Shown piece by piece: positions 1-64,000 of a DNA stretch of 64,000 bases. Each line of letters opens with the position of its first letter. The stretch's first letter is position 1. The translations under genes and the position numbers were made by a program. This DNA is from Diprion similis (lineage: Eukaryota; Arthropoda; Insecta; Hymenoptera; Diprionidae), in contig NC_060113.1 in assembly GCF_021155765.1 (NCBI RefSeq), forward strand, positions 8,695,001 to 8,759,000, written 5' to 3'. Under the pieces are notes generated by a model. It saw only the letters and a list, made by a program, of their open reading frames with translations. It did not search any database and was not told where the DNA came from.

Positions 1-108
1 TTTGGCGACATTTGTTACTGACCTTTCACGCATGCCGATCATTTTTTACCGACATTACACTCATGCATTACTGGCATGCGCGTAATGTCGGTAACAAATG
101 TCGCCAAA
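1..108. repeat. Short inverted repeat (hairpin) at the window edge
   Basis: Bases 1-18 (beginning TTTGGCGACATTTG) are the reverse complement of bases 91-108, and an inner TACCGACATTAC is mirrored by GTAATGTCGGTA. The whole 108 bases can fold into one imperfect hairpin. It looks like a small non-autonomous DNA element or the remaining end of one. Its TACCGAC words recur in the terminal repeats of the element at 7421-9256, so a distant relation is possible but unproven. No coding potential is seen. Confidence 0.55.
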
Positions 109-109
109 A

Positions 110-3100
110 TGAGATATCGGTGCTCTTCGTAATCGAAAACCAGATTAGCTGCCATTTCGTCATTTCACCATCAAATCTCATGCGACTGGGCTCAAAATGT
201 GTGTTTTATCACCACCGAGTGGCATCATACAAGAAAGTTCGATCCATTTAGTGCAACTGTGAAAATTTGGCCAATTTCTGTGGGTGGTAACCAATTTGTA
301 CATTTTTTTTTCAATTTTCAATACCTTGCCTAAGTCATCGATCATCCGTTTTTTTTTTTTTTGTTTCTTTTTTTCAATTCTCATTGTCTACTATACAAAT
401 ATTTTGGTCTGCCTAAGTAAAAACTGACACCCGTGCGTGGCAGACCAGATTTATAGGACTATTTGCCCTATCAAGAATTTCAATTACCCTTTATCGTGCA
501 ATATGAATATGTAATGTAAGTGCAATATTATCATGCAATTCAAGTAATGAAAGAACATCATGTATCGTGTGAAATTTATTGTTTACAATAATAACAGATA
601 GTCTATACGCAATACCCCCTCTTTCCGTGGTCACTTACAGGTCGGGGCAGTTTTAATACATGTTACCCTATGTTTTCGAGGATGAAGAATCCGATTCTAT
701 TGGTCTTTTTCACCTACTCCTATACAAACAATTGTTATTAACAATGTTATCCCCTTCTTTTTGATTAAAAAAAAAGAACGAATTTGAAAGAAAACAGTCG
801 GTATTACCGAAAATTATTTTAAAAAATATGAAAAAATAGAAATTAAGAAACTTAATTACGAATATCATTCCAGCATCCAAGCAGGTAATGAAAACAAACG
901 CCCTCCACTGGCACTTCCAAGCGCACGCCGCTCGACAGCGGTCAGTTATTTGCAAATATCTCCAGAACTAATCGACCGATTGTGAAAAATCGAAAACAAA
1001 CTTAAACAGAAAAACAAGGAGAACGACTTTTTATTGAAAATTTTTCGATGTTGCCAACTGCTTTCACTTGCGCGTTCGAAAAACAGTTTAGAAAAAAAAA
1101 TAGTTCAATTTTGGAAAAATTTTCGGACCAAAAAATATTTTTTGGGAATAGCTTGTAATCTATCATCGATCTGATGCAGATCTATTTTCTAGTGAAAAAC
1201 AGTACATGAATGATTTTTTAGATATTTAGCGGAGATGGAGAGGTTTTTTTTTTGTAGGGATAAGTATCCCCTCAACGGCAAGGAAGTTTCACTTCAACCG
1301 CACGTATGGGTTACACGAACCCTCTTTTTTTCAAGGTTTGCTTCCGGTGCTCTGCGATAAAAGTCGTAGCTGCACAGGCAGCTGTTATCAAAGAGTCTTT
1401 TACTTCGTCTCATTGACGATTGTAGAAGTAGCTATAATGCTGGCACGCAGCAACCGGACTGTATGTGCAAAGCCACCTTCAACTGCATATATCCACTAGC
1501 GGTTACCGCGAAAAGTCGTAAAGCAGCCTCTCTCTCACAGAAGCGGAACCCCTCGCGAGTTAACACAAGTTTATCCATGAGTTCACCGGCGCACGCTATA
1601 ATAATTAGGTTCAAAAATAGCTTAGGCTTAGCCTTCGGCTTCCGAATAAGAAAGAACAATCGACGCTGTCCATGGCCAGTAGTCGTGTCTCTTCCGTAGA
1701 TCCTGTTCACCCTATTACTGCCACCCTTTACATTTTACGACCCTTCTGGATGGCGCTGGTTCTCCAGCCTCGCCGCGGAAATTGCCCTTCAACGACTAAC
1801 GGCGAAACGGTCATTATATTATACTTTACAGACATTTTGTCCACCTATACAGCGCGGTATTTATTTCTATCTCACAACCCTTTGTCCTGATCCCTGCAAC
1901 TAAACCGGACGCGCCTTGAATGGTTTTTGCACTCTTGATAATTTTAATGTCTTCAAACTCCGCAGTAGACATGGCTCACGGCTTTCTGGATATGAACATA
2001 CAGTGATAAATCGGGAAAACGATTTTAATCGCCAATTTACAGTGACCTTTAAATAAAAGAACATACTTTTTCATAAATAACTCTGACGAAAATTTATATT
2101 CCAACATATTTTCGAAGTATTAAAACTCCTAACAAGGGAAATCGACCCAACGGTCATTCTTTTAAACCACCACACAGTGATTTTACGAACAAACAAAAAA
2201 TTATCGTACCTTCCATTGTTTTGAAGCTAAGTATTAACCATTGTATCGGATAATAAGTATTAATTGTCGTAAATTGCTGCATTTAATTTAAACCTTCTAC
2301 TTACGGTTCGACTTCTCAATAAGAACGCAAAAGTCCCTGCGGGAAAGAGTTGTTCCACGAATGCAAGTACCCCCACCATGTGCGCGCTTCTCGCTCACTG
2401 ACTCTCTTTGTCTCTCTCTTTATTTTTTCGTAGACTGTACGTTTTTAGTGAGAGGTTCGCACGCAAATAATTGGAGCTTCGAGATTAAACTGGAGTGAGG
2501 GAAGTGCGCGAGCAAGAAACTGGGGAAGTTTTCTTACTGCGGGTTTTATTACTTAGAAGTCGGACTGTACAATGTTGCAATTTCAATTTCAAAGTTTAAA
2601 ACTGTCGTTCTTTCAAAGAAAAATCATAATCACTTAATTGAGTTTAGGGTCATTGGTGCCCGTAGGAATATACGGACGCATCAATGTGAGACTGAATAAG
2701 AAACTACGCGGAATAATAGTTTAGAAGAAACACATTTCCGCAGCTAAAATGAAAAAAAAACACATCTGATTGCCAATATTTGTGAGAAAAAAAATCACCG
2801 ATATAAAACTACGGTGGCTCTTAAAATGGGCCTGAGTGAAATTCAACCATACTGCCTTGGAATAAGCGTCAAAGAAATTTCAAAAAATCTTTACGAAAGC
2901 GTAACTTTTGTTGCAAATTAGAATCAAGAAAAAATAAATAGTGGCAGAAATATGTACTTAATGACATGTAATACCTAATTTACAAGATATTCGCTATGTG
3001 CGCCGAACCAAGTGGCGCCACGCCGGTATAATATCGCAATTTTTATGGACGAAATATCAGATACGTATACGCGCATATATTACGACGATTTTTTTTTATG

Positions 3101-3692
3101 CAACAATTTATATATTTATAATAAAACAGTGTTCTTGAGGTAAGTCGAACCACAGCAGTGCAATACAAAAAATTTGTGTTATAGTATGAAACATTTGGAA
3201 TACATTTTTCGGGACCTGTAACTCATGATAACAAATTCAATCCGAAAACGATTCTGAAGGACAAAGCTCTGGCTTTTCCATGGGCGCCCTACGTCCTAGC
3301 CAGACGCTATAGTATACCATTGCACACAGCCGTATAAAATATTGCAGAAAGATCCATCAAATCGCGGTCTACTAGTGCAAATAGTATACTTTAGATTAAT
3401 TTGAATTTTCCATTTTTGAAGTGTTGGCTGGAATTGGAGAAAAACATCTCAAAATATTCGGAAATCAATTTTATCGTATAAAGGGAAGTAAAATTGTAAG
3501 TGAGATGAAAAATTGCTCTTTGAGCGAAACAATTTCAGCAGATTCACACATTTTTTGATCATTCATATTTATCAATCAAGTAAAATGACGAAACAACAAA
3601 AAGTGAATCGTGACCTCAACGGTTTGCTTTCCTTCTTCAATAGTGTCAAATCCAGCCACCAGGTGGCAAATCGTCACGATTGGTTTACCAAT
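110..3692. other. Non-coding, probably SMG6 intron; no recognised gene
   Basis: AT-rich DNA with homopolymer runs and only short chance ORFs. The less AT-rich block 1380-1830 has overlapping open frames on both strands but no domain I can name. I looked on the minus strand for the missing SMG6 exons (a Met-Glu-Thr-Phe-type continuation and a PIN-domain P-D-T-N motif) and did not find them. Confidence 0.4.
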
Positions 3693-3693
3693 A

Positions 3694-4047
3694 CAGGGTG
3701 AGTCGCTTCAAGTATCGAGAATGGGAAAGGCTTAGTAGACGCGAAGGCACATTCTTTCAGCCCATCAACGGTCAGAGCAATTGCGTCAGACTATGATCGT
3801 GACGAGGGAAGGATACTCAACTTCTGGTTATAGAGGAAAAGTATCAACAACAAATAATCCAGCTAACGTATTTACTATTAAAAGATTTCGGAATGAACGT
3901 TTCGAGGATCCATCAGCTAATCACAAGAGCTTTTGTCGCACAACTGATACCGCTTACCACACTTTCATCCCGTTGATTGGCTAAAGGGATATGCCTTCGC
4001 GTTTATTAAGCCCCTCCCATTCTCGATACTTGAAGCAACTCACCCTG
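3694..4047. mobile_element. Tc1/mariner-type MITE with TA target duplication
   Basis: The element starts CAGGGTGAGTCGCTTCAAGT and ends with the near-perfect reverse complement (ACTTGAAGCAACTCACCCTG). The inverted repeats run about 55 bp with few mismatches (GTATCGAGAATGGG and CGCGAAGGCA are also mirrored). TA dinucleotides at 3692-3693 and 4048-4049 fit a TA target-site duplication. At 354 bp with no transposase it is non-autonomous. The CAGGGTG terminus plus TA is typical of Tc1/mariner-derived MITEs in arthropods; the superfamily call rests on terminus and TSD only. Confidence 0.8.
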
Positions 4048-4049
4048 TA

Positions 4050-5229
4050 TATACGGTATAGTCAATTCACGAAACACTTTTTTGGTCATATTAGAAAGAA
4101 AATTTTCATAGTACAATGTATTAGGCTCAGTAATTTGAAAAAAATTACGAGGTGTACTAGAGTTGCATGTATTTTTATTTCTGTTCAGAGTAGTTGCTCG
4201 TTGCCGCTTTTTTTTTGTTGAACCAAATTATAATCAACCGCGTATGATTTTAATAATAAACGCATTTTAAATTTGATTAATCGTAAGATACGCCGCATAA
4301 TTAATTTTGGGCTTCAAACTTGGAACGGACGCATGGTTCGAATTACTAGAATACCTCGAAAACGACACGACCAATTTTTACCGGACACAATTTTTTGGTC
4401 ATTTTGTCTCGTTTGCTGCGTATGGTTCTTCTTTTAATTCAATCATTTCTTTTTTACGGTCCAAAAAAGGTGTCAAGTTTAGGCCAGGAATCGAACGATA
4501 AAGTCGAAACGTTCACCGTTTCGTTAAAAGAAAAAAAAACAAAAAAATCCCTACGCAGCGGACGGCTCAAGATATTATATTTCAAGATCCCGTTGGAATT
4601 TTTTATGTTAGATAAACCAACTGTCTAAAATCCTAGACACCAAAAACCATGTCAGTACGGAACACGTTTTACACCGACCACTGTAACAACGCTACGAGTG
4701 AATAAATTTTGATGAAAAAAGTTCTGAATATACCTGAATGTAAAAACTTTGAAACAGAAAAAAAATGAATGTAATCGAATAAACAGTTTTTTAGATAACA
4801 ATTCTCAAAATCGCCTACTTTTTTAGCCACCTACTCAAATATGCCCCCTTAATATGCAAGAGAAACAGGCACAGGTTCGGGAAAGCATTGTTTTTTACGT
4901 TACACAAAATTGACGAGAATATGAAGGTTGCATCGTGGGTTATGAATTGCATCAAGTATCGATCCAATCTTCGACCGATTATAAGCGTTAAAGCACGATT
5001 TTACGCCCGTTCACGATATTTTGCGGCCGCTTATTTGTTTCCAGGAGGAAAAAGGGCACTTTGCGCCGACCTTAGATGAAAAAAAAGACATACCTGCGGT
5101 GCAGATTGGACAAAAAAAATAATTCAATCCTATCCAAATCATACACTTCTCTTGGAATTGACAATGGTAAAATCAAAATATAAGACACACAAGAAACAAT
5201 TCACTTGCGTCGATACCAAGTTTTCATTA
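4050..5229. other. Non-coding spacer, nothing recognised
   Basis: AT-rich sequence with short open frames that carry no recognisable motif and no convincing splice or promoter context. Probably intronic to SMG6. Confidence 0.35.
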
Positions 5230-7040
5230 GGTACAGGTAAAAATACTTATAGGTTTATGGTTTCACGTAAAATTGAATGGCCCAATTTGGTGATTTTCAG
5301 TTTTTTGACGATATCTCTGTCAATTTTCATGCTAGAAATTTTTTTCTTCAAATTTCAGGATTTTTGAAGCCCTGCAAAATGGTTGTATTGAAAAATGTTT
5401 TGGCGCTAAACTCAAATTTTTATAGCATTTTTTAAATTTTAAAACTCGATATTTTAAAAACAAAATGAACATGTCATGTATTGTTACCCTAAAAATATAT
5501 ATGAATTTTGTCAGATTTTTAAAATAGGTGGAACGAACTAAAGAAAAATAAGAACCACATTTTTCGGGTTTTCGACCATATTCAAGAATCCAGGTCAATG
5601 CCATCTCTGAGTTTATTCCATACCTACTAGAAAGACGCTAAAACTTGTTTTCCTGCGTACGCTTCACCGTAGAGGAAGTGTAAAACCAATAAAAACAGCA
5701 TTATCGACTGATCATAAGTGAATATTGGCGGATTCGTAGATAACTATAAATTCTCCAGAGTGATTATCACTTTTTTTACATTTAGTACATCATAGACCAC
5801 TTTTTATCATTTATTTATGTGTCAGAAGCGAATTTTTATTCAAAAACACACATTCTTTAAAATGCAAAATACAAATGAACGCCAGACACATAGAAAAAAA
5901 ACTTACAACTGCTATATTCATTAGAAACCAGATGCGATTGGTTGTGCCGGCATTTTACGTTATTATTGCGAATGTGCTAACGGTATGAGAACGATCGATT
6001 GCTGCTCTCACGTGGGTGCCGTTATTTACTTTTTGTCACATCCTAGATACCGCTCCAAAATGACGAAATCTACCGAACATCTCAGGAAGATTTATCAACG
6101 AAGACACGTGGTTCCTAGCATTGAAGAAAACAGTTACGATAATTGATATGCACCCCATGATCATAAATTATTGAATCCAAGTATACTTTTCTACGTTCGT
6201 AAATTTTGAAAAATTATCAGTGATTTAAAAATCGGAAAATATGGTCTTGTTTATCCCTATATTTGGTATCTCAATATATACTTCCATTAAACGTAAAATG
6301 AAATACGTACCACAACATTTGCTATAATTCTTATTGATAGTGGATGAGTTTCTAATTAACATTTCAAGGTAAGAATGTGTCATTTCACATAAAAATTCGT
6401 TTCTCACACATAAATGAACGATAAAAAGTCGTCAGAATAAATGTAAAAAAAAAATTGATAATCACTCACGAGAATTTGCACTTATCTACGAAGCCGCCAA
6501 GGTTGACTTATGATCAGTCGATAATGCGGTTTTTATTGAGATCACACTACTCTGCGATGAAGCGCACGAAGGGAAACAAGTTTTAGCGTCTTGGTCGTAG
6601 ATATAGAATAAAGTCAGAAGTGACATTTAGAAATACCTAATAAGTTATCAAAAAAAATCTAGATGCTTGAATATGGTCGGAAAACCTGAAAATATGGTTT
6701 TTTTTTAGTTCCACCTATTTCAAAAATCTGAAAAAATTCATACATATTTTTAGGGTAAAAATCCACAAGATATTTTTTTATCACGATCAGTAGATCCTTG
6801 TTCTTGAAATATGAAACTTCTCAAAACGCTATAAAAATTTGAGTTTAGCGCCAAAACTTTTTTCAATTAAACTAATTTGCAGGGCTTAAAAAACACTACA
6901 ATTTAAAGAAAAAAAATTGTAGCATGAAAACTGACAGAGACATCGTCAAAAAACTGACAATCACGAAATTGGGCCTCATCAAGCCTGATAAAGGTTTAGT
7001 GGTCTGAAACCCTAGGAATCAGCGATTTTTTTATACCGAA
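5230..7040. mobile_element. Long foldback (palindromic) element
   Basis: The left arm (about 5230-5880) and right arm (about 6370-7040) are inverted copies. Examples are GGCCCAATTT near 5280 against its inverse near 6965, the tract TTTGGCGCTAAACTCAAATTT near 5400 against its inverse near 6840, and CGACTGATCATAAGTGAATA near 5705 against its inverse near 6505. About 500 bp of unmatched sequence separates the arms. Arms are perhaps 75-85% alike by eye. No transposase ORF is seen, so it is either a foldback-type element or two inverted copies of one repeat. Ends are approximate. Confidence 0.7.
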
Positions 7041-7420
7041 CATAAAGATATAATCACTTTTTCAGGTGACTTATAGGCCAATTTGACTATCTTATCCGGT
7101 TAGACTCTTTTTCTGCCCAAATGTGATAATAGTGTTGAAAGAGTTTCAATTAAAGACTATCATTCAGGGACTACTGCATAAATCATTACAGAAAGAAGTT
7201 GTTTCGACGTACTCTTACTTACTGTAATATTCAACTTTAAACATCCGACTCAATTACTGCACGATTTCTTGAATGTGACTATTCAGCATATATTGAACAT
7301 TTTTTGAAAGATTTCACCAAATCAGATATGCATGTTTGACGAGATTAAAAATACATTTTTTTTAATAAAAATTATTGGGCACAACGAAATCCGTTTTAAC
7401 TGCTTAGAACTAATCTCTCT

Positions 7421-7614
7421 GACAGTAGTGATGCAATGCCGGTTATGCGTATAGATTCCTGTTACCGACACTTACGGACACCTTTCCTAGACTCAAACCC
7501 TTCTCCGCGATGATGTCACAGTCCGCTATACCGACCGAAGGTTAAAATGGCGCTACATATTTATCGACCGAAGGTTCAAGCTTACCGACAGTGTTATCAG
7601 CCGAAGGTCAAAAT
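7421..7614 (+). repeat. Left terminal inverted repeat of the ORF-bearing element
   Basis: Matches 9060-9256 in inverted orientation up to the word AAGGTCAAAAT at 7604-7614. Internally it repeats a roughly 20-bp unit of the form TACCGACCGAAGGTCAAAAT two to three times; one more related unit follows just inside the TIR near 7625-7650. Such iterated subterminal words are often protein-binding sites in mobile elements; that role is inferred. Confidence 0.75.
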
Positions 7615-7856
7615 CTTGCTGCTTTACCGACCGTTTTATCTACCGGAGGTCAAAATCACGCGGCTTTACCATCAGTCTCACTATCATCCCCCCTACCGAT
7701 GGTCGAGGTGTAGCGGAGACGTAAATCCTTCTATTCCCAGCGTACCCATCTCAGGAATGTTCCGTATAACCTTGAGCGGCTTGCGGTGTAATATTTGACA
7801 CCCTACATTTCACAATTAACAGTTCCGAGAATTGTTTTTTCGTTAATCCGATATGA

Positions 7857-8093
7857 ACCGTGTGACATTTTCTTCTCGAAAACTGCTTGTGAGGTCGAAA
7901 AACCAGTATGATTTAACCACGTGACATTCGATAATTAATGGTTCCGAGAATGGCTGGGGTGAACCACGTGACATTCCGTTCCCACGACATCGAACCACGT
8001 GACGTTCTGTTCGAGTCCAAAGTCCTGTGCGTTATCAACCGCGTGACGTTCTTATCAAAAGTCTAAAGTCCGATGTGATACCAACCTCGTGAC
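7857..8093 (+). promoter_or_regulatory. Six iterated CACGTGAC-type boxes upstream of the small ORF
   Basis: The consensus AACC-N-CGTGAC-R-TTC occurs around 7857 (CGTGTGAC), 7918 (CACGTGAC), 7965 (CACGTGAC), 7996 (CACGTGAC), 8039 (CGCGTGAC) and 8086 (CTCGTGAC), all in the same orientation and spaced about 30-60 bp. Three contain a perfect CACGTG E-box, the class bound by bHLH proteins. They end about 45 bp before the TATA box, which suggests an upstream enhancer, or iterons for an element-encoded protein. Confidence 0.6.
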
Positions 8094-8137
8094 ATTCTTT
8101 CTCCCCACCAAGTTTCAAATGCATGTAGTGGGGATGT

Positions 8138-8171
8138 TATAAAAGTCAGACCTGAAAACTTCGTCGTCAGT
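8138..8171 (+). promoter_or_regulatory. TATA box and initiator for the small ORF
   Basis: TATAAAAG at 8138-8145 is followed by the arthropod initiator TCAGT at 8167-8171. The presumed +1 A (8169) lies 31 bases after the first T of the TATA box, the canonical spacing. The first ATG used by the ORF is about 177 bases downstream. Confidence 0.6.
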
Positions 8172-8345
8172 CTGAAGTTGTTCTTCCTGCAGTGAATAGT
8201 GCTCCGCAACAATAACGTGAATTCAAAGAGCGACTTGACCTGTTCATCAAGAATATTGTGGAAGTGAAACATCTGCTGAAAATCAAATCTGAACTGAACC
8301 AACTAACAAGAGAATTTGAGCAAATACTAATTGACAGTGACAATC

Positions 8346-8690
8346 ATGGATTTCTCAAAATTAAACAAGGTCGCACGGCTGATGACATTTCTCCCGTTGA
8401 AAAAGCTTACGGACCTCGAAGCCTACTTCGAGTACCGAGTCAGCGGAATTCGTAAAGTTAAGACGAAATTCGGTGATAAAATAGTTCTGGATTTGGAAGG
8501 TTCGTTTACGGTTTTTCTACCGAATCGATTGACGAAATCCCTCCAGGAAGATGAAGATCTGTTCCAGAAGATGTTGGCAGCAAGTAATGACACTCTGTTG
8601 CGTCTGCGGTACCTGGGTGGGCCATATAATCAACTCGAATTCGTTTACGTGGAATTTCAGTGTCACATACACACGTGTTATACCTTGTAA
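8346..8690 (+). CDS. Small protein with possible OB-fold, cargo of TIR element
   Basis: A 114-codon uninterrupted ORF. The first ATG in frame is at 8346 (MDFSKLNKVARL). The core reads like a compact beta-rich domain: a Y-R-V-S-G-I-R-K-V-K-T-K-F-G-D-K-I-V strand pattern near residues 31-48, then G-S-F-T-V-F-L-P-N-R and, near the C-terminus, R-Y-L-G-G-P-Y-N-Q-L-E-F-V-Y. From memory, similar small proteins with a T-K-[FY]-G ... V-F-L-P-x-R ... L-x-Y-x-G signature are common, uncharacterised and multicopy in insect genomes, and the strand pattern suggests a single-stranded-nucleic-acid-binding OB fold. That is inference, not demonstrated function. Upstream are a TATA/Inr promoter and iterated E-boxes; AATAAA lies 21 bases after the stop. 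The absence of stops or frameshifts in an otherwise decaying region suggests recent arrival or selection. Confidence 0.65.
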   Translation: MDFSKLNKVARLMTFLPLKKLTDLEAYFEYRVSGIRKVKTKFGDKIVLDLEGSFTVFLPNRLTKSLQEDEDLFQKMLAASNDTLLRLRYLGGPYNQLEFVYVEFQCHIHTCYTL

Positions 8691-8710
8691 TAGTACTAAG
8701 TTTAATATTG

Positions 8711-8716
8711 AATAAA
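8711..8716 (+). terminator. Poly(A) signal AATAAA after the small ORF
   Basis: AATAAA lies 20 bases after the stop codon that ends at 8690, in the sense orientation. It closes a compact transcription unit inside the TIR element. Confidence 0.6.
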
Positions 8717-9059
8717 ACGATTGAAATTATATGTATTTGTCACTCAATACTAAGCCATCCTGCCCACCTTTAATTCAACCAATTTTTATATCTTGTAATA
8801 GTAATTCGAATTGAGTTTTAAAAACCTAAGCAAGAGCTATTTTTAAATTTATTCTATTCATAGCTAAGGTAAAAGTGTGAAATAAATTCATGAATATTGA
8901 AAAAACAAAAAAAAAACTTTATTCATAAATGTTTTAAGGTTACGTTTCTAACGAGTGTGCCAATTGCTTGAACGGTTTCGTTGTACTTAAAATATTTGAA
9001 TCTCAGAATCTTTCCCTCTTCCTTGGGTAAAACAAATTTGATCTCTCTAAATTCAAACA

Positions 9060-9256
9060 ATTTTGACCTTTGGCTAATAACACTGTCGGTAAGGTTGAAC
9101 CTTCGGTCGATAAATAGGTAGCGCCATTTTGATCTTTGGTCAGTACAGCGGACTGTAACGTCATCGCGAAGAAGGGTTTGAGTCTAGGGAAGATGTCGGT
9201 GAGTGTCGGTAACGGGAATCTATACGCAGAACCGGCATTGTATTACTACTTCTGTC
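9060..9256 (-). repeat. Right terminal inverted repeat of the ORF-bearing element
   Basis: Inverted copy of 7421-7614, with about 85-90% identity by eye, including the mirrored words AACCTTCGGTCGATAAATA, CAGCGGACTGTAACGTCAT and TTTGAGTCTAGG. The outermost bases read CTACTTCTGTC. Confidence 0.75.
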
Positions 9257-9779
9257 TAATAAAAAGATTTCATCGCCTGAAGTAGACGTTTTCAAGAGAC
9301 GCAACCAGCATCGCAGGGAAGACACAACCAGGATCACAGGGACGATTAAGACGCATGGAATTATCGTTTTTAAGATGCATGAAGATAGCTATTTATTACC
9401 ATGTATTACTCTGGACCTGAAGCAAGCGCAGCAGCTCTTAAAAAGAGAAAACTGATCTCTGGAGGACCAGCGCCACGTAGTATTCGAGGTACAGGTTAAT
9501 GTGACGATATTTAACGGTGTTGCAGAATGTTAATAATTGAAAAGGTAAAACTATCGACGGAACGAGCGTATTCGTGATACAGGACGACGAAACAAGCGTA
9601 TTACAGTATTCGTGGTCCAGGTCACAGGACGATGTTTTCCGTCGTCCAGAACCACCGCTCTGTAATTCATGGTCCAGGTCAACGCGAAGGTGATTTCTGT
9701 CGTCCAGATAGACGGGACAATATTTTCGAAACACAGAATGTGACTGTCGCAACCCAAAGGTTAGAATAAGTTCGGCCTG
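9257..9779. other. Non-coding spacer with short internal repetitions
   Basis: Contains loosely repeated words (GGTCCAGGTC, CGTCGTCCAGA, GTATTCGTG, ACAGGACGA) between 9450 and 9720, a degenerate repeat of unknown origin. The open frames here overlap on the same strand and carry no recognisable domain. Lies in the presumed SMG6 intron. Confidence 0.35.
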
Positions 9780-9784
9780 CGCAT

Positions 9785-10052
9785 GAGTGAGGCGCGAAGC
9801 ACCGGACTTTGAATAATATAAAATAATATAACAACACCCTAAATAAGGACCTCCCTAATATTCACTCTATTCAATCGGGTGACAAGATTAGTATGGGGAA
9901 AACCCAGAAAGTAGATCTCTTACTTCCTGAACAATGAACAAATGTGAACGAACAATAGCGCGAGCCGCGAGGCGCCGAGCTTCAGTGGGCTGAGGCGTGT
10001 AGCGCCGAGCGGAGTTAACGCGCGAAGCGCGTAGGGGCGAAGCCCCTAGTTT
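9785..10052. repeat. GC-rich GCGAAGC mini-hairpin cluster
   Basis: In AT-rich surroundings this patch carries several short perfect stems around a GAA or GCGAAGC core: GCGCGAAGC near 9790, GCGCGAAGCGC near 10020, AGGGGCGAAGCCCCTA near 10032, plus GAGGCGCCGAGC and TAGCGCCGAGC variants between 9965 and 10015. The composition is unlike the neighbouring DNA. The GCGAAGC heptamer is known to form an unusually stable DNA mini-hairpin. Origin and role are unknown; a dispersed palindromic repeat is the simplest reading. Confidence 0.5.
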
Positions 10053-10457
10053 ACGAAAATAAGAACTATTCACTTCCATGTGCATCAATACTTAGTACAC
10101 TCAATTATTGGTAAAAAGGAACCAATCGCAACAAAAAAAAGTTTTTTTACATTCAATGTTTTGAAATTCATATCACCCAGTTTCTAAATCCTAGAATTCA
10201 TTATCACTTAAGACTATCGTTAAACACGGATGATAATTTCACTTTTAGTACTGGATAAATTTTAAAGATTGTGATAAAATTGAGTTTCAAACACTCCCAT
10301 ACATGTGGAAGCCATAATGATTAAACAGCTCATTGTCAACAGCGTAAATAGGCAAGAACCAAACTTTTTACATTGGACTTGCATTTCAATTCTCTTTTAC
10401 AACTTTTATTGTACGATGCGATGGGAAATACTCCCGAAATTTTTTAATTCAACTCAC

Positions 10458-13400
10458 CCAATTTTGGTGATCAGCTTTCCATGAACATGGAGGTAAGACG
10501 TTACAAATCGCTTGTTCACCTAAAAAAAGAATGTCAAATATATGTTTCAATATAATTAACTAGTTTATTTGCTTGCAACCGATTTCTTGAAATACTTCTG
10601 TTAGTTATGCCAATTTATATTCCAAAAAATAGATTACACATGACTTGCAGGGAGAATTCGTGATATTGTAACTGAGTTCAACGAATCAAAAATTTTCGTG
10701 AACTGTATAGATACTGTAGTTACAGTGTTATGTGAAGTAATTATCCCTTAATAGTAGCACAACCCATACTAGTGCAAAATATTCTTACTTCGACACTGGT
10801 CAACTGGGAAAGTTCCTCAGGGTCACTGTGAGCTAGTCTTGCTTCACTTGCCGCAGCCGCAGTTGTTGTTCGCGTGACCCTCCTGCCCCCAGGATGAATC
10901 CAAATTTCTCGCCTCAATCCTCCGCCTCCTCCGCCAGCCCCTTCTTTTTCTTTCATGCGAGCTCGTTCCTTCCATTCTCTTTCTTCCTTACGCTTTCGTT
11001 CCGTAGACTCATACTGTATCAATTATAACAGACAATAAATACACAACGTATTTTTCATGAAAGTCAAATGCTAAGCGCGAATCCTGGATTCGAGAGGAAA
11101 TAAAGGATTGAGCCAATGAAAATTTATAATGTTTTTAGCAGGATTCTAAAAAAGATCTATATTCATGCATGAAAATTGTCATGGAGACATGTGGGGCATT
11201 CCACACCAACTCGACCACTGTCCAATTCTCACCATTTATGATTTGACTCAAAAAATTTTTTGCAATTGTACCAATTCCAAAACAGTACCCTGAATATTTC
11301 TCAAATTTTTTTGAGTCAATTTTTTCAAGTTACAATTTTTGAAAACGAATATATCTTTCTTCAAAATTAAAAAACTAGAAAAATACTGAAAAATCTTGCT
11401 TCAGATGTCGAAATTCTTAAGCCTAGACACAGATTAGGCCGGAGTTGGCTTTTACTCTCTTTTGAGTTGTTCAAAGAATACAAATTGAAAAAAAAGCAAT
11501 TTTAAGTCTTTCGTGGGCTGCTGCTCAAAATTTTTTATACACCACATAGGATTTTGGCGAAATTTTTCAGGTTTTACCAATAAAATATTTTTTCTACATA
11601 AAAAATTGCAAATGTTTAATTAGTTTTAATTTTTCAATCTAATTTGTTACCTATGAAAATGTTTGAGCAGCCTCCCATAGTAAACTGACACTTCCCTCAA
11701 TTTTTTTGAAATTCTAAAAAAATAAAAATGGAACACTCTGAGTCTAGGCTTAAAAATTTTAATATCCGACACAAGGTTTTTGAGAATTTTTTCAAATTTT
11801 TAAATTACAGCCAAAGATATATTGGTTTTCAAAAATCATAAATGCAACAAATTTACTCAAAAAATCTGAAAAAATTCAGGGTACTGTTTCGAAGTTGGAA
11901 CAATTGCATAAAATTTTTGGAACAAAATCAAAAATGGTGAGTGTCAGACGTTAGTCGAGTTGACGTGGAATGTCCGATGTATATTTGTTTGACATTATGG
12001 GTAAACACTGAATTTCGTATGCTAGTATTTCTTTGAATTCCGTTCAATTGACGAAGCTTCCAGATAATACGTCAAATTTCATATTGGTTTAAATCCCCAC
12101 ATCCGCTCAACAGTCACCAGTGCCACTTTCGTTACTCTTGACTACTCTATTCGTGCTGCAGAAGTCGAAAGTACTGCATGGATAGTTTAGCATATCAGAG
12201 AAAAGCAGGGTTCAAAGCTGGTAGTCGATTACTTGTCTCAAAACAGTGTAGTGAAAAAGTTATAATCTCAATGGACATTCTGATGGTAAAAATTAAGTTG
12301 CTGTAATTTAAACTTTGCTACTAATTTACTGGTACGCTCAAAGAGGCTATAAAGTATCTCATTTAGTATATTAGGGCAAGTCATGCATATGACTGATTGT
12401 GAGCATTATTGTTCTAAACAGAAGAAGACCGGTTCTACGCGGATCTGTCCTATAGTGAACAGTTCTACAAGTTCGTTCTTACAAGAGGCGGTTCTATAAG
12501 TTTGTTTCTCCCGGTTCGCTTCCACGAGTTCGTTCCTACATGCAGTAGTCCTACAAGCTTGTTGCTACAAGTGGCAATCCTAAAAGTTTGTTTCTACAAA
12601 TTCCTTTCTCCAGATTCGTTTCGAACAAGGAGGATCGATTCTACAGAAATCAGTTCTACATGGTAAATATTTTACGCAATATGTTTTGCAGACTCATTTC
12701 TACAAATATATTTTTCTTACAGCAAGGAATTTGAGATTCACATCAGAAATGATCATGCATGACTCATTCTACAGGAGAATTCTTCTACAGAATAGTTTTC
12801 TAGTTTCACACATTCAAACACAATACCCATTCGAAATGTACGAAATTGACGATTAAATGTATGATTTTTACGATTCAATGATTGCTCTGAATGTGCGTTG
12901 TGTCAAACACAATTTATAGGAACATATTCAGTAGAACAATTTTGCTGTAGAACTGATTTCTGTATAATCCGTCCTCCTCCTTTGAAACGAATTTGGAGAA
13001 ACGAACTTGTAGAGCCGCAATTTGTAGAAATGAACTTGTAGGACCGCCGCTTGTAGAAACGAACCTTCGTGAACGAATCTGGTGTTCAAATTTTTGGGAA
13101 CTCCAGCGATTTAAAATTGAATGTAAGTTTCCGAAACTCATTTACGATAAAATGATATTCAATCTTTTAGACAAACGACACAGTCAAACCATTCTCATTA
13201 TAAAATTTATACCCAATACAAAACTTGTACGAAGCACACCACATGATTGTGAACAAAAAGCTGACTTCAGTGATCATTTTACGGGATTATTACCTGAATC
13301 AACTCTAAAAGTTGGGAATTCACTGATGGATGTACAATGGCTAATAACTAAAGAAAATGTAATATGATGTATGAAACAAGGGAGGTATTCTGGATGCAGA

Positions 13401-16400
13401 AAATGTTTCACTTGGAAATAAGTGATAAACAAATTCCTACAAAACATGGAAGACTTAATCCGTTTTACATTGTAAAGAAAAATACGATCTCTGACCACTA
13501 GCAACTTGCAAGGGCCTGAATGAAGTGCTGCGTTGGTTTTTATCAACCAAAAAACTAAAATTTTCATGTGAAAAACGAATATTTATTTCTGGTACACTAT
13601 AAGGAACAGGTCACCAACTTGATCAGATCCAATATCTGCAGTTTACTATCCAGACTCAGTGCGATCTACCAATCTCGAATCTTTACCACACACGGAGGAA
13701 AACGATTATTTGAGTCGAGTGATATTCCTTTGATTCAACTAAATGTTATAGTTAAATGCGAGGAACAAAATACTTACTTAATTCAACAAAATACTTTTGT
13801 CGGACGAAATACTTGTGACAACTTGATATACAATTGCATCAAGCTTTCAAATGATCATGCTATCAATTTATTCAAGATAACACGGTGTGAGTTCCTTGCA
13901 ATAATGTGAAGTTTGTCTAAAAACAATGTGTTATTGGAATGCCTAAAAATTTTATAGAGCGCACCTCAATCGTTTTATTTTAAAAACATGAAATTGTTCT
14001 ATCAAAACACATGAAGCTTGTTCCTATTCATGTTTTGTCGAATCAAGAGTTCAATGATTGAAGTACGTAGTGAAATTTATTACCCCGAAGATCTTTCGTC
14101 GAATAATTCAATCATTTATAATTCTGTTGGCTCAAAATTGCGTAGGATTACCTCGATATTAAGCGGGCAAAACCTGAAAACTTATTGTTGAATATGTATT
14201 GTAGAAATAAGAATTGACTATGTGTCAATAGCTTTTGTTTATTTGTCGTCAATATCAATTTGAACTTAGAACTTGGTATTATACTCTCTTCGTATGTTTG
14301 ATGACGTTTTCATCTTAAGTTCTCCATATCTAACTTCTAGATCGACTACCCGGTTTTAGAACCATCTCTGAAGCTACTTCCATAGCGAGAAAGTTCACCG
14401 CCTATTGGCCATTTATAGTGCTAGTATACCGATGTTTACGATGAATATATTCTCTACTTGTTTCAAAGCATGTGGTGTTTTTTAACCTCGTAAAAAAATT
14501 AGTGCAACTGATTAGACCAATTACGCCAAACAGGTTTCGGTTAAATCAACAAAGTATGGCATTGATCGAAGTATATTTTTTTTACTGTATTCACGTACCT
14601 ATTTTATTTAAAGTACCCAATTGTTTCTGGCAACGAACATGCGACATGGAGGAACAATACATACACTTCAAATGAATTGATATTTAGTTGACTGAATTTC
14701 GGAACGACATCAAAACGTTCACTCGAATCAATACTTCACTCGATCGTAACAAGAAAGGCTTTTGTTGAATCAAAGAATTCGCTTGACTAAATCATTTTGA
14801 CAAACTAACTAAATCAAAATTGTTTATTTGAAGTCATAGTATTTGCGTTACACAAGGCATACTGGATTGAAGTGAATGGACTCCAATAAAATCTATTTTG
14901 TTGGTTCAAGAATTCCTTTCTCTCCGGGGAAAATTGAATGAAATATTTTTTGACAGTCGTGTATTTCTCTTTGCCTTTTCGCGATCAACTGACCTAACAG
15001 GTACGTTTGACAGGTTGGCCATCCCTGGTATTAAGTATCTAGGCTTATACCTCGATTTAGACTTATATGTCGATTCCAAAACAACGACGAAGCTAGCACT
15101 TTCTAATACCAAATATCTCACAAGAGTGAAGTATCAAAAATTGCGAACTGAAAAGATATTCCTGGTAAAGAAGGGCCAAATGCCCCTGTTGCGGAATTTA
15201 CAAATTATGTGTTCGAAATGTTTCTTTGGTCATAAAAACGCGTACCCAGCGGTTCATACTCAGTAACCCCCTCCACCCTCTCTGGGGGGTAAAAAAAATG
15301 ATATTTTATGCATTCGATTTTTTATCTCAAAACTCGATTCACGGATCTTTATGAAAAAAATTATGGGTATCCATTACGAAAAGACCTCTAATATAAATTA
15401 ATTTGGGTGCAAGGGACCACTCCCAAGGTTCCAAAAAAAAATCATAATAGTTAAAAATCGTTATATTTCGAAAGCTAATCCATGTAACTAAAACTTTTTT
15501 TTTGTCGATTCGCTGCCTTAAGTGTATATTACCTTCACAAATTACTTCAGACTTTTGTGTGTAGTACACCACGTCAAAAATGAAAATTTTCGCACTTGTT
15601 TGCGAGTCTTTCACTATTTTCGACCATTTCTTGAGGAAAAGTTGTCTGAATAACTATAGCATATCGAGAATTGCGTTCTAAATATCACTATACCTAATAT
15701 TCAGCCTCGCCATCCTGTATACGAGGGCTTTGAGTTGATGAAATGCCGCATTTCAGGGCTAAAAATAAGTCATAACAATTTTTTATTTTGATTTTTGTTT
15801 TTTTTTTCACACTAAAAAGTCAATGTCAGATCTTCTGTATAAAATACAATACTGGCGATAATTATGATAATGTACGAGATTGAAAGTGGGTTTTATTCTT
15901 GTACGAAAATCGTTGTGATTGCATATCATTACTGAATGTTACTAATGGCAATTCGCCATCACTATTTTAAACATATGTATATGTGGAAGAAATTATTTCA
16001 TGCTCTTGTCCCTAACTCTGCAAATACTTTTTGCCACAGAAGATTCAAATTGGAGTTGATATCTTTTTCTTATCACTCTCTTCAACAGCAATGGGATAAA
16101 CATTTTCCACGTCAAATAATTTCATTACCATTTTCGCAGATCGAATTATTTTTCATAAATACCGGCCGTAGGACAGGTGGTATACAAGAGCAGCTACATG
16201 CAAAAAATATCCAATTGTTCGCAGACCACTTGTACAGCTGCAACAGTACCCTTTGATATACATAACACCTGAACGTTTTTGATTGAAATACCTCGACTTT
16301 ATTTTACATCTTATGATTCCAGGTTCTTGCTTTAGATAATTCAATAAAAGCGAATGATCTACTCCCAGCATTTCTCCTAGGTAGGATATAGCCTGGGAAA

Positions 16401-19400
16401 ATTGATAGGTTCCACTGACGAGGACAAGATATCATCTCCACAGTAAACGTTTAGCTGCAAGTAATATGTACAGAGTTATGGATAAGAGCATAATACAATT
16501 TCTTTCTTACATTTGTCCAAAATAGTGATTGCCAATTACCATTAGTAACATATTCTGTAATGATATGCAGCCACGAACGACTTTTGTATAAGAAGAAAAC
16601 CTTCTCTCAATCCCATATATTATCATCATAATTATCAAGAGTATTATATTTTATTCAGAAAATCTAACTTTGACTTGTGGATAAACTAAAAAACTGAAAA
16701 TAAAAAATTGTTACAACCTATTTTTTTATTCCTGAAATGCAACATTTCATCAACTCAAAGCTCTCGTATAGGGGGCGTGAAGTTGAATTTTAGGTATAGT
16801 AATATTTAAAAGGTAAATATCGACATTCTATAGCTATTCAGACAACTTTTTCTTAAGACCTGGTCAAAATAGTGAAAGAATCAGAAAAAGGTGCAAAAGT
16901 CGTCATTTTCGACGTAGCGCATGATTCAGAAAGAACTGAAATAATTCGTATGAGTAATATACAGCGAAAAGCAACGAAATGACAAAAAAAAAGGTTTTGG
17001 TACGTGGATTAGCTTTCGAAATATAACAATTTTCAACTTTTGTGAATTTCGTTCGGAATCTTGGGATTAGCCCCTTACACCGAAATTAATTTACGTAAGA
17101 GGAATTTTGGTAATGCATACACATTATTTTTTTCACAAGGATCAGTAATTTGAGTCACTTGTCATTTTTGTCATTTTTGTACCCCCTGGAGAGAGTGGAG
17201 AGGGTAATTGAGTTATGAACCGCTAGGCATATGTTTTTATGACCTAAGAAACATTTCTGAACGGATAGTTTAAAAATCCCAAAGAAGGGGCATTTGGCCC
17301 CTCTTAATCAGGGATACCATATTGTAAATTGCATACCTTCTGGTCACACGGTTACCACTAATCCATATTGAAACTACCACATCCCCACATATATATGTAT
17401 ACTATACACGATATGAACTGTATAAATAAAAAAATGCATGCCACTTGTACTAGCAAGTACGTGGTTTATAGATTAAGAAACGATACATCTAGGACTAGCG
17501 TCTTAAAATATTTGCAAAGCCAATGTATTATCGTTAAAAAAGACATCAAGCGCGGAATAGTACCAGTATATAATGGAATCTGAGGGGGTAATTACGACAT
17601 TAAAATTTTCGTAAGCTGAATAACATTTAGTACGTATTTTTATTATTTCAAAATAATCATTCGCAAATGATCATAAGAGTTGCCAAAAACGAAACAACTA
17701 ACTCAGTGGATCGAAGTGATCAGTAATTATAGTTGGAAATAAAGAATTCACCGTCTGCAACAATAGATATGAAAAGTTGGAAATAAAGAATTCACCATCT
17801 GCAACAATAGATATGAAAAGCTGTAACTAGATGGGAGATCGCAAATACGTGTTCCCAAGGAGTCAAATAAAATGGTTTATAAAACTAAGTAGACGAATAT
17901 AACTAATGCGATATGATAAGTTGGTTTAGAATGCATAATGAAATAAGCATCTGCCACATTAACAAAAGGTAAATAAAATTACGGGAATCACTTCACACCA
18001 AGTATTTAATTTTACTTACATAATGTAGATACTGGGAGCAAAAAAAAACAGAAATTCGTTTGTTAATAATAGCATTATATATGGAGATTCGAACAAATAT
18101 CGTTACATGATCATCAGATTTACTCACCTTTTTTCTATTTTCATCAAAAAGTGCTATCAGACTTTCCCTGGCAGAGTGAAATGGATTGGATGCCATCAGT
18201 GACCGCATGTAAAAGTAAACGGCGTCTAATTTTCGTCTCTGTAACACAAAATACATCGAGCAAATATGTATAACGACTATGGTATGAAATTATCAAATCT
18301 CGAAAATTAAAAAATATTATACTTACAGCACAATATGCCAAAACTGCTAATTGGTTGTATGGCCGCCCATTTTTAGGATTAATCTGCTGAGCCTTGACGT
18401 ACCAGCTGCGGAATACAATTATGAACTTTCTTAACTTTTTCGCTTGAATATAAACAGCTATTCACTGTGAACTTTTGCATGTATAGGTACATTAATAGGT
18501 ACTCAGAACACATCGTAAAATATAAATTCATTGATTCTGTTCAGTGATTTCGCTTTTGGAATACAATTTTATAGTTGCATAAACCAATATTTACACATAT
18601 ATTCAAATTAGAAGTATCTATTAATCACATTTTAATTCAGAGGAGAGTTACCTTAGAATTGATTTTAATGTACCGTATTGTTTAGAATATAAGCCGAGGT
18701 GTTTTGTCGTTGACAGCACACACTAAAATCATCCTCGTCTTATACGTGGACCTATCTTCTGTGCGGGTAACTAAGAAAAATACTTTAAAATACTGTCTCA
18801 CAATTTGGGGTCGTCTTATATGCTATACCGGTTTATACTCGGAACAATACGGCAAATACAAAATATTATGTGACATCATATTATGGGAGTACAGTGATCA
18901 CAAATAAGTTGCAAGGTGTCAGAAATAAGAAAGATCACTTTACAACTGAGAATACTTACTGCCTTGACTTTCCGTAGTTGGTGGTTTCATTAACCTGTTC
19001 TTTGTATCTAGCCAAATCTCCAAGATATAGAAATATCTTCTGTGCACTGACCAAAGCCAAGCCAACAGGTCCGAGTCCTTTGGGTAACGATGGAGATACC
19101 AGAAACGTGTCCAATTTAAAGTTGTAACTACTTTCAAGGACAGTCAGAAGATTTTCTAAATATACCGTTCCCTCGTCAATGATATCTATCATTATTTTCT
19201 TATAATGATCACGTCCTTCCGAGTTCTCTTTAGGTATACCCTTCCGTAACATTTCAATCATATTGTGAAATAATATCTTCCAAAAGTGTTGCTCCACATT
19301 TTCAGCTTGACAAAACTTGATATCTGTTTTCAATAGCATCTGTAAACTGTCTTGTAAGAACCGCCGAATATAAGAAAGCCTCTCCCAGCTAGCCGGAAAA

Positions 19401-22400
19401 CCACCTGAACCTAAAATCCACTGTAGCTCCAAATCTGCCCGGCCTATGTCCAAAAGTAAATAAGGATTCTTGGCTGATCGGAAACTGCAATTGAAGCATA
19501 AATCAAAAAATTACATCAGAGAGATGTAAGTGCAAAACATGGAGCACAAATATATTATTGTTTTTTGAAGATTAAAGTTTTGAATAAACAAAAACTCATT
19601 TACAATGTACCTTTCTGAATTAGGATTATACCACGGTGGTCGCATATTACCGAACTCGTCAGTAACGTAGAGTGGCATACTATCCGATTGAGGTGCTTCA
19701 AAACTGTGACCTGGACTTGCAAGATGAGATTGGAAAACAGGTGCACCAGAGGACTGACTTTGAGCTTCATTTTCCCTGTTAATGAAAAAGGAAAGAGTGA
19801 CTGAGACTCACAAAATTTAGTGCGACTTATCACAGAACAATAAAAATTAATGCATTCAGATTACTCAAGACTGAATCGTTACCTAGCCAAAGCAGCTCTA
19901 CTTCCAGGTGACGTAATGATGATTGGTTTGTTGGGATTATTAGGGTCGAAGAGAGTTCTCTGTTGCTGAGATGAATTTTGTCTCGCTGGGGTGACACTGG
20001 GTGGCGAATGGCTGGTTTCAGGTAAAAATAGAACACCAGGTGGCTGAGCATTGTTATAACTTGGTTGAGAATTACTTTGTTGCAACACAGAATTAGGTGG
20101 TGAATTTGACAGTGGAACAGAATGAGGAGATTGTTGACGAGTGTGAGTAGTCAGTGAAGATGGAGTGCGCCGACCCTCATCTGAATCACATATCGAAGGC
20201 TTTCTTCCCGCCCTCCAGTTTTCATCTGTATGCGAGTCCTGACCTCTGGAGAGAAAGCTAATACTCAAAAGTTTTAATCAAGTTGCCAACTAAGGGACAA
20301 AACCAAACAGCTTTTAGTGCTAGTTACAGTATTCCGTAGTGGAATTTCTAATTACCTGGTTCTGTGAAAATCATCAGGATTCCGGCTACTGCCTCTGAAA
20401 TTTCTTTCTTTACTTGTTTCACGACTCCTTTGGGCATTGTTACTCTGAGTATGATCCCTGTTATACCGCCTGCTGGCACCAGCGGCCTTCTGATTGCTAT
20501 TATAATTGTCATGATCTCTATTCTGTTGGTTCTTATCACGTTCTCGACTATTTTCTTTTACTTTATCCCTGCTTAAACTCCTATGAACAGAAGCAAGAAA
20601 ACGCGTGAATTAATGATACAATTTACACATTTTTTACTTCCAATTATTCTCTATTAATACCTATCCGATTGGTTGAAGTGTGAAATTTTCAGTTCTCACA
20701 AAGTATCGAAACACTTTACCTGTCACCAGTGTGTGCTCTTCCGCGTCTCTTTTTCTTCGTTCGATTCCTTCCTTTAGATGCCTCAGCAGGTGGTTGACTA
20801 CCAGTTACCCCACTCGTATTATCACGAAGACTAATCATCGAAGAGCTACGACACAGCTGTTCAGCCTCAAGTTTCTCAGTTAATTCTACTTCTTCACTCC
20901 AATCCTACGAAAATAAAATCTACAGTTAATGATTTTTTTATATACTGTGAAATTGGTAATGAGACCATCATTTCTGAAAGAAATCTGTACATTTGTTAAT
21001 TGATGAAATTTCATTTTCATTTCTCATTTAACTAACCAACGTATGTTCCGAAGACATATCTGGCAATGGACTGAATGGTTCGCTTTTAGATGGACTAAGA
21101 TTCAGCATTTGTTTGTGATCCAATCTTTCCTGCATGGAGCTTGAAGGTTCGCTCGAGTTGTTGCCACGTCGTCTACAAAAAAAAAGATTAGCTAATTAGA
21201 AATCAGCTGTGAATGCAATCAAGGTATACAAGGGAATGAACAAATTTAATTAAATTGATTAAACATAATATTGCTATTACGTCTGATAGGTATGCTGCTG
21301 CGACGTGGTAGGAGAAGATGCCCCTTTCCTCTGTCTTTGATAGTTAGGAGGTGAGTTACGTCTGTTCCTGTTTGGTATTGACGTTGCTGGTGAAATTGCT
21401 GGAGGTGGAGGAGGCATCGTGAAGCTATCCATGCGGCTCAAACTCTCTACGCTCGTGTACATTGTACTATTACTACCTCGACGATCATAGGATCTGAGAA
21501 AAAAAAATTCAGCTTTGATAAAATTCACCCTATTATAATGTAAGAACATAGTTGTGACATCTTTGAGTAATTTTGTTCTCCAAGATCGAAGCTGAATTAA
21601 ATTCAGTACTTTGAATTATTTTTATCACCAGATTCACATGACACAGCACTACTTCATGTTATGCAAAGTGACACTCGCGTACTAAAAAGCTTGCATCGAA
21701 TAAGCATGCAAGATTTCATCAAACTTCCTACTTTCAAAAATGAAAATAACTGTTGTGATTACATTAAATTTTTGACTAAATTTTAGTTACTTATGTTCGA
21801 TAAGTAATGTTTGGAAAGGTTCAAAGTGAACATCCAAAAGTATTAAAATATTTTCGCTCTCTTATAGAGTGTCTATCAGCTAAGCCTCATAAGTTGATTG
21901 TTCAAAAGATAGTAAGAACAGGCTAAAAAACGAGATTATGAAATGAAATAAATGTAGAAACCAATAAAAGAAGTATTGCTAAACATTCTTCAAATGAATT
22001 CCCGAGTGACTCAAAAATTGGACTGAATGTTTCCATACGATAACAAGCCGGAAAAACAGTTTGTTCGCGATACTTTTTATCATTATGAAAAGGAATAAGT
22101 CTGACGGTCTGTACGATAAACTTCCGTGATGACCGCGAAAACGGTCGGAAATGAAAAAATTTGGTAAAAAACAGAACATGGCAGTTTTTCATGGCCATCA
22201 TTTGATTGTAAAGTCCTGTAGGTTTTAAATTTTTTCATTGAGCCGTTTCCGAGATGATCGCGGGAGTTTATTGGCAAATCAGTAAATCGACAGACCGACA
22301 GACCGACAGATTGCTATCCAGACAGACAGTTTTCTAAAAATCTGTTTTCTGGATTCTGGAGGTTCAAAAACGTAAAGATTTGTCGAAATTAGTAAAAGTG

Positions 22401-25400
22401 ATTTTCTACTGAAAGCAATACTTTTCTTACGGAGAAGTAAAAACGGAGGACCTAGATATTTTGTGTTTTATATTCATGGTCTATTTTAAAGTCAGAGATA
22501 AAAATTAATAATATTTTAATTTAGCTACCGGTTCATATAATCTAGATTAGGAGTCTGAGGTCTCGTATTAGGCGCTGAAAGCTGCTCAGGCGTAACAGAT
22601 CTAAACATCAGAGACTGAGCTTCCATTTCATCCAGTCTGAGTCTTCCCCGACCACGGCTGCGGGCAGGAATAGTGTTTGCCCAGTTCTGCTGAGCTGGCA
22701 AAGGTCCGGACGGTCTCAAATGCTGCATCGTTTGAGAATGTTGCATCGCCGATGAATAATTATTGTAACCAGAGGTACCCTAATGAGAGTTGAGAAACAA
22801 ATTGTTGGTACAGAAATTACAAGGGCTATACCATTATTCATGGACTTTGATTAGTCGTTTTACTAATTAGGTATCCACGATTAATCTATCAATCAGAAAT
22901 ACTGATAACAATGAATCAGAAATACCGATAATTTATTAGTTGGAAAACCGATTTATCACAATTTCTGATTAATTCAACCATCCTGGAGATTAAAAAGAAA
23001 ATTTCTACGGAACTGGCTAGAATATAAAAGATTAAAAGTCTAATTAGGACACTTTTCCAAAAACACACACATTTCAAGTTTAATTTGAACTCTGCGAGTA
23101 GGCCTAAAGAGATGGTTGAAGTCGTAGATGAAACTCACATCATCGAAAAAATAAAACAGGTTTTCTTTGTCAACTAACATAGTAACAATGGTCTAGCAAA
23201 GAAACTTTAAATGATGTAAAAAGTAAATGGTAAATGCAAATATTCAAAGTCAATTTTAAGCTGATTAAAAATTACAAAATTTCCACAACCTTCGGTCAGC
23301 AAGAGAACAAAATGAACTGAACAAAAAAATTCAAGTCACACTTGAAATTCTATACAAATTATAATTACTTCTTTGCTATCCGGAAGTTACTGAAAAATTA
23401 CCTGATAAGTAACTGTGCTTCCATCCCACTGTGTATCCTCTGAAGTAGTGCCGATATAGCTATTTTGTGTTGAAAGTAATCCGTTCTTGTCAAGTAATTT
23501 TCTTTGCAATCTTGGAGGGAGATGATCAAAGTTTTTCAAGTTTCTATGCATTGAATTGTCCTTTATACTACCGCGCCTTCCTGAGGGTGGCTTCCCCTGA
23601 AACTTTTCTGGATAACCAACTGGTTCAACGCTTCTAGTGTCTCGAGTTCGATTAGTGTCGCCTGTCGTGTTTGGTGAATCAATAAGAGGCTCTGAACCCT
23701 GAAAAATTGAATGGCTGTTAGTCATTTGACGTCACGAGACCTTATTCAAACTCTAAACGTTGTCTACAGTTCAGCTTTCTAACTAACTTGTCTAATCTCT
23801 CGGTGGTTGTCCCTTTTATTTCCATAACTCCTCCCTGAAGATGGTGAGTCTGGTCTCCAACGTTCTTCACAGTCACTTGGGTTCCGGTTTCGCCGACTTC
23901 CTCCACCACGTTTTCCATGTTCTTCCCTACCTCCACCACGATTATTTCCACCACCACCATGAGCTCCCACGAGATTGCGATGACTCTCATTTCGATGGCT
24001 GTGATTGGAATGGGTATCCCAATCTCTGCTGTTTTCTCTTTCTCTCTCTCGTTCTCTATCCCATCCACCAAGCACTGGAGATCTGTACAGAAAAGTGTGA
24101 AAACCATTTTTTTTTAATCTTTACAATATGTATCAAATACAATGTGAATAATGCAAATCAGCATAAAGCATATGAGGAAAATAAACTCAAGTAAAAAATC
24201 CTAAATTTAGAAATAATAAAATTTGTAGCAAATAACGTTGCCAGTTCAGAATAGTTTAAAAATTAAATTAAAAAGAAGCTTGAAAGTAATCATGAAACTG
24301 ATTATTTTCTAAAATATTTTGCTAGTTATTCTGATTTTAGTATGTTTCATCTTTGGTTGTCATTGCAAAACAGGTGATAAATGTGAGTAATAGGATAATA
24401 CTGAAGAAGAGACACGAACGTCTTATGGAAAGGCCCAGAGCAATGGAGACTACTTTTACACCTGAGCATGAATACAATATCATTCATGTACCTATGTTTT
24501 GAAAATAATCTAATCTTTTGAACAAATAGATCACCATTTCCACGTAGCTACAACAAACTTAATTGTGGAATTTTTTAATGAATTGTCAAAAGCGTCGATC
24601 AGATTTTGTCTTGAATCTTCAACAAACATTGACCCAGTTTTTTTGACACTGAGGTTATGTTTAATTGCATTCAACAAAACACAAATAACGTAATCCAGTA
24701 GCAGAACATTTTTTTCATCTATTAGAGACGCAGCAGTAATTATCATGTTCAATATTTTTACCTATTAGCCACTTCGCGCCCAGCCAATGACTCCTTAACC
24801 TTTTTTGGCACATAAAGAGGTTGTTCTGGTTTTTTATTCTTCTTTTTTGGATCGCCCCCAACCTGATTATTCCTAGATGATGCTTGAATCTGGTCGTTGC
24901 TATTATTTCTGTAGTTCAGTCGCATATCAGTCAATTTATCAGAATTACTTTCAATTCGAGATGAAAGTGAATTGTCCTGTGGTAGAAAAGAACTGTTGAA
25001 CTGGTGTTGCTTCTCACGGCTTTGAAAGAAAGATGACTTGGGCTTTTCCTGGAGGTTGTTCTCACTGTCAAAATTGTCAGAGCTTGACCCTGATTTACGT
25101 AATGGGCCGCATCCTGGCCTATATAAGGGCTGAGGAGGAGCCCGGCTTGCACCACCGCGCATTTCCACTGTTGATCTATTCTTTCCCAATTTAAAATCCG
25201 CCATATTATCTGAAATTGAGAATTTCATATTTTGTATTTTCGTATTCATACATATTGATTACACAAATAAGGCAATTCGAGATATTGACAAGTATGGATA
25301 GTAAGCAATCGATGAAATCTTTAGTACTTCTTATCAATAACCTGATTACATAAAATTATTAGTATGTCAATACTTCGCAAAATGATATGAAATACCTAAA

Positions 25401-27139
25401 GCTTTGCTATTTTCAGAACAAATTTACATTAAAGAGTTAAATTTATGAAAAAGTATACAAGTTTTGAATTAAACCATTCAAAGTATACTTAAACTGCACC
25501 ACAAATAAAAGGTGATTTTGAAATAGATACTACACTTTTTCTATAATTTCAGTGACAGTTTTATAATTATTTAGTGTTGAAGGATTACTTGTGTATGCAT
25601 TTCCTGTGTATAACCTTATTTCTTGAAGGAGTTTATTCGCCATTTGTGATCTCAGGTAAAAAGCACTTTTACCTGGCTATATTCATGAAAAATATGGAAA
25701 AATAATTCATCTCTTACATAAATGTGAACTGATTTGTCAATGATTGAGTCTGTATTTACAATTTTTCAATTACTGCAAGCAAACTGGTAATGAAGATTGA
25801 AGTATTTCTTTGACCTTGCCATACACATTATCGAGGATATTATGTTGAGGTTAATAGCATAGGCTTATTTTTCTAGAATGACTAAAGGTAACACAACTGT
25901 GTGATAAGTGGAAAAAAGGACAGAAATGAAAGTGTTTTATCCTTAAAAAAGCTGAAAGTTATCGGCAATGTGCCAAACAAACAATAAATAAGACTGCAAT
26001 CAGCTAACTTTGTTCCACCATGTACAGCCAGCTTCAGAATACTCGATCATTTTCAGGTTGTTATGTGTATGTCGTGAAATCAGCAGTAATGTTCAACATG
26101 CAATTATTGACAGTTTCGATAATCTAGCATCAACAGATTGCGAGAATTCTGAATCCCAAAAAATAAAGAATGCAATTAAGGACGCAATGAAGGATTAAAT
26201 GTAAAAAAAAAAAGTGAATGTAAAATACAAAGCTGACGAGAGAAATGTAGAAAATTTAATGGGAGTATTTTTTACACACACACTCACATAAAAAAAGCGT
26301 CACTTAGCACAGGTTTAAGTGTGACAAATATATAACATCAAGTTCCATTGACTACAAGCAATTACTAACCTCATGCAATCTGTGAATGAAAAGTGAAAGG
26401 TTTACCTCAAGTACATAGAATGTGATACAGGGTACGTGATATAGACACTAAATGCTATGATTAGAAACTGGACTGTGTAGAAAAATAAAAGCAAAAACAA
26501 CATTGCGAAAAATACGTTTACGTTTTGATGTAATTTTTCGATCAAGTGAATTGAGTGCAAAACAAAGTGTTTGACATGAAATAATTTATTCCCCGAGTTA
26601 AAGCATCAGCTGAAATTCTATGCATGCAATCAGAAATAACCATGAGCAATAACTGTTGCGATGGATGAAATCGAAGGGGAATAGAACAATAAAACTAAGA
26701 TATTATCCGTGTTGACATGTACTCACGGCGACAATACTACATACACGATAGACAGAAAATAGTTATGTAATGAATCGGATATCGGAAAAAGAATCAGAAT
26801 TGTCGTAGATGTTTGTTTGAACTCCCTAGAAGAACTATTTTTTATCAACGAAGGTCACGTATTTTGGGAAACAATCCCTGAAACTAGCGGTTTTCGTAGC
26901 AAATTTCTAGGTTAGCTTGTTTTGTTAGGTTAGCTTTACATTGACCACGATGAATATATACGTTATTCATTCTATTGCTACGTCAAAATATTAGCTACCG
27001 TATGTAATCTTGAAGAGTGAATAATGTTGGCTTGAGTACAACGACACAGCGATGCATCATCCATTTTTTTGTAAATCTTGTTTAAATTACCTTGTGAAAT
27101 TCTTCCCCACTTTCTGCGTCCTTTGTCGTTGTTCGCCAT
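10458..27139 (-). CDS. SMG6: SMG6/EST1A, nonsense-mediated decay factor (3' part missing)
   Basis: Sixteen phase-compatible exons: 27139-27091, 25209-24762, 24082-23788, 23698-23402, 22779-22529, 21493-21281, 21172-21037, 20904-20720, 20568-20356, 20245-19883, 19775-19611, 19484-18960, 18405-18327, 18238-18128, 11013-10789, 10519-10458. They give 1,205 codons, all with GT-AG borders. The start MANNDKGRRKWGRISQ leads into two P-x-Q-P-L-Y-x-P motifs (residues about 42-49 and 144-151) that resemble the exon-junction-complex-binding motifs of vertebrate SMG6. A long polar, Ser/Pro/Arg-rich stretch follows, including an R-E-R-E run. The conserved 14-3-3-like/TPR region starts near residue 870: D-I-G-R-A-D-L-E-L-Q-W, N-G-R-P-Y-N-Q-L-A-V-L-A, R-R-K-L-D-A-V-Y-F-Y-M-R-S-L, R-R-E-I-W-I-H-P and N-K-R-F-V-T-S-Y-L-H-V-H-G-K-L. 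In the family SMG6 binds UPF1 and cleaves nonsense transcripts near the premature stop with a C-terminal PIN nuclease. No PIN exon was found before the left edge, so the gene is cut off by the window or its next intron exceeds 10.4 kb. The 7.1-kb intron before exon 15 is full of foldback repeats. Confidence 0.93.
11190..11990. mobile_element. Palindromic MITE inside SMG6 intron 14
   Basis: The termini GGCATTCCACACCAACTCGA and, inverted at the other end, GGACATTCCACGTCAACTCG frame an 800-bp near-palindrome centred near 11580. Mirrored internal words include CAGTACCCTGAAT/ATTCAGGGTACTG and AAGCCTAGAC/GTCTAGGCTT. No ORF. The structure is that of a long foldback MITE; transcription through SMG6 would give a hairpin of several hundred base pairs. 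Confidence 0.75.
12425..13080. repeat. Inverted repeat built from short GTTCTACAAG-type units
   Basis: The left block (about 12425-12680) is a degenerate array of 25-30-bp units around GTTCTACAAG and TTTCTACAAA/TTCTCC. The right block (about 12930-13080) holds the inverted units (CTTGTAGAAACGAAC, CTTGTAGGACCG, GAAACGAATTTGGAGAAACG). The middle, 12720-12920, is unmatched. The open frames on both strands here are translations of the repeat. Likely a foldback element with subterminal arrays. Confidence 0.65.
13680..14880. repeat. Degenerate inverted repeat with ATTCAACAAAATAC-type units
   Basis: Left words such as GATTCAACTAAATG and AATTCAACAAAATACTT between 13720 and 13800 recur inverted near 14755-14830 (TTTGTTGAATCAAAG, TTGACTAAATC). 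Arms are poorly conserved and ends uncertain. It may be an older relative of the neighbouring foldbacks. No coding region recognised. Confidence 0.35.
15110..17360. mobile_element. 2.2-kb foldback element inside SMG6 intron 14
   Basis: The left arm about 15110-16070 and right arm about 16410-17360 are inverted copies. Examples: GGGCCAAATGCCCCT near 15174 against GGGGCATTTGGCCCC near 17287; ATTACTGAATGTTACTAATGG against CCATTAGTAACATATTCTGTAAT; TTCATCAACTCAAAGC near 16746 against the inverse near 15730. The middle 300-350 bp is not mirrored. No intact transposase. The long arms (nearly 1 kb each) are unusual for a MITE; two facing copies of one repeat is an alternative. Confidence 0.75.
17733..17820 (+). 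repeat. Perfect tandem duplication of a 44-bp unit
   Basis: Two adjacent 44-bp copies starting TTGGAAATAAAGAATTCACC at 17733 and 17777 differ at a single base (G/A). A simple recent tandem duplication in the SMG6 intron. Confidence 0.85.
20566..20574 (-). other. NAGNAG tandem splice acceptor of SMG6 exon 9
   Basis: On the minus strand the exon 9 boundary reads TTTAAG-CAG-GGATAAAG. Both AGs keep the reading frame with exon 8, which ends with AG: joining after the second gives Arg-Asp-Lys, joining after the first adds one residue and gives Ser-Arg-Asp-Lys. Such tandem acceptors often produce two isoforms differing by one residue. I used the second site for the exon coordinates. Confidence 0.6.
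21495..22528. other. SMG6 intron 5, no gene seen
   Basis: About 1 kb of AT-rich intron. It contains short CAGAC-type simple repeats near 22290-22330 (GACAGACCGACAGACCGACA). The open frames here overlap one another and show no domain. Confidence 0.5.
25210..27090. other. SMG6 intron 1, no gene seen
   Basis: A 1.9-kb AT-rich first intron. A short plus-strand open frame at 26010-26198 is lysine- and asparagine-rich and unrecognised. The exon 1 donor (CACAAG-GTAATT) and exon 2 acceptor (CAATTTCAG) are good matches and the phase closes on an Asp codon. Confidence 0.6.
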
Positions 27140-27218
27140 ATTGGATATTGTGCACTTCTAATGATAGAGTTTTTCACTAGCTGCACTTGGTGCAACTGGT
27201 CCGCTTGGACTGCGATTT

Positions 27219-27486
27219 CCCTAGATTTCATTCATAAAGGACCATCTCTGTGTATAGAAACAATAATAAAAAGTGTCCGTGAAGTAGAGTACACACTGAT
27301 CTCTAGTCTATAGTAGAGATCAGTGAGTACATGAATACATGTGTATGAAGTGGCGTTGCTACAGCAAAAGTCCCACAAAGCGCCAATCACATATAATCCG
27401 ATAGAACCCTATGGAATATCCACAGTCTTTACATGCAAGTTAGGAAACTCCTATGGTGGGGGGAGTCTCACCTAGTGTGTGATCAG
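27219..27486 (+). repeat. Repeat module A, copy 1 (80 bp upstream of SMG6 ATG)
   Basis: Nearly identical to 47423-47690 in the same orientation, from CCTAGATTTCATTC to GTGTGATCAG. It holds a 28-bp palindrome (CTGATCTCTAGT...ACTAT-AGTAGAGATCAG) around 27298-27326. No ORF. It begins 80 bases upstream of the SMG6 start codon, so the gene's 5' UTR or core promoter probably abuts or includes it. Confidence 0.85.
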
Positions 27487-27869
27487 TCTCGAATTCACGA
27501 TTTGGCGGCTAAGTTTGCTGCAATCTGGAAGTACGGTGCAGGGGAGACAGAAGTATGTATTCGTTATCTGTTTTACACGTGGTAGTACAGTGTAAGACAG
27601 AGAACAAATACCTACTTCCATCTCTCCGCACCGCACGTCTAGATCTCAGCAAGCTTAGCGATGAAATTGAGACTCCCCTCACAACTCAAAAATGCTGTTC
27701 CCAGACTTGTATGAAAACCCGTACGCCCGTATGTTGTACCGACTATTATCATTATATATCATTACTACCAACTTACCTAACCCTAAGTACGAGAATCTTG
27801 TAACCAGAAAGTATTGAACTACTACCTAACTATTTACAATATCCCTAGATGGAAGTGATGACTCAGGGT
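27487..27869 (+). repeat. Repeat module B, copy 1
   Basis: 383 bp, matching 47035-47417 in inverted orientation with about 99% identity by eye. It contains an internal hairpin (27532-27648: GGGGAGACAGAAGTATGTAT... against ATACCTACTTCCATCTCTCC). It ends exactly at the 8-bp CTCAGGGT that is duplicated on the far side of the adjacent hAT-type MITE. Its 82-codon open frame is kept in both copies, but near-identity at the DNA level explains that. Confidence 0.85.
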
Positions 27870-28279
27870 CACAGTCTTACATACAGGGTCGTGCAACGAA
27901 GGTAGTGGGGGTGGTTCATTTCACGGGCGGTTATTTATTTCACTTTGTGGCCGCCAGGACGGCGTTGTGATCGTAGGATGGATAATCAACGCGTGCGCAA
28001 TACAGCGCCAACCTAATAATAATATTATTGTTGTTATTACAAGCAATAAATTTTTATGAATGAAAGTAGTTAATACAGTATGATGCACGCGCTGATTTTT
28101 GGTTATATGCTTCATTTCAAATACAATTTTGGTGGCACATTTTCATCCCTACCCTACGTCATCCCTAGATAGCAGTGCCGCGACATGGCTATTTCAAACA
28201 CTTAAAACACGGACAACAAGAGAACCACGCCGCTCTGTAGAAAATTGGCTTCGTTGCAAGACCTGTATGTAAAACCGTG
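27870..28279. mobile_element. hAT-type MITE, copy 1, with perfect 8-bp TSD
   Basis: A 410-bp element with ends CACAGTCTTACATACAGG and CCTGTATGTAAAACCGTG and further mirrored CAACGAAG/CTTCGTTG. It is flanked by a perfect 8-bp duplication CTCAGGGT (27862-27869 and 28280-28287). It is about 97% identical by eye to 62334-62742. No transposase. An 8-bp TSD and short imperfect TIRs fit the hAT superfamily. Confidence 0.88.
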
Positions 28280-28549
28280 CTCAGGGTGCGATCCGAAATA
28301 GGCTGGCAAAGCTAAAGACTACCTAGAACAGAGGCAGAGCTACCGATTAACTTGGAAGCGTAAAAGAGATAAAAGATTGTTGACAACATTAGGAGCCAAT
28401 GTCGGAACGCACCCAAAGACTATTATTTACAGCATTGAACATGTAACGTAGACAAATTCACGCAATTTGGATACAACCGGGAAAAGGAAATTTGTTGTAA
28501 TTTATTTGAATAAAACTTTCCTTGCCTTTTATGAAGTACTCATTTTGTG

Positions 28550-30250
28550 ACCGTTAAATCAATGCGATGAAGGAAATTAGTTTTGAATGAACACTGACTT
28601 GAACGGAATTCATTTGGAATGGAATATGTTTGGATTAAAGACAAAAATAGGAATAATAATTCTAGTACAATGGTATAAGATTTGTTTTAGTATCGGACAG
28701 AAAATCGTCGTTGGAATGTAAGTGCTAGAGGATTTTACGGCGAGGATCTACTGAGAACAAGTATCTATCGGAGATAAAAACCAAGAGAGCACATGAACGT
28801 TGAGTGCTCGTATTTATTCAGATCGGTAGCAGTAGGGGTGTCAATCCTTCTCCTCAAGCAATGCCCCACAACAACGTATCTCTCCCCCGTATTATAAGAA
28901 TTACAACTAGGTCGGTATGCTATGCTATGGGACTTATTGTTGCCGGGTGCTAAGTTGGACTTTGGACTGTGCCCACAATTCTTGCCCCATACCACCACCC
29001 TCTTCTCCATAATCTAAGACTTAAGGTGCCGCTGACCTGACTTGAAAATATCAAATCGTGACGTCATAAATACGTGCAGCGCCTCTGAACGTTGAACGGT
29101 GAACTAAGGCCGCTGATTTCATTGGCTTGTTCTGTTAGATCCAACCAATGATGTCAGTTACAGATCGAAACATACTTCTTGTGGACCATAAACGGGCTGC
29201 TGTCACATAAAAAACGCGTATACGAATCGAGCCATGTTTACAAAAAAATAACTGATAGTATAAGTTTTCCCGGATAACGTGTGTGCTTTTGTACGTGTGA
29301 ATCTCCCTGGCGAGGGTGAAAGAAATTGTGGAACAGTGCAATCAGTGAATATTCAACATGCGGTAGCTCCGATCGGCCATGTTTGTTGTCGCGTGATTTT
29401 ATTCACTTCATCATTCTTTATTATAAACATTATCAGCGATTTGCCTGAGCAGTGACTGAGATTCACACGTACACTATTATTCAAGCTACGATTTAAAATA
29501 TTTCCGAGTAAGATTCATACTCTCGTTATCGCAGGATTCGTATAGGCTTTTTCACCCAATTTCCCCGCTTCTGACGTCACGAAATATACATATGACACGC
29601 CAGGTCAGCGGGGCCTTAAAACTAGGTTGGTTTTCCTTTTTTATTATTTGAATTAGTGCGTGTTATGGGTATGAGCTTCATGTATATGTGTGTTGGTGCA
29701 ACGCGCTAGTGTATCTGCATATGTGTGCTTTTAGGCGCGCGATCCCTTGGTAACAGTAATGAGGGAGTTCGAAGTTTTACACAACTTTACATGGGGTGGC
29801 ATTCGGCCGCGTAATGCGCGTATGCTCGACATCGCCGTTCCCTAGTGTTGAATCCATGTGAGCTTTACCTACACTATTATATTGGTTCTGATCATATTCT
29901 ACATGTCTTTATCGAACTACAATGATAGTTGATTCTAGAATATTATTCTGTTTCTGTTTAATCTCGGACTCCAAATACTAAGGCCGCGTTAATGTGGTTG
30001 GTTGCTTATTCTCAACGGGATTAGGCTTGTACAAATAGTATTTAGGTCTTAGGTGGTTATAATTTTCAGGATATGGTTGCACACATGTTTCGTGTGATTT
30101 CCTTTTGTGGTAGTATTATTCAGTCGAGATAGATGGGCTCATATGCGTTCAAGGATTGGTTTTGGTTTCCGGTCGCTAGATATGCGGTGTTGCCACGTAT
30201 ACAATTTATGTCGCCTTCTTGGGAATCTTATAAAGCTTTGTAAAGGTCTG
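28550..30250 (-). repeat. LTR-like repeat, inverted copy, split by a MITE
   Basis: The minus strand matches about 60700-61520: for example the tract with GGATAAAAACCAAGAGAGC, GCTAGAGGATTTTAC and GCATAGCATACC, and the GCGCGC-rich block with CGCGCTAGTG near 29710. The match is interrupted by the TTAA-flanked insertion 29035-29615. No gag/pol frames. Best read as a degraded long terminal repeat or solo-LTR-like fragment; ends approximate. Confidence 0.6.
29035..29615. mobile_element. piggyBac-like MITE with TTAA target duplication
   Basis: The termini GGTGCCGCTGACCTG and CAGGTCAGCGGGGCC match at 13 of 15 inverted positions. TTAA lies immediately outside at 29031-29034 and 29616-29619. A further mirrored CGTGACGTCA lies about 35-40 bp in from each end. 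The 581-bp insert interrupts the LTR-like repeat, whose homology resumes directly on the other side. No transposase ORF. TTAA duplication is the hallmark of piggyBac-type elements. Confidence 0.82.
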
Positions 30251-31134
30251 CGAACATTACTTTACCATTAGTGACAACTAGCGGTAGCGCTGAAAAACAA
30301 AAACTGCAGCGTAAGCGTACTTCCCCCACCACTAGAGTCCCCAGACCTGTATGTAAGACCGTGGGTTGTCAGTTGTATGTCAACACTGAACTCGAAATCC
30401 ATGTTAAACTGATATGTCCAACTGATATATTGATGAATGAAAACCCAAAATCAAAAGCAAAATAAAGCGGAAACAATGTATTTATACAAAAATGTAATCC
30501 AATTCTCAATCAGTTCTTAACAAGCAGTATCAATCTATATCTATACGAAAATGTAATCAACTTCTAAATCAATTTGTATATACATCATTTATTCTACATA
30601 TCATGATACATTCGTGATTATCACCATTCATTTTATGATTTACACGATCATATTTACATATTGACATGATAACGTCTTATAAATCGATGAACGCCGGCTG
30701 ACCCACGAAAAAGCATGACTCATAAGTAACGTTCCCACGGAACGTTCCGCAGTAACGTTTCGCCTGAGCCAAGCGTGCAGGCGAGAGCGAGGCACGAAAA
30801 AAAATTATCGTGCGTAGCTGTTATTTTTCATCAATGTTTTCTTATGACGTTATCACGTAAGATTATCGTCCGTAAATCGACTTTACAGACAACCCTTTTT
30901 TTCTTATACACTAATTTAACCACCTTTGCCATAATTAGGATTTTTTTTATACGTTGTTCCACTTATATGTGAATAAAACGAATAAATGTAAACAGAAAAT
31001 AAAGAATATTCCAGCAGACCTGCGCATAATCTTATCAGTTCAGTGTCTTATCCTTAGGACTTTAGGACAAACTGTCAGTCTCAGAGGACTGATGTTTGTG
31101 CTCAGTTAGTAAATATTGTGTGCGACACGTGTGC
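30251..31134. other. Non-coding spacer with a hAT-type terminus
   Basis: At about 30345-30363 the sequence AGACCTGTATGTAAGACCGTG matches the right end of the hAT-type MITE family, but the body of the element is absent, so this is a relic end. The rest is AT-rich with loosely repeated AATGTAATC/CAATTTGTAT words. No gene recognised. Confidence 0.45.
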
Positions 31135-31142
31135 AGATACCC

Positions 31143-31789
31143 CTTGGAGCATATAGTAGATGGAGGGAGCCTGTCCTATCCTGGCCCATAAGTGGCGATG
31201 TTACCAAGGATAAATATAGTAGCATGAGATCCTATCTCTCTCTTACAAAATGTGATTGGTCAGTTCAAATCAGCCACGTGACTACGTCAGAGCTGTACCA
31301 AGCAGTACGGTAAGGGTGCAGTGCCCGATGTGCCCATGTAGTGAGGCCTTAGAGCTAAGAATGAAGCAGGATGCATTCCAAAGCGTGCACTATTGATGAA
31401 ACATTAACAATCGCGTCAGTAACCAAATTTCAGAATGGTTCTGAAATGCATAGTTTGTAAAATAGAAAGTGATGATCCAAATCCCAAATTCGGAAAGCAA
31501 GTTTTCTTTCGAAAGAAAATTATCCTTTTTTGTTACAATCGTGATCAATTCTTCAGTGCAAATTTATTATGTATATTACACTGAAATGTACATAACATAT
31601 TATATAAGATATACAATAATATTAAATTTCATACAAAATTTTAGTTAGGTGCCTATCATTGACGCGGGTACTAAATTTACCACGCTACGCTCCTGGCTTA
31701 GAAAAAGACAGGTTCTCAAGCTACTCATTCCCTCTCTGTCGTCACACTTTTCGGCCAGAAGGCTCCTTCCATCTACTATATGCTCTAAG
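31143..31789. mobile_element. 8-bp-TSD non-autonomous element, copy 1
   Basis: The termini CTTGGAGCATATAGTAGATG and CATCTACTATATGCTCTAAG are inverted repeats of about 28 bp. The perfect 8-bp duplication AGATACCC flanks them (31135-31142, 31790-31797). It closely matches copies at 53593-54446 and 59116-59753. No ORF of note. An 8-bp TSD is compatible with hAT or P superfamilies; the CTTAGAGC terminus is not one I can assign. Confidence 0.88.
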
Positions 31790-31797
31790 AGATACCC

Positions 31798-32269
31798 CGT
31801 AACAACTATCTCTGTCTGACGCGTTCATCCGCCCGCCCCCACTACCGTAGCGCTCGTTCCAGTATAATATGGAGTTCAGTGATAACGACCGATGGGCAAT
31901 GGAAAATTCTCGCACTACTGACACGACACCGGGAATCACTCTAACTCGTAGTAATTTGTTAATTAAATTCGATCAAACTATCCCAAACTGAAGTAACTCG
32001 TCAAATCCTCAAAATATTCAAACCCCTAACTTATCAGATTTTCAACAAGTCTTTCCACAGCTCTTTGCCAATATCTTCCAATTATCCCGATTTCATCGGG
32101 AATTCTTACTCTTGAAGAAATATCCCACTTACTTAAACCAGGACTCGCGTTCCTAACTAAACCTTTTGACACCCACTTTACATCAAATGCCTCTGAACTA
32201 AATAAAACAGAAGGAGGAACACGTAGAAACGCGGAAGAACTTTGGGAGCAACACATTCAACCGATGTGA
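31798..32269. other. Degraded sequence upstream of the P-element relic
   Basis: No intact frame. Part may be the decayed middle of the P-element-like transposase gene whose C-terminus follows, but I could not match it to a domain. Confidence 0.3.
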
Positions 32270-32710
32270 CAGTTTTCTCTGAGAGTCATAGGTTATATAG
32301 CAGGTTTTGTCGTTAGAAGTTTCAAAGAAATTTTGCTGTGTGAGATATGTATTGATGCTTTGTTTGGAGATGAAAACCACGTAAAATCAATTCTAATCAA
32401 AATGAAAACCCGCGGTGGCCTGCATCTTGCGTCGAAAGATGTTATTCGCATTTATAAGGAAGCGGAAAAAATTGTAAGGTGCACCTTAAAAGAAAGTGGT
32501 GGTAGGCTTATGAACAACAAATTCACTGAGCCACATCATCTTGTCAGCCGGGCACTTTCAAAATTTACAGATTTTTATGTATTATTTGAGAATATCCGGC
32601 CACATGTGTACGACCAAAATTTTCTGGAAAATCATGACATACATTTGGCAAAAGCTATACTGTCAAAGTATATCAAGATAAGATTATTCTACATCACAAC
32701 TAGCTGTTAA
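32270..32710 (+). pseudogene. P-element/THAP9-like transposase, C-terminal remnant
   Basis: The open frame runs from a TGA at 32267 to the stop at 32710. It contains V-I-G-Y-I-A-G-F-V-V-R, C-E-I-C-I-D-A-L-F, K-T-R-G-G-L, S-K-D-V-I-R-I-Y-K-E-A-E-K-I-V-R and a terminal S-K-Y-I-K-I-R-L-F-Y-I. That order and spacing is characteristic of the C-terminal region of P-element/THAP9-type transposases. No N-terminal THAP finger or catalytic part is seen upstream, and a stop precedes the frame, so this is a truncated copy and not an active gene. Confidence 0.75.
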
Positions 32711-34225
32711 TAATCCTACAAGCGAAAGAAATAACAAATCAACTTTGTTTAGAGGCCAGTAGTCAGTGGGCTGAAGAAATTTTTTAAACATGTGAATAAA
32801 CTTAATGTGAAGAAAACACAATGCGATTTAAGATAACTTTTTTATTTTACTTAATTGCGGAGGTTTAGTGTAAACAAGATATGGCAGAAAAAAGTATATT
32901 TGGGAAAAGTACTTTTTATACATTACAAATGTTGAAATCCGCAGAAAAGTTATTTTTTCCGATTTTTTTTTTTCTTTTATTGTCACTTATTTACCCTTTT
33001 TACACTAACCCCCTCAATTGCCAATTTAACTTTTCGAATACCTTGTCATCCACACATGAATATTGTGTGTATATTACGTAAGTATATCCAGTATTTCAGT
33101 GTATAGTCTTGATGCTCGGTGTAAAATCCTAGGTAATCGGATACTTTACTGTTTGAACTTAGCTCCCGAACTTTGCCTACAAATATGGTTCTATGGCTCC
33201 TGCGCAGGCCGGTTCCCTCGCCCATATTGACACTTTAAACTCCATCCCTATATTTCCTACATCCGTGGATGTTACACATGCAAGCACATGTAAGTCCGAA
33301 TCCCAGACTTTATACAAATATACCTCCGTGTTTGCCTTAGTACTTACCCTGCCTAGTGGCTACTCCCCACACTTTTGATCGTTCAGCAGCGAGGGCCAGC
33401 CTCAGGACTATATTTGTCGTTCACTTTGGGCTTCAGCAGCCTCGTAAGACTGTGTGGTTTATCTCTATAAGTCTATGATTCAGAAGACGACTTCTATACT
33501 TCTTTAATACTTTACTGTCTATTCTTATAAATCCTGTTTCGTATTGTTCGAATTTCTATTATAAGAACATTCTGGGATTCGAGAAATAATTCTAGCATGA
33601 ACGCTGTATGTAACATGAATTTTCAAACCTCATATTATTTTCATTCAACACATGTAATAAATTAACAATTGTCAACAATTTCAACAAACTATGTACATTT
33701 TTTATATTGAGATTCAAATACGACTAATCTTTGATCAGCAGTATTTTCATTTAAAAGAAATAATTCAAGTTCACTTGTACAGAAAATGTAGTACTAATTC
33801 GAAATTATTATATATTATTATATTATATTTTATACAAATGAGTCTCATGCTTTCACTATACTTTCATACATCACAAGTATCAATGCTGAAAAGTACATCA
33901 ACACTTCAGATAACATGCATCACTGTTCCCATACTTAATTTGGGCTATTGCAAGTATCAGTAAAGTCATGAATCTAATACTATGTAAATAGTGTATGGCA
34001 AACTGTATTGCATCAAAAAAAAAAAGGAAAGATACACATACGTCAGATGTTGCAACTGAAGTTTCATCCAATTATAGGCACAATCATTTGTATAGTAATA
34101 TGAAATCAATGACCACACAGGGTAAACAGTATTTTTAGTGGTCAGACTAAACGTTTGAAAGATTTTACTTATTCGTAATAAAAACATTCTTAGAAATTTC
34201 TTTTTATTCCTAAGGAACTTGAACG
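32711..34225. other. Intergenic, nothing recognised
   Basis: AT-rich sequence. The block 33110-33480 is less AT-rich, with a proline/serine-coding frame of no recognisable family. The region 33480-34225 includes the presumed 3' UTR side of the Mpv17-like gene. Confidence 0.4.
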
Positions 34226-35875
34226 TTAATGAGATATGAAACCAGTCTTGGTCTTATCTTGTGACTGTTGGTCATGCTGCTTTGTTTCAATAGGATCGAT
34301 TTCTAATTTAGTATTATTTGTAAGCTGCCGCTTTTCCAGAGACTTCATGTAGGCAAGAAATGATGTCCACATTAAACTGCAAACACTGACATAGACTACA
34401 CGATTTCTTTCTGGGATGAGGGTAAAATTGATTGTTTGAAGTATCGGCCATACACATATTCCAGTCTAAAAGAGATAATCATGTACAATGAGAGAAATAA
34501 AACAAAAGTTAAAAATAATATTTTAATTGAATTCTGGAATAGATATAATAGTAAGAAATTTTACCTTCCATGTAGGCCAAAACTTCTGTTTGACCTCTTC
34601 CACACATTCCGCAATAGGTTTAAATTCTAGTAGGTTAATACCAAAGAAGAAACAGCACATAGCAGCTGGGCCATAAGAAACTTGTTCCACGAGAGCCTAT
34701 TCAAAACACCATAAAATGTTCAAAATGAAATCTACATACAAAGTCAATCATGGAAATGGTAAGACATAGGGTAGAGGTGACATTTGTGGCTAGTGCGCTA
34801 TTTTTGATCATGTAAAGCTTTTCAATTATTTCTGGTACTAGAAATGTATTCAGTTGTTGATCCAATGATAAAAATATTTTCTGCAGTGAATTTCAGTGTA
34901 GCTTTTGACTATTCAATTATTTAAACGTCAAAATTTATAGCGCTCAAAGCCGCCCAAAGACTTTTGTGTAATTTGTGGCCAGGCATTTTTTTTTACACGT
35001 AATGGATATGGTATTATACAAACAGTACTATTGATAGTCAGACCATATTTGGTACTACAGTGGTCAAAAGTAGTACATCTACCTTAGCTCAAGGAGTAAA
35101 AAAGAAATTTCGGTTAGTTAGTGTTGACATTTATGGAGCGTCCATAAGTAGGAATTGACTACACTTTATAATGTGAATATAGCGATTGATCTCTGTATTT
35201 GCCACTAGATCAATCACATTTTGATTAAGATGGAAAAACTTTTGAATGTTCAATGGTTTTTGGAGTTCCCTTGAATTTACTTAGTTGCATTTGGGAACCA
35301 CAATTATAAATGCACTAAGTGGATACTAGGATAAGTTACTGATGCATGATTGGTGGATGATTCAGTTCAACTGAGTGACCTTAAAAAATAGAAATTAAAA
35401 TTTTTCACTTTACCTTGCGGTTGTTAATAAAAGTCGTACTGGAATCGCAAAATTTATTTCAAGAATATTTTCCCACAACGAGTAATTTTTTAACTGTGTA
35501 CCAAATAATCAACAATTCTAAGTTTTTCAAATTTTTTAATATTACCATTACTTTGTGTGAATGAGATTATTTTTGTTTCAAGTATGAACGAACGGACAAT
35601 TACGCTCTGAATTTTACCTTCACAATTCCAGACTTGAGGTCATTCTTAGGCCAGATATACGAGGCAAATTTGATCCAACAAAAAAGGGTCGGTGCAACAA
35701 AGAATCCTCCGTACAAGCTGAATCTCAAGGCTTGCATGTAGTTCAATTCTTGATTACTAATGAACTTTTGTTGAAGCAAACTCGCAGCTGGCCATATTAC
35801 TGTGTATGATGCCATTCCACGGACAATGGGATATTTGGTAGTGACCTCACGGAATTTCAACAAAATGACCCTCAT
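34226..35875 (-). CDS. Mpv17/PMP22-family membrane protein (Mpv17-like)
   Basis: Three exons, 35875-35618, 34696-34565 and 34465-34226, all phase 0, give 209 residues plus stop. The start MRVILLKFREVTTKYPIVRG gives the usual N-terminal amphipathic helix and T-K-Y-P. Family landmarks follow in order: an R-F-S-L-Y-G-G motif with a hydrophobic segment, K-A-L-V-E-Q-V-S-Y-G-P across the first junction, K-F-W-P-T-W-K, V-W-P-I-L-Q-T-I-N-F-T-L-I-P-E-R-N-R, and V-S-V-C-S-L-M-W-T-S-F-L-A-Y. Members are four-helix proteins of the inner mitochondrial or peroxisomal membrane, linked to channel activity and reactive-oxygen handling. The charged C-terminal tail is not conserved. It matches Mpv17-like proteins rather than Mpv17 itself, but the subfamily is uncertain. 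A good exon 1 donor (AAG-GTAAAA) supports the structure. Confidence 0.9.
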
Positions 35876-37500
35876 CTTCGATATTTAGGCTCTGAAACAA
35901 AGCTTTTCAAATTATGTATCAGATAATACAGTGGCAGGACCTCAGTTACTGATAGATAATCTCCTAAAAGTATTCAGCAATTATATGTTTGACTTCAACT
36001 GAATATCTATTGTTTTTTCTTCTTTTGCAATTTGAAGTAAAGTGTTACAGGTATTAATACGAGTAACATGTATGTATGTACTTATTCAAAAACATATGAA
36101 TTCATTGAAGTAATCGAGAAATTGCACAAGTATGTAATAAGTTCGATTTAACTGCATGCAGACCAAGGTAATCATTATTCTTTTATGTTGATCACTCGTC
36201 AATATTTAAAAAATATACATGATCTATGCAGGTTCATTCGTCGAGTATTCTGCAACTTACAAACACGCGTGAAGCGTTGCAAAGTTACGTCAACTTTGCA
36301 TGTCCCAAACGCGTGTCATCACGTAACGCACCCCGTTGTTGAAAACTAAAACATGAATGAAAAATGCATTACGTAGATAACTTGAGTAATTTATGACATC
36401 TTTTCGTAATGTCATGAAACACGCAAATCATGATGTTCCGTTTTACCTTGTGCTTAACGATTATCGGAAAAGTACGCGTTGAACTTTGGAACACTGCAAG
36501 TTGACGGTCACATGAAGTTAGATCACTGTCAAATATACGTATTTAGACCTTCGCGTTGCTGTGATTATTCGTATCTGGTATGGTGATGACACAGTGAGCT
36601 CGATTTAATCGCCCTTGAATAATATGCTGAACTACTTTTTTGGCAACTGCCGCGGACGAATACCCACTGAGGTCTTGCCTTGAGAGGCTCGAGTCTAGCA
36701 CATCCGTCCACTCACTCAATGAGCTGACAGTCGCGCGGCGACTGCGAAAGCGCAAAACACCGATGTTGGTATAGATAACACCAATAAGTACTGCATGTAT
36801 TCAAGGCTGGGTTGGTGTGGCATGTGCTGCGCAAGTGCGAATGTGGCATTGTGGCACCTGGCACTAAAGTCCCTGGACTGCCCTGGACTCTGGCTGGCAC
36901 CTCCTGTGCCAACATCGCCATGCGCCACCTGCCACTACCGAGCGATGTAAGAGTTGATAAGAGATCAAATCAGAGAGCACGGTCTTTTGCATGGCGAGTT
37001 GTGATTTGCGACTTTGTTAATTGATCGTCTGTAACTCTTGATCGCGGAAACGCCGTAGGTGGATCACAGCTAATGTTGAAGAAAACGAAACGTAATAAAT
37101 TGACAATAGTATATTGTATAATAAGGAGGCCTCCTTGTTGCACACGATCCACACGATTCTTTATACAACGAGAGTATATTACGCGGTTTTTCACGAAGCG
37201 TGAAACTGAGGTTAGGGTCGCGTAATGTAAGATTCGATCGAGACAGCGCGTGCGCGCATTAGAGTAAAGGTCACTCTCGTGGAACTTAAAAGTGGTCTTT
37301 TCAGTACTCCGAGCATGCGCATTGACAGACTCGCTCGACCGTCATAGAGATTGGTACTTTCTGTACGGAGAACATGCATGGAAAACACGTAACATACATG
37401 CTCGCGTTGTATACAACATTTTGATTTCTGAATGAATAATCGAAGACTTGCAGTACATTTGGCACCTATAATGCATAGACCGAAGTTTATGCTATAATGC
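35876..37500. other. Upstream region of the Mpv17-like gene, no gene recognised
   Basis: Contains a less AT-rich block at about 36240-37400 with CG dinucleotides and overlapping open frames on both strands, the pattern of a promoter-proximal or unassigned segment rather than a protein. The repeated Gly/Pro-like words near 36840-36900 (GGCACCTGGCAC, CCTGGACTGCCCTGGACTC) are simple repetitions. Confidence 0.35.
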
Positions 37501-37509
37501 ATTCCCCTG

Positions 37510-38370
37510 GTAAACATAATTTTTACGTTAAACTATGATAAAATGCAGTTCGTTGAAAATTGTAGGAAATCATCAAAAAGCGTACAATATTGTGAAAAAT
37601 CGTAAAAAATCATAGTATATTGCACAGAAAATCATGAATTTCCAGGAAAAATTATAAAAATCTTATGATTTTCTATAAACGATGAGTATAATTGACGATA
37701 ACGGACAAAATAGATTTTTTCTAAAAAAATACTCATGGAATTTAGCAAAAAAAAACTAACAGTTTCTACAAAAAATTATAAAAATCTACAATTTTCTACG
37801 AAAAATAATTACAATTTCAGACCCAGACAACATGATTTTTTCGTCTCATAGTATTCTGGGAATTTAGTTGAAAAATGCAACTTTTCATAAACTCCATGAA
37901 TTCTCACGAAAGAATACAAATTTTTATGACAAATCGTGATGATCGATAATTTTAGAATTTGACTTAGATCGATAAGGTTACGAATATGCATGAGAAACTA
38001 TGAAATACTATTTTTGAACAACTACTAGATGTCACATTTCTTGCACAAAGAAAACATATCGCAACAAGTCAAGCATATAACAGAATTTGAGTCTACGTCC
38101 AAAGACTGATCTTCTCATCGTCTGATCGTGAGAATTTATCGTATATTTTAGGATTCACTTTATCTCAATACGTAAATCTTATGAAAAAACTAACATTTGT
38201 TATTTCACTAAACCTCTTGGTTTGCTACAATATTTTACAACACATTATATCCATTTCAGCATCTGATATGAGAAAAATGACTGCACATATGCAAACCGCT
38301 CTACACGAATCTATTGAAAACAAAAATAATCTACGAAAAAGTACGATAATCTATAAAAAAAAAACTCAAT
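37510..38370. repeat. Degenerate AT-rich array (AAAATCGTAAAAAATC-type units)
   Basis: Words like GAAAATCATGAATTTCC, AAAATTATAAAAATCT and TACGAAAAATAATT recur every 20-40 bases on one strand through 37550-38000 and again near 38320-38350. It is a decayed tandem-like repeat or low-complexity tract. No gene. Confidence 0.4.
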
Positions 38371-39998
38371 GACAAGATTATGAGTGTCCGAATTTCTTGA
38401 CTTCATCGTAAAATCATATCTGTAGTTAGCCATAATAATGATTTCCTCTGGGACAAAGGCAGGGACAAGGATACAGACTTCAAAGTTCATCTCTGATGTG
38501 CCCCATCGTTGGACTTTGACCACATTTCTACGCAAACAGAACGTTGAAAAATGAATCCTGTTTCAATTGGAAATTTTTATTTCTATTGAGTGAATCACAG
38601 ACATTTTTATCAATCAAGAACAGAAACAGCATATACCAATGATTGAAAGACACTGCTATAATGAATTCTAAAATACAGAAATTCGGTTTTCCCAATAATC
38701 ATGCAACCAGAATTGTACTACTGTATTGTTTTATCTATAGGCCATTGGCAAAATAAGAGCAATAATGAATTCGTTCGAAAAAGTTTGATTCTTGAAAAAA
38801 TTTTACATAATTGACGCACGAGTTGAACTTGCTTTCTATAATCCCTTACACACATAGTGTAGAAGAAGGTGGGCTGTTGGAGAATAGAAAGAAAATAATT
38901 TTATGGTCTGACTAATCTAAAGTCTGGTCATAATTCGAAGTTTATTTTATAAAAAGACATTCTATATTTGTTTTGTCTTACACCCTATTTGTATAATAGA
39001 TAAAACAGACACAATGTTGTTTCATACAGCTCTATGCATCTTATATGATCTTTTTCGCACATACACACTGCAGACAGACCTAAGTCATCAATTCTGACTC
39101 TTTTGGTTCAGCGGGTGAGAAATACAGCTGGCTCTGCGAGCTTCTACCTAATGATAGTGCTCATCGAACATACGGAGCATCTGTTGTTCAATAGGCGTAT
39201 GTTAGAGACCAGTGCAGCCAACCTTATTTCTGACCTACTGAATTAGGCGGCAACAAGGCAGAGTCGACTTTACTCAGGTGTAAATAAGCTAAGTAACAAA
39301 TTTAACAGGTAAAAACTCGAAAATGTATATAAGATAGAAAGGTATATCCTTTTCTTCTCATTGTTACACAGGGGGTGGTTTTCTCTCATAAAATACTTAA
39401 AAATTTCGTAACATAACCATCCTAGATTTCGTACACAAAATCAATGACGCTGACAAAGTATGTCATGTTTTTCATGAACCCAGACATTGCTGTACAAATT
39501 GTGAAGATACGGTATTAGGTAATACTTCACTTAGCATCTCAGGTTAAAAGATGCTAATCACTGATCCTTAGTAAGATAAGACACGTGGAATTTTTGCGAG
39601 TGTAGCCAAGCAAATATTACAGCGTGTGAATCCACTGCCTAAAAATAGACGTCGCTAATCGGCAGTTATTTTCACGTACGTAATACGCCACAAAAGGTAC
39701 TTCACAATATAGCCATTTGATTAGTGTATCAGAGCCAATAATTTGGAATTGGCCCGCAATTTTCATTACTTAATTATACATATTATCTATGTGAATACAC
39801 ACACACACGCACACACACATATGCATGTATGTATGTACTATCAAGACAGGTTGATCGACAATGATCTAGTATGATCACGGATATGACATATTATCGTCAA
39901 ATTCAATTCACATCAATTTATTGATCAGGTATAAAACACCTGAAAATTGAACTCCACCATGGCGCAAAGCTATAAACTATTTTCTTAATGCATTGCTG
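38371..39998. other. Intergenic region downstream of E2F, no gene recognised
   Basis: AT-rich. The E2F 3' UTR presumably occupies part of it, but no poly(A) site was assigned. A moderately GC-rich piece at 39050-39290 has no recognised identity; I could not fold it into a tRNA. Confidence 0.35.
39796..39836 (+). repeat. AC-rich microsatellite
   Basis: A (AC)n run with one G interruption (ACACACACACACGCACACAC) followed by ATGCATGTATGTATGTA. A simple-sequence repeat about 160 bp downstream of the E2F stop codon. Confidence 0.85.
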
Positions 39999-42900
39999 TC
40001 ACTTTGCAACTATGTCAAACAAGTCACAAATTCCTTCGTTTTCACTAAGATGAAAATGATAGTCCTTTTCACCGGGTGGTGGACTTAGTCTCACCAAAGG
40101 TCCACAAACTGTAAAAATATATATATACAAACTTTAACGTGGAGTTGATTATTGTAATGGATGTTTTCAACTTGAAAAAAAAACTCAGTAACTGATATTT
40201 TGCTGATTCGAAAACTTGATACGAAACTCGAGAGAAGTAATCATTTTTGTATGCGAGTCATGCCATGTGTGACCTAAAAAATGTAACGTCCATATTTTTT
40301 ATTTTAAGACATAATATCGAATTTCAAATTTGGTACCCAAATTTTCTTTCTAATACAGATAATTGAACGAAAAAAAGGCATCGGACAGGGAATGAAATTT
40401 CCTTTCAAACTCATGCAACATAAGTTTTGTTTCAACGGTCATTTAAAAAAGATTCCTACATCGTGGTGTTTATGCCATCATGATTAATGTATATTTAGTA
40501 AAGGAATACAATTTTTTTTTGTAGGATTTGAAAATTGGCTGTTGATGGCAAAAAGTAAGGTTAAAGAATTCAGTTAATCAAGTTCAGCGTGTGTGACGAA
40601 ATTGAAATTTGATTCACTATAAAATCGAAAAAAACATATACCAATTTTTTCCGTCAAATAAGTCTCATATTTTTTGATAGAACCATACACAAAAAAGTGG
40701 CAGGAAAAGTAGATCTGTCAATCGATATTTTGCTTGCAAAGTGCTTGGCTTGACATGAAATGACTCACATGAAATTTTTATTCCAATGTTCTCAAAATTG
40801 GTGAGTGTGGCTCACTTTTTGTGGATGCAAAAGCCAGGAGAAAAAATTATTTGACACGTAATTGCATCAGGTTTAATTATAGAATAAACACGGCTCATAA
40901 TACTTTGAGTTTCAGACGGGCTACAAATTTCTTTATCAAAATAAAAATTTCATAGACGACTTCGAGAGTGACAAATAAAAGAAATAAGAAATCATTTACA
41001 GTTGTGTAGCAGATGTTACAAAAATTAAAAACAACATAACATAAACTTACAATCTGAATAAAACTCGTCCAGGAGGTCCAAATCTGTTCTGACAATGTCT
41101 AAGAAAAAACAAAAACAAATGAAAAGACAAGTGATGAAAAGAAAAAATTCAGAACAGATCAAACGATATGAATATTTTGTGTTTGAGTATATTTTACCTG
41201 ACGTTGATACATCACTAAGTATAATTTTTGCTTCGAGTAATTCTGGGTCCTCTTCCTCGTCTTCGTCTGATAATACAGGGTCTACTTTCCCAACCCCTCT
41301 AGGTGGCCTGAGCAGAAGAAAATGAGATCAGTTTTAATTTGCATCTACAGCAATTGAGTTACAAGAAACATTGTATTGAAGATTGCTCTTCAATTACAGC
41401 TGTTAAAACCTACACAGAGAAGAAGTTTTGAGATCAATAAAGAATAATGCTATGGAGAATATTTGTAGGGTCTGATCCAATTGAACGAGTCTAAATTTAC
41501 GACTGTCCATCCCCCAAAAAAGACCCATATCATTACTTTTCGCCTTTTGCAGGTCAGAAATGTGAACTCACCATTTCTGATGCGAAAGCGGCGCATTATC
41601 TTTCTTCGATACAATTTTTCAATAATGACTTAAACGCCTCATGTTTTACCTTCCAACTTTTCTCTTTGGTTTGGATTCATCTTTCTTATCCTCTCCATCC
41701 TTTTCCCTCTTGGTCCCTTTAGATTCTTCCCGAAGTCTCGCCTCAAGTACTTTGTTATCATAACATTCAGCTAACTCTGGCTGAATCATATACACCTTAA
41801 TTTCTTCCGATGCACTCTTCATGGATATCTCATAATTAGGATTTTTAATTTCATCTAGATTCTCTTCTATTACCTGAATGTCAAAACAGAAGAACAACAG
41901 GTGAATCATAAATGTTACAGCCATATTTACCAAATATTTTTATTTAGCTCTTCTTTACCTCTGTGATATTTGGTACATTGAGTAATGTGTCCGGCGGAGC
42001 TTGAATACCTAACACAACTTCGTTCTGAAACTTCTTCTTGACATCCTCATACGTGAGGTAAGCGTATCTCTTATTTGTCAGATCACATTCGATGTTCTTT
42101 ACACTCTGTTGAATCCACTGGGTATGTGTGTCCAACAACTGTTCATGTTCCTCTAGTTTCCTGATTTCATCCTTCAGTTCGGTCAGCTTTTCACCAACTT
42201 CTTGCGTATTACACCCAGGTCCAGCACCCCTGATGATACGTTAAACTTTTCAATACCATAATCTTCAAGTCATCGGTATGGTGAATATAAGGCGATAAAA
42301 TCGAAAAGAGCAATATACCAATGAAGAGCAAGTTCTGGGGCCTGAAACTAAATGCGGCATTATCATCAGCAACAAGTATTGAAACATAACTACAGAACCA
42401 CCCTTTTTTCAAATCTGAAGAAATTTACAAAACTTGTATGACAAACGTAGAACAATCTTCTGCTCGCGAGAATGTGGTGCAAATTTTTCTTATATTTTTT
42501 TCACTTAATCAAAGCACTACACCCACAACTTTTATCCATCCATAGATGTACCACTACTATTTTTGAACTGTAAGAATGGAAAAAATCTGATCAAATATTC
42601 ACTGCGTGCCAAGAATAAGATGTGTAATACTAAAAGTAAGATGTGTTTATACGGTGCTTATAGCTCTATTACCAATTGTACATGTACAGTAATGTTCATC
42701 GATGCATGCACTGTGGCTAACTTTATTTTTACAATTTGACCAACCATTTGAATTCAAATTTAGTGGACAGCCCCATGTGTTTTTCGCAATTTCCTTAGCT
42801 TTTCAATAAAATCAGAATTAAGATGAGATAAGCATATTTCGATAGCGTTGGGAACTGATTATGGGCCCAGAACTCCCCTTGTTTTTGGCGATTGCCTTTT

Positions 42901-44794
42901 GCTTGTGTATGTCTCTTTCAGCATCGATAGTGAACGGTGTGCATACTACGTGCCTCACGGTAGAAATGTATCACAACAACAAACCATTAATCATTATAAA
43001 AAAAATGTAGAAAACGTCTGTTTACAGACCTTCCTTAATAACGGACGGTTTAAGAACCCCTGACAGAATAGTAAAAACAGTAATGGGAATTACACTTTCC
43101 AATAACAAGTACCTGCCTCAGGTATATTTTTTCTAAAAACAAAAAACGATTTCTAAACAGCAGACACGTTTGTCAAGTCTCTAATCCGTTTATTGTTATT
43201 CAGAAACATTTTCTTTCTGATTATGCTGCCCTCTTAAATTAATTTCAATGAATGAGTATTAAGTTATTTTTACATGAAATACCTATATTGATGAAAATTC
43301 TTGCAATATATAGGTACTTTAATCTTCAATTTTGTATGACCAAATCTATTACGAAACAAAAATCTCATTGAAGCAGCATAAGATTGGAACACTAGATAAG
43401 ATTTATTGTATAATTCAAATACTGAGGATCATCATCAAGTGGGAGGATCCAGTAAACTGAGGTAACTCCATGGCTTGCGTTAGGTGCCATGATTATGAAT
43501 CAGTACATAATCAAGCAATTGGGTGGTGTAAAAAATGTTATTGCTGGACTGGTTTGATGTTGATTGCGAAGATCTCTGATTGCAGTGTGTCAGAATCATC
43601 AGAATCTTGAATCAAACGTTTTCTCAAGAATGGTTTTTGAATTATGTCACATTCTAACATTTCACATTTCTCAACGGATATTGGGCATATGGTTTGTCAC
43701 GGTCTCATTGAAGCGGCCATGCTTCTGAAATTACTCTTTCATTCAATTGAACCACAATCACAAAACCATCATTTTCATACAAAGTATAAATTTTCTCAAC
43801 TTTACGAGTTGTCTGGATTTCAAAACTGTTTGATAGCCGTGGTATATTTTTATCATAAAATTTTTTGTTACTGTTCATATGTATGCAACAGCTTTGTTCT
43901 TTACTTATAATTCGATCAATGATTTTCAAATCGTTATACTCTGGTTTGAAGATTAATGGCAACTTCAACATATTGAAGCAAATGAAAATTCAAAGAAAAT
44001 TGAGCGATACGAGCGAATGATCATTGAAACTTGAATGCAAGAAATTGAAATATGCACATTATTACAAGTATGCAAGGCACTCTTTCCGTGCCTTAATATT
44101 TGAGTGATAATGCAATGATATTCACGATATCCAAACTTACTTCCATTGTATGCTGTTCTTGCTTTTTTTCTCAATCAGCCCAATTCCCTCGAGCACATTG
44201 GTGATGTCGTATATCCGTCTCTTTTGGCGCACCTCCAGTATATCAGCAGCCTAAGGAAAAGTGTTTGTACAGATTAATATATCAATCTTACGATAGTTCG
44301 ACTGTTTAATGTAATAAGCATTGCATATCAAACGTCGTCAGAAATTCTATTCACATAATAGATAAATTCAAATTTCGATTATTCGATCTATCCTACAACA
44401 ATAAAAATGTATTACAGGTTAGGAAACTAACGAGATTGATTTCTTCATTATGAGCTCTGTATTCAATTGTAATTGAATTTAAACCCTTATAAAATTTACC
44501 CGCTTTTTAAGGCGTGAACTGAAACTGGTGATTTGAATATCGACGGGCACATTTTTAAGGTTGTTTTTTTTCAAAATTCCCGCAAGGAGAACCACACCAG
44601 CAGAGAACGTACACATATATGCTCATGACAAGTTAACCTAGATCTCGCGGTGACTTTTTGCTAGCTTACGTATCGACGCCGCTCACCACTTTCAGGTCCA
44701 ACACTCCGTCTTTTGCCTTTTGTAACAAAGTTACAAACCGCGTGGTTAGCAAGCCGAGTGACTTTTCGAACCTGCTCTGCTGATTGTCTGCCAT
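39999..44794 (-). CDS. E2F4/5: E2F4/5-class transcription factor, complete
   Basis: Seven exons, 44794-44687, 44250-44141, 42229-41959, 41873-41650, 41307-41198, 41083-41051 and 40108-39999, sum to 966 bp (321 aa) with matching phases. Start [20 protein letters not shown]. The winged-helix DNA-binding domain spans residues about 10-72 and contains [35 protein letters not shown], the family signature. A leucine-zipper and marked-box dimerisation region follows ([29 protein letters not shown]), then a basic/acidic linker ([10 protein letters not shown]). The C-terminus [27 protein letters not shown] is the pocket-protein-binding transactivation motif typical of E2F4 and E2F5. In the family the protein binds TTTSSCGC sites as a heterodimer with DP and represses cell-cycle genes with p130/p107-type pocket proteins. 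No lesion is seen. Confidence 0.95.
41084..41093 (-). other. Tandem splice acceptor of E2F exon 6
   Basis: On the minus strand the boundary reads GTCAG-AACAG-ATTTGGACC. Only the second AG keeps the frame into the conserved D-L-D-L-L-D-E-F motif. Using the first (5 bases earlier) shifts the frame and loses the pocket-protein-binding tail. The 33-bp exon 6 is therefore decided by the second site. Confidence 0.6.
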
Positions 44795-47015
44795 TTTAAA
44801 AGGCCGTTGTCAAATTTTCAAAACGAAACGCACTCCTCTTCGAAATTGCCGCACGCAATACGCCATCACCGACTGGCTGAACTCAAACTCGGGTTTAAAT
44901 CATAGAGGGCGTTTTCTTAACCGCGGCAATATAAACCAACGTGTTTCTTCAGGGAATGGCCGCAGGACCGCTTCCCGCCCTTAGCTGAGACAAATTTTTT
45001 GATTTTATCGATAATTGCACCACATCAGCAATGATCAAGTAATGCAACCTATCCCAGTTGACTTTAATATCGAAACAAATAACTTTCGGAATTAGTGAAG
45101 GTGCTGAAATTGTACCTTGCACAACTACCGAATGCACGATCAAGATTCCACAGTTTTCTCGACCAATCGCCCACGCTTCATACCAGAACGCGAAGAGAAT
45201 TAATGCTGATCGATTGTAATATTTTTCTATTCAAGCATGCGTTAACTGGTCGTTGTCAGCAGCAACGGTTGCATCGTTGACTGAAGAATAGTCAACGGTT
45301 ACATTTTCAAGTTGTTTTCCAAATTCCTAGAAATTTGCTAGCAAGTAGTGTTAGAGCTACATATATGTTCTAAATAGGTAGTCAGGCAAGAATTCCAACA
45401 ACTTAACAGCCCGACACGGCTATAAATAGGAAAAATTTTGATTCCGAAAAATTTAAAACATTTATTTGCAACACCTGGATAGTATGTACATACCATACGT
45501 CGTACACTTATCTTTCACGTCATTCCTAATTGGGAAATTGAAGAATAGAGAGAACATTTATTTACTTTATATTACTAAGCGTATTTTCTAGAATGGTTCC
45601 TGTTGTTTGAGACTTCTAAAAAACATTGAACGAATATGCCATAAAATATTAGCGAAAACAATATAAGTAACAAGCATAATGTCTACAAGGATACGTATGT
45701 TATTCTGCCTGAACAAAATTTGCAAATTTATAATTGGGACACTCGTAAATATTAACAAAATTGCTTGACTTAATATCTGTGTCTTTCAAGTTTTACGATG
45801 TATCGATGGAATCCTACCTCTGTGGTTTGACCTGAAAGTTCAAAGTGTTAGACAAATTCACAATCCTAATACACGACCGTCAGAGCCCTTTTCTTAGGCG
45901 CACAGAAGGCTTTGACACACATATCGTAAGGACAAAGTTTGTTTCAAAGAATCAACGAATTTCTATCTATAGATCTATCTGCCTGCAGGATGGTTCAAAG
46001 ATAGCTTTACGACACAATTAATAGTCGACATTCAGACATGTTATTGTATTTGAAATAGTCATTTAGAAGTAATCTAAATGATTCTCACAGAGGTAACTGG
46101 ACGTTGTTTTTAAACAATGAGGTGTTAAACATGCATATATATTTATATATGTCGATATATGTATTTATATTTATTACATAGGAAGATGTATAATGTTTTC
46201 AGTAAGATGTAGTATTATTGTATTCCAATGTGTTTATACAATAATGGCAGGTGACATTTTATAGCTGCGAAGAATAAATTTCCAAGTTTTTTATATTTAT
46301 ATGAAAAAACTTGAAGCTTATAACAGAATCAAATAACAAATATTATCTCATAACTAATAGTGAACAGAACAATATGATGTCTTGTCTAAATATAAAATTC
46401 TTTAGTTTTTCTAATTAATCATAACCTAAAGCTTTTATACCTTGAATTATATGAAACATACATTACTTTTTAATAATCTGTAAAATATATCAATACTTAA
46501 CACTTATTATTATATGAGCATATTCGGAAGTATGAGTTTCAGTCTACGTTCACAACCTCATGTCAATATTTCTCATCTTTCGGAAGAAATTCATCGGGAA
46601 AGATCATTGATTGACAACTTGTAAAATTATCCCGTCTCTTTTGTTGTTTTTTTTGACAGGTTATGGAAAAGTCTTCTCTCACTCATTATACTGTGGATAT
46701 AATTACGATATTATATTATCACATTATACACTTTGAAACGTATATCTTAGATATTTATTTTCTTTAAAAAATATATTCGTATACATATAATGTTTACCCG
46801 CCCAAATAAATAATATTAATATTTTGTATTTTTTGTACACACACACTCTTGATCATTACTCTTGATCACCTGGCATATGTACCATAGACGTCGCAACTAC
46901 CAGTAGATGACGTCGCGTCTGGAACATCACAGCGGCTTCAGAATAGAGATGTGACATCCTAACGATCAATTCCGGACAACTTTACGAGTTAGACTCGAAA
47001 ATGAGTCGCGAACTG
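44795..47015. other. E2F upstream region and AT-rich intergenic DNA
   Basis: Around 44968-44978 the sequence CTTCCCGCCC is one mismatch from an E2F site, about 175 bases upstream of the E2F ATG, so autoregulation is possible. From 45300 to 46990 the DNA is strongly AT-rich with no recognised gene. The plus-strand frames near 45100 have no known domain. Confidence 0.35.
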
Positions 47016-47034
47016 ATCTGTATGTAAGACTGTG

Positions 47035-47417
47035 ACCCTGAGTCATCACTTCCATCTAGGGATATTGTAAATAGTTAGGTAGTAGTTCAATACTTTCTGG
47101 TTACAAGATTCTCGTACTTAGGGTTAGGTAAGTTGGTAGTGATGATATATAATGATAATAGTCGGTACAACATACGGGCGTACGGGTTTTCATACAAGTC
47201 TGGGAACAGCATTTTTGAGTTGTGAGGGGAGTCTCAATTTCATCGCTAAGCTTGCTGAGATCTAGACGTGCGGTGCGGAGAGATAGAAGTAGGTATTTGT
47301 TCTCTGTCTTACACTGTACTACCACGTGTAAAACAGATAACGAATACATACTTCTGTCTCCCCTGCACCGTACTTCCACATTGCAGCAAACTTAGCCGCC
47401 AAATCGTGAATTCGAGA
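47035..47417 (-). repeat. Repeat module B, copy 2 (inverted relative to copy 1)
   Basis: Reverse complement of 27487-27869, equal length (383 bp) and almost identical. Its outer end carries the same 8-bp word (ACCCTGAG on plus) followed by the same hAT-type terminus (CTGTATGTAAGACTGTG, 47018-47034), but the sequence beyond that is different from the MITE found at copy 1. Confidence 0.85.
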
Positions 47418-47422
47418 CTAGT

Positions 47423-47690
47423 CCTAGATTTCATTCGTAAAGGACCATCTCTGTGTATAGAAAACAATAATAAAAAGTGTCCGTGAAGTAGAGTACACAC
47501 TGATCTCTAGTCTATAGTAGAGATCAGTGAGTACATGAATACATGTGTATGAAGTGGCGTTGCTACAGCAAAAGTCCCACAAAGCGCCAATCACATATAA
47601 TCCGATAGAACCCTATGGAATATCCACAGTCTTTACATGCAAGTTAGGAAACTCCTATGGTGGGGGGAGTCTCACCTAGTGTGTGATCAG
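47423..47690 (+). repeat. Repeat module A, copy 2
   Basis: Near-identical to 27219-27486 and in the same orientation, although its partner B is inverted. It ends at GATCAG, after which a PBS-like LTR junction starts. No ORF. Confidence 0.85.
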
Positions 47691-47696
47691 AGTAGT

Positions 47697-48300
47697 TGTG
47701 GGTCGCCAATACCGACTAATCACTAAAGTGAAATGGGTAACATCAATAAATTCGCGTAATGGGGGGGGCTTTGGATGATATGAAAGGAATTCGAAATAAC
47801 AGAATATTAAGTCAACTTACCCTTGTTGTTTGCGCTTGGTGGTACAGGACAACAGGTAGCTTCGTGGAGCGGCGAAGGACCAGGTAGTTGAGGTGTTTTA
47901 ATTAAATTGAGTGATTTGGATTTTTAATGCACTTAAATCTTTATTAGTTTACGTTACGGTTAAGAGTACAAATACAAAGTTAAAATAATGCTCTGAGGCA
48001 GAGTGTCCAAGTGACGGTTACAACTTATTAAAATTAATGCTCTGGGGCAGAGTGACAAAGTAACAGTTCAAACTTATGAAAATTAATGCTCTGGGGCAGA
48101 GTGACAAAGTAACAGTTCAAACTTATGAAAATTAATGCTCTCGAGCGGAGCGACAAAGTGACGATTACAAATTTATGAAAGTTAATGCTCTCCGAGTTCA
48201 ATCTGCACCCGTTTATATAGGGCAAAATCTCCTATGCTCCTGTGCAATTTTTGGGTGACAGATTTATTACATTGAGTCAACAGTGAATATTTGGGGGGTA
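47697..48300 (-). repeat. LTR-like repeat edge with PBS-like junction
   Basis: AGTAGTTGTGGGTCGCCAAT at 47692-47711 is the reverse complement of the junction ATTGGCGACCCACAACTACT at 61625-61644, and the next 30 bases also match loosely (ATCACTAAAGTGAAATGG). TTGGCGACC right after an LTR end is typical of a tRNA primer-binding site in Gypsy/BEL-type elements. No gag/pol frames adjoin it, so it is a fragment. Confidence 0.45.
47986..48192 (+). repeat. 49-bp tandem repeat, about four units
   Basis: Units begin TTAATGCTCTGGGGCAGAGT at 48034, 48083 and 48132, with partial or diverged units at 47986 and 48182. The period is 49-50 bp. The two middle units are almost identical. Minus-strand open frames here merely translate the repeat. 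Confidence 0.85.
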
Positions 48301-48957
48301 GCTGGACTGTGATTGGTTCCGATCAAGGTGACCTAATCAGCGTCTTGGTTGTTACCTTATATGGTTTGCTTTGCGTAGCCCGGCTAGCTTCTAGCTGGCT
48401 ACCAAAGCTTTCTTTGTTCGGTTTTATAATATTTAATAATTTGAATTTTGGATGTTTTTCGCTGGTGGCTTCATGTAAGGACTCAGAAATGTCTTTTAAT
48501 ATTAGGTAAACAATAGCTGTGTGGTTTATTATTGAATTAGAATAATTGCGTAAAAGGAACGCACAGGTGTGCAAGGTTGAACAGGTGTCTGGGGGTGTGT
48601 TGCGTTTAAGTATGTATGATAACGTTTGCGGGGTTGCTTCACCTCCAGGGTTTATTCATAATGTTTAATATTTAATATTGAAGAAAAGTAAGCTTTTTCA
48701 TCTACGATTAAATATATCCCTCAAGGCTCTGCAACGTTGCCAGTGCAGCGCACTGATTCTGAGAATTTGAGTTGCGTCACCTAGCTTTAGGTTGACGGTG
48801 GTGCGACATGGTATGAACTAGATTCGCCCGTAGTACAAGCTTGTAATATTATTTGGAATCAAAATTGTTTTGTTAACTTAGATTTGGCTTGTAGTATTTC
48901 ATTGATACGGGAATAAGCGTAGTAATTTCCCAGATACTTAGGTTTGTAAGAATAGTG
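48301..48957. other. Spacer before the ISL2EU element, no gene recognised
   Basis: Moderate AT content with no splice-supported frame. May still belong to the LTR-like fragment to its left. Confidence 0.3.
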
Positions 48958-48985
48958 GATTAATAGTAACAATTCAAATATAATA
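48958..48985 (+). repeat. Left 28-bp direct repeat flanking the ISL2EU element
   Basis: GATTAATAGTAACAATTCAA... (28 bases) is repeated perfectly at 53075-53102. Here it touches the element terminus; on the right 11 extra bases intervene. Confidence 0.9.
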
Positions 48986-49198
48986 AGGTTGTTCACGATT
49001 TTTTTTTTATTGTTTCAAAATAAAGTTTAGGTACCAAAAACCCTTGAAAAAAATATAAAACATAAAAAATCCAAGCCAAAACGTTAATTGAAGCACTTCA
49101 ATTATGATGCGATTTGAAACGGTCCCGTCTTGGGCGCCATTACACAAGCCCCCGAGTGACGTCATAATTGGGTAAACTCGGGACCTGGTCCATTGAAA

Positions 49199-51053
49199 AT
49201 GAGTGAAAATCAAGAAATAAGAAAAAAACGTTCGTACAAGTGGTGTTTCGTTCCACTGTGTCAAAATACCAGTTTATCGGCACGCTCGAAAATATTTGTA
49301 CCCGTACCAAAAGGTGAGGTGAGGAAGAAATGGTTTGAACTAGCTCGGCGGAGCGACTTAACCTCACTCCAAAACGCTTTATACTGTTGCGAAGATCACT
49401 TGGACGTAAGTTAAAATTTTGTTTGACTTTATAACAGTCATTTTACTTGAGTGAATCAAGATAATGTATCTGTAACGAATAAATTACACTTTCAGTATAG
49501 CTGATCCTAGCTGTCATCTAACTCTTTTTGTATATATAGTTACAGGAATGTTTGGAGAACTATAGAAGAGTTGTGGAAGACAAAACTGCCTCAGTAAGAC
49601 TAAAAACCGGTGCGTTACCTCATAAATTTGACTGTCAGCCTGACAGACAACGCGCGTTTTCGAAACCTGTGCGACCTGGTGTGCGTAAACGTGAGACGAG
49701 AAAGGTTCTTCAAGAAATAGAATCAGAAGCGCTTTCGAAGATAGAAAACATTGATCCAACACACACAGCTGGGGACTCGGTTGCTTCAAATCTTGTGAAT
49801 CTCAACTTGGTCGAAGAGGACATTGTGAACATCGGTCATGACGAAGCTGTAGAATGTGGATATGTGTTCGCAGACCCCATTTCACCTTCTATAAGTGCAG
49901 TAGCTGAAACTTTACCTGTACAAAAAGATGTTTGTGTGCAAGTGTGCCTTTTACCTAAGCGGAAGCCAAAGTTTAGAAGTAAAGCTTCTAGCTGCGTTCC
50001 TCTCATGCAAGATGCGAGTTGTTCGCCCATAAAGATAAAAACAAGTGTAGGCCTTCTAAAAATTCAACAAGAATCTTCAGTGACGACATCCAGCAGTACC
50101 ACATGCAACTTGGACGATACATTGGAAAATTGTACAGAGTACTTGCCTTCTGATGAAACTAGTGAAGAGGCTGTGAAACAAAGTGTTTCTGCGCGAAAAC
50201 AAGAGATCCGAAGAATGAAACTTTTGATTATTGCTAGTAAACCGAAGATGTACTTGGGAATTCCAGATAATGGCTTTTTTATTATAGAATTACTTCACAA
50301 TGCAACAGGAATCAAAGTTGAGGATATTTGTTTAACGCTATCTAAAATCAAACTCAATGACACGTTTGCGAGGCTTGGCGACGAGTTCGGTATCAGTAGT
50401 GGCAACGCCAACACAATATTTAGATCCCTTTGCTGGCACGCTTTCTAAAACAGTTAATCGTTTGGCCTTCAGCAGCTTCGATAAAGTTGAACTTACCGTT
50501 ACCATTTCGCGCTAGATATAGTCATGTCCAATCTATAATTGATTGTTTTGAAATCGAAATCCAGAAACCTGGCAACGCGATTCACCAGAGTGTCACTTGG
50601 TCGGAGTATAAAAAATGTAATACTCTGAAATATCTTATATCCTCTACACCGGATGGAACAATTAATTTTATATCCCAAGGCTTTGGAGGCAGAACGACAG
50701 ACGCTGTGATTGTACAAGAAAGTGAATACCTGAATATACTACCACCAAATTGTGCAGTTATGGCTGATCGAGGCTTCAAACACATAGAACCACACTTACA
50801 GAAAAGTGGATGCACTCTAATCCGGCCACCAAGTGTTGCAAGTACTGCAAAGCCAACCAAGGCAGAAGTTATGGAAACTAGACGTATCGCTAGCCTCAGA
50901 ATCCACATTGAAAGAATTATCCGTAGAATTAGAGAATACGCCATACTAAAACCACATGCAGTAGTTCATTACTTAACCTTTGATATATTGGATGAAATTG
51001 TAACCATTGCCGCAGGATTAATAAATTTACAAACACCTATAATCAAACAATAA
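49199..51053 (+). pseudogene. THAP-domain DDE transposase of ISL2EU, frameshifted
   Basis: Exon 1, 49199-49405 (69 codons), starts MSENQEIRKKRSYKWCFVPL and holds the THAP finger C-x4-C...W...C-x2-H (C16, C21, W46, C64, H67) before a GTAAGT donor. Exon 2 begins at 49546, keeps phase 0 and supplies the A-L-P-H-K-F-D end of the THAP domain, followed by an acidic linker and the helical part of a DDE_Tnp_4 domain (D-E-F-G-I-S-S-G-N-A-N). The frame stops at 50446-50448. The next 207 codons in another frame (overlapping from 50430) continue the domain with V-W-P-S, I-I-D-C-F-E-I (first Asp), M-A-D-R-G-F (second Asp) and R-I-H-I-E-R-I-I (Glu). One frameshift near 50420-50445 therefore separates the halves; all three catalytic residues survive. 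A genuine lesion or a sequencing error are both possible; an intron is unlikely because the frames overlap. Confidence 0.88.
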
Positions 51054-51230
51054 TCATATACTCTGTGATATATTTCCAAGGACATATGTGATAACTTATT
51101 TTTGGGACAATAATAAAAATAATGTGTGTTCTAGATTTCATATTCCGACTTTATCTATTTCATAACACATTTTTATAATACCAAATATAATTTGTATAAT
51201 ATCAAAGAACTCTTTGTTCTTATTTTTTCC

Positions 51231-52790
51231 TCATTGCTTTTCTTTTGCAGCTCTGAGAATAAGAGGGTATATATTCTCCTTCCAAAAAGCGATGGCCTTT
51301 TCTATGAGATCAAGTACAAAGTCTTCGTCATAGTCTACACAGATCAATCTAATTTTATGACTCGTTTCGAAGTCATGATTGGCTATGCAGAAAAAACCCT
51401 TTTTTACCTGTTTCATAAACATCTGAAGCTGAATTTGGGCCAAAAACTTTTTTGCAATTTGGTGATTCGCTGCGATGTATCTAGATTCCGCTTTACGAGT
51501 CATTGGACACTTTATCTCGACTACGAAATCATCTCCTACTCCATCAGGTGACGCACCAATAACAGGGAACCTCGCTCCGACCAGCAATCCACAATCTTCT
51601 ATGTTTGTTTTCAACATCTCTTTCAGTAATTTGATAACTTCTTTCTCTAATCTTCGTCCTCGTTCCATTGCTTCGGTATCCCTGATTTTTGAACTTCCGA
51701 TGACCTGCTCTACCAAGGATCCGCTTTTCGTCTTGCAATGAGCCATTTCATATATCCGAGATGCCGTGATTCGTCCATATCGTAACTCATTCCATAATTT
51801 TGATTCACTTTGAGTTTGGGTTTCTCTTCTAGCTCGGATGCATTGATCCACAGTCATCGTGTTGCTTGCGAAGCTTAAAAAACTTTGTACTTCGGTGTTA
51901 TCTGAACAGCTACAGAATTGGAGCATAATATTATGCAACGATAAAACCTTCGGTGAATCGTTGTTTATAAAATGCCTTGAGATCTGACAGTCAAATTGTC
52001 TTTTCCGCAGTTCATTTAGCACAGTTTTTAAAAAGTCTGTATTATCCGGTAGATCTGGATCAGCTCTGCGTGGCCGCAAATCTTTGGCTTTCAACGATCG
52101 AACATTCGCTGCAACTTGAGCTAAGCGGGGCTTCTTCCAGTAGCATACAGTAGCTGTCGGCTCAGGCTCTTCGCTACGCCGGTGGACCCACATTAAAAAA
52201 GCGATAGTGTGTTTACAACCACCTTGAAACAAAAGCTATATTAGTAATTGGTAATCTACGTTCGAATTCAATAATACCTTACCTGCTGATGCCGCACAAT
52301 CCTCACAGGTCACCCGATCAATCGATTCGTTTTTTTCGTCAACCATCATTGAGACATTATATGCTTTGCTATTCACCCTGTGCTCTGGACACACTTTTCC
52401 ACGAACATCACAGAAACTGCCTTCTCTTCTAAGCTCTACGTACCCAACTGCAGCATCACCATAATCCTCTCTTTCAGCTCTGTAGGTAGAACAATTTTTA
52501 TAAGTTATGGTATGCCACTAAATTTGCAATACGTTCCTGTCATTACACTATACATATGTATAAATATAGAGTCTAAGTAATCAAATTCAACTGTTTATAT
52601 TGTTATCAACCCCAATTTTCGATCGTAAAATGTAAAGTTAATGATTTTGAAACATAACCTACCTTCGAGCTTTGACACCGCTGGTTTCGGCAACATTGAA
52701 ATATTCACTTTGGGAGAAAAAGTCGGTAACCATTAGTACGGTTACTTTCGGGAGATTGTCTGATTGTGCTTTAACAAAGCCGAGATTCAT
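51231..52790 (-). CDS. YqaJ-type nuclease/recombinase of the ISL2EU element
   Basis: Three exons, 52790-52663, 52479-52283 and 52222-51231, sum to 1,317 bp (438 aa); phases close at Arg and Gly codons. Start MNLGFVKAQSDNLPKVTVLM. Residues about 98-115 carry C-E-D-C and G-G-C-K-H-T, a SWIM-like zinc-binding set. The C-terminal half is a YqaJ/lambda-exonuclease-like fold: R-Y-G-R-I-T-A-S-R, E-R-G-R-R-L-E, A-S-P-D-G-V (Asp), V-V-E-I-K-C-P (Glu-x-Lys) and A-Q-I-Q-L-Q-M. These are the PD-(D/E)xK metal-binding residues. In ISL2EU elements this second protein is presumed to process DNA ends; its role is not established here. The gene faces the transposase convergently with a 177-bp gap. It is uninterrupted and keeps its motifs, unlike the transposase. 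Confidence 0.88.
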
Positions 52791-53074
52791 TTTGGATCAC
52801 AATACTACGTGTGGAGCACAAAATATAACAAGCTAATATATTTCTTATGGGGCTCGTTCGAATCTACCCAATTATGACGTCACGCGACAGGCCGCCCAAT
52901 CACAGCGCGTTCCTTCCCGCCACAAATTTCGTCATATTTAACTTCGTTTTTATTAATAATAACAATTATAAATTCCAATTGGATGCTGTAATTCACTTTC
53001 ATATTACACAATCTTTACGAAACAATCAAAATCAGATTTTAAAAATTTTTTTTGAACAACCCTATTGTGATTTA

Positions 53075-53102
53075 GATTAATAGTAACAATTCAAATATAA
53101 TA
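53075..53102 (+). repeat. Right 28-bp direct repeat flanking the ISL2EU element
   Basis: A perfect copy of 48958-48985. Eleven bases (ATTGTGATTTA) separate it from the element terminus, so it is not a plain target-site duplication. Confidence 0.9.
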
Positions 53103-53592
53103 CGGTGTGTCTATGGTATCATTACCGACGGAACTACTCCGTGTAAGACATGCCTGCCTATAATACGGCGTTTATTCTTTGCTCTCCTGGTGGTTTTTGT
53201 AGGCTTGATTAATGCTAAATAACACTTTTAACGGTTTAAATGATAGCTGTAGTATTACTGAAGTTCTGTAAAAGGATCTCGCGACCTTTGAGGTAAGTAT
53301 ATCCCTTCAATTAATAAAAGGTAGTTAGATGTATGTGACTAAGTAATATCTAGTAACTTTTAGGCTTGTCGCAAGATTCTTGTACTGAAGTTGGGTGTGG
53401 TTGGTTAGTTTATGGAATAGAAAGGAAAAAATTGTGGTGGGGCGGTCGGATGTTACACACTCTACCTAATCCTCTTTGGTTATATACTCTAAGACTATAG
53501 TTGACTATAGTTTACTCAAGTAAGGTTTCAGAACGCATTCTTGCGTTCATTCGCTCTCTTGGTTCTTATCTCCAGTAGCTATTTGTTCTTGG
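53103..53592. repeat. LTR-like repeat fragments
   Basis: GTCGGATGTTACA near 53448 is the reverse complement of the start of the LTR-like repeat at 59821. The tract ATTCGCTCTCTTGGTTCTTATCTCCAGTA near 53547-53575 matches about 61247-61275 in the same orientation. So pieces of two orientations meet here. The 8-bp-TSD element is inserted into the latter piece. Confidence 0.5.
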
Positions 53593-54446
53593 CTTAGAGC
53601 ATATAGTAGATGGAGGGAGCCTGTCCTATCCTGGCCCATAAGTGGCGATGTTACCAAGGATAGATATAGTAGCATGAGAACCTATCTCTCTCTTACAAAA
53701 TGTGATTGGTCAGTTCAAATCAGCCACGTGACTACGTCAGAGCTGTACCAAGCAGTACGGTAAGGGTGTAGTGCCCGATGTGCCCATGTAGTGAGGCCTT
53801 AGAGCTAAGAATGAAGCAGGAAGCATTCCAAAGCGTGCACTATTAATGAAACATTAACAATCGCGTTAGTAACCAAATTTCAGAATGGTTCTGAAATGCA
53901 TAGTTTGTAAAATTCTCAATTATCAATGATATTAAGTTTTGTATGAACACAAGTACTGGAAATATATTTATTCTGAGTGCTTAGTGTCAAGTTAAAGTAA
54001 AGTGAGGTACTAAGTTAAGTATACAGTTTAATAAGCTATTGTCAAAGTGTCATTATATGAATAAAACTATTATTCTTTTGTCACAGTTAATGCATTAGGA
54101 CATCAATGATTTCTTTAAGCCCAAAAATTCAATCCAAATCCTAAATTCGGAAAGCAAGTTTTCTTTCGAAAGAAAATTATCCTTTTTTGTTACAATTGTG
54201 ATCAATTCTTCAGTGTAAATATGTTATGTATATTACATTGAAATGTACATAACATATTATATAAGATATACAATAATAATAAATTTCATAAAAAAATTTA
54301 GTTAGGTGCCTATCATTGACGCGGGTACTAAATTTACCACGCTACGCTCCTGGTTTAGAAAAAGACAGGTTCTCAAGCTACTCATTCCCTCTCTGTCGTC
54401 ACACTTTTCGGCCAGAAGGCTCCCTCCATCTACTATATGCTCTAAG
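53593..54446. mobile_element. 8-bp-TSD non-autonomous element, copy 2 (long form)
   Basis: Termini CTTAGAGCATATAGTAGATG / CATCTACTATATGCTCTAAG, with perfect 8-bp duplication GTTCTTGG (53585-53592, 54447-54454). It matches copies 1 and 3 except for about 215 extra bases around 53912-54130. Either this copy has an insertion, or it is the fuller form and the others share a deletion. Confidence 0.88.
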
Positions 54447-54454
54447 GTTCTTGG

Positions 54455-54866
54455 TCACGGACTTAGGACATAGTGGGACGGAGCCACGGACTTATTCAAA
54501 TCCTAGCATAAAATCCTTTAGCTCTTGCATGCCAACTACGAATCTCTGCCCGATTCATTACCGAATTTATAACATTGTATTAGAATTGTTCATTTCTATT
54601 TTGTCTTTTTAATCAGATTATATTCAACTTAAACAAATTCAAATTTCAACTCATTGCTTATTTAAAAGAATTTTCCTTCCATCACATCAATTTAACGGTC
54701 TCAAGAAGAAGTTATTCCATGAAAAGTAAGAAAAACTTCATGCCAATAATTTATAAGAAAATGTCCTTTTACCCGGTTTCATTCAATTATGCGAATTTAT
54801 CAACGTTTTATCATCCATTTCGCTTTAGAGATTAATCGATATTGGTGACCGCCAACCTAGTGAAAA
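54455..54866 (+). repeat. LTR-like repeat, 3' part with PBS-like junction
   Basis: Matches about 61300-61640 in the same orientation (AATCTCTGCCCGATTCATTA, the TTTAATCAGATTATATTCAA tract, and the end GATTAATCGATATTGGTGAC). The junction ATTGGTGACC corresponds to ATTGGCGACC at 61625. The repeat is interrupted upstream by the 854-bp element. Confidence 0.6.
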
Positions 54867-54867
54867 T

Positions 54868-56851
54868 ATGAGCGACCCACGCGATTTTGTAAGTTTTACT
54901 TGATTGAAAATGTGAGACTTCTCACGTGAGTGTGTTCGACATGAAATTTGAGGGTGGTTGGGTTACATACAACACAAAAAATGTGAAAAAAGTGAATCGA
55001 GTTGATTTTTACTGCAATTCTTATCAATGCAGGTTATTTTAATTACCCCAAACCTTGACCGAAATCGCAATCTGACGGTGATTATTGAGGGACGCTTCAA
55101 ATCCCTTTGAAATACCTGAAGGAAAATTCATCAGCCTTTATATAGGTAATTATCATGAATATATTACATTGAGATAGGTTATGTTATGTTTTTGTATTCA
55201 TAATATATTTTGTATTTGTAATTTGTTTATGCACCATGATGTTTAATTAATTTGGTATTTTATGTATTTTTTTCAGACTGACCCAACCCACAGTAAGGAC
55301 ATTGATAGAAGTACTGAGTCCAGTTCCAGTTCAACTTCGTTGCACAGCGATTCTCATGGAATTATAGGCACGTATGAGTAATGTATGCAATAATAATTTT
55401 GATTGAATGACTTTCTTGTTGTCTACTAATTATTCAAAATCAATCTTTTTTTTAATAACAAATAAGTATTAACTGTTTGAATTGCCGGTTGATCTGCTAT
55501 TTAGCAACCTAATAAATGTGAACTATATTTGCTCAAAAGTAGTCGGTTCAACGGTATTTTATATTATGTTAAGTTTCATTTGCATGAAGGTTCTGGGAGT
55601 AGTGAATTTCTTCGCACATGGGTCTTACCAAGAAAGGGTTGGCCAAAATTATTCAACGTGCATGAGTCATTGCATAATGTTGTTGATGCACTCAACATAT
55701 TGATGGCAGATCAAATTTACAGTAGAAAATGTTGGAATCAAGAAAGGGTATTTAAATTGCCATTGATTTAGACGTGTAGTCTGTAATTATTATTCAATAG
55801 CTTCAGTATTTCCAACTGTATAGTTTTTGTTTTTCGACACAACATATCGTCATTCAGATTTTAATTGTTGAATTTATTTTTGAGGCTTCTGGAAGCACAC
55901 CCGTTTTCAAGGAGTGATAGGAGCAATTGATGGGACACGTGTTGCTATTGTTTCACTGGAAGTAGATAGGGAGGATCTATACGTCAATAAGAAACTATAC
56001 CACTCCCTCAATGTTTTTATTGTATTGTACATTCATAAATTAAGTCACATTACCAATATTTTCAACAATGTATTTAAATTGCTGAACCTTATTTATTTGT
56101 AACGGTCAATGCATATCTCAACCGAATTGACAAAATCTAGGTGTGCAATTATTATGGTAAAATACTCACTGTGAATGCAAATGACGGCGGCAGAACACAC
56201 AATGCTCGTGTTTGGCAAGCATCTATAGATAATATCACCTACAGGAGATACACTTGAATGGTCAAAGGGATTCTTGGCTTTTAGGCATATAATTTTCTAT
56301 TTATTATTCACTTCATAGTTTATCTTATCTCATTTTATTCCATCCAATTTTCAGGAGACTCTGCATACCCTTTAAAATCATATCTGATGACACCTATGCT
56401 GCGTGCACCAGAAGGATCACCATTGGCTAGATATACCCAACATCATATTCAGAGTACATGCTCTGTCGAGAGATGTATCGGTGTTCTGGAGGGAAGATAG
56501 CGATGCCTTCGTAAAGAAAGAACTTTACATTACACACCCGAATTTGCAGGTATTATGCTATAATATTTTGTCTTTACCTGAAATACATTAACATAAACTT
56601 AAATCTTTGGACAAAATCACTTATTCGAAACAGATTTTTACAACACTAACAATTTCCTCTTATTTACTATAGGTTGATTCATCAATGCCTGTTGCGTTTT
56701 ACACAACATAGCATTGCGGTGGAGAGTACCCAACGTCCAACAGCACCTGGATGAAATCGACCTTTTGCGTCCAGAAGTTTATCTCAACTTAGAAGTTGAA
56801 AATGGTGTGGATGTTCGCCAAAGAATAATTCGAAATTATCTCACGAACTGA
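54868..56851 (+). pseudogene. HARBI1-like (PIF/Harbinger) transposase gene, inactivated
   Basis: The conserved part is spread over short exons: about 55880-56000 (F-Q-G-V-I-G-A-I-D-G-T-R-V-A-I, first catalytic Asp; V-N-K-K-L-Y-H-S-L-N), about 56140-56240 (V-N-A-N-D-G-G), about 56354-56550 (D-S-A-Y-P-L second Asp; A-R-Y; C-S-V-E-R-C-I-G-V-L third residue Glu) and about 56680-56851 (N-A-C-C-V-L-H-N-I-A). This order is diagnostic of HARBI1/DDE_Tnp_4 proteins. An in-frame TAG at 56498-56500 sits where the family has an aromatic residue, and the last junction as read places a TGA just after the splice. N-terminal exons are uncertain: a possible MSDPRDF exon at 54868-54888 followed by a Ser-rich one from 55277, and an unrecognised open segment at 55585-55748. 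Classed as a pseudogene. Confidence 0.72.
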
Positions 56852-57374
56852 ACATATTTTTCCGTATTTTGGCATTCCGTAAGATCTAGCTATATAAATA
56901 AACTAATGTAGTGGAGATAAATCGATTTCGACTATTATTAATTTTAGATAAATTTATTATCCATGAAAATGAATGTAAACGTACATGATAATTAAATTAC
57001 TTTTTGCTGTTGTCCAATTATGAATAATTTATTGTATGTTTGCGACTTCGTAATTTTTTTGTTTAAAAATAAAGAAACTGCCATTGCACATCAAATCGTA
57101 TCGTCTTCATTAGTAGAAAATATAAATGTTGACTCGGCTTACAACATTATCGTATAAGTAATTGGAACATTGCAAAATTTAACAAGTTTGGATAAAGTTC
57201 TGTGTAAAGCTACCGTAGAATAAGTTTTCCAGGGTCGAATTATTTTCTCGGTGTGTAAATTCAATATGTACAAAATGACCAACCAAATTGTTTATTTGCG
57301 ATTAGACATTACATATATTGAAAAATGAATTATTATGCGAATGTAACGAACTAAACAAGGTTATTTAGTGACCG
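56852..57374. other. AT-rich spacer with a short dispersed repeat
   Basis: The piece around 57128-57190 (GTATAAGTAATTGGAACATT, TTTAACAAGTTTGGATAAAG) recurs with differences near 58020-58075 and again partly near 58085-58125. No gene. Confidence 0.4.
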
Positions 57375-57954
57375 TTATGCGGAAGTATAAGTCAACTTCA
57401 TGAGTCTCGTGTGTTTCGTGGGTGTACGTTCACCCGCGAAAAGACGTGTATTACTAGTTGTATACTCGACGAAGACTGACGTTGTGTTCCCCGTTTGAAA
57501 CGTCTCAAACGGGGATATTTTAACTGAACCCGAGAGGGTGGGAGGCAATGCCAGATACCGCCATGCGTGGTCCGGTAGGGGTTGGAAAAAACCCAGAGTC
57601 AATCGTGTGACTCTTGTGAGGCCCTCGGCGCGGGCCCTTCGGGGAAGGCCAAGAGACGGCGTTCAGCACCATATGAACGTCATAAACTAGAGAAAGTTGG
57701 AAATCCCTAACTCGTAGGACGCCAAGAGGTACCGAACGTGTCTGGCATGTGTTTTGCACGCTACCTTTCCAGGCACGGTCAATTCCTTTAACGGTTAAAT
57801 GCATTGGTACTTTGGTAATTCTTGGTACTTGAAAATACCCGAAGGTTTAGACTTGGCCTGGGACTGCCTCCCCTCATAGTGTGGGAAATTCCATGAGCCT
57901 TAATTTTCTATACTAATTATTTACATACTTTTTTTTTTTTTTTTTTTTTTTTTT
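57375..57954. repeat. GC-rich insertion-like block ending in a run of 26 T
   Basis: A block of markedly higher GC content with local hairpins (CCCCGTTTGAAACGTCTCAAACGGGG at 57489-57514, CCTCGGCGCGGGCCCTTCGGGG near 57624, GGTTGGAAAAAACCC) lies in AT-rich DNA. It is followed by AT-rich bases and T26 (57929-57954). Copies of one short repeat lie on both sides (57128-57190, 58020-58075). Open frames exist on the minus strand but none I recognise. It may be a retroelement fragment or a structured-RNA-derived insertion; unassigned. Confidence 0.45.
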
Positions 57955-58858
57955 CTACGGTATATTGGGTTGTATTGAACCGAACATACTGAATAATATA
58001 ACCATTGACTTGCTGTACGACGTCATCTTATAAGTAATAAGAACACTGTAAAATTTAACAACTTTGGATAAAGTTATGAATAATATAATCATTGACTCTC
58101 CTTACTATATTATCTTACAAGTATGAAGTGGTCAATTTTCAAAAATCACACTACTGCCAGTGTTTGAGTTTAAATAAAAATTAGAGAATAAAACTTATGA
58201 ACCTCTAAGTTATATTTGCACAGTTTTGTGTAATGAATGAAATTCAACGGTTAATTTAACTACTTTAAACATCGATGAAATTTAAAAATTAGAAAGAAAC
58301 GGAATGGAATATAGGTAAGTAACCCCTAGTTAGTTCTCAGTCTGAATATCCGGACTTTTTTTCTTCTTTTATACTTGTGAATTTCCGTGCTCGGTCAAGT
58401 AGGTTGCCCCCAAGCTTCTTATCTCTCCTTGAAGGTCTATTATGTTTTAGTTCATCTCTCTAAGAATACTAACATATTGTGCGTGTGCTTTTTGCGTGAA
58501 CTCATGACTCGTTTTCTTTATAGACAACCTTTCTTTATGTATGCAGAGAACTTCGTCGTTGAATTCCCGTAGTTTTAAACTTTCCGGAGTATTTCTGAAA
58601 TATGGGGCTAAATAAAAAAATATTTACTAACATGTTATTAATACAAAAAAATGTTGGAATTATACGATTATTGACTGAATAATCTAGGTATATTATGATG
58701 GCATTGTAACGACCAGGTAAGCTACAAAGCGAGCTCTCACATTTGCGCGCCGAATTTCTTATGGTTCGGAAAACCCTTCGGATTTTTCCCTCGACGCGGC
58801 CATAAAACATCTGATCGCCAAATGCAAATTGCAAACGCATGGCTAGGCGAACCTAACG
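57955..58858. other. AT-rich spacer, no gene recognised
   Basis: Contains the short repeat noted on the other side of the GC-rich block. The minus-strand open frame 58535-58840 has no recognisable domain or splice context. Confidence 0.35.
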
Positions 58859-58861
58859 GTA

Positions 58862-58988
58862 GGGATGGGCGATATCGATTCGATATTAATTATATCGATA
58901 TTGTTGATTCGATATATCGATATATCGAATCGAATTATAGGTCATCGTCGATTCGCCTATATCGATATTTTTCCATCGATATTTGTTC
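58862..58988. promoter_or_regulatory. TATCGATA cluster
   Basis: Three TATCGATA octamers and several ATCGAT/CGATA half-sites lie within 125 bp, preceded by TAGGGATGGGCGATATCGAT. TATCGATA is the DREF-binding DRE of insects, and CGATA is the BEAF-type insulator word. A leading TAGGGATGGGC also resembles hAT-superfamily termini, so the cluster could instead be the subterminal repeat of a transposon. Function unproven. Confidence 0.4.
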
Positions 58989-59115
58989 CGATGTATTTAT
59001 TTATTTTTGTTTATAATAAGTTGAATAAGCAAAACGGATAGAGACCCTACTGAAAATTTCTATAGTACGACCTCAGAATCTATCAAAATCCGTTTCAAAT
59101 TCCCATGGATTTGCC

Positions 59116-59753
59116 CTTAGAGCATATAGTAGATGGAGGGAGCCTGTCCTATCCTGGCCCATAAGTGGCGATGTTACCAAGGATAGATATAGTAGCAGGA
59201 GAACCTATCTCTCTCTTATAAAATGTGATTGGTCAGTTCAAATCAGCCACCAGACTACGTCAGAGCTGTACTAAGCAGTACGGTAAGGGTGCAGTGCCCG
59301 ATGTGCCCATGTAGTGAGGCCTTAGAGCTAAGAATGAAGCAGGATGCATTCCAAAGCGTGCACTATTGATGAAACATTAACAAATAACCAAATTTCAGAA
59401 TGGTTCTGAAATGCATAGTTTGTAAAATAGGAAGTGATGATCCAAATCCCAAATTCAGACAGCAAGTTTTCTTTCGAAAGAAAATTATCCTTTTTTGTTA
59501 CAATTGTGATCATTCTTCAGTGTAAATTTATTATGTATATTACACTGAAATGTACATAACATATTATATAAGATATACAATAATACTAAATTTCATAAAA
59601 AATTTTAGTTAAGTGCCTATCATTGACGCGGGTACTAAATTTACCACGCTACGCTCCTGGCTTAGAAAAAGACAGGTTCTCAAGCTACTCATTCCTTCTC
59701 TGTCGTCACACTTTTCGGCCAGAAGGCTCCCTCCATCTACTATATACTCCAAG
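59116..59753. mobile_element. 8-bp-TSD non-autonomous element, copy 3
   Basis: Termini CTTAGAGCATATAGTAGATG / CATCTACTATATACTCCAAG, with perfect 8-bp duplication GATTTGCC (59108-59115, 59754-59761). 638 bp, short form like copy 1. The intact TSD and close match to the other two copies point to recent transposition. Confidence 0.9.
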
Positions 59754-59820
59754 GATTTGCCGGATTCCTATAGGCATAGGGTCCCATCGGAATTTGGAAC
59801 GAACCAGATGGCTGCAGATG

Positions 59821-61640
59821 TGTAACATCCGACCGGAACGTCCGTATGTTTTATTGTTTATGATTATTCCCTAACATTAGTTACCAACTAAACAAAACTC
59901 TAAATGTGAGAACTCTGTAAGAAAGTCATTCAAAGAAACTGCTTAACCATCTGAAAGCCCCTAGATAAGGCATAACAACCATTATCATTAATCAAGAGTC
60001 CAGAAACCATATTACAGGATCCTCACATTACAGGAGACTATGATATTATTATTTTATTATCACAATTTACTAACACCATTATATCGAAATATTATACAAT
60101 ACCTAGTTGCAAACACGGAGTTTAGAGCCACATTATAGGCAACCTACGCTACAGCCTACAGCCCACGAGATAGATAAGACTATAACATGAAGATATATAA
60201 TCAATATAATATAAAATTAATAACATTAGAGAAATAACCTGTAAAGGCCAGGGACTGCGATACCTCCAAATACGTAAATACAAATTATTCAACATTCTCT
60301 TCCAAAACGCCGTATTGTAAGCAACGCGCCCAAACCTTGGAGGTAACGTAGACCTCTATTGCAGAACCGTACAGAACGCCACCTGGAGAGTGTATCAGTA
60401 ACAGAATAACAAAATCACCGAAGGTAAACTAACTCACGGGATGATTCTGTAGGGCGAGGCAATCAAAAGGTAACTCAGGAAAATAATAATGAATAGACTA
60501 TTATTAAATCATCAAAATCAAAACATCCACATTATTTTTGGAGACGAAGTATAATAGTGTTCCAGGATTAATTATCTTCTATAAAATATATCAAATATTA
60601 TATTAGAGAACGCTCTTGTATCGCAGCTAAACATTAAACAAGCAAATTAATCAATTATCTCCTATATAACCCTTCATTATATTCCCTAGCATACTAGAAC
60701 ATTCTAGAAATAAAAGTACGCTTGTAATATAACGCCCCGTACGCTCGAGAACGCCGACATTGTATAAAATCAAAACCAATATAATGATGTAGGTAAAGCT
60801 CACACGGATTCAACCCTAGGAAGCGGCGATCTCGAGCATACGCGCGTTACGCGCCCGAAGGCCACCTCATAAAGTTGTGTTAGACCCCCTACTCCTTCAG
60901 TACAACTACCAAGGGACCGCGCGCCTATCGACGAATACACTAGCGCGTTGCACCAACACACATATACATGAAACTCATACCCATAACATACACCAATTCA
61001 AATCCTAAAAAACGAATACCACTCTAGTTCTCAATCTTAGAGAGGGGTTATGGAGCAAAGAGTTGGGGGCACAGTCCAAAGTCCAACTTTGCACCCAACA
61101 CCAATAAATCCCATAGCATAGCATACCAGCCTAGTTTTAATTCTTAGAATAAGGGGAAGAAATGCGTTGTTGTGGGGCAATGCTCGAGGAGAGGATTTCA
61201 CACCCCTATCGTTACCGCTCTGAATAAATACGAGCACCCAGCGATCATTCGCTCTCTTGGTTTTTATCTCCAGTACCTACAATTACTCAGTAGATCCTCG
61301 CGGTAAAATCCTCTAGCATTTGCATTCCGACAACGAATCTCTGCCCGATTCATTATCCAATTTTATATTATTAAAATTTGTTCATTCTTATTCTGTGTGT
61401 TTAATCAAAATATATTCTACTTTAAACCAATTCCAAATCTAAATTCTGTGCTCATTTAAAACAAGTTCCTTCATCACACCTATTCAACAGTTCCGGAAGA
61501 AGCCGTCTCATAAAAGGTAAGGTAAATGTTATTCTAATAATTTATAACAATTTCCAACTCTCTGTTAATATCCAATTACGCGAATTCGATCAAGTTGTCC
61601 ATTTCACTTCAGTGATTAATCGATATTGGCGACCCACAAC
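59821..61640 (+). repeat. Long LTR-like repeat, most complete copy
   Basis: Starts TGTAACATCCGACCGG and ends at GATTAATCGATA before a PBS-like TTGGCGACCCACAACT (61627-61642). No long ORF, about 1.8 kb. Parts recur inverted at 28550-30250 and 47697-48300, and direct at 54455-54866. A TGT start and a primer-binding-like sequence at the far end fit a long terminal repeat, but no matching second LTR or pol gene lies in the window, so solo LTR or fragment. Confidence 0.55.
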
Positions 61641-61644
61641 TACT

Positions 61645-62204
61645 GATGTGAAGTCTAGCTAAACATCCGCGATAATCTCTGGCAGTTTTGGGGAATTTTC
61701 GTGGAGTGCCGCTCCGATGTCACAGATGAGACAGTTTCACTAGGGATTCCCCCAGTAGCGTAGATAATTAAGCTCTTTTCGCTCTTTCCACCACTCAAAA
61801 AACGTCCTTATTTCGCGGAAAGCTTTCTTCGGCAGAGAATTTATCGTAAGTACATTTAAAATATAAAAAATATACTCAGAAATATAAATCGCTAGAGAGA
61901 AGCACGACGAAGGGTAAGGACAACATAACCTGAAAAAATTGTGAGCACGTTTTTTTTCGAAAACCACATAATGGAATCAAAAACGAATAATCGAATGGAA
62001 TGTGTCTCCCAATTACGCAGATTTGCACTATTCGTTTTTGATTCACCAACGCATTTTCGTGAAAAATATGTCAACATTTCTTCGAAATTTTGTTGACCAA
62101 GTTAAATGCTCTGTATCGGTCTTACACGAACCGCATCGCGCTAGCTCTCTCGCACTCTCGCTTTTTATCGTCCGTACCGTAGTGAACCTCGTCTTGATAA
62201 AAAA
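61645..62204. other. Upstream region of the hAT transposase gene
   Basis: No coding region recognised. It presumably contains the promoter of the BED-finger gene that begins near 62205-62241; no clear TATA box was identified. Confidence 0.35.
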
Positions 62205-62240
62205 ATGTTATGTTTCGATCTCAAGGAGAAGTTAGCGAAG

Positions 62241-64000
62241 ATGGCTCCTCCAAAATCTGAAATATGGCGACATTTTACAAAAGATGGCAAAGTGGCGCAG
62301 TGTCGACATTGTCTACAAGTTGTTGGTTTAAACCACGGTCTTACATACAGGTCTTGCAACGAAGGTAGTGGGGGTGGTTCATTTCACGGGCGGTTATTTA
62401 TTTCACTTTGTGGCTGCCAGGACGGCGTTGTGATCGTAGGATGGTTAATCAACGCGTGCGCAATACAGCGCCAACCTAATAATAATATTATTGTTGTTAT
62501 TACAAGCAATGAATTTTTATGAATGAAAGTAGTTAATACAGTATGATGCACGCGCTGATTTTAGGTTATCTGCTTCATTTCAAATATAATTTTGGTGGCA
62601 TATTTTCATCTCTACCCCACGTCATCCCTAGATAGCAGCGCCGCGATATGGCTATTTCAAACACTTGAAACACGGACAACAAGAGAACCACGCCGCTCTG
62701 TAGAAAATTGGTTTCGTTGCAAGACCTGTATGGAAGGCCGTGGTTCAAACGCTTGCACGACAAATATGTGGAGTCACCTAAGAGTGAAGCATGCGATAGG
62801 TCGATAATCGGATAATGGGGGAAACCGAGACAACTCGGGACACGAATTCGAAGGCGATCCGGATGATCTCACTGATAATCCTCTGATTACAGAATCACAC
62901 CAGGAAGTAAGTTTTGTATTTACAATGGACTGTGGACAATGGAGGGATTATTGGATCGAAAAGAAAAAAATTAACGTGTCTCAATTGTATATTACGGAAT
63001 ATCTGAATTATTTTCTCAAATTTTACGTTCTTAAGGTTTTTGGATTAGTGATGGACGAAATTTTTAATAGCTATTTTTTGCTGAATTCTCAAATTGATCT
63101 TTTATTTGCAAATTTTGATGAATTTTTCTCATGAAATTATACTGGTAATGCGTGCAAGGAAATTTACGTATTGCAATTAATATTTTTTAATATTAACAGG
63201 GGACAGTTACGTGTTGTAATCAATATCCCTCATAAAGTATAAATATTCATTATAAAAATAATGTTTGCAGAAAATGACAGATACCGTATTACGTATGGAT
63301 ATGCTGCAATGCCCACATATATATATTTTTATATGTTTATATATGCATGTTTTAAAATGCACGGATAATCTTGGATGTAGAGAGAATGGGCAATTAATTT
63401 CTCAATGGAGAAACGCGTAACAATTATTATTTGTTATTATCTTTAACGAGTTCAAATTTGTTAATTAACGAGAAAAAAGTTTTTTTTATAGCAAATCTGT
63501 TAGATCTGAATTGGCATTTTTTCGTACAATACCACATACATTCGAGTATCGGTCTTACCTCACACATTCTGATGCATTAAAGTGCATTCCAGTCATACTT
63601 GCCATATAACACGCTCGATCTTGTTACCTCATGCTTTGGACTACTCAAACGTTTAAAAACAAAATCTTGGCTCAATTCTCAATTTCCAGGTTTCTTATAG
63701 CGCTCAGAGTCCGTCGGGATCCCAGTCTCTAAGGCATAAAAGATCGCGGTCTGTCGATATTCATACGACTCCTCAAAAGCGTTTTCGTCTTCAAACCTTA
63801 CAATCATCCCTCGCAAGAGCTGGATCTTTTTCAGGTCCATACAGTATTCATACACTTTTCATATATGTAGCTCAAATTTTTGCAAGTTATATGCGAAAAT
63901 AGTGAACTTTTCATTTTTCTTGTACATAGAAACTGGTCACAGGACTGCCGAGTTAAACACAGCTCTAATTTACATGGTGTGCAGAGATAACCTCCCACTG
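62241..64000 (+). pseudogene. BED-finger hAT transposase gene, disrupted, runs off the edge
   Basis: The first exon opens MAPPKSEIWRHFTKDGKVAQ followed by C-R-H-C (62241-62333). After the 409-bp insertion and duplicated 8 bp it resumes at 62751 with A-C-T-T-N-M-W-S-H-L-R-V-K-H, the second half of a BED zinc finger (C-x2-C...H-x4-H). Reading on, an in-frame TAA sits at 62805-62807, followed by an acidic stretch to a GTAAGT donor at 62906. Exon 2 is 63690-63834 (Ser/Arg-rich). Exon 3 starts at 63930 and reads T-A-L-I-Y-M-V-C-R-D-N-L-P-L, typical of the start of the ZBED/hAT transposase core. An upstream in-frame ATG at 62205 is an alternative start. The insertion plus the stop make this copy inactive as it stands; the remainder lies beyond the window. 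Confidence 0.8.
62334..62742. mobile_element. hAT-type MITE, copy 2, inside the BED finger exon
   Basis: A 409-bp element, ends CACGGTCTTACATACAGG and CCTGTATGGAAGGCCGTG, with near-perfect 8-bp duplication (GTTTAAAC 62326-62333, GTTCAAAC 62743-62750, one mismatch). Almost the same as 27870-28279. It splits the zinc-finger codons: removing the element and one TSD copy restores the reading frame of the BED motif. Confidence 0.88.

What the first reader, a model, noticed from the sequence alone, without database searches (positions are those of the whole stretch)
7421..9256. Compact TIR element with a lone small ORF and its own promoter
Seen: about 195-bp inverted repeats, iterated CACGTGAC boxes, TATA box and initiator at canonical spacing, one intact 114-codon ORF and AATAAA, all in 1.84 kb, without a transposase. 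The protein has a T-K-F-G ... V-F-L-P-N-R ... Y-L-G-G signature that I recall only from uncharacterised multicopy insect proteins. Inference: a selfish unit built around a nucleic-acid-binding (possibly OB-fold) protein, either a non-autonomous transposon with cargo or an integrated virus-like replicon. This is the strongest candidate for an undescribed system.
Basis: partly seen in the sequence, partly recalled or inferred. Interest (0 to 1): 0.75.

Follow-up and report, generated by a model that had tools for sequence, protein, structure and literature searches.

The report
Shrunken remnant of a Polinton element
This short unit is not a new kind of mobile element but a heavily deleted copy of a Polinton (Maverick), a known large virus-like element that is common in this genome; it keeps both ends and one small gene, which lies just inside one end of the full-size element.

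Summary
In detail: 191-nt inverted arms, CACGTGAC boxes, TATA/initiator, a 114-codon frame and AATAAA. But the unit is a non-autonomous, internally deleted Polinton/Maverick. It has the published Maverick end motif (AGT)2//(ACT)2 and a 6-bp target duplication (5 of 6 bases). The same TIR bounds relatives of about 9-16 kb; one (C2:89,628-103,601, perfect 6-bp duplication) carries PolB, integrase, ATPase-like and double-jelly-roll capsid genes, and the same small gene beside its TIR. Between the window's ORF and right TIR lie two scraps of the PolB end, so the unit is one intact end, scraps of the other end and 191 bp of its TIR. Its main deletion junctions were found once in the genome. The small protein (ancestrally 102 aa) was under purifying selection between lineages, but 4 of 6 close copies are broken. 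No known family was found; the OB fold is unproven. A by-product is more interesting: in a biased sample of 17 loci, seven are fold-back palindromes; five of these have 6-bp duplications matching at 5 or 6 positions (two perfect), so they probably integrated as palindromes, like snap-back defective viral genomes.

The parts
7418..7423 (.). left copy of the 6-bp target-site duplication (tctgac)
   Evidence: Right copy is tctgtc, 5 of 6. Chance of 5 or more of 6 at an assumed 36% GC is about 0.007.
7424..7614 (+). left terminal inverted repeat, beginning AGTAGT
   Evidence: 171/191 to the right arm; 86-92% to the 38 other places listed (40 of 172 candidates scored there).
7424..8111 (+). TIR region with box array, shared with both ends of a full-size Polinton
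   Evidence: 88% over 692 bp to the PolB end of C2:89,628-103,601 (L055); its small-gene end (L057) is 74% over 1243 bp.
7855..8102 (+). array of six CNNGTGAC boxes, three exactly CACGTGAC; probable upstream promoter elements
   Evidence: (D1); 14 of 15 copies have at least one exact box; function inferred.
8138..8172 (+). TATAAA (8138) and TCAGTC initiator-like site (8167)
   Evidence: 29-nt spacing in all 12 of 15 copies that have the TATA; no transcript data.
8346..8690 (+). 114-codon ORF; codons 1-102 (8346-8651) are the conserved protein, the last 12 are run-on past the lost ancestral stop
   Evidence: 150 matches to the protein in the genome, all 150 scored of 189 candidates.
8711..8716 (+). 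AATAAA polyadenylation signal
   Evidence: read directly; function inferred.
8943..8968 (-). 26-nt scrap of the PolB end
   Evidence: 26/26 to L055:2767-2792.
8970..9061 (-). scrap of the PolB end
   Evidence: 85% over 93 bp to L055:2479-2571, inside frame L055:2376-3095. That frame corresponds by its translation to the upstream part of the 626-codon frame L044:3-1880, which carries DNA_pol_B_2; on its own it matches Endonuclease_7, not PolB.
9060..9250 (-). right terminal inverted repeat, ending ACTACT
9251..9256 (.). right copy of the target-site duplication (tctgtc)

Best explanation
The unit is a non-autonomous, internally deleted member of the Polinton/Maverick class. Shown: it has Polinton ends, a near-perfect 6-bp duplication, one complete element end (TIR, box array, TATA/initiator, small gene), two scraps of the PolB end in the expected orientation, and 191 bp of the other TIR; a full-size relative with PolB, integrase, ATPase-like and capsid genes shares those ends in the same genome. 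Inferred: a full Polinton integrated by its integrase, giving the 6-bp duplication, and two or more deletions removed the rest before or after integration. The small gene survives because it is the first gene inside that TIR and has its own TIR-proximal promoter. In the intact element it probably acts in genome replication, perhaps as a single-strand DNA-binding protein for protein-primed strand displacement; this last step is a guess. The window copy cannot move by itself.
For: Ends AGTAGT//ACTACT and 6-bp duplications: of 14 end pairs readable, 7 perfect, 5 with 5 of 6 (the window among them), 2 without (3 and 4 of 6); three further pairs were unreadable there. The same end motif and 6-bp duplications are reported for vertebrate Mavericks (PMC8097293, passages). 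Full relative C2:89,628-103,601: DNA_pol_B_2 E 1e-12, DJR capsid E 3e-114 (both above Pfam's cut-off), rve integrase E 3e-5 and Pox_A32 E 0.02 (both below cut-off). Sister copies give rve E 4e-12 (above cut-off) and Pox_A32 E 1.5e-4 (21.8 bits against a cut-off of 22.8). Small gene 66% identical, next to its TIR. PolB scraps. 150 integrase matches in the genome, all that were scored of 444 candidates. Purifying selection between lineages A and B: median dN 0.19, dS 2.2 over 28 pairs of open copies.
Against: The window duplication is 5 of 6, not perfect, and 2 of the 14 readable pairs have none. No full-size copy of the window's own sublineage (A) was traced end to end: three of the five other A copies run into EXO-like and capsid genes (L002, L005, L006), L003 is rearranged and L004 showed no further gene in its flank. 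Nothing shows whether the deletions preceded integration.
Confidence: 0.94

Rival explanations
1. The unit arose before integration as a defective (DI-like) genome that used a helper Polinton's polymerase and integrase, by the same kind of faulty replication that may give the fold-back palindromes seen elsewhere. (A version of the best explanation, not an alternative to it.)
For: Both TIRs and a 5/6 duplication flank the shortened form. Palindromic derivatives in the same genome carry perfect 6-bp duplications (C14:2,441,620-2,451,791 and C13:11,714,212-11,727,568), so defective forms can integrate.
Against: The window unit is not palindromic, its junctions were found once, and separate junctions fit stepwise decay after integration equally well. 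I saw no clear shared homology beyond a few bases at the junctions.
Confidence: 0.3
2. The compact unit is its own propagating non-autonomous family.
For: Compactness, paired TIRs and an open reading frame.
Against: In one search, 8 of 8 candidates were scored: apart from the window itself none extends more than two bases across the junctions at 8943 and 9060. In the other five A-type copies no right TIR was seen in the flank held after the match (1.5 kb in L002-L006), and three run on into capsid-side genes.
Confidence: 0.03
3. The TIRs and ORF are a chance assembly.
For: None found.
Against: 18 of the 20 best ORF copies fetched have the TIR in their flank, and promoter parts recur: 12 of 15 with TATA, 14 of 15 with an exact box.
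Confidence: 0.01

Closest known systems
Polinton/Maverick virus-like elements (vertebrate Mavericks, PMC8097293, passages; reported abundant in a braconid and in Leptopilina boulardi, PMC6035795, passages)
   Same: (AGT)2//(ACT)2 ends, 6-bp duplications, TIRs; relatives with PolB, integrase, ATPase-like and DJR capsid genes.
   Different: The window copy lacks all core genes except scraps of the PolB end. The small TIR-proximal gene matched no Pfam or PHROGs family convincingly; whether it corresponds to one of the uncharacterised vertebrate Maverick genes (PM, PZ, PW) was not tested.
SSBs of protein-primed viruses (phi29 SSB, Bam35 SSB; PMC8276246, listing and passages)
   Same: Functional analogy only: small protein encoded in a genome whose PolB is taken, from knowledge of the class, to be protein-primed.
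   Different: No sequence match; fold not established. The same paper notes that the adenovirus DNA-binding protein has no clear OB fold, so an OB fold is not a given for this role.
Snap-back defective AAV genomes (PMC8235507, search listing and abstract start only)
   Same: Inverted arms around a central loop, as in the palindromic Polinton derivatives.
   Different: Different virus class; the window unit itself is not a fold-back.

Membership tests
Polinton/Maverick | (AGT)2//(ACT)2 termini and TIRs | tested here: met
   AGTAGT at 7424, ACTACT at 9250, 191-nt arms; motif from PMC8097293 (passages).
Polinton/Maverick | 6-bp target-site duplication | tested here: met
   Window only 5 of 6; of the 14 pairs readable, 7 perfect, 5 with 5 of 6, 2 without; perfect also in two palindromes.
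Polinton/Maverick | protein-primed PolB gene | tested here: met
   In relatives (DNA_pol_B_2 E 1e-12; protein priming itself not tested); in the window only scraps.
Polinton/Maverick | retroviral-type integrase | tested here: met
   In relatives (rve E 4e-12 in L044; E 3e-5, below cut-off, in L056; 150 matches); absent from the window unit.
Polinton/Maverick | DJR major capsid protein and packaging ATPase | tested here: met
   In relatives: DJR E 3e-114. ATPase weaker, just below Pfam's cut-off: Pox_A32 E 1.5e-4 in a sister copy, E 0.02 in C2:89k. Absent from the window unit.
Autonomous Polinton (window copy itself) | own polymerase and integrase | tested here: not met
   No such ORF between 7424 and 9250.
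OB-fold single-strand DNA-binding protein | OB fold | tested here: inconclusive
   Single-sequence model, mean pLDDT 51.8, pTM 0.32, strand/helix order compatible with OB but too weak; fold search not run, machine busy; no convincing profile match.
OB-fold single-strand DNA-binding protein | binds ssDNA | not testable with these tools
   Needs a binding assay.
Propagating non-autonomous (MITE-like) family | many copies sharing the same deleted structure | tested here: not met
   One copy of the junctions among 8 matches.

The most novel reading that the evidence does not exclude
Polintons in this genome replicate as linear protein-primed virus-like genomes that throw off defective, helper-dependent forms, both internally deleted (the window unit) and snap-back palindromic, and these integrate with 6-bp duplications. 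They also carry a previously unnamed small TIR-proximal gene, possibly the missing single-strand DNA-binding protein of the class.
Probability: 0.3. Interest if true: 0.62.

Novelty: new member of a known kind. Interest (0 to 1): 0.33.

Why it matters
It removes a candidate 'new system' and gives a concrete ancestor for a gene that looks orphaned when seen alone. The useful leads are the conserved TIR-proximal gene of these Polintons, whose selection pattern points to a function in the intact element, and the fold-back derivatives. If confirmed, the latter would be integrated footprints of a replicating linear Polinton genome, bearing on whether Polintons replicate as viruses.

Tried and rejected
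Rejected: chance assembly; an independent compact family; a kinship of the small protein with ribosomal eL13 or KDO8P synthase suggested by the profile search (best whole-sequence E 0.00076 for one eL13 chain, but in the three alignments shown the best single stretches have E 1.2-4.6 and cover 28-36 residues); the eight Pfam families, each matched by one of 19 members at E 0.0087-0.2, and the four PHROGs, each by one member at E 0.043-0.094.

Led nowhere: relatives in IMG/VR viral contigs, five scans, none confirmed (for the small protein, 77 for the capsid protein); structure prediction from the single window sequence; Foldseek (not completed). Papers: 'DUF8207' 0 papers; Polinton + OB-fold 5 papers, 4 listed, none by title or abstract start on a Polinton OB protein; Polinton + palindrom 44 papers, 20 listed, none by title or abstract start on palindromic Polintons; Polinton + non-autonomous and similar, 18 papers and 85 papers with 12 listed, none by title on compact Polintons; Polinton/adenovirus + defective/inverted duplication 14 papers, 10 listed; Maverick/Polinton with foldback, hairpin, inverted duplication 3 papers, none by title on this. 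These searches do not prove absence from print. The label DUF8207-like for the 307-aa ORF is recall; Pfam gave nothing convincing for it. The labels PX-like, penton-like and EXO-like are recall (Adeno_PX E 0.04-0.08, below cut-off; no Pfam match for the penton-like or EXO-like frames). The recalled adenovirus-like protease frame was not confirmed (no Pfam match).

Full report
WHAT WAS CHECKED. The window is C9:8,695,001-8,759,000 of a 269-Mb genome in 60 contigs with abundant (TTAGG)n repeats, which by general knowledge fits an arthropod; the species is not known to me. Corrections: the element proper is 7424-9250, and the conserved protein is 102 aa; the window copy runs on for 12 codons past the lost ancestral stop.

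THE ENDS SAY POLINTON. The window element begins AGTAGT and ends ACTACT, with tctgac/tctgtc on either side. In one search both ends of 14 inverted TIR pairs can be read, the window included: 7 have perfect 6-bp duplications, 5 have 5 of 6, and 2 have none (C10:3406k 3 of 6, C2:660k 4 of 6); three further pairs had an unreadable end (C13:10856k, C13:11031k, C14:2791k). At an assumed 36% GC, 5 or more of 6 would match by chance about 0.7% of the time per pair. Vertebrate Mavericks are reported to have (AGT)2//(ACT)2 ends and 6-bp duplications (PMC8097293, passages seen).

THE RELATIVES SAY POLINTON. DNA of the unit finds 97 matches in its own genome (40 of 223 candidates scored) and the protein 150 (150 of 189 scored), so both are lower bounds. 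The fullest relative examined, C2:89,628-103,601, has in order: TIR, PolB, integrase, a 307-aa-family ORF of unknown role, ATPase-like, PX-like, penton-like, DJR capsid protein, EXO-like ORF, the small gene, TIR (the -like labels are recall). Pfam supports PolB (E 1e-12) and capsid (E 3e-114) above its cut-offs, integrase (rve, E 3e-5) and ATPase (Pox_A32, E 0.02) below them; sister copies do better (rve E 4e-12; Pox_A32 E 1.5e-4, one bit under the cut-off). The TIR region of the window, boxes included, is 88% identical to that relative's PolB end over 692 bp and the window is 74% identical to its other end over 1243 bp. The integrase piece has 150 matches (all scored of 444 candidates); in about 35 the frame is open for 300 codons or more with no stop inside the match.

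HOW THE WINDOW UNIT IS BUILT. From 7424 to about 8943 it follows the small-gene end of A-type copies (83-89% to L002-L005 in the pieces aligned, 76% to L006; L004 only to element position 1367). Then come 26 nt and about 92 nt that match the PolB end of L055 in inverted orientation and in the right order, then 191 bp of the other TIR. So two or more deletions, probably three, removed nearly all of a full element. The junction region 8915-9085 has eight matches in the genome; apart from the window itself none extends more than two bases across the junctions at 8943 and 9060 (one 33-nt match, C10:1,188,750, spans the gap between the two scraps, so that gap may be a difference between lineages rather than a deletion). 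I saw no clear long homology at the junctions.

THE SMALL GENE. Copies fall into groups A (window), B (about 66-71%), C (about 42-48%) and D (about 36-43%) by identity to the window protein (group names are mine). Among the six A copies, 2 are open over the full length (window and L004) and 4 are broken or truncated (L002, L003, L005, L006). Of 17 distinct B loci read, 15 are open, one of them without ATG and one two codons shorter; 2 are broken (L034, L036). Open copies only: A versus B median dN 0.19, dS 2.2 (28 pairs, dS near saturation); within A one pair, pN/pS 0.44; summed pN/pS within B 0.645 (91 pairs), within C 0.29 (28), within D 0.94 (21). This fits selection while elements were active and weaker or no constraint after integration; taking open copies only biases towards constraint. 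Over the 15 A/B copies examined, TATA is present in 12, TCAGTY in 15 and an exact CACGTGAC in 14. No Pfam, PHROGs or PDB sequence relative is convincing. A single-sequence AlphaFold2 model has mean pLDDT 51.8 and an order of strands, helix and strands that would suit an OB fold but cannot establish it. Adenovirus DBP, which serves a protein-primed genome, has no clear OB fold (PMC8276246, passage), so the role does not require one.

BY-PRODUCT: FOLD-BACK DERIVATIVES. In 17 loci examined for inverted arms (10, 6, plus the window), seven are palindromes with long arms: C5:3981k (2644 bp, 100%), C12:1300k (3373 bp, 99.9%), C14:2093k (at least 1364 bp, 99.7%), C14:2438k (4007 bp, 99.1%), C13:11714k (more than 4.2 kb, 99.8%, with a complex centre), C13:10856k (about 2.3 kb, 99%), C2:660k (about 3.2 kb, 98-99.97%). 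C7:1807k (748-bp arms in a 3.1-kb element) I left among the non-palindromes. Ordinary copies have arms of about 400-640 bp at 87-97%; one D-type copy, C14:2346k, has 1317 bp at 91.5%. The sample is biased: several loci were chosen because two small-gene or TIR hits faced each other. Duplications at the palindromes: 6 of 6 at C14:2438k and C13:11714k, 5 of 6 at C5 and C12 and at C14:2093k (T-rich and with a right end that is not clean), 4 of 6 at C2:660k, unreadable at C13:10856k. C14:2438k sits inside another Polinton between its capsid and EXO-like genes, and C5:3981k has PX-like sequence in the same orientation on both flanks, so the inversion does not extend into the flanks there. The simplest reading is integration as a palindrome made by snap-back replication, as described for AAV defective particles (PMC8235507, listing only); assembly artefacts were not excluded with reads.

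VERDICT. Real, well observed, but a known kind: a decayed, non-autonomous Polinton/Maverick. Most of the interest lies outside the window, in the fold-back derivatives and the unnamed TIR-proximal gene.

Noticed in passing
C14:2,441,620-2,451,791; C13:11,714,212-11,727,568; C5:3981k; C12:1300k; C14:2093k; C13:10856k; C2:660k (loci L038-L041, L103-L105, L009-L012, L046-L048, L108-L109, L114-L115): Palindromic (fold-back) Polinton derivatives with arms 98-100% identical around a central stretch; two have perfect 6-bp target duplications.
   Followed up: partly
window 49540-51053 (+) and 51231-52235 (-): HTH_Tnp_4 (E 2e-5, below cut-off) and DDE_Tnp_4 (E 1e-36) ORFs facing a YqaJ/viral alkaline exonuclease-like ORF (E 7e-13); possibly one transposon carrying a recombination exonuclease.
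   Followed up: partly
window 27485-27886 and 47018-47419: 402-bp inverted copies at 99.25% identity, possibly a recent repeat family.
   Followed up: no
window 18956-19510 (-): Est1 domain exon (E 7e-7), probably a host SMG6-like gene (name recalled).
   Followed up: no
window 32270-32710 (+): THAP9 C-terminal domain fragment (E 4e-9).
   Followed up: no
C14:2,346,991-2,355,376 (L106, L107): A D-type element whose 1.3-kb arms (91.5%) include the small gene, so it is present at both ends.
   Followed up: no
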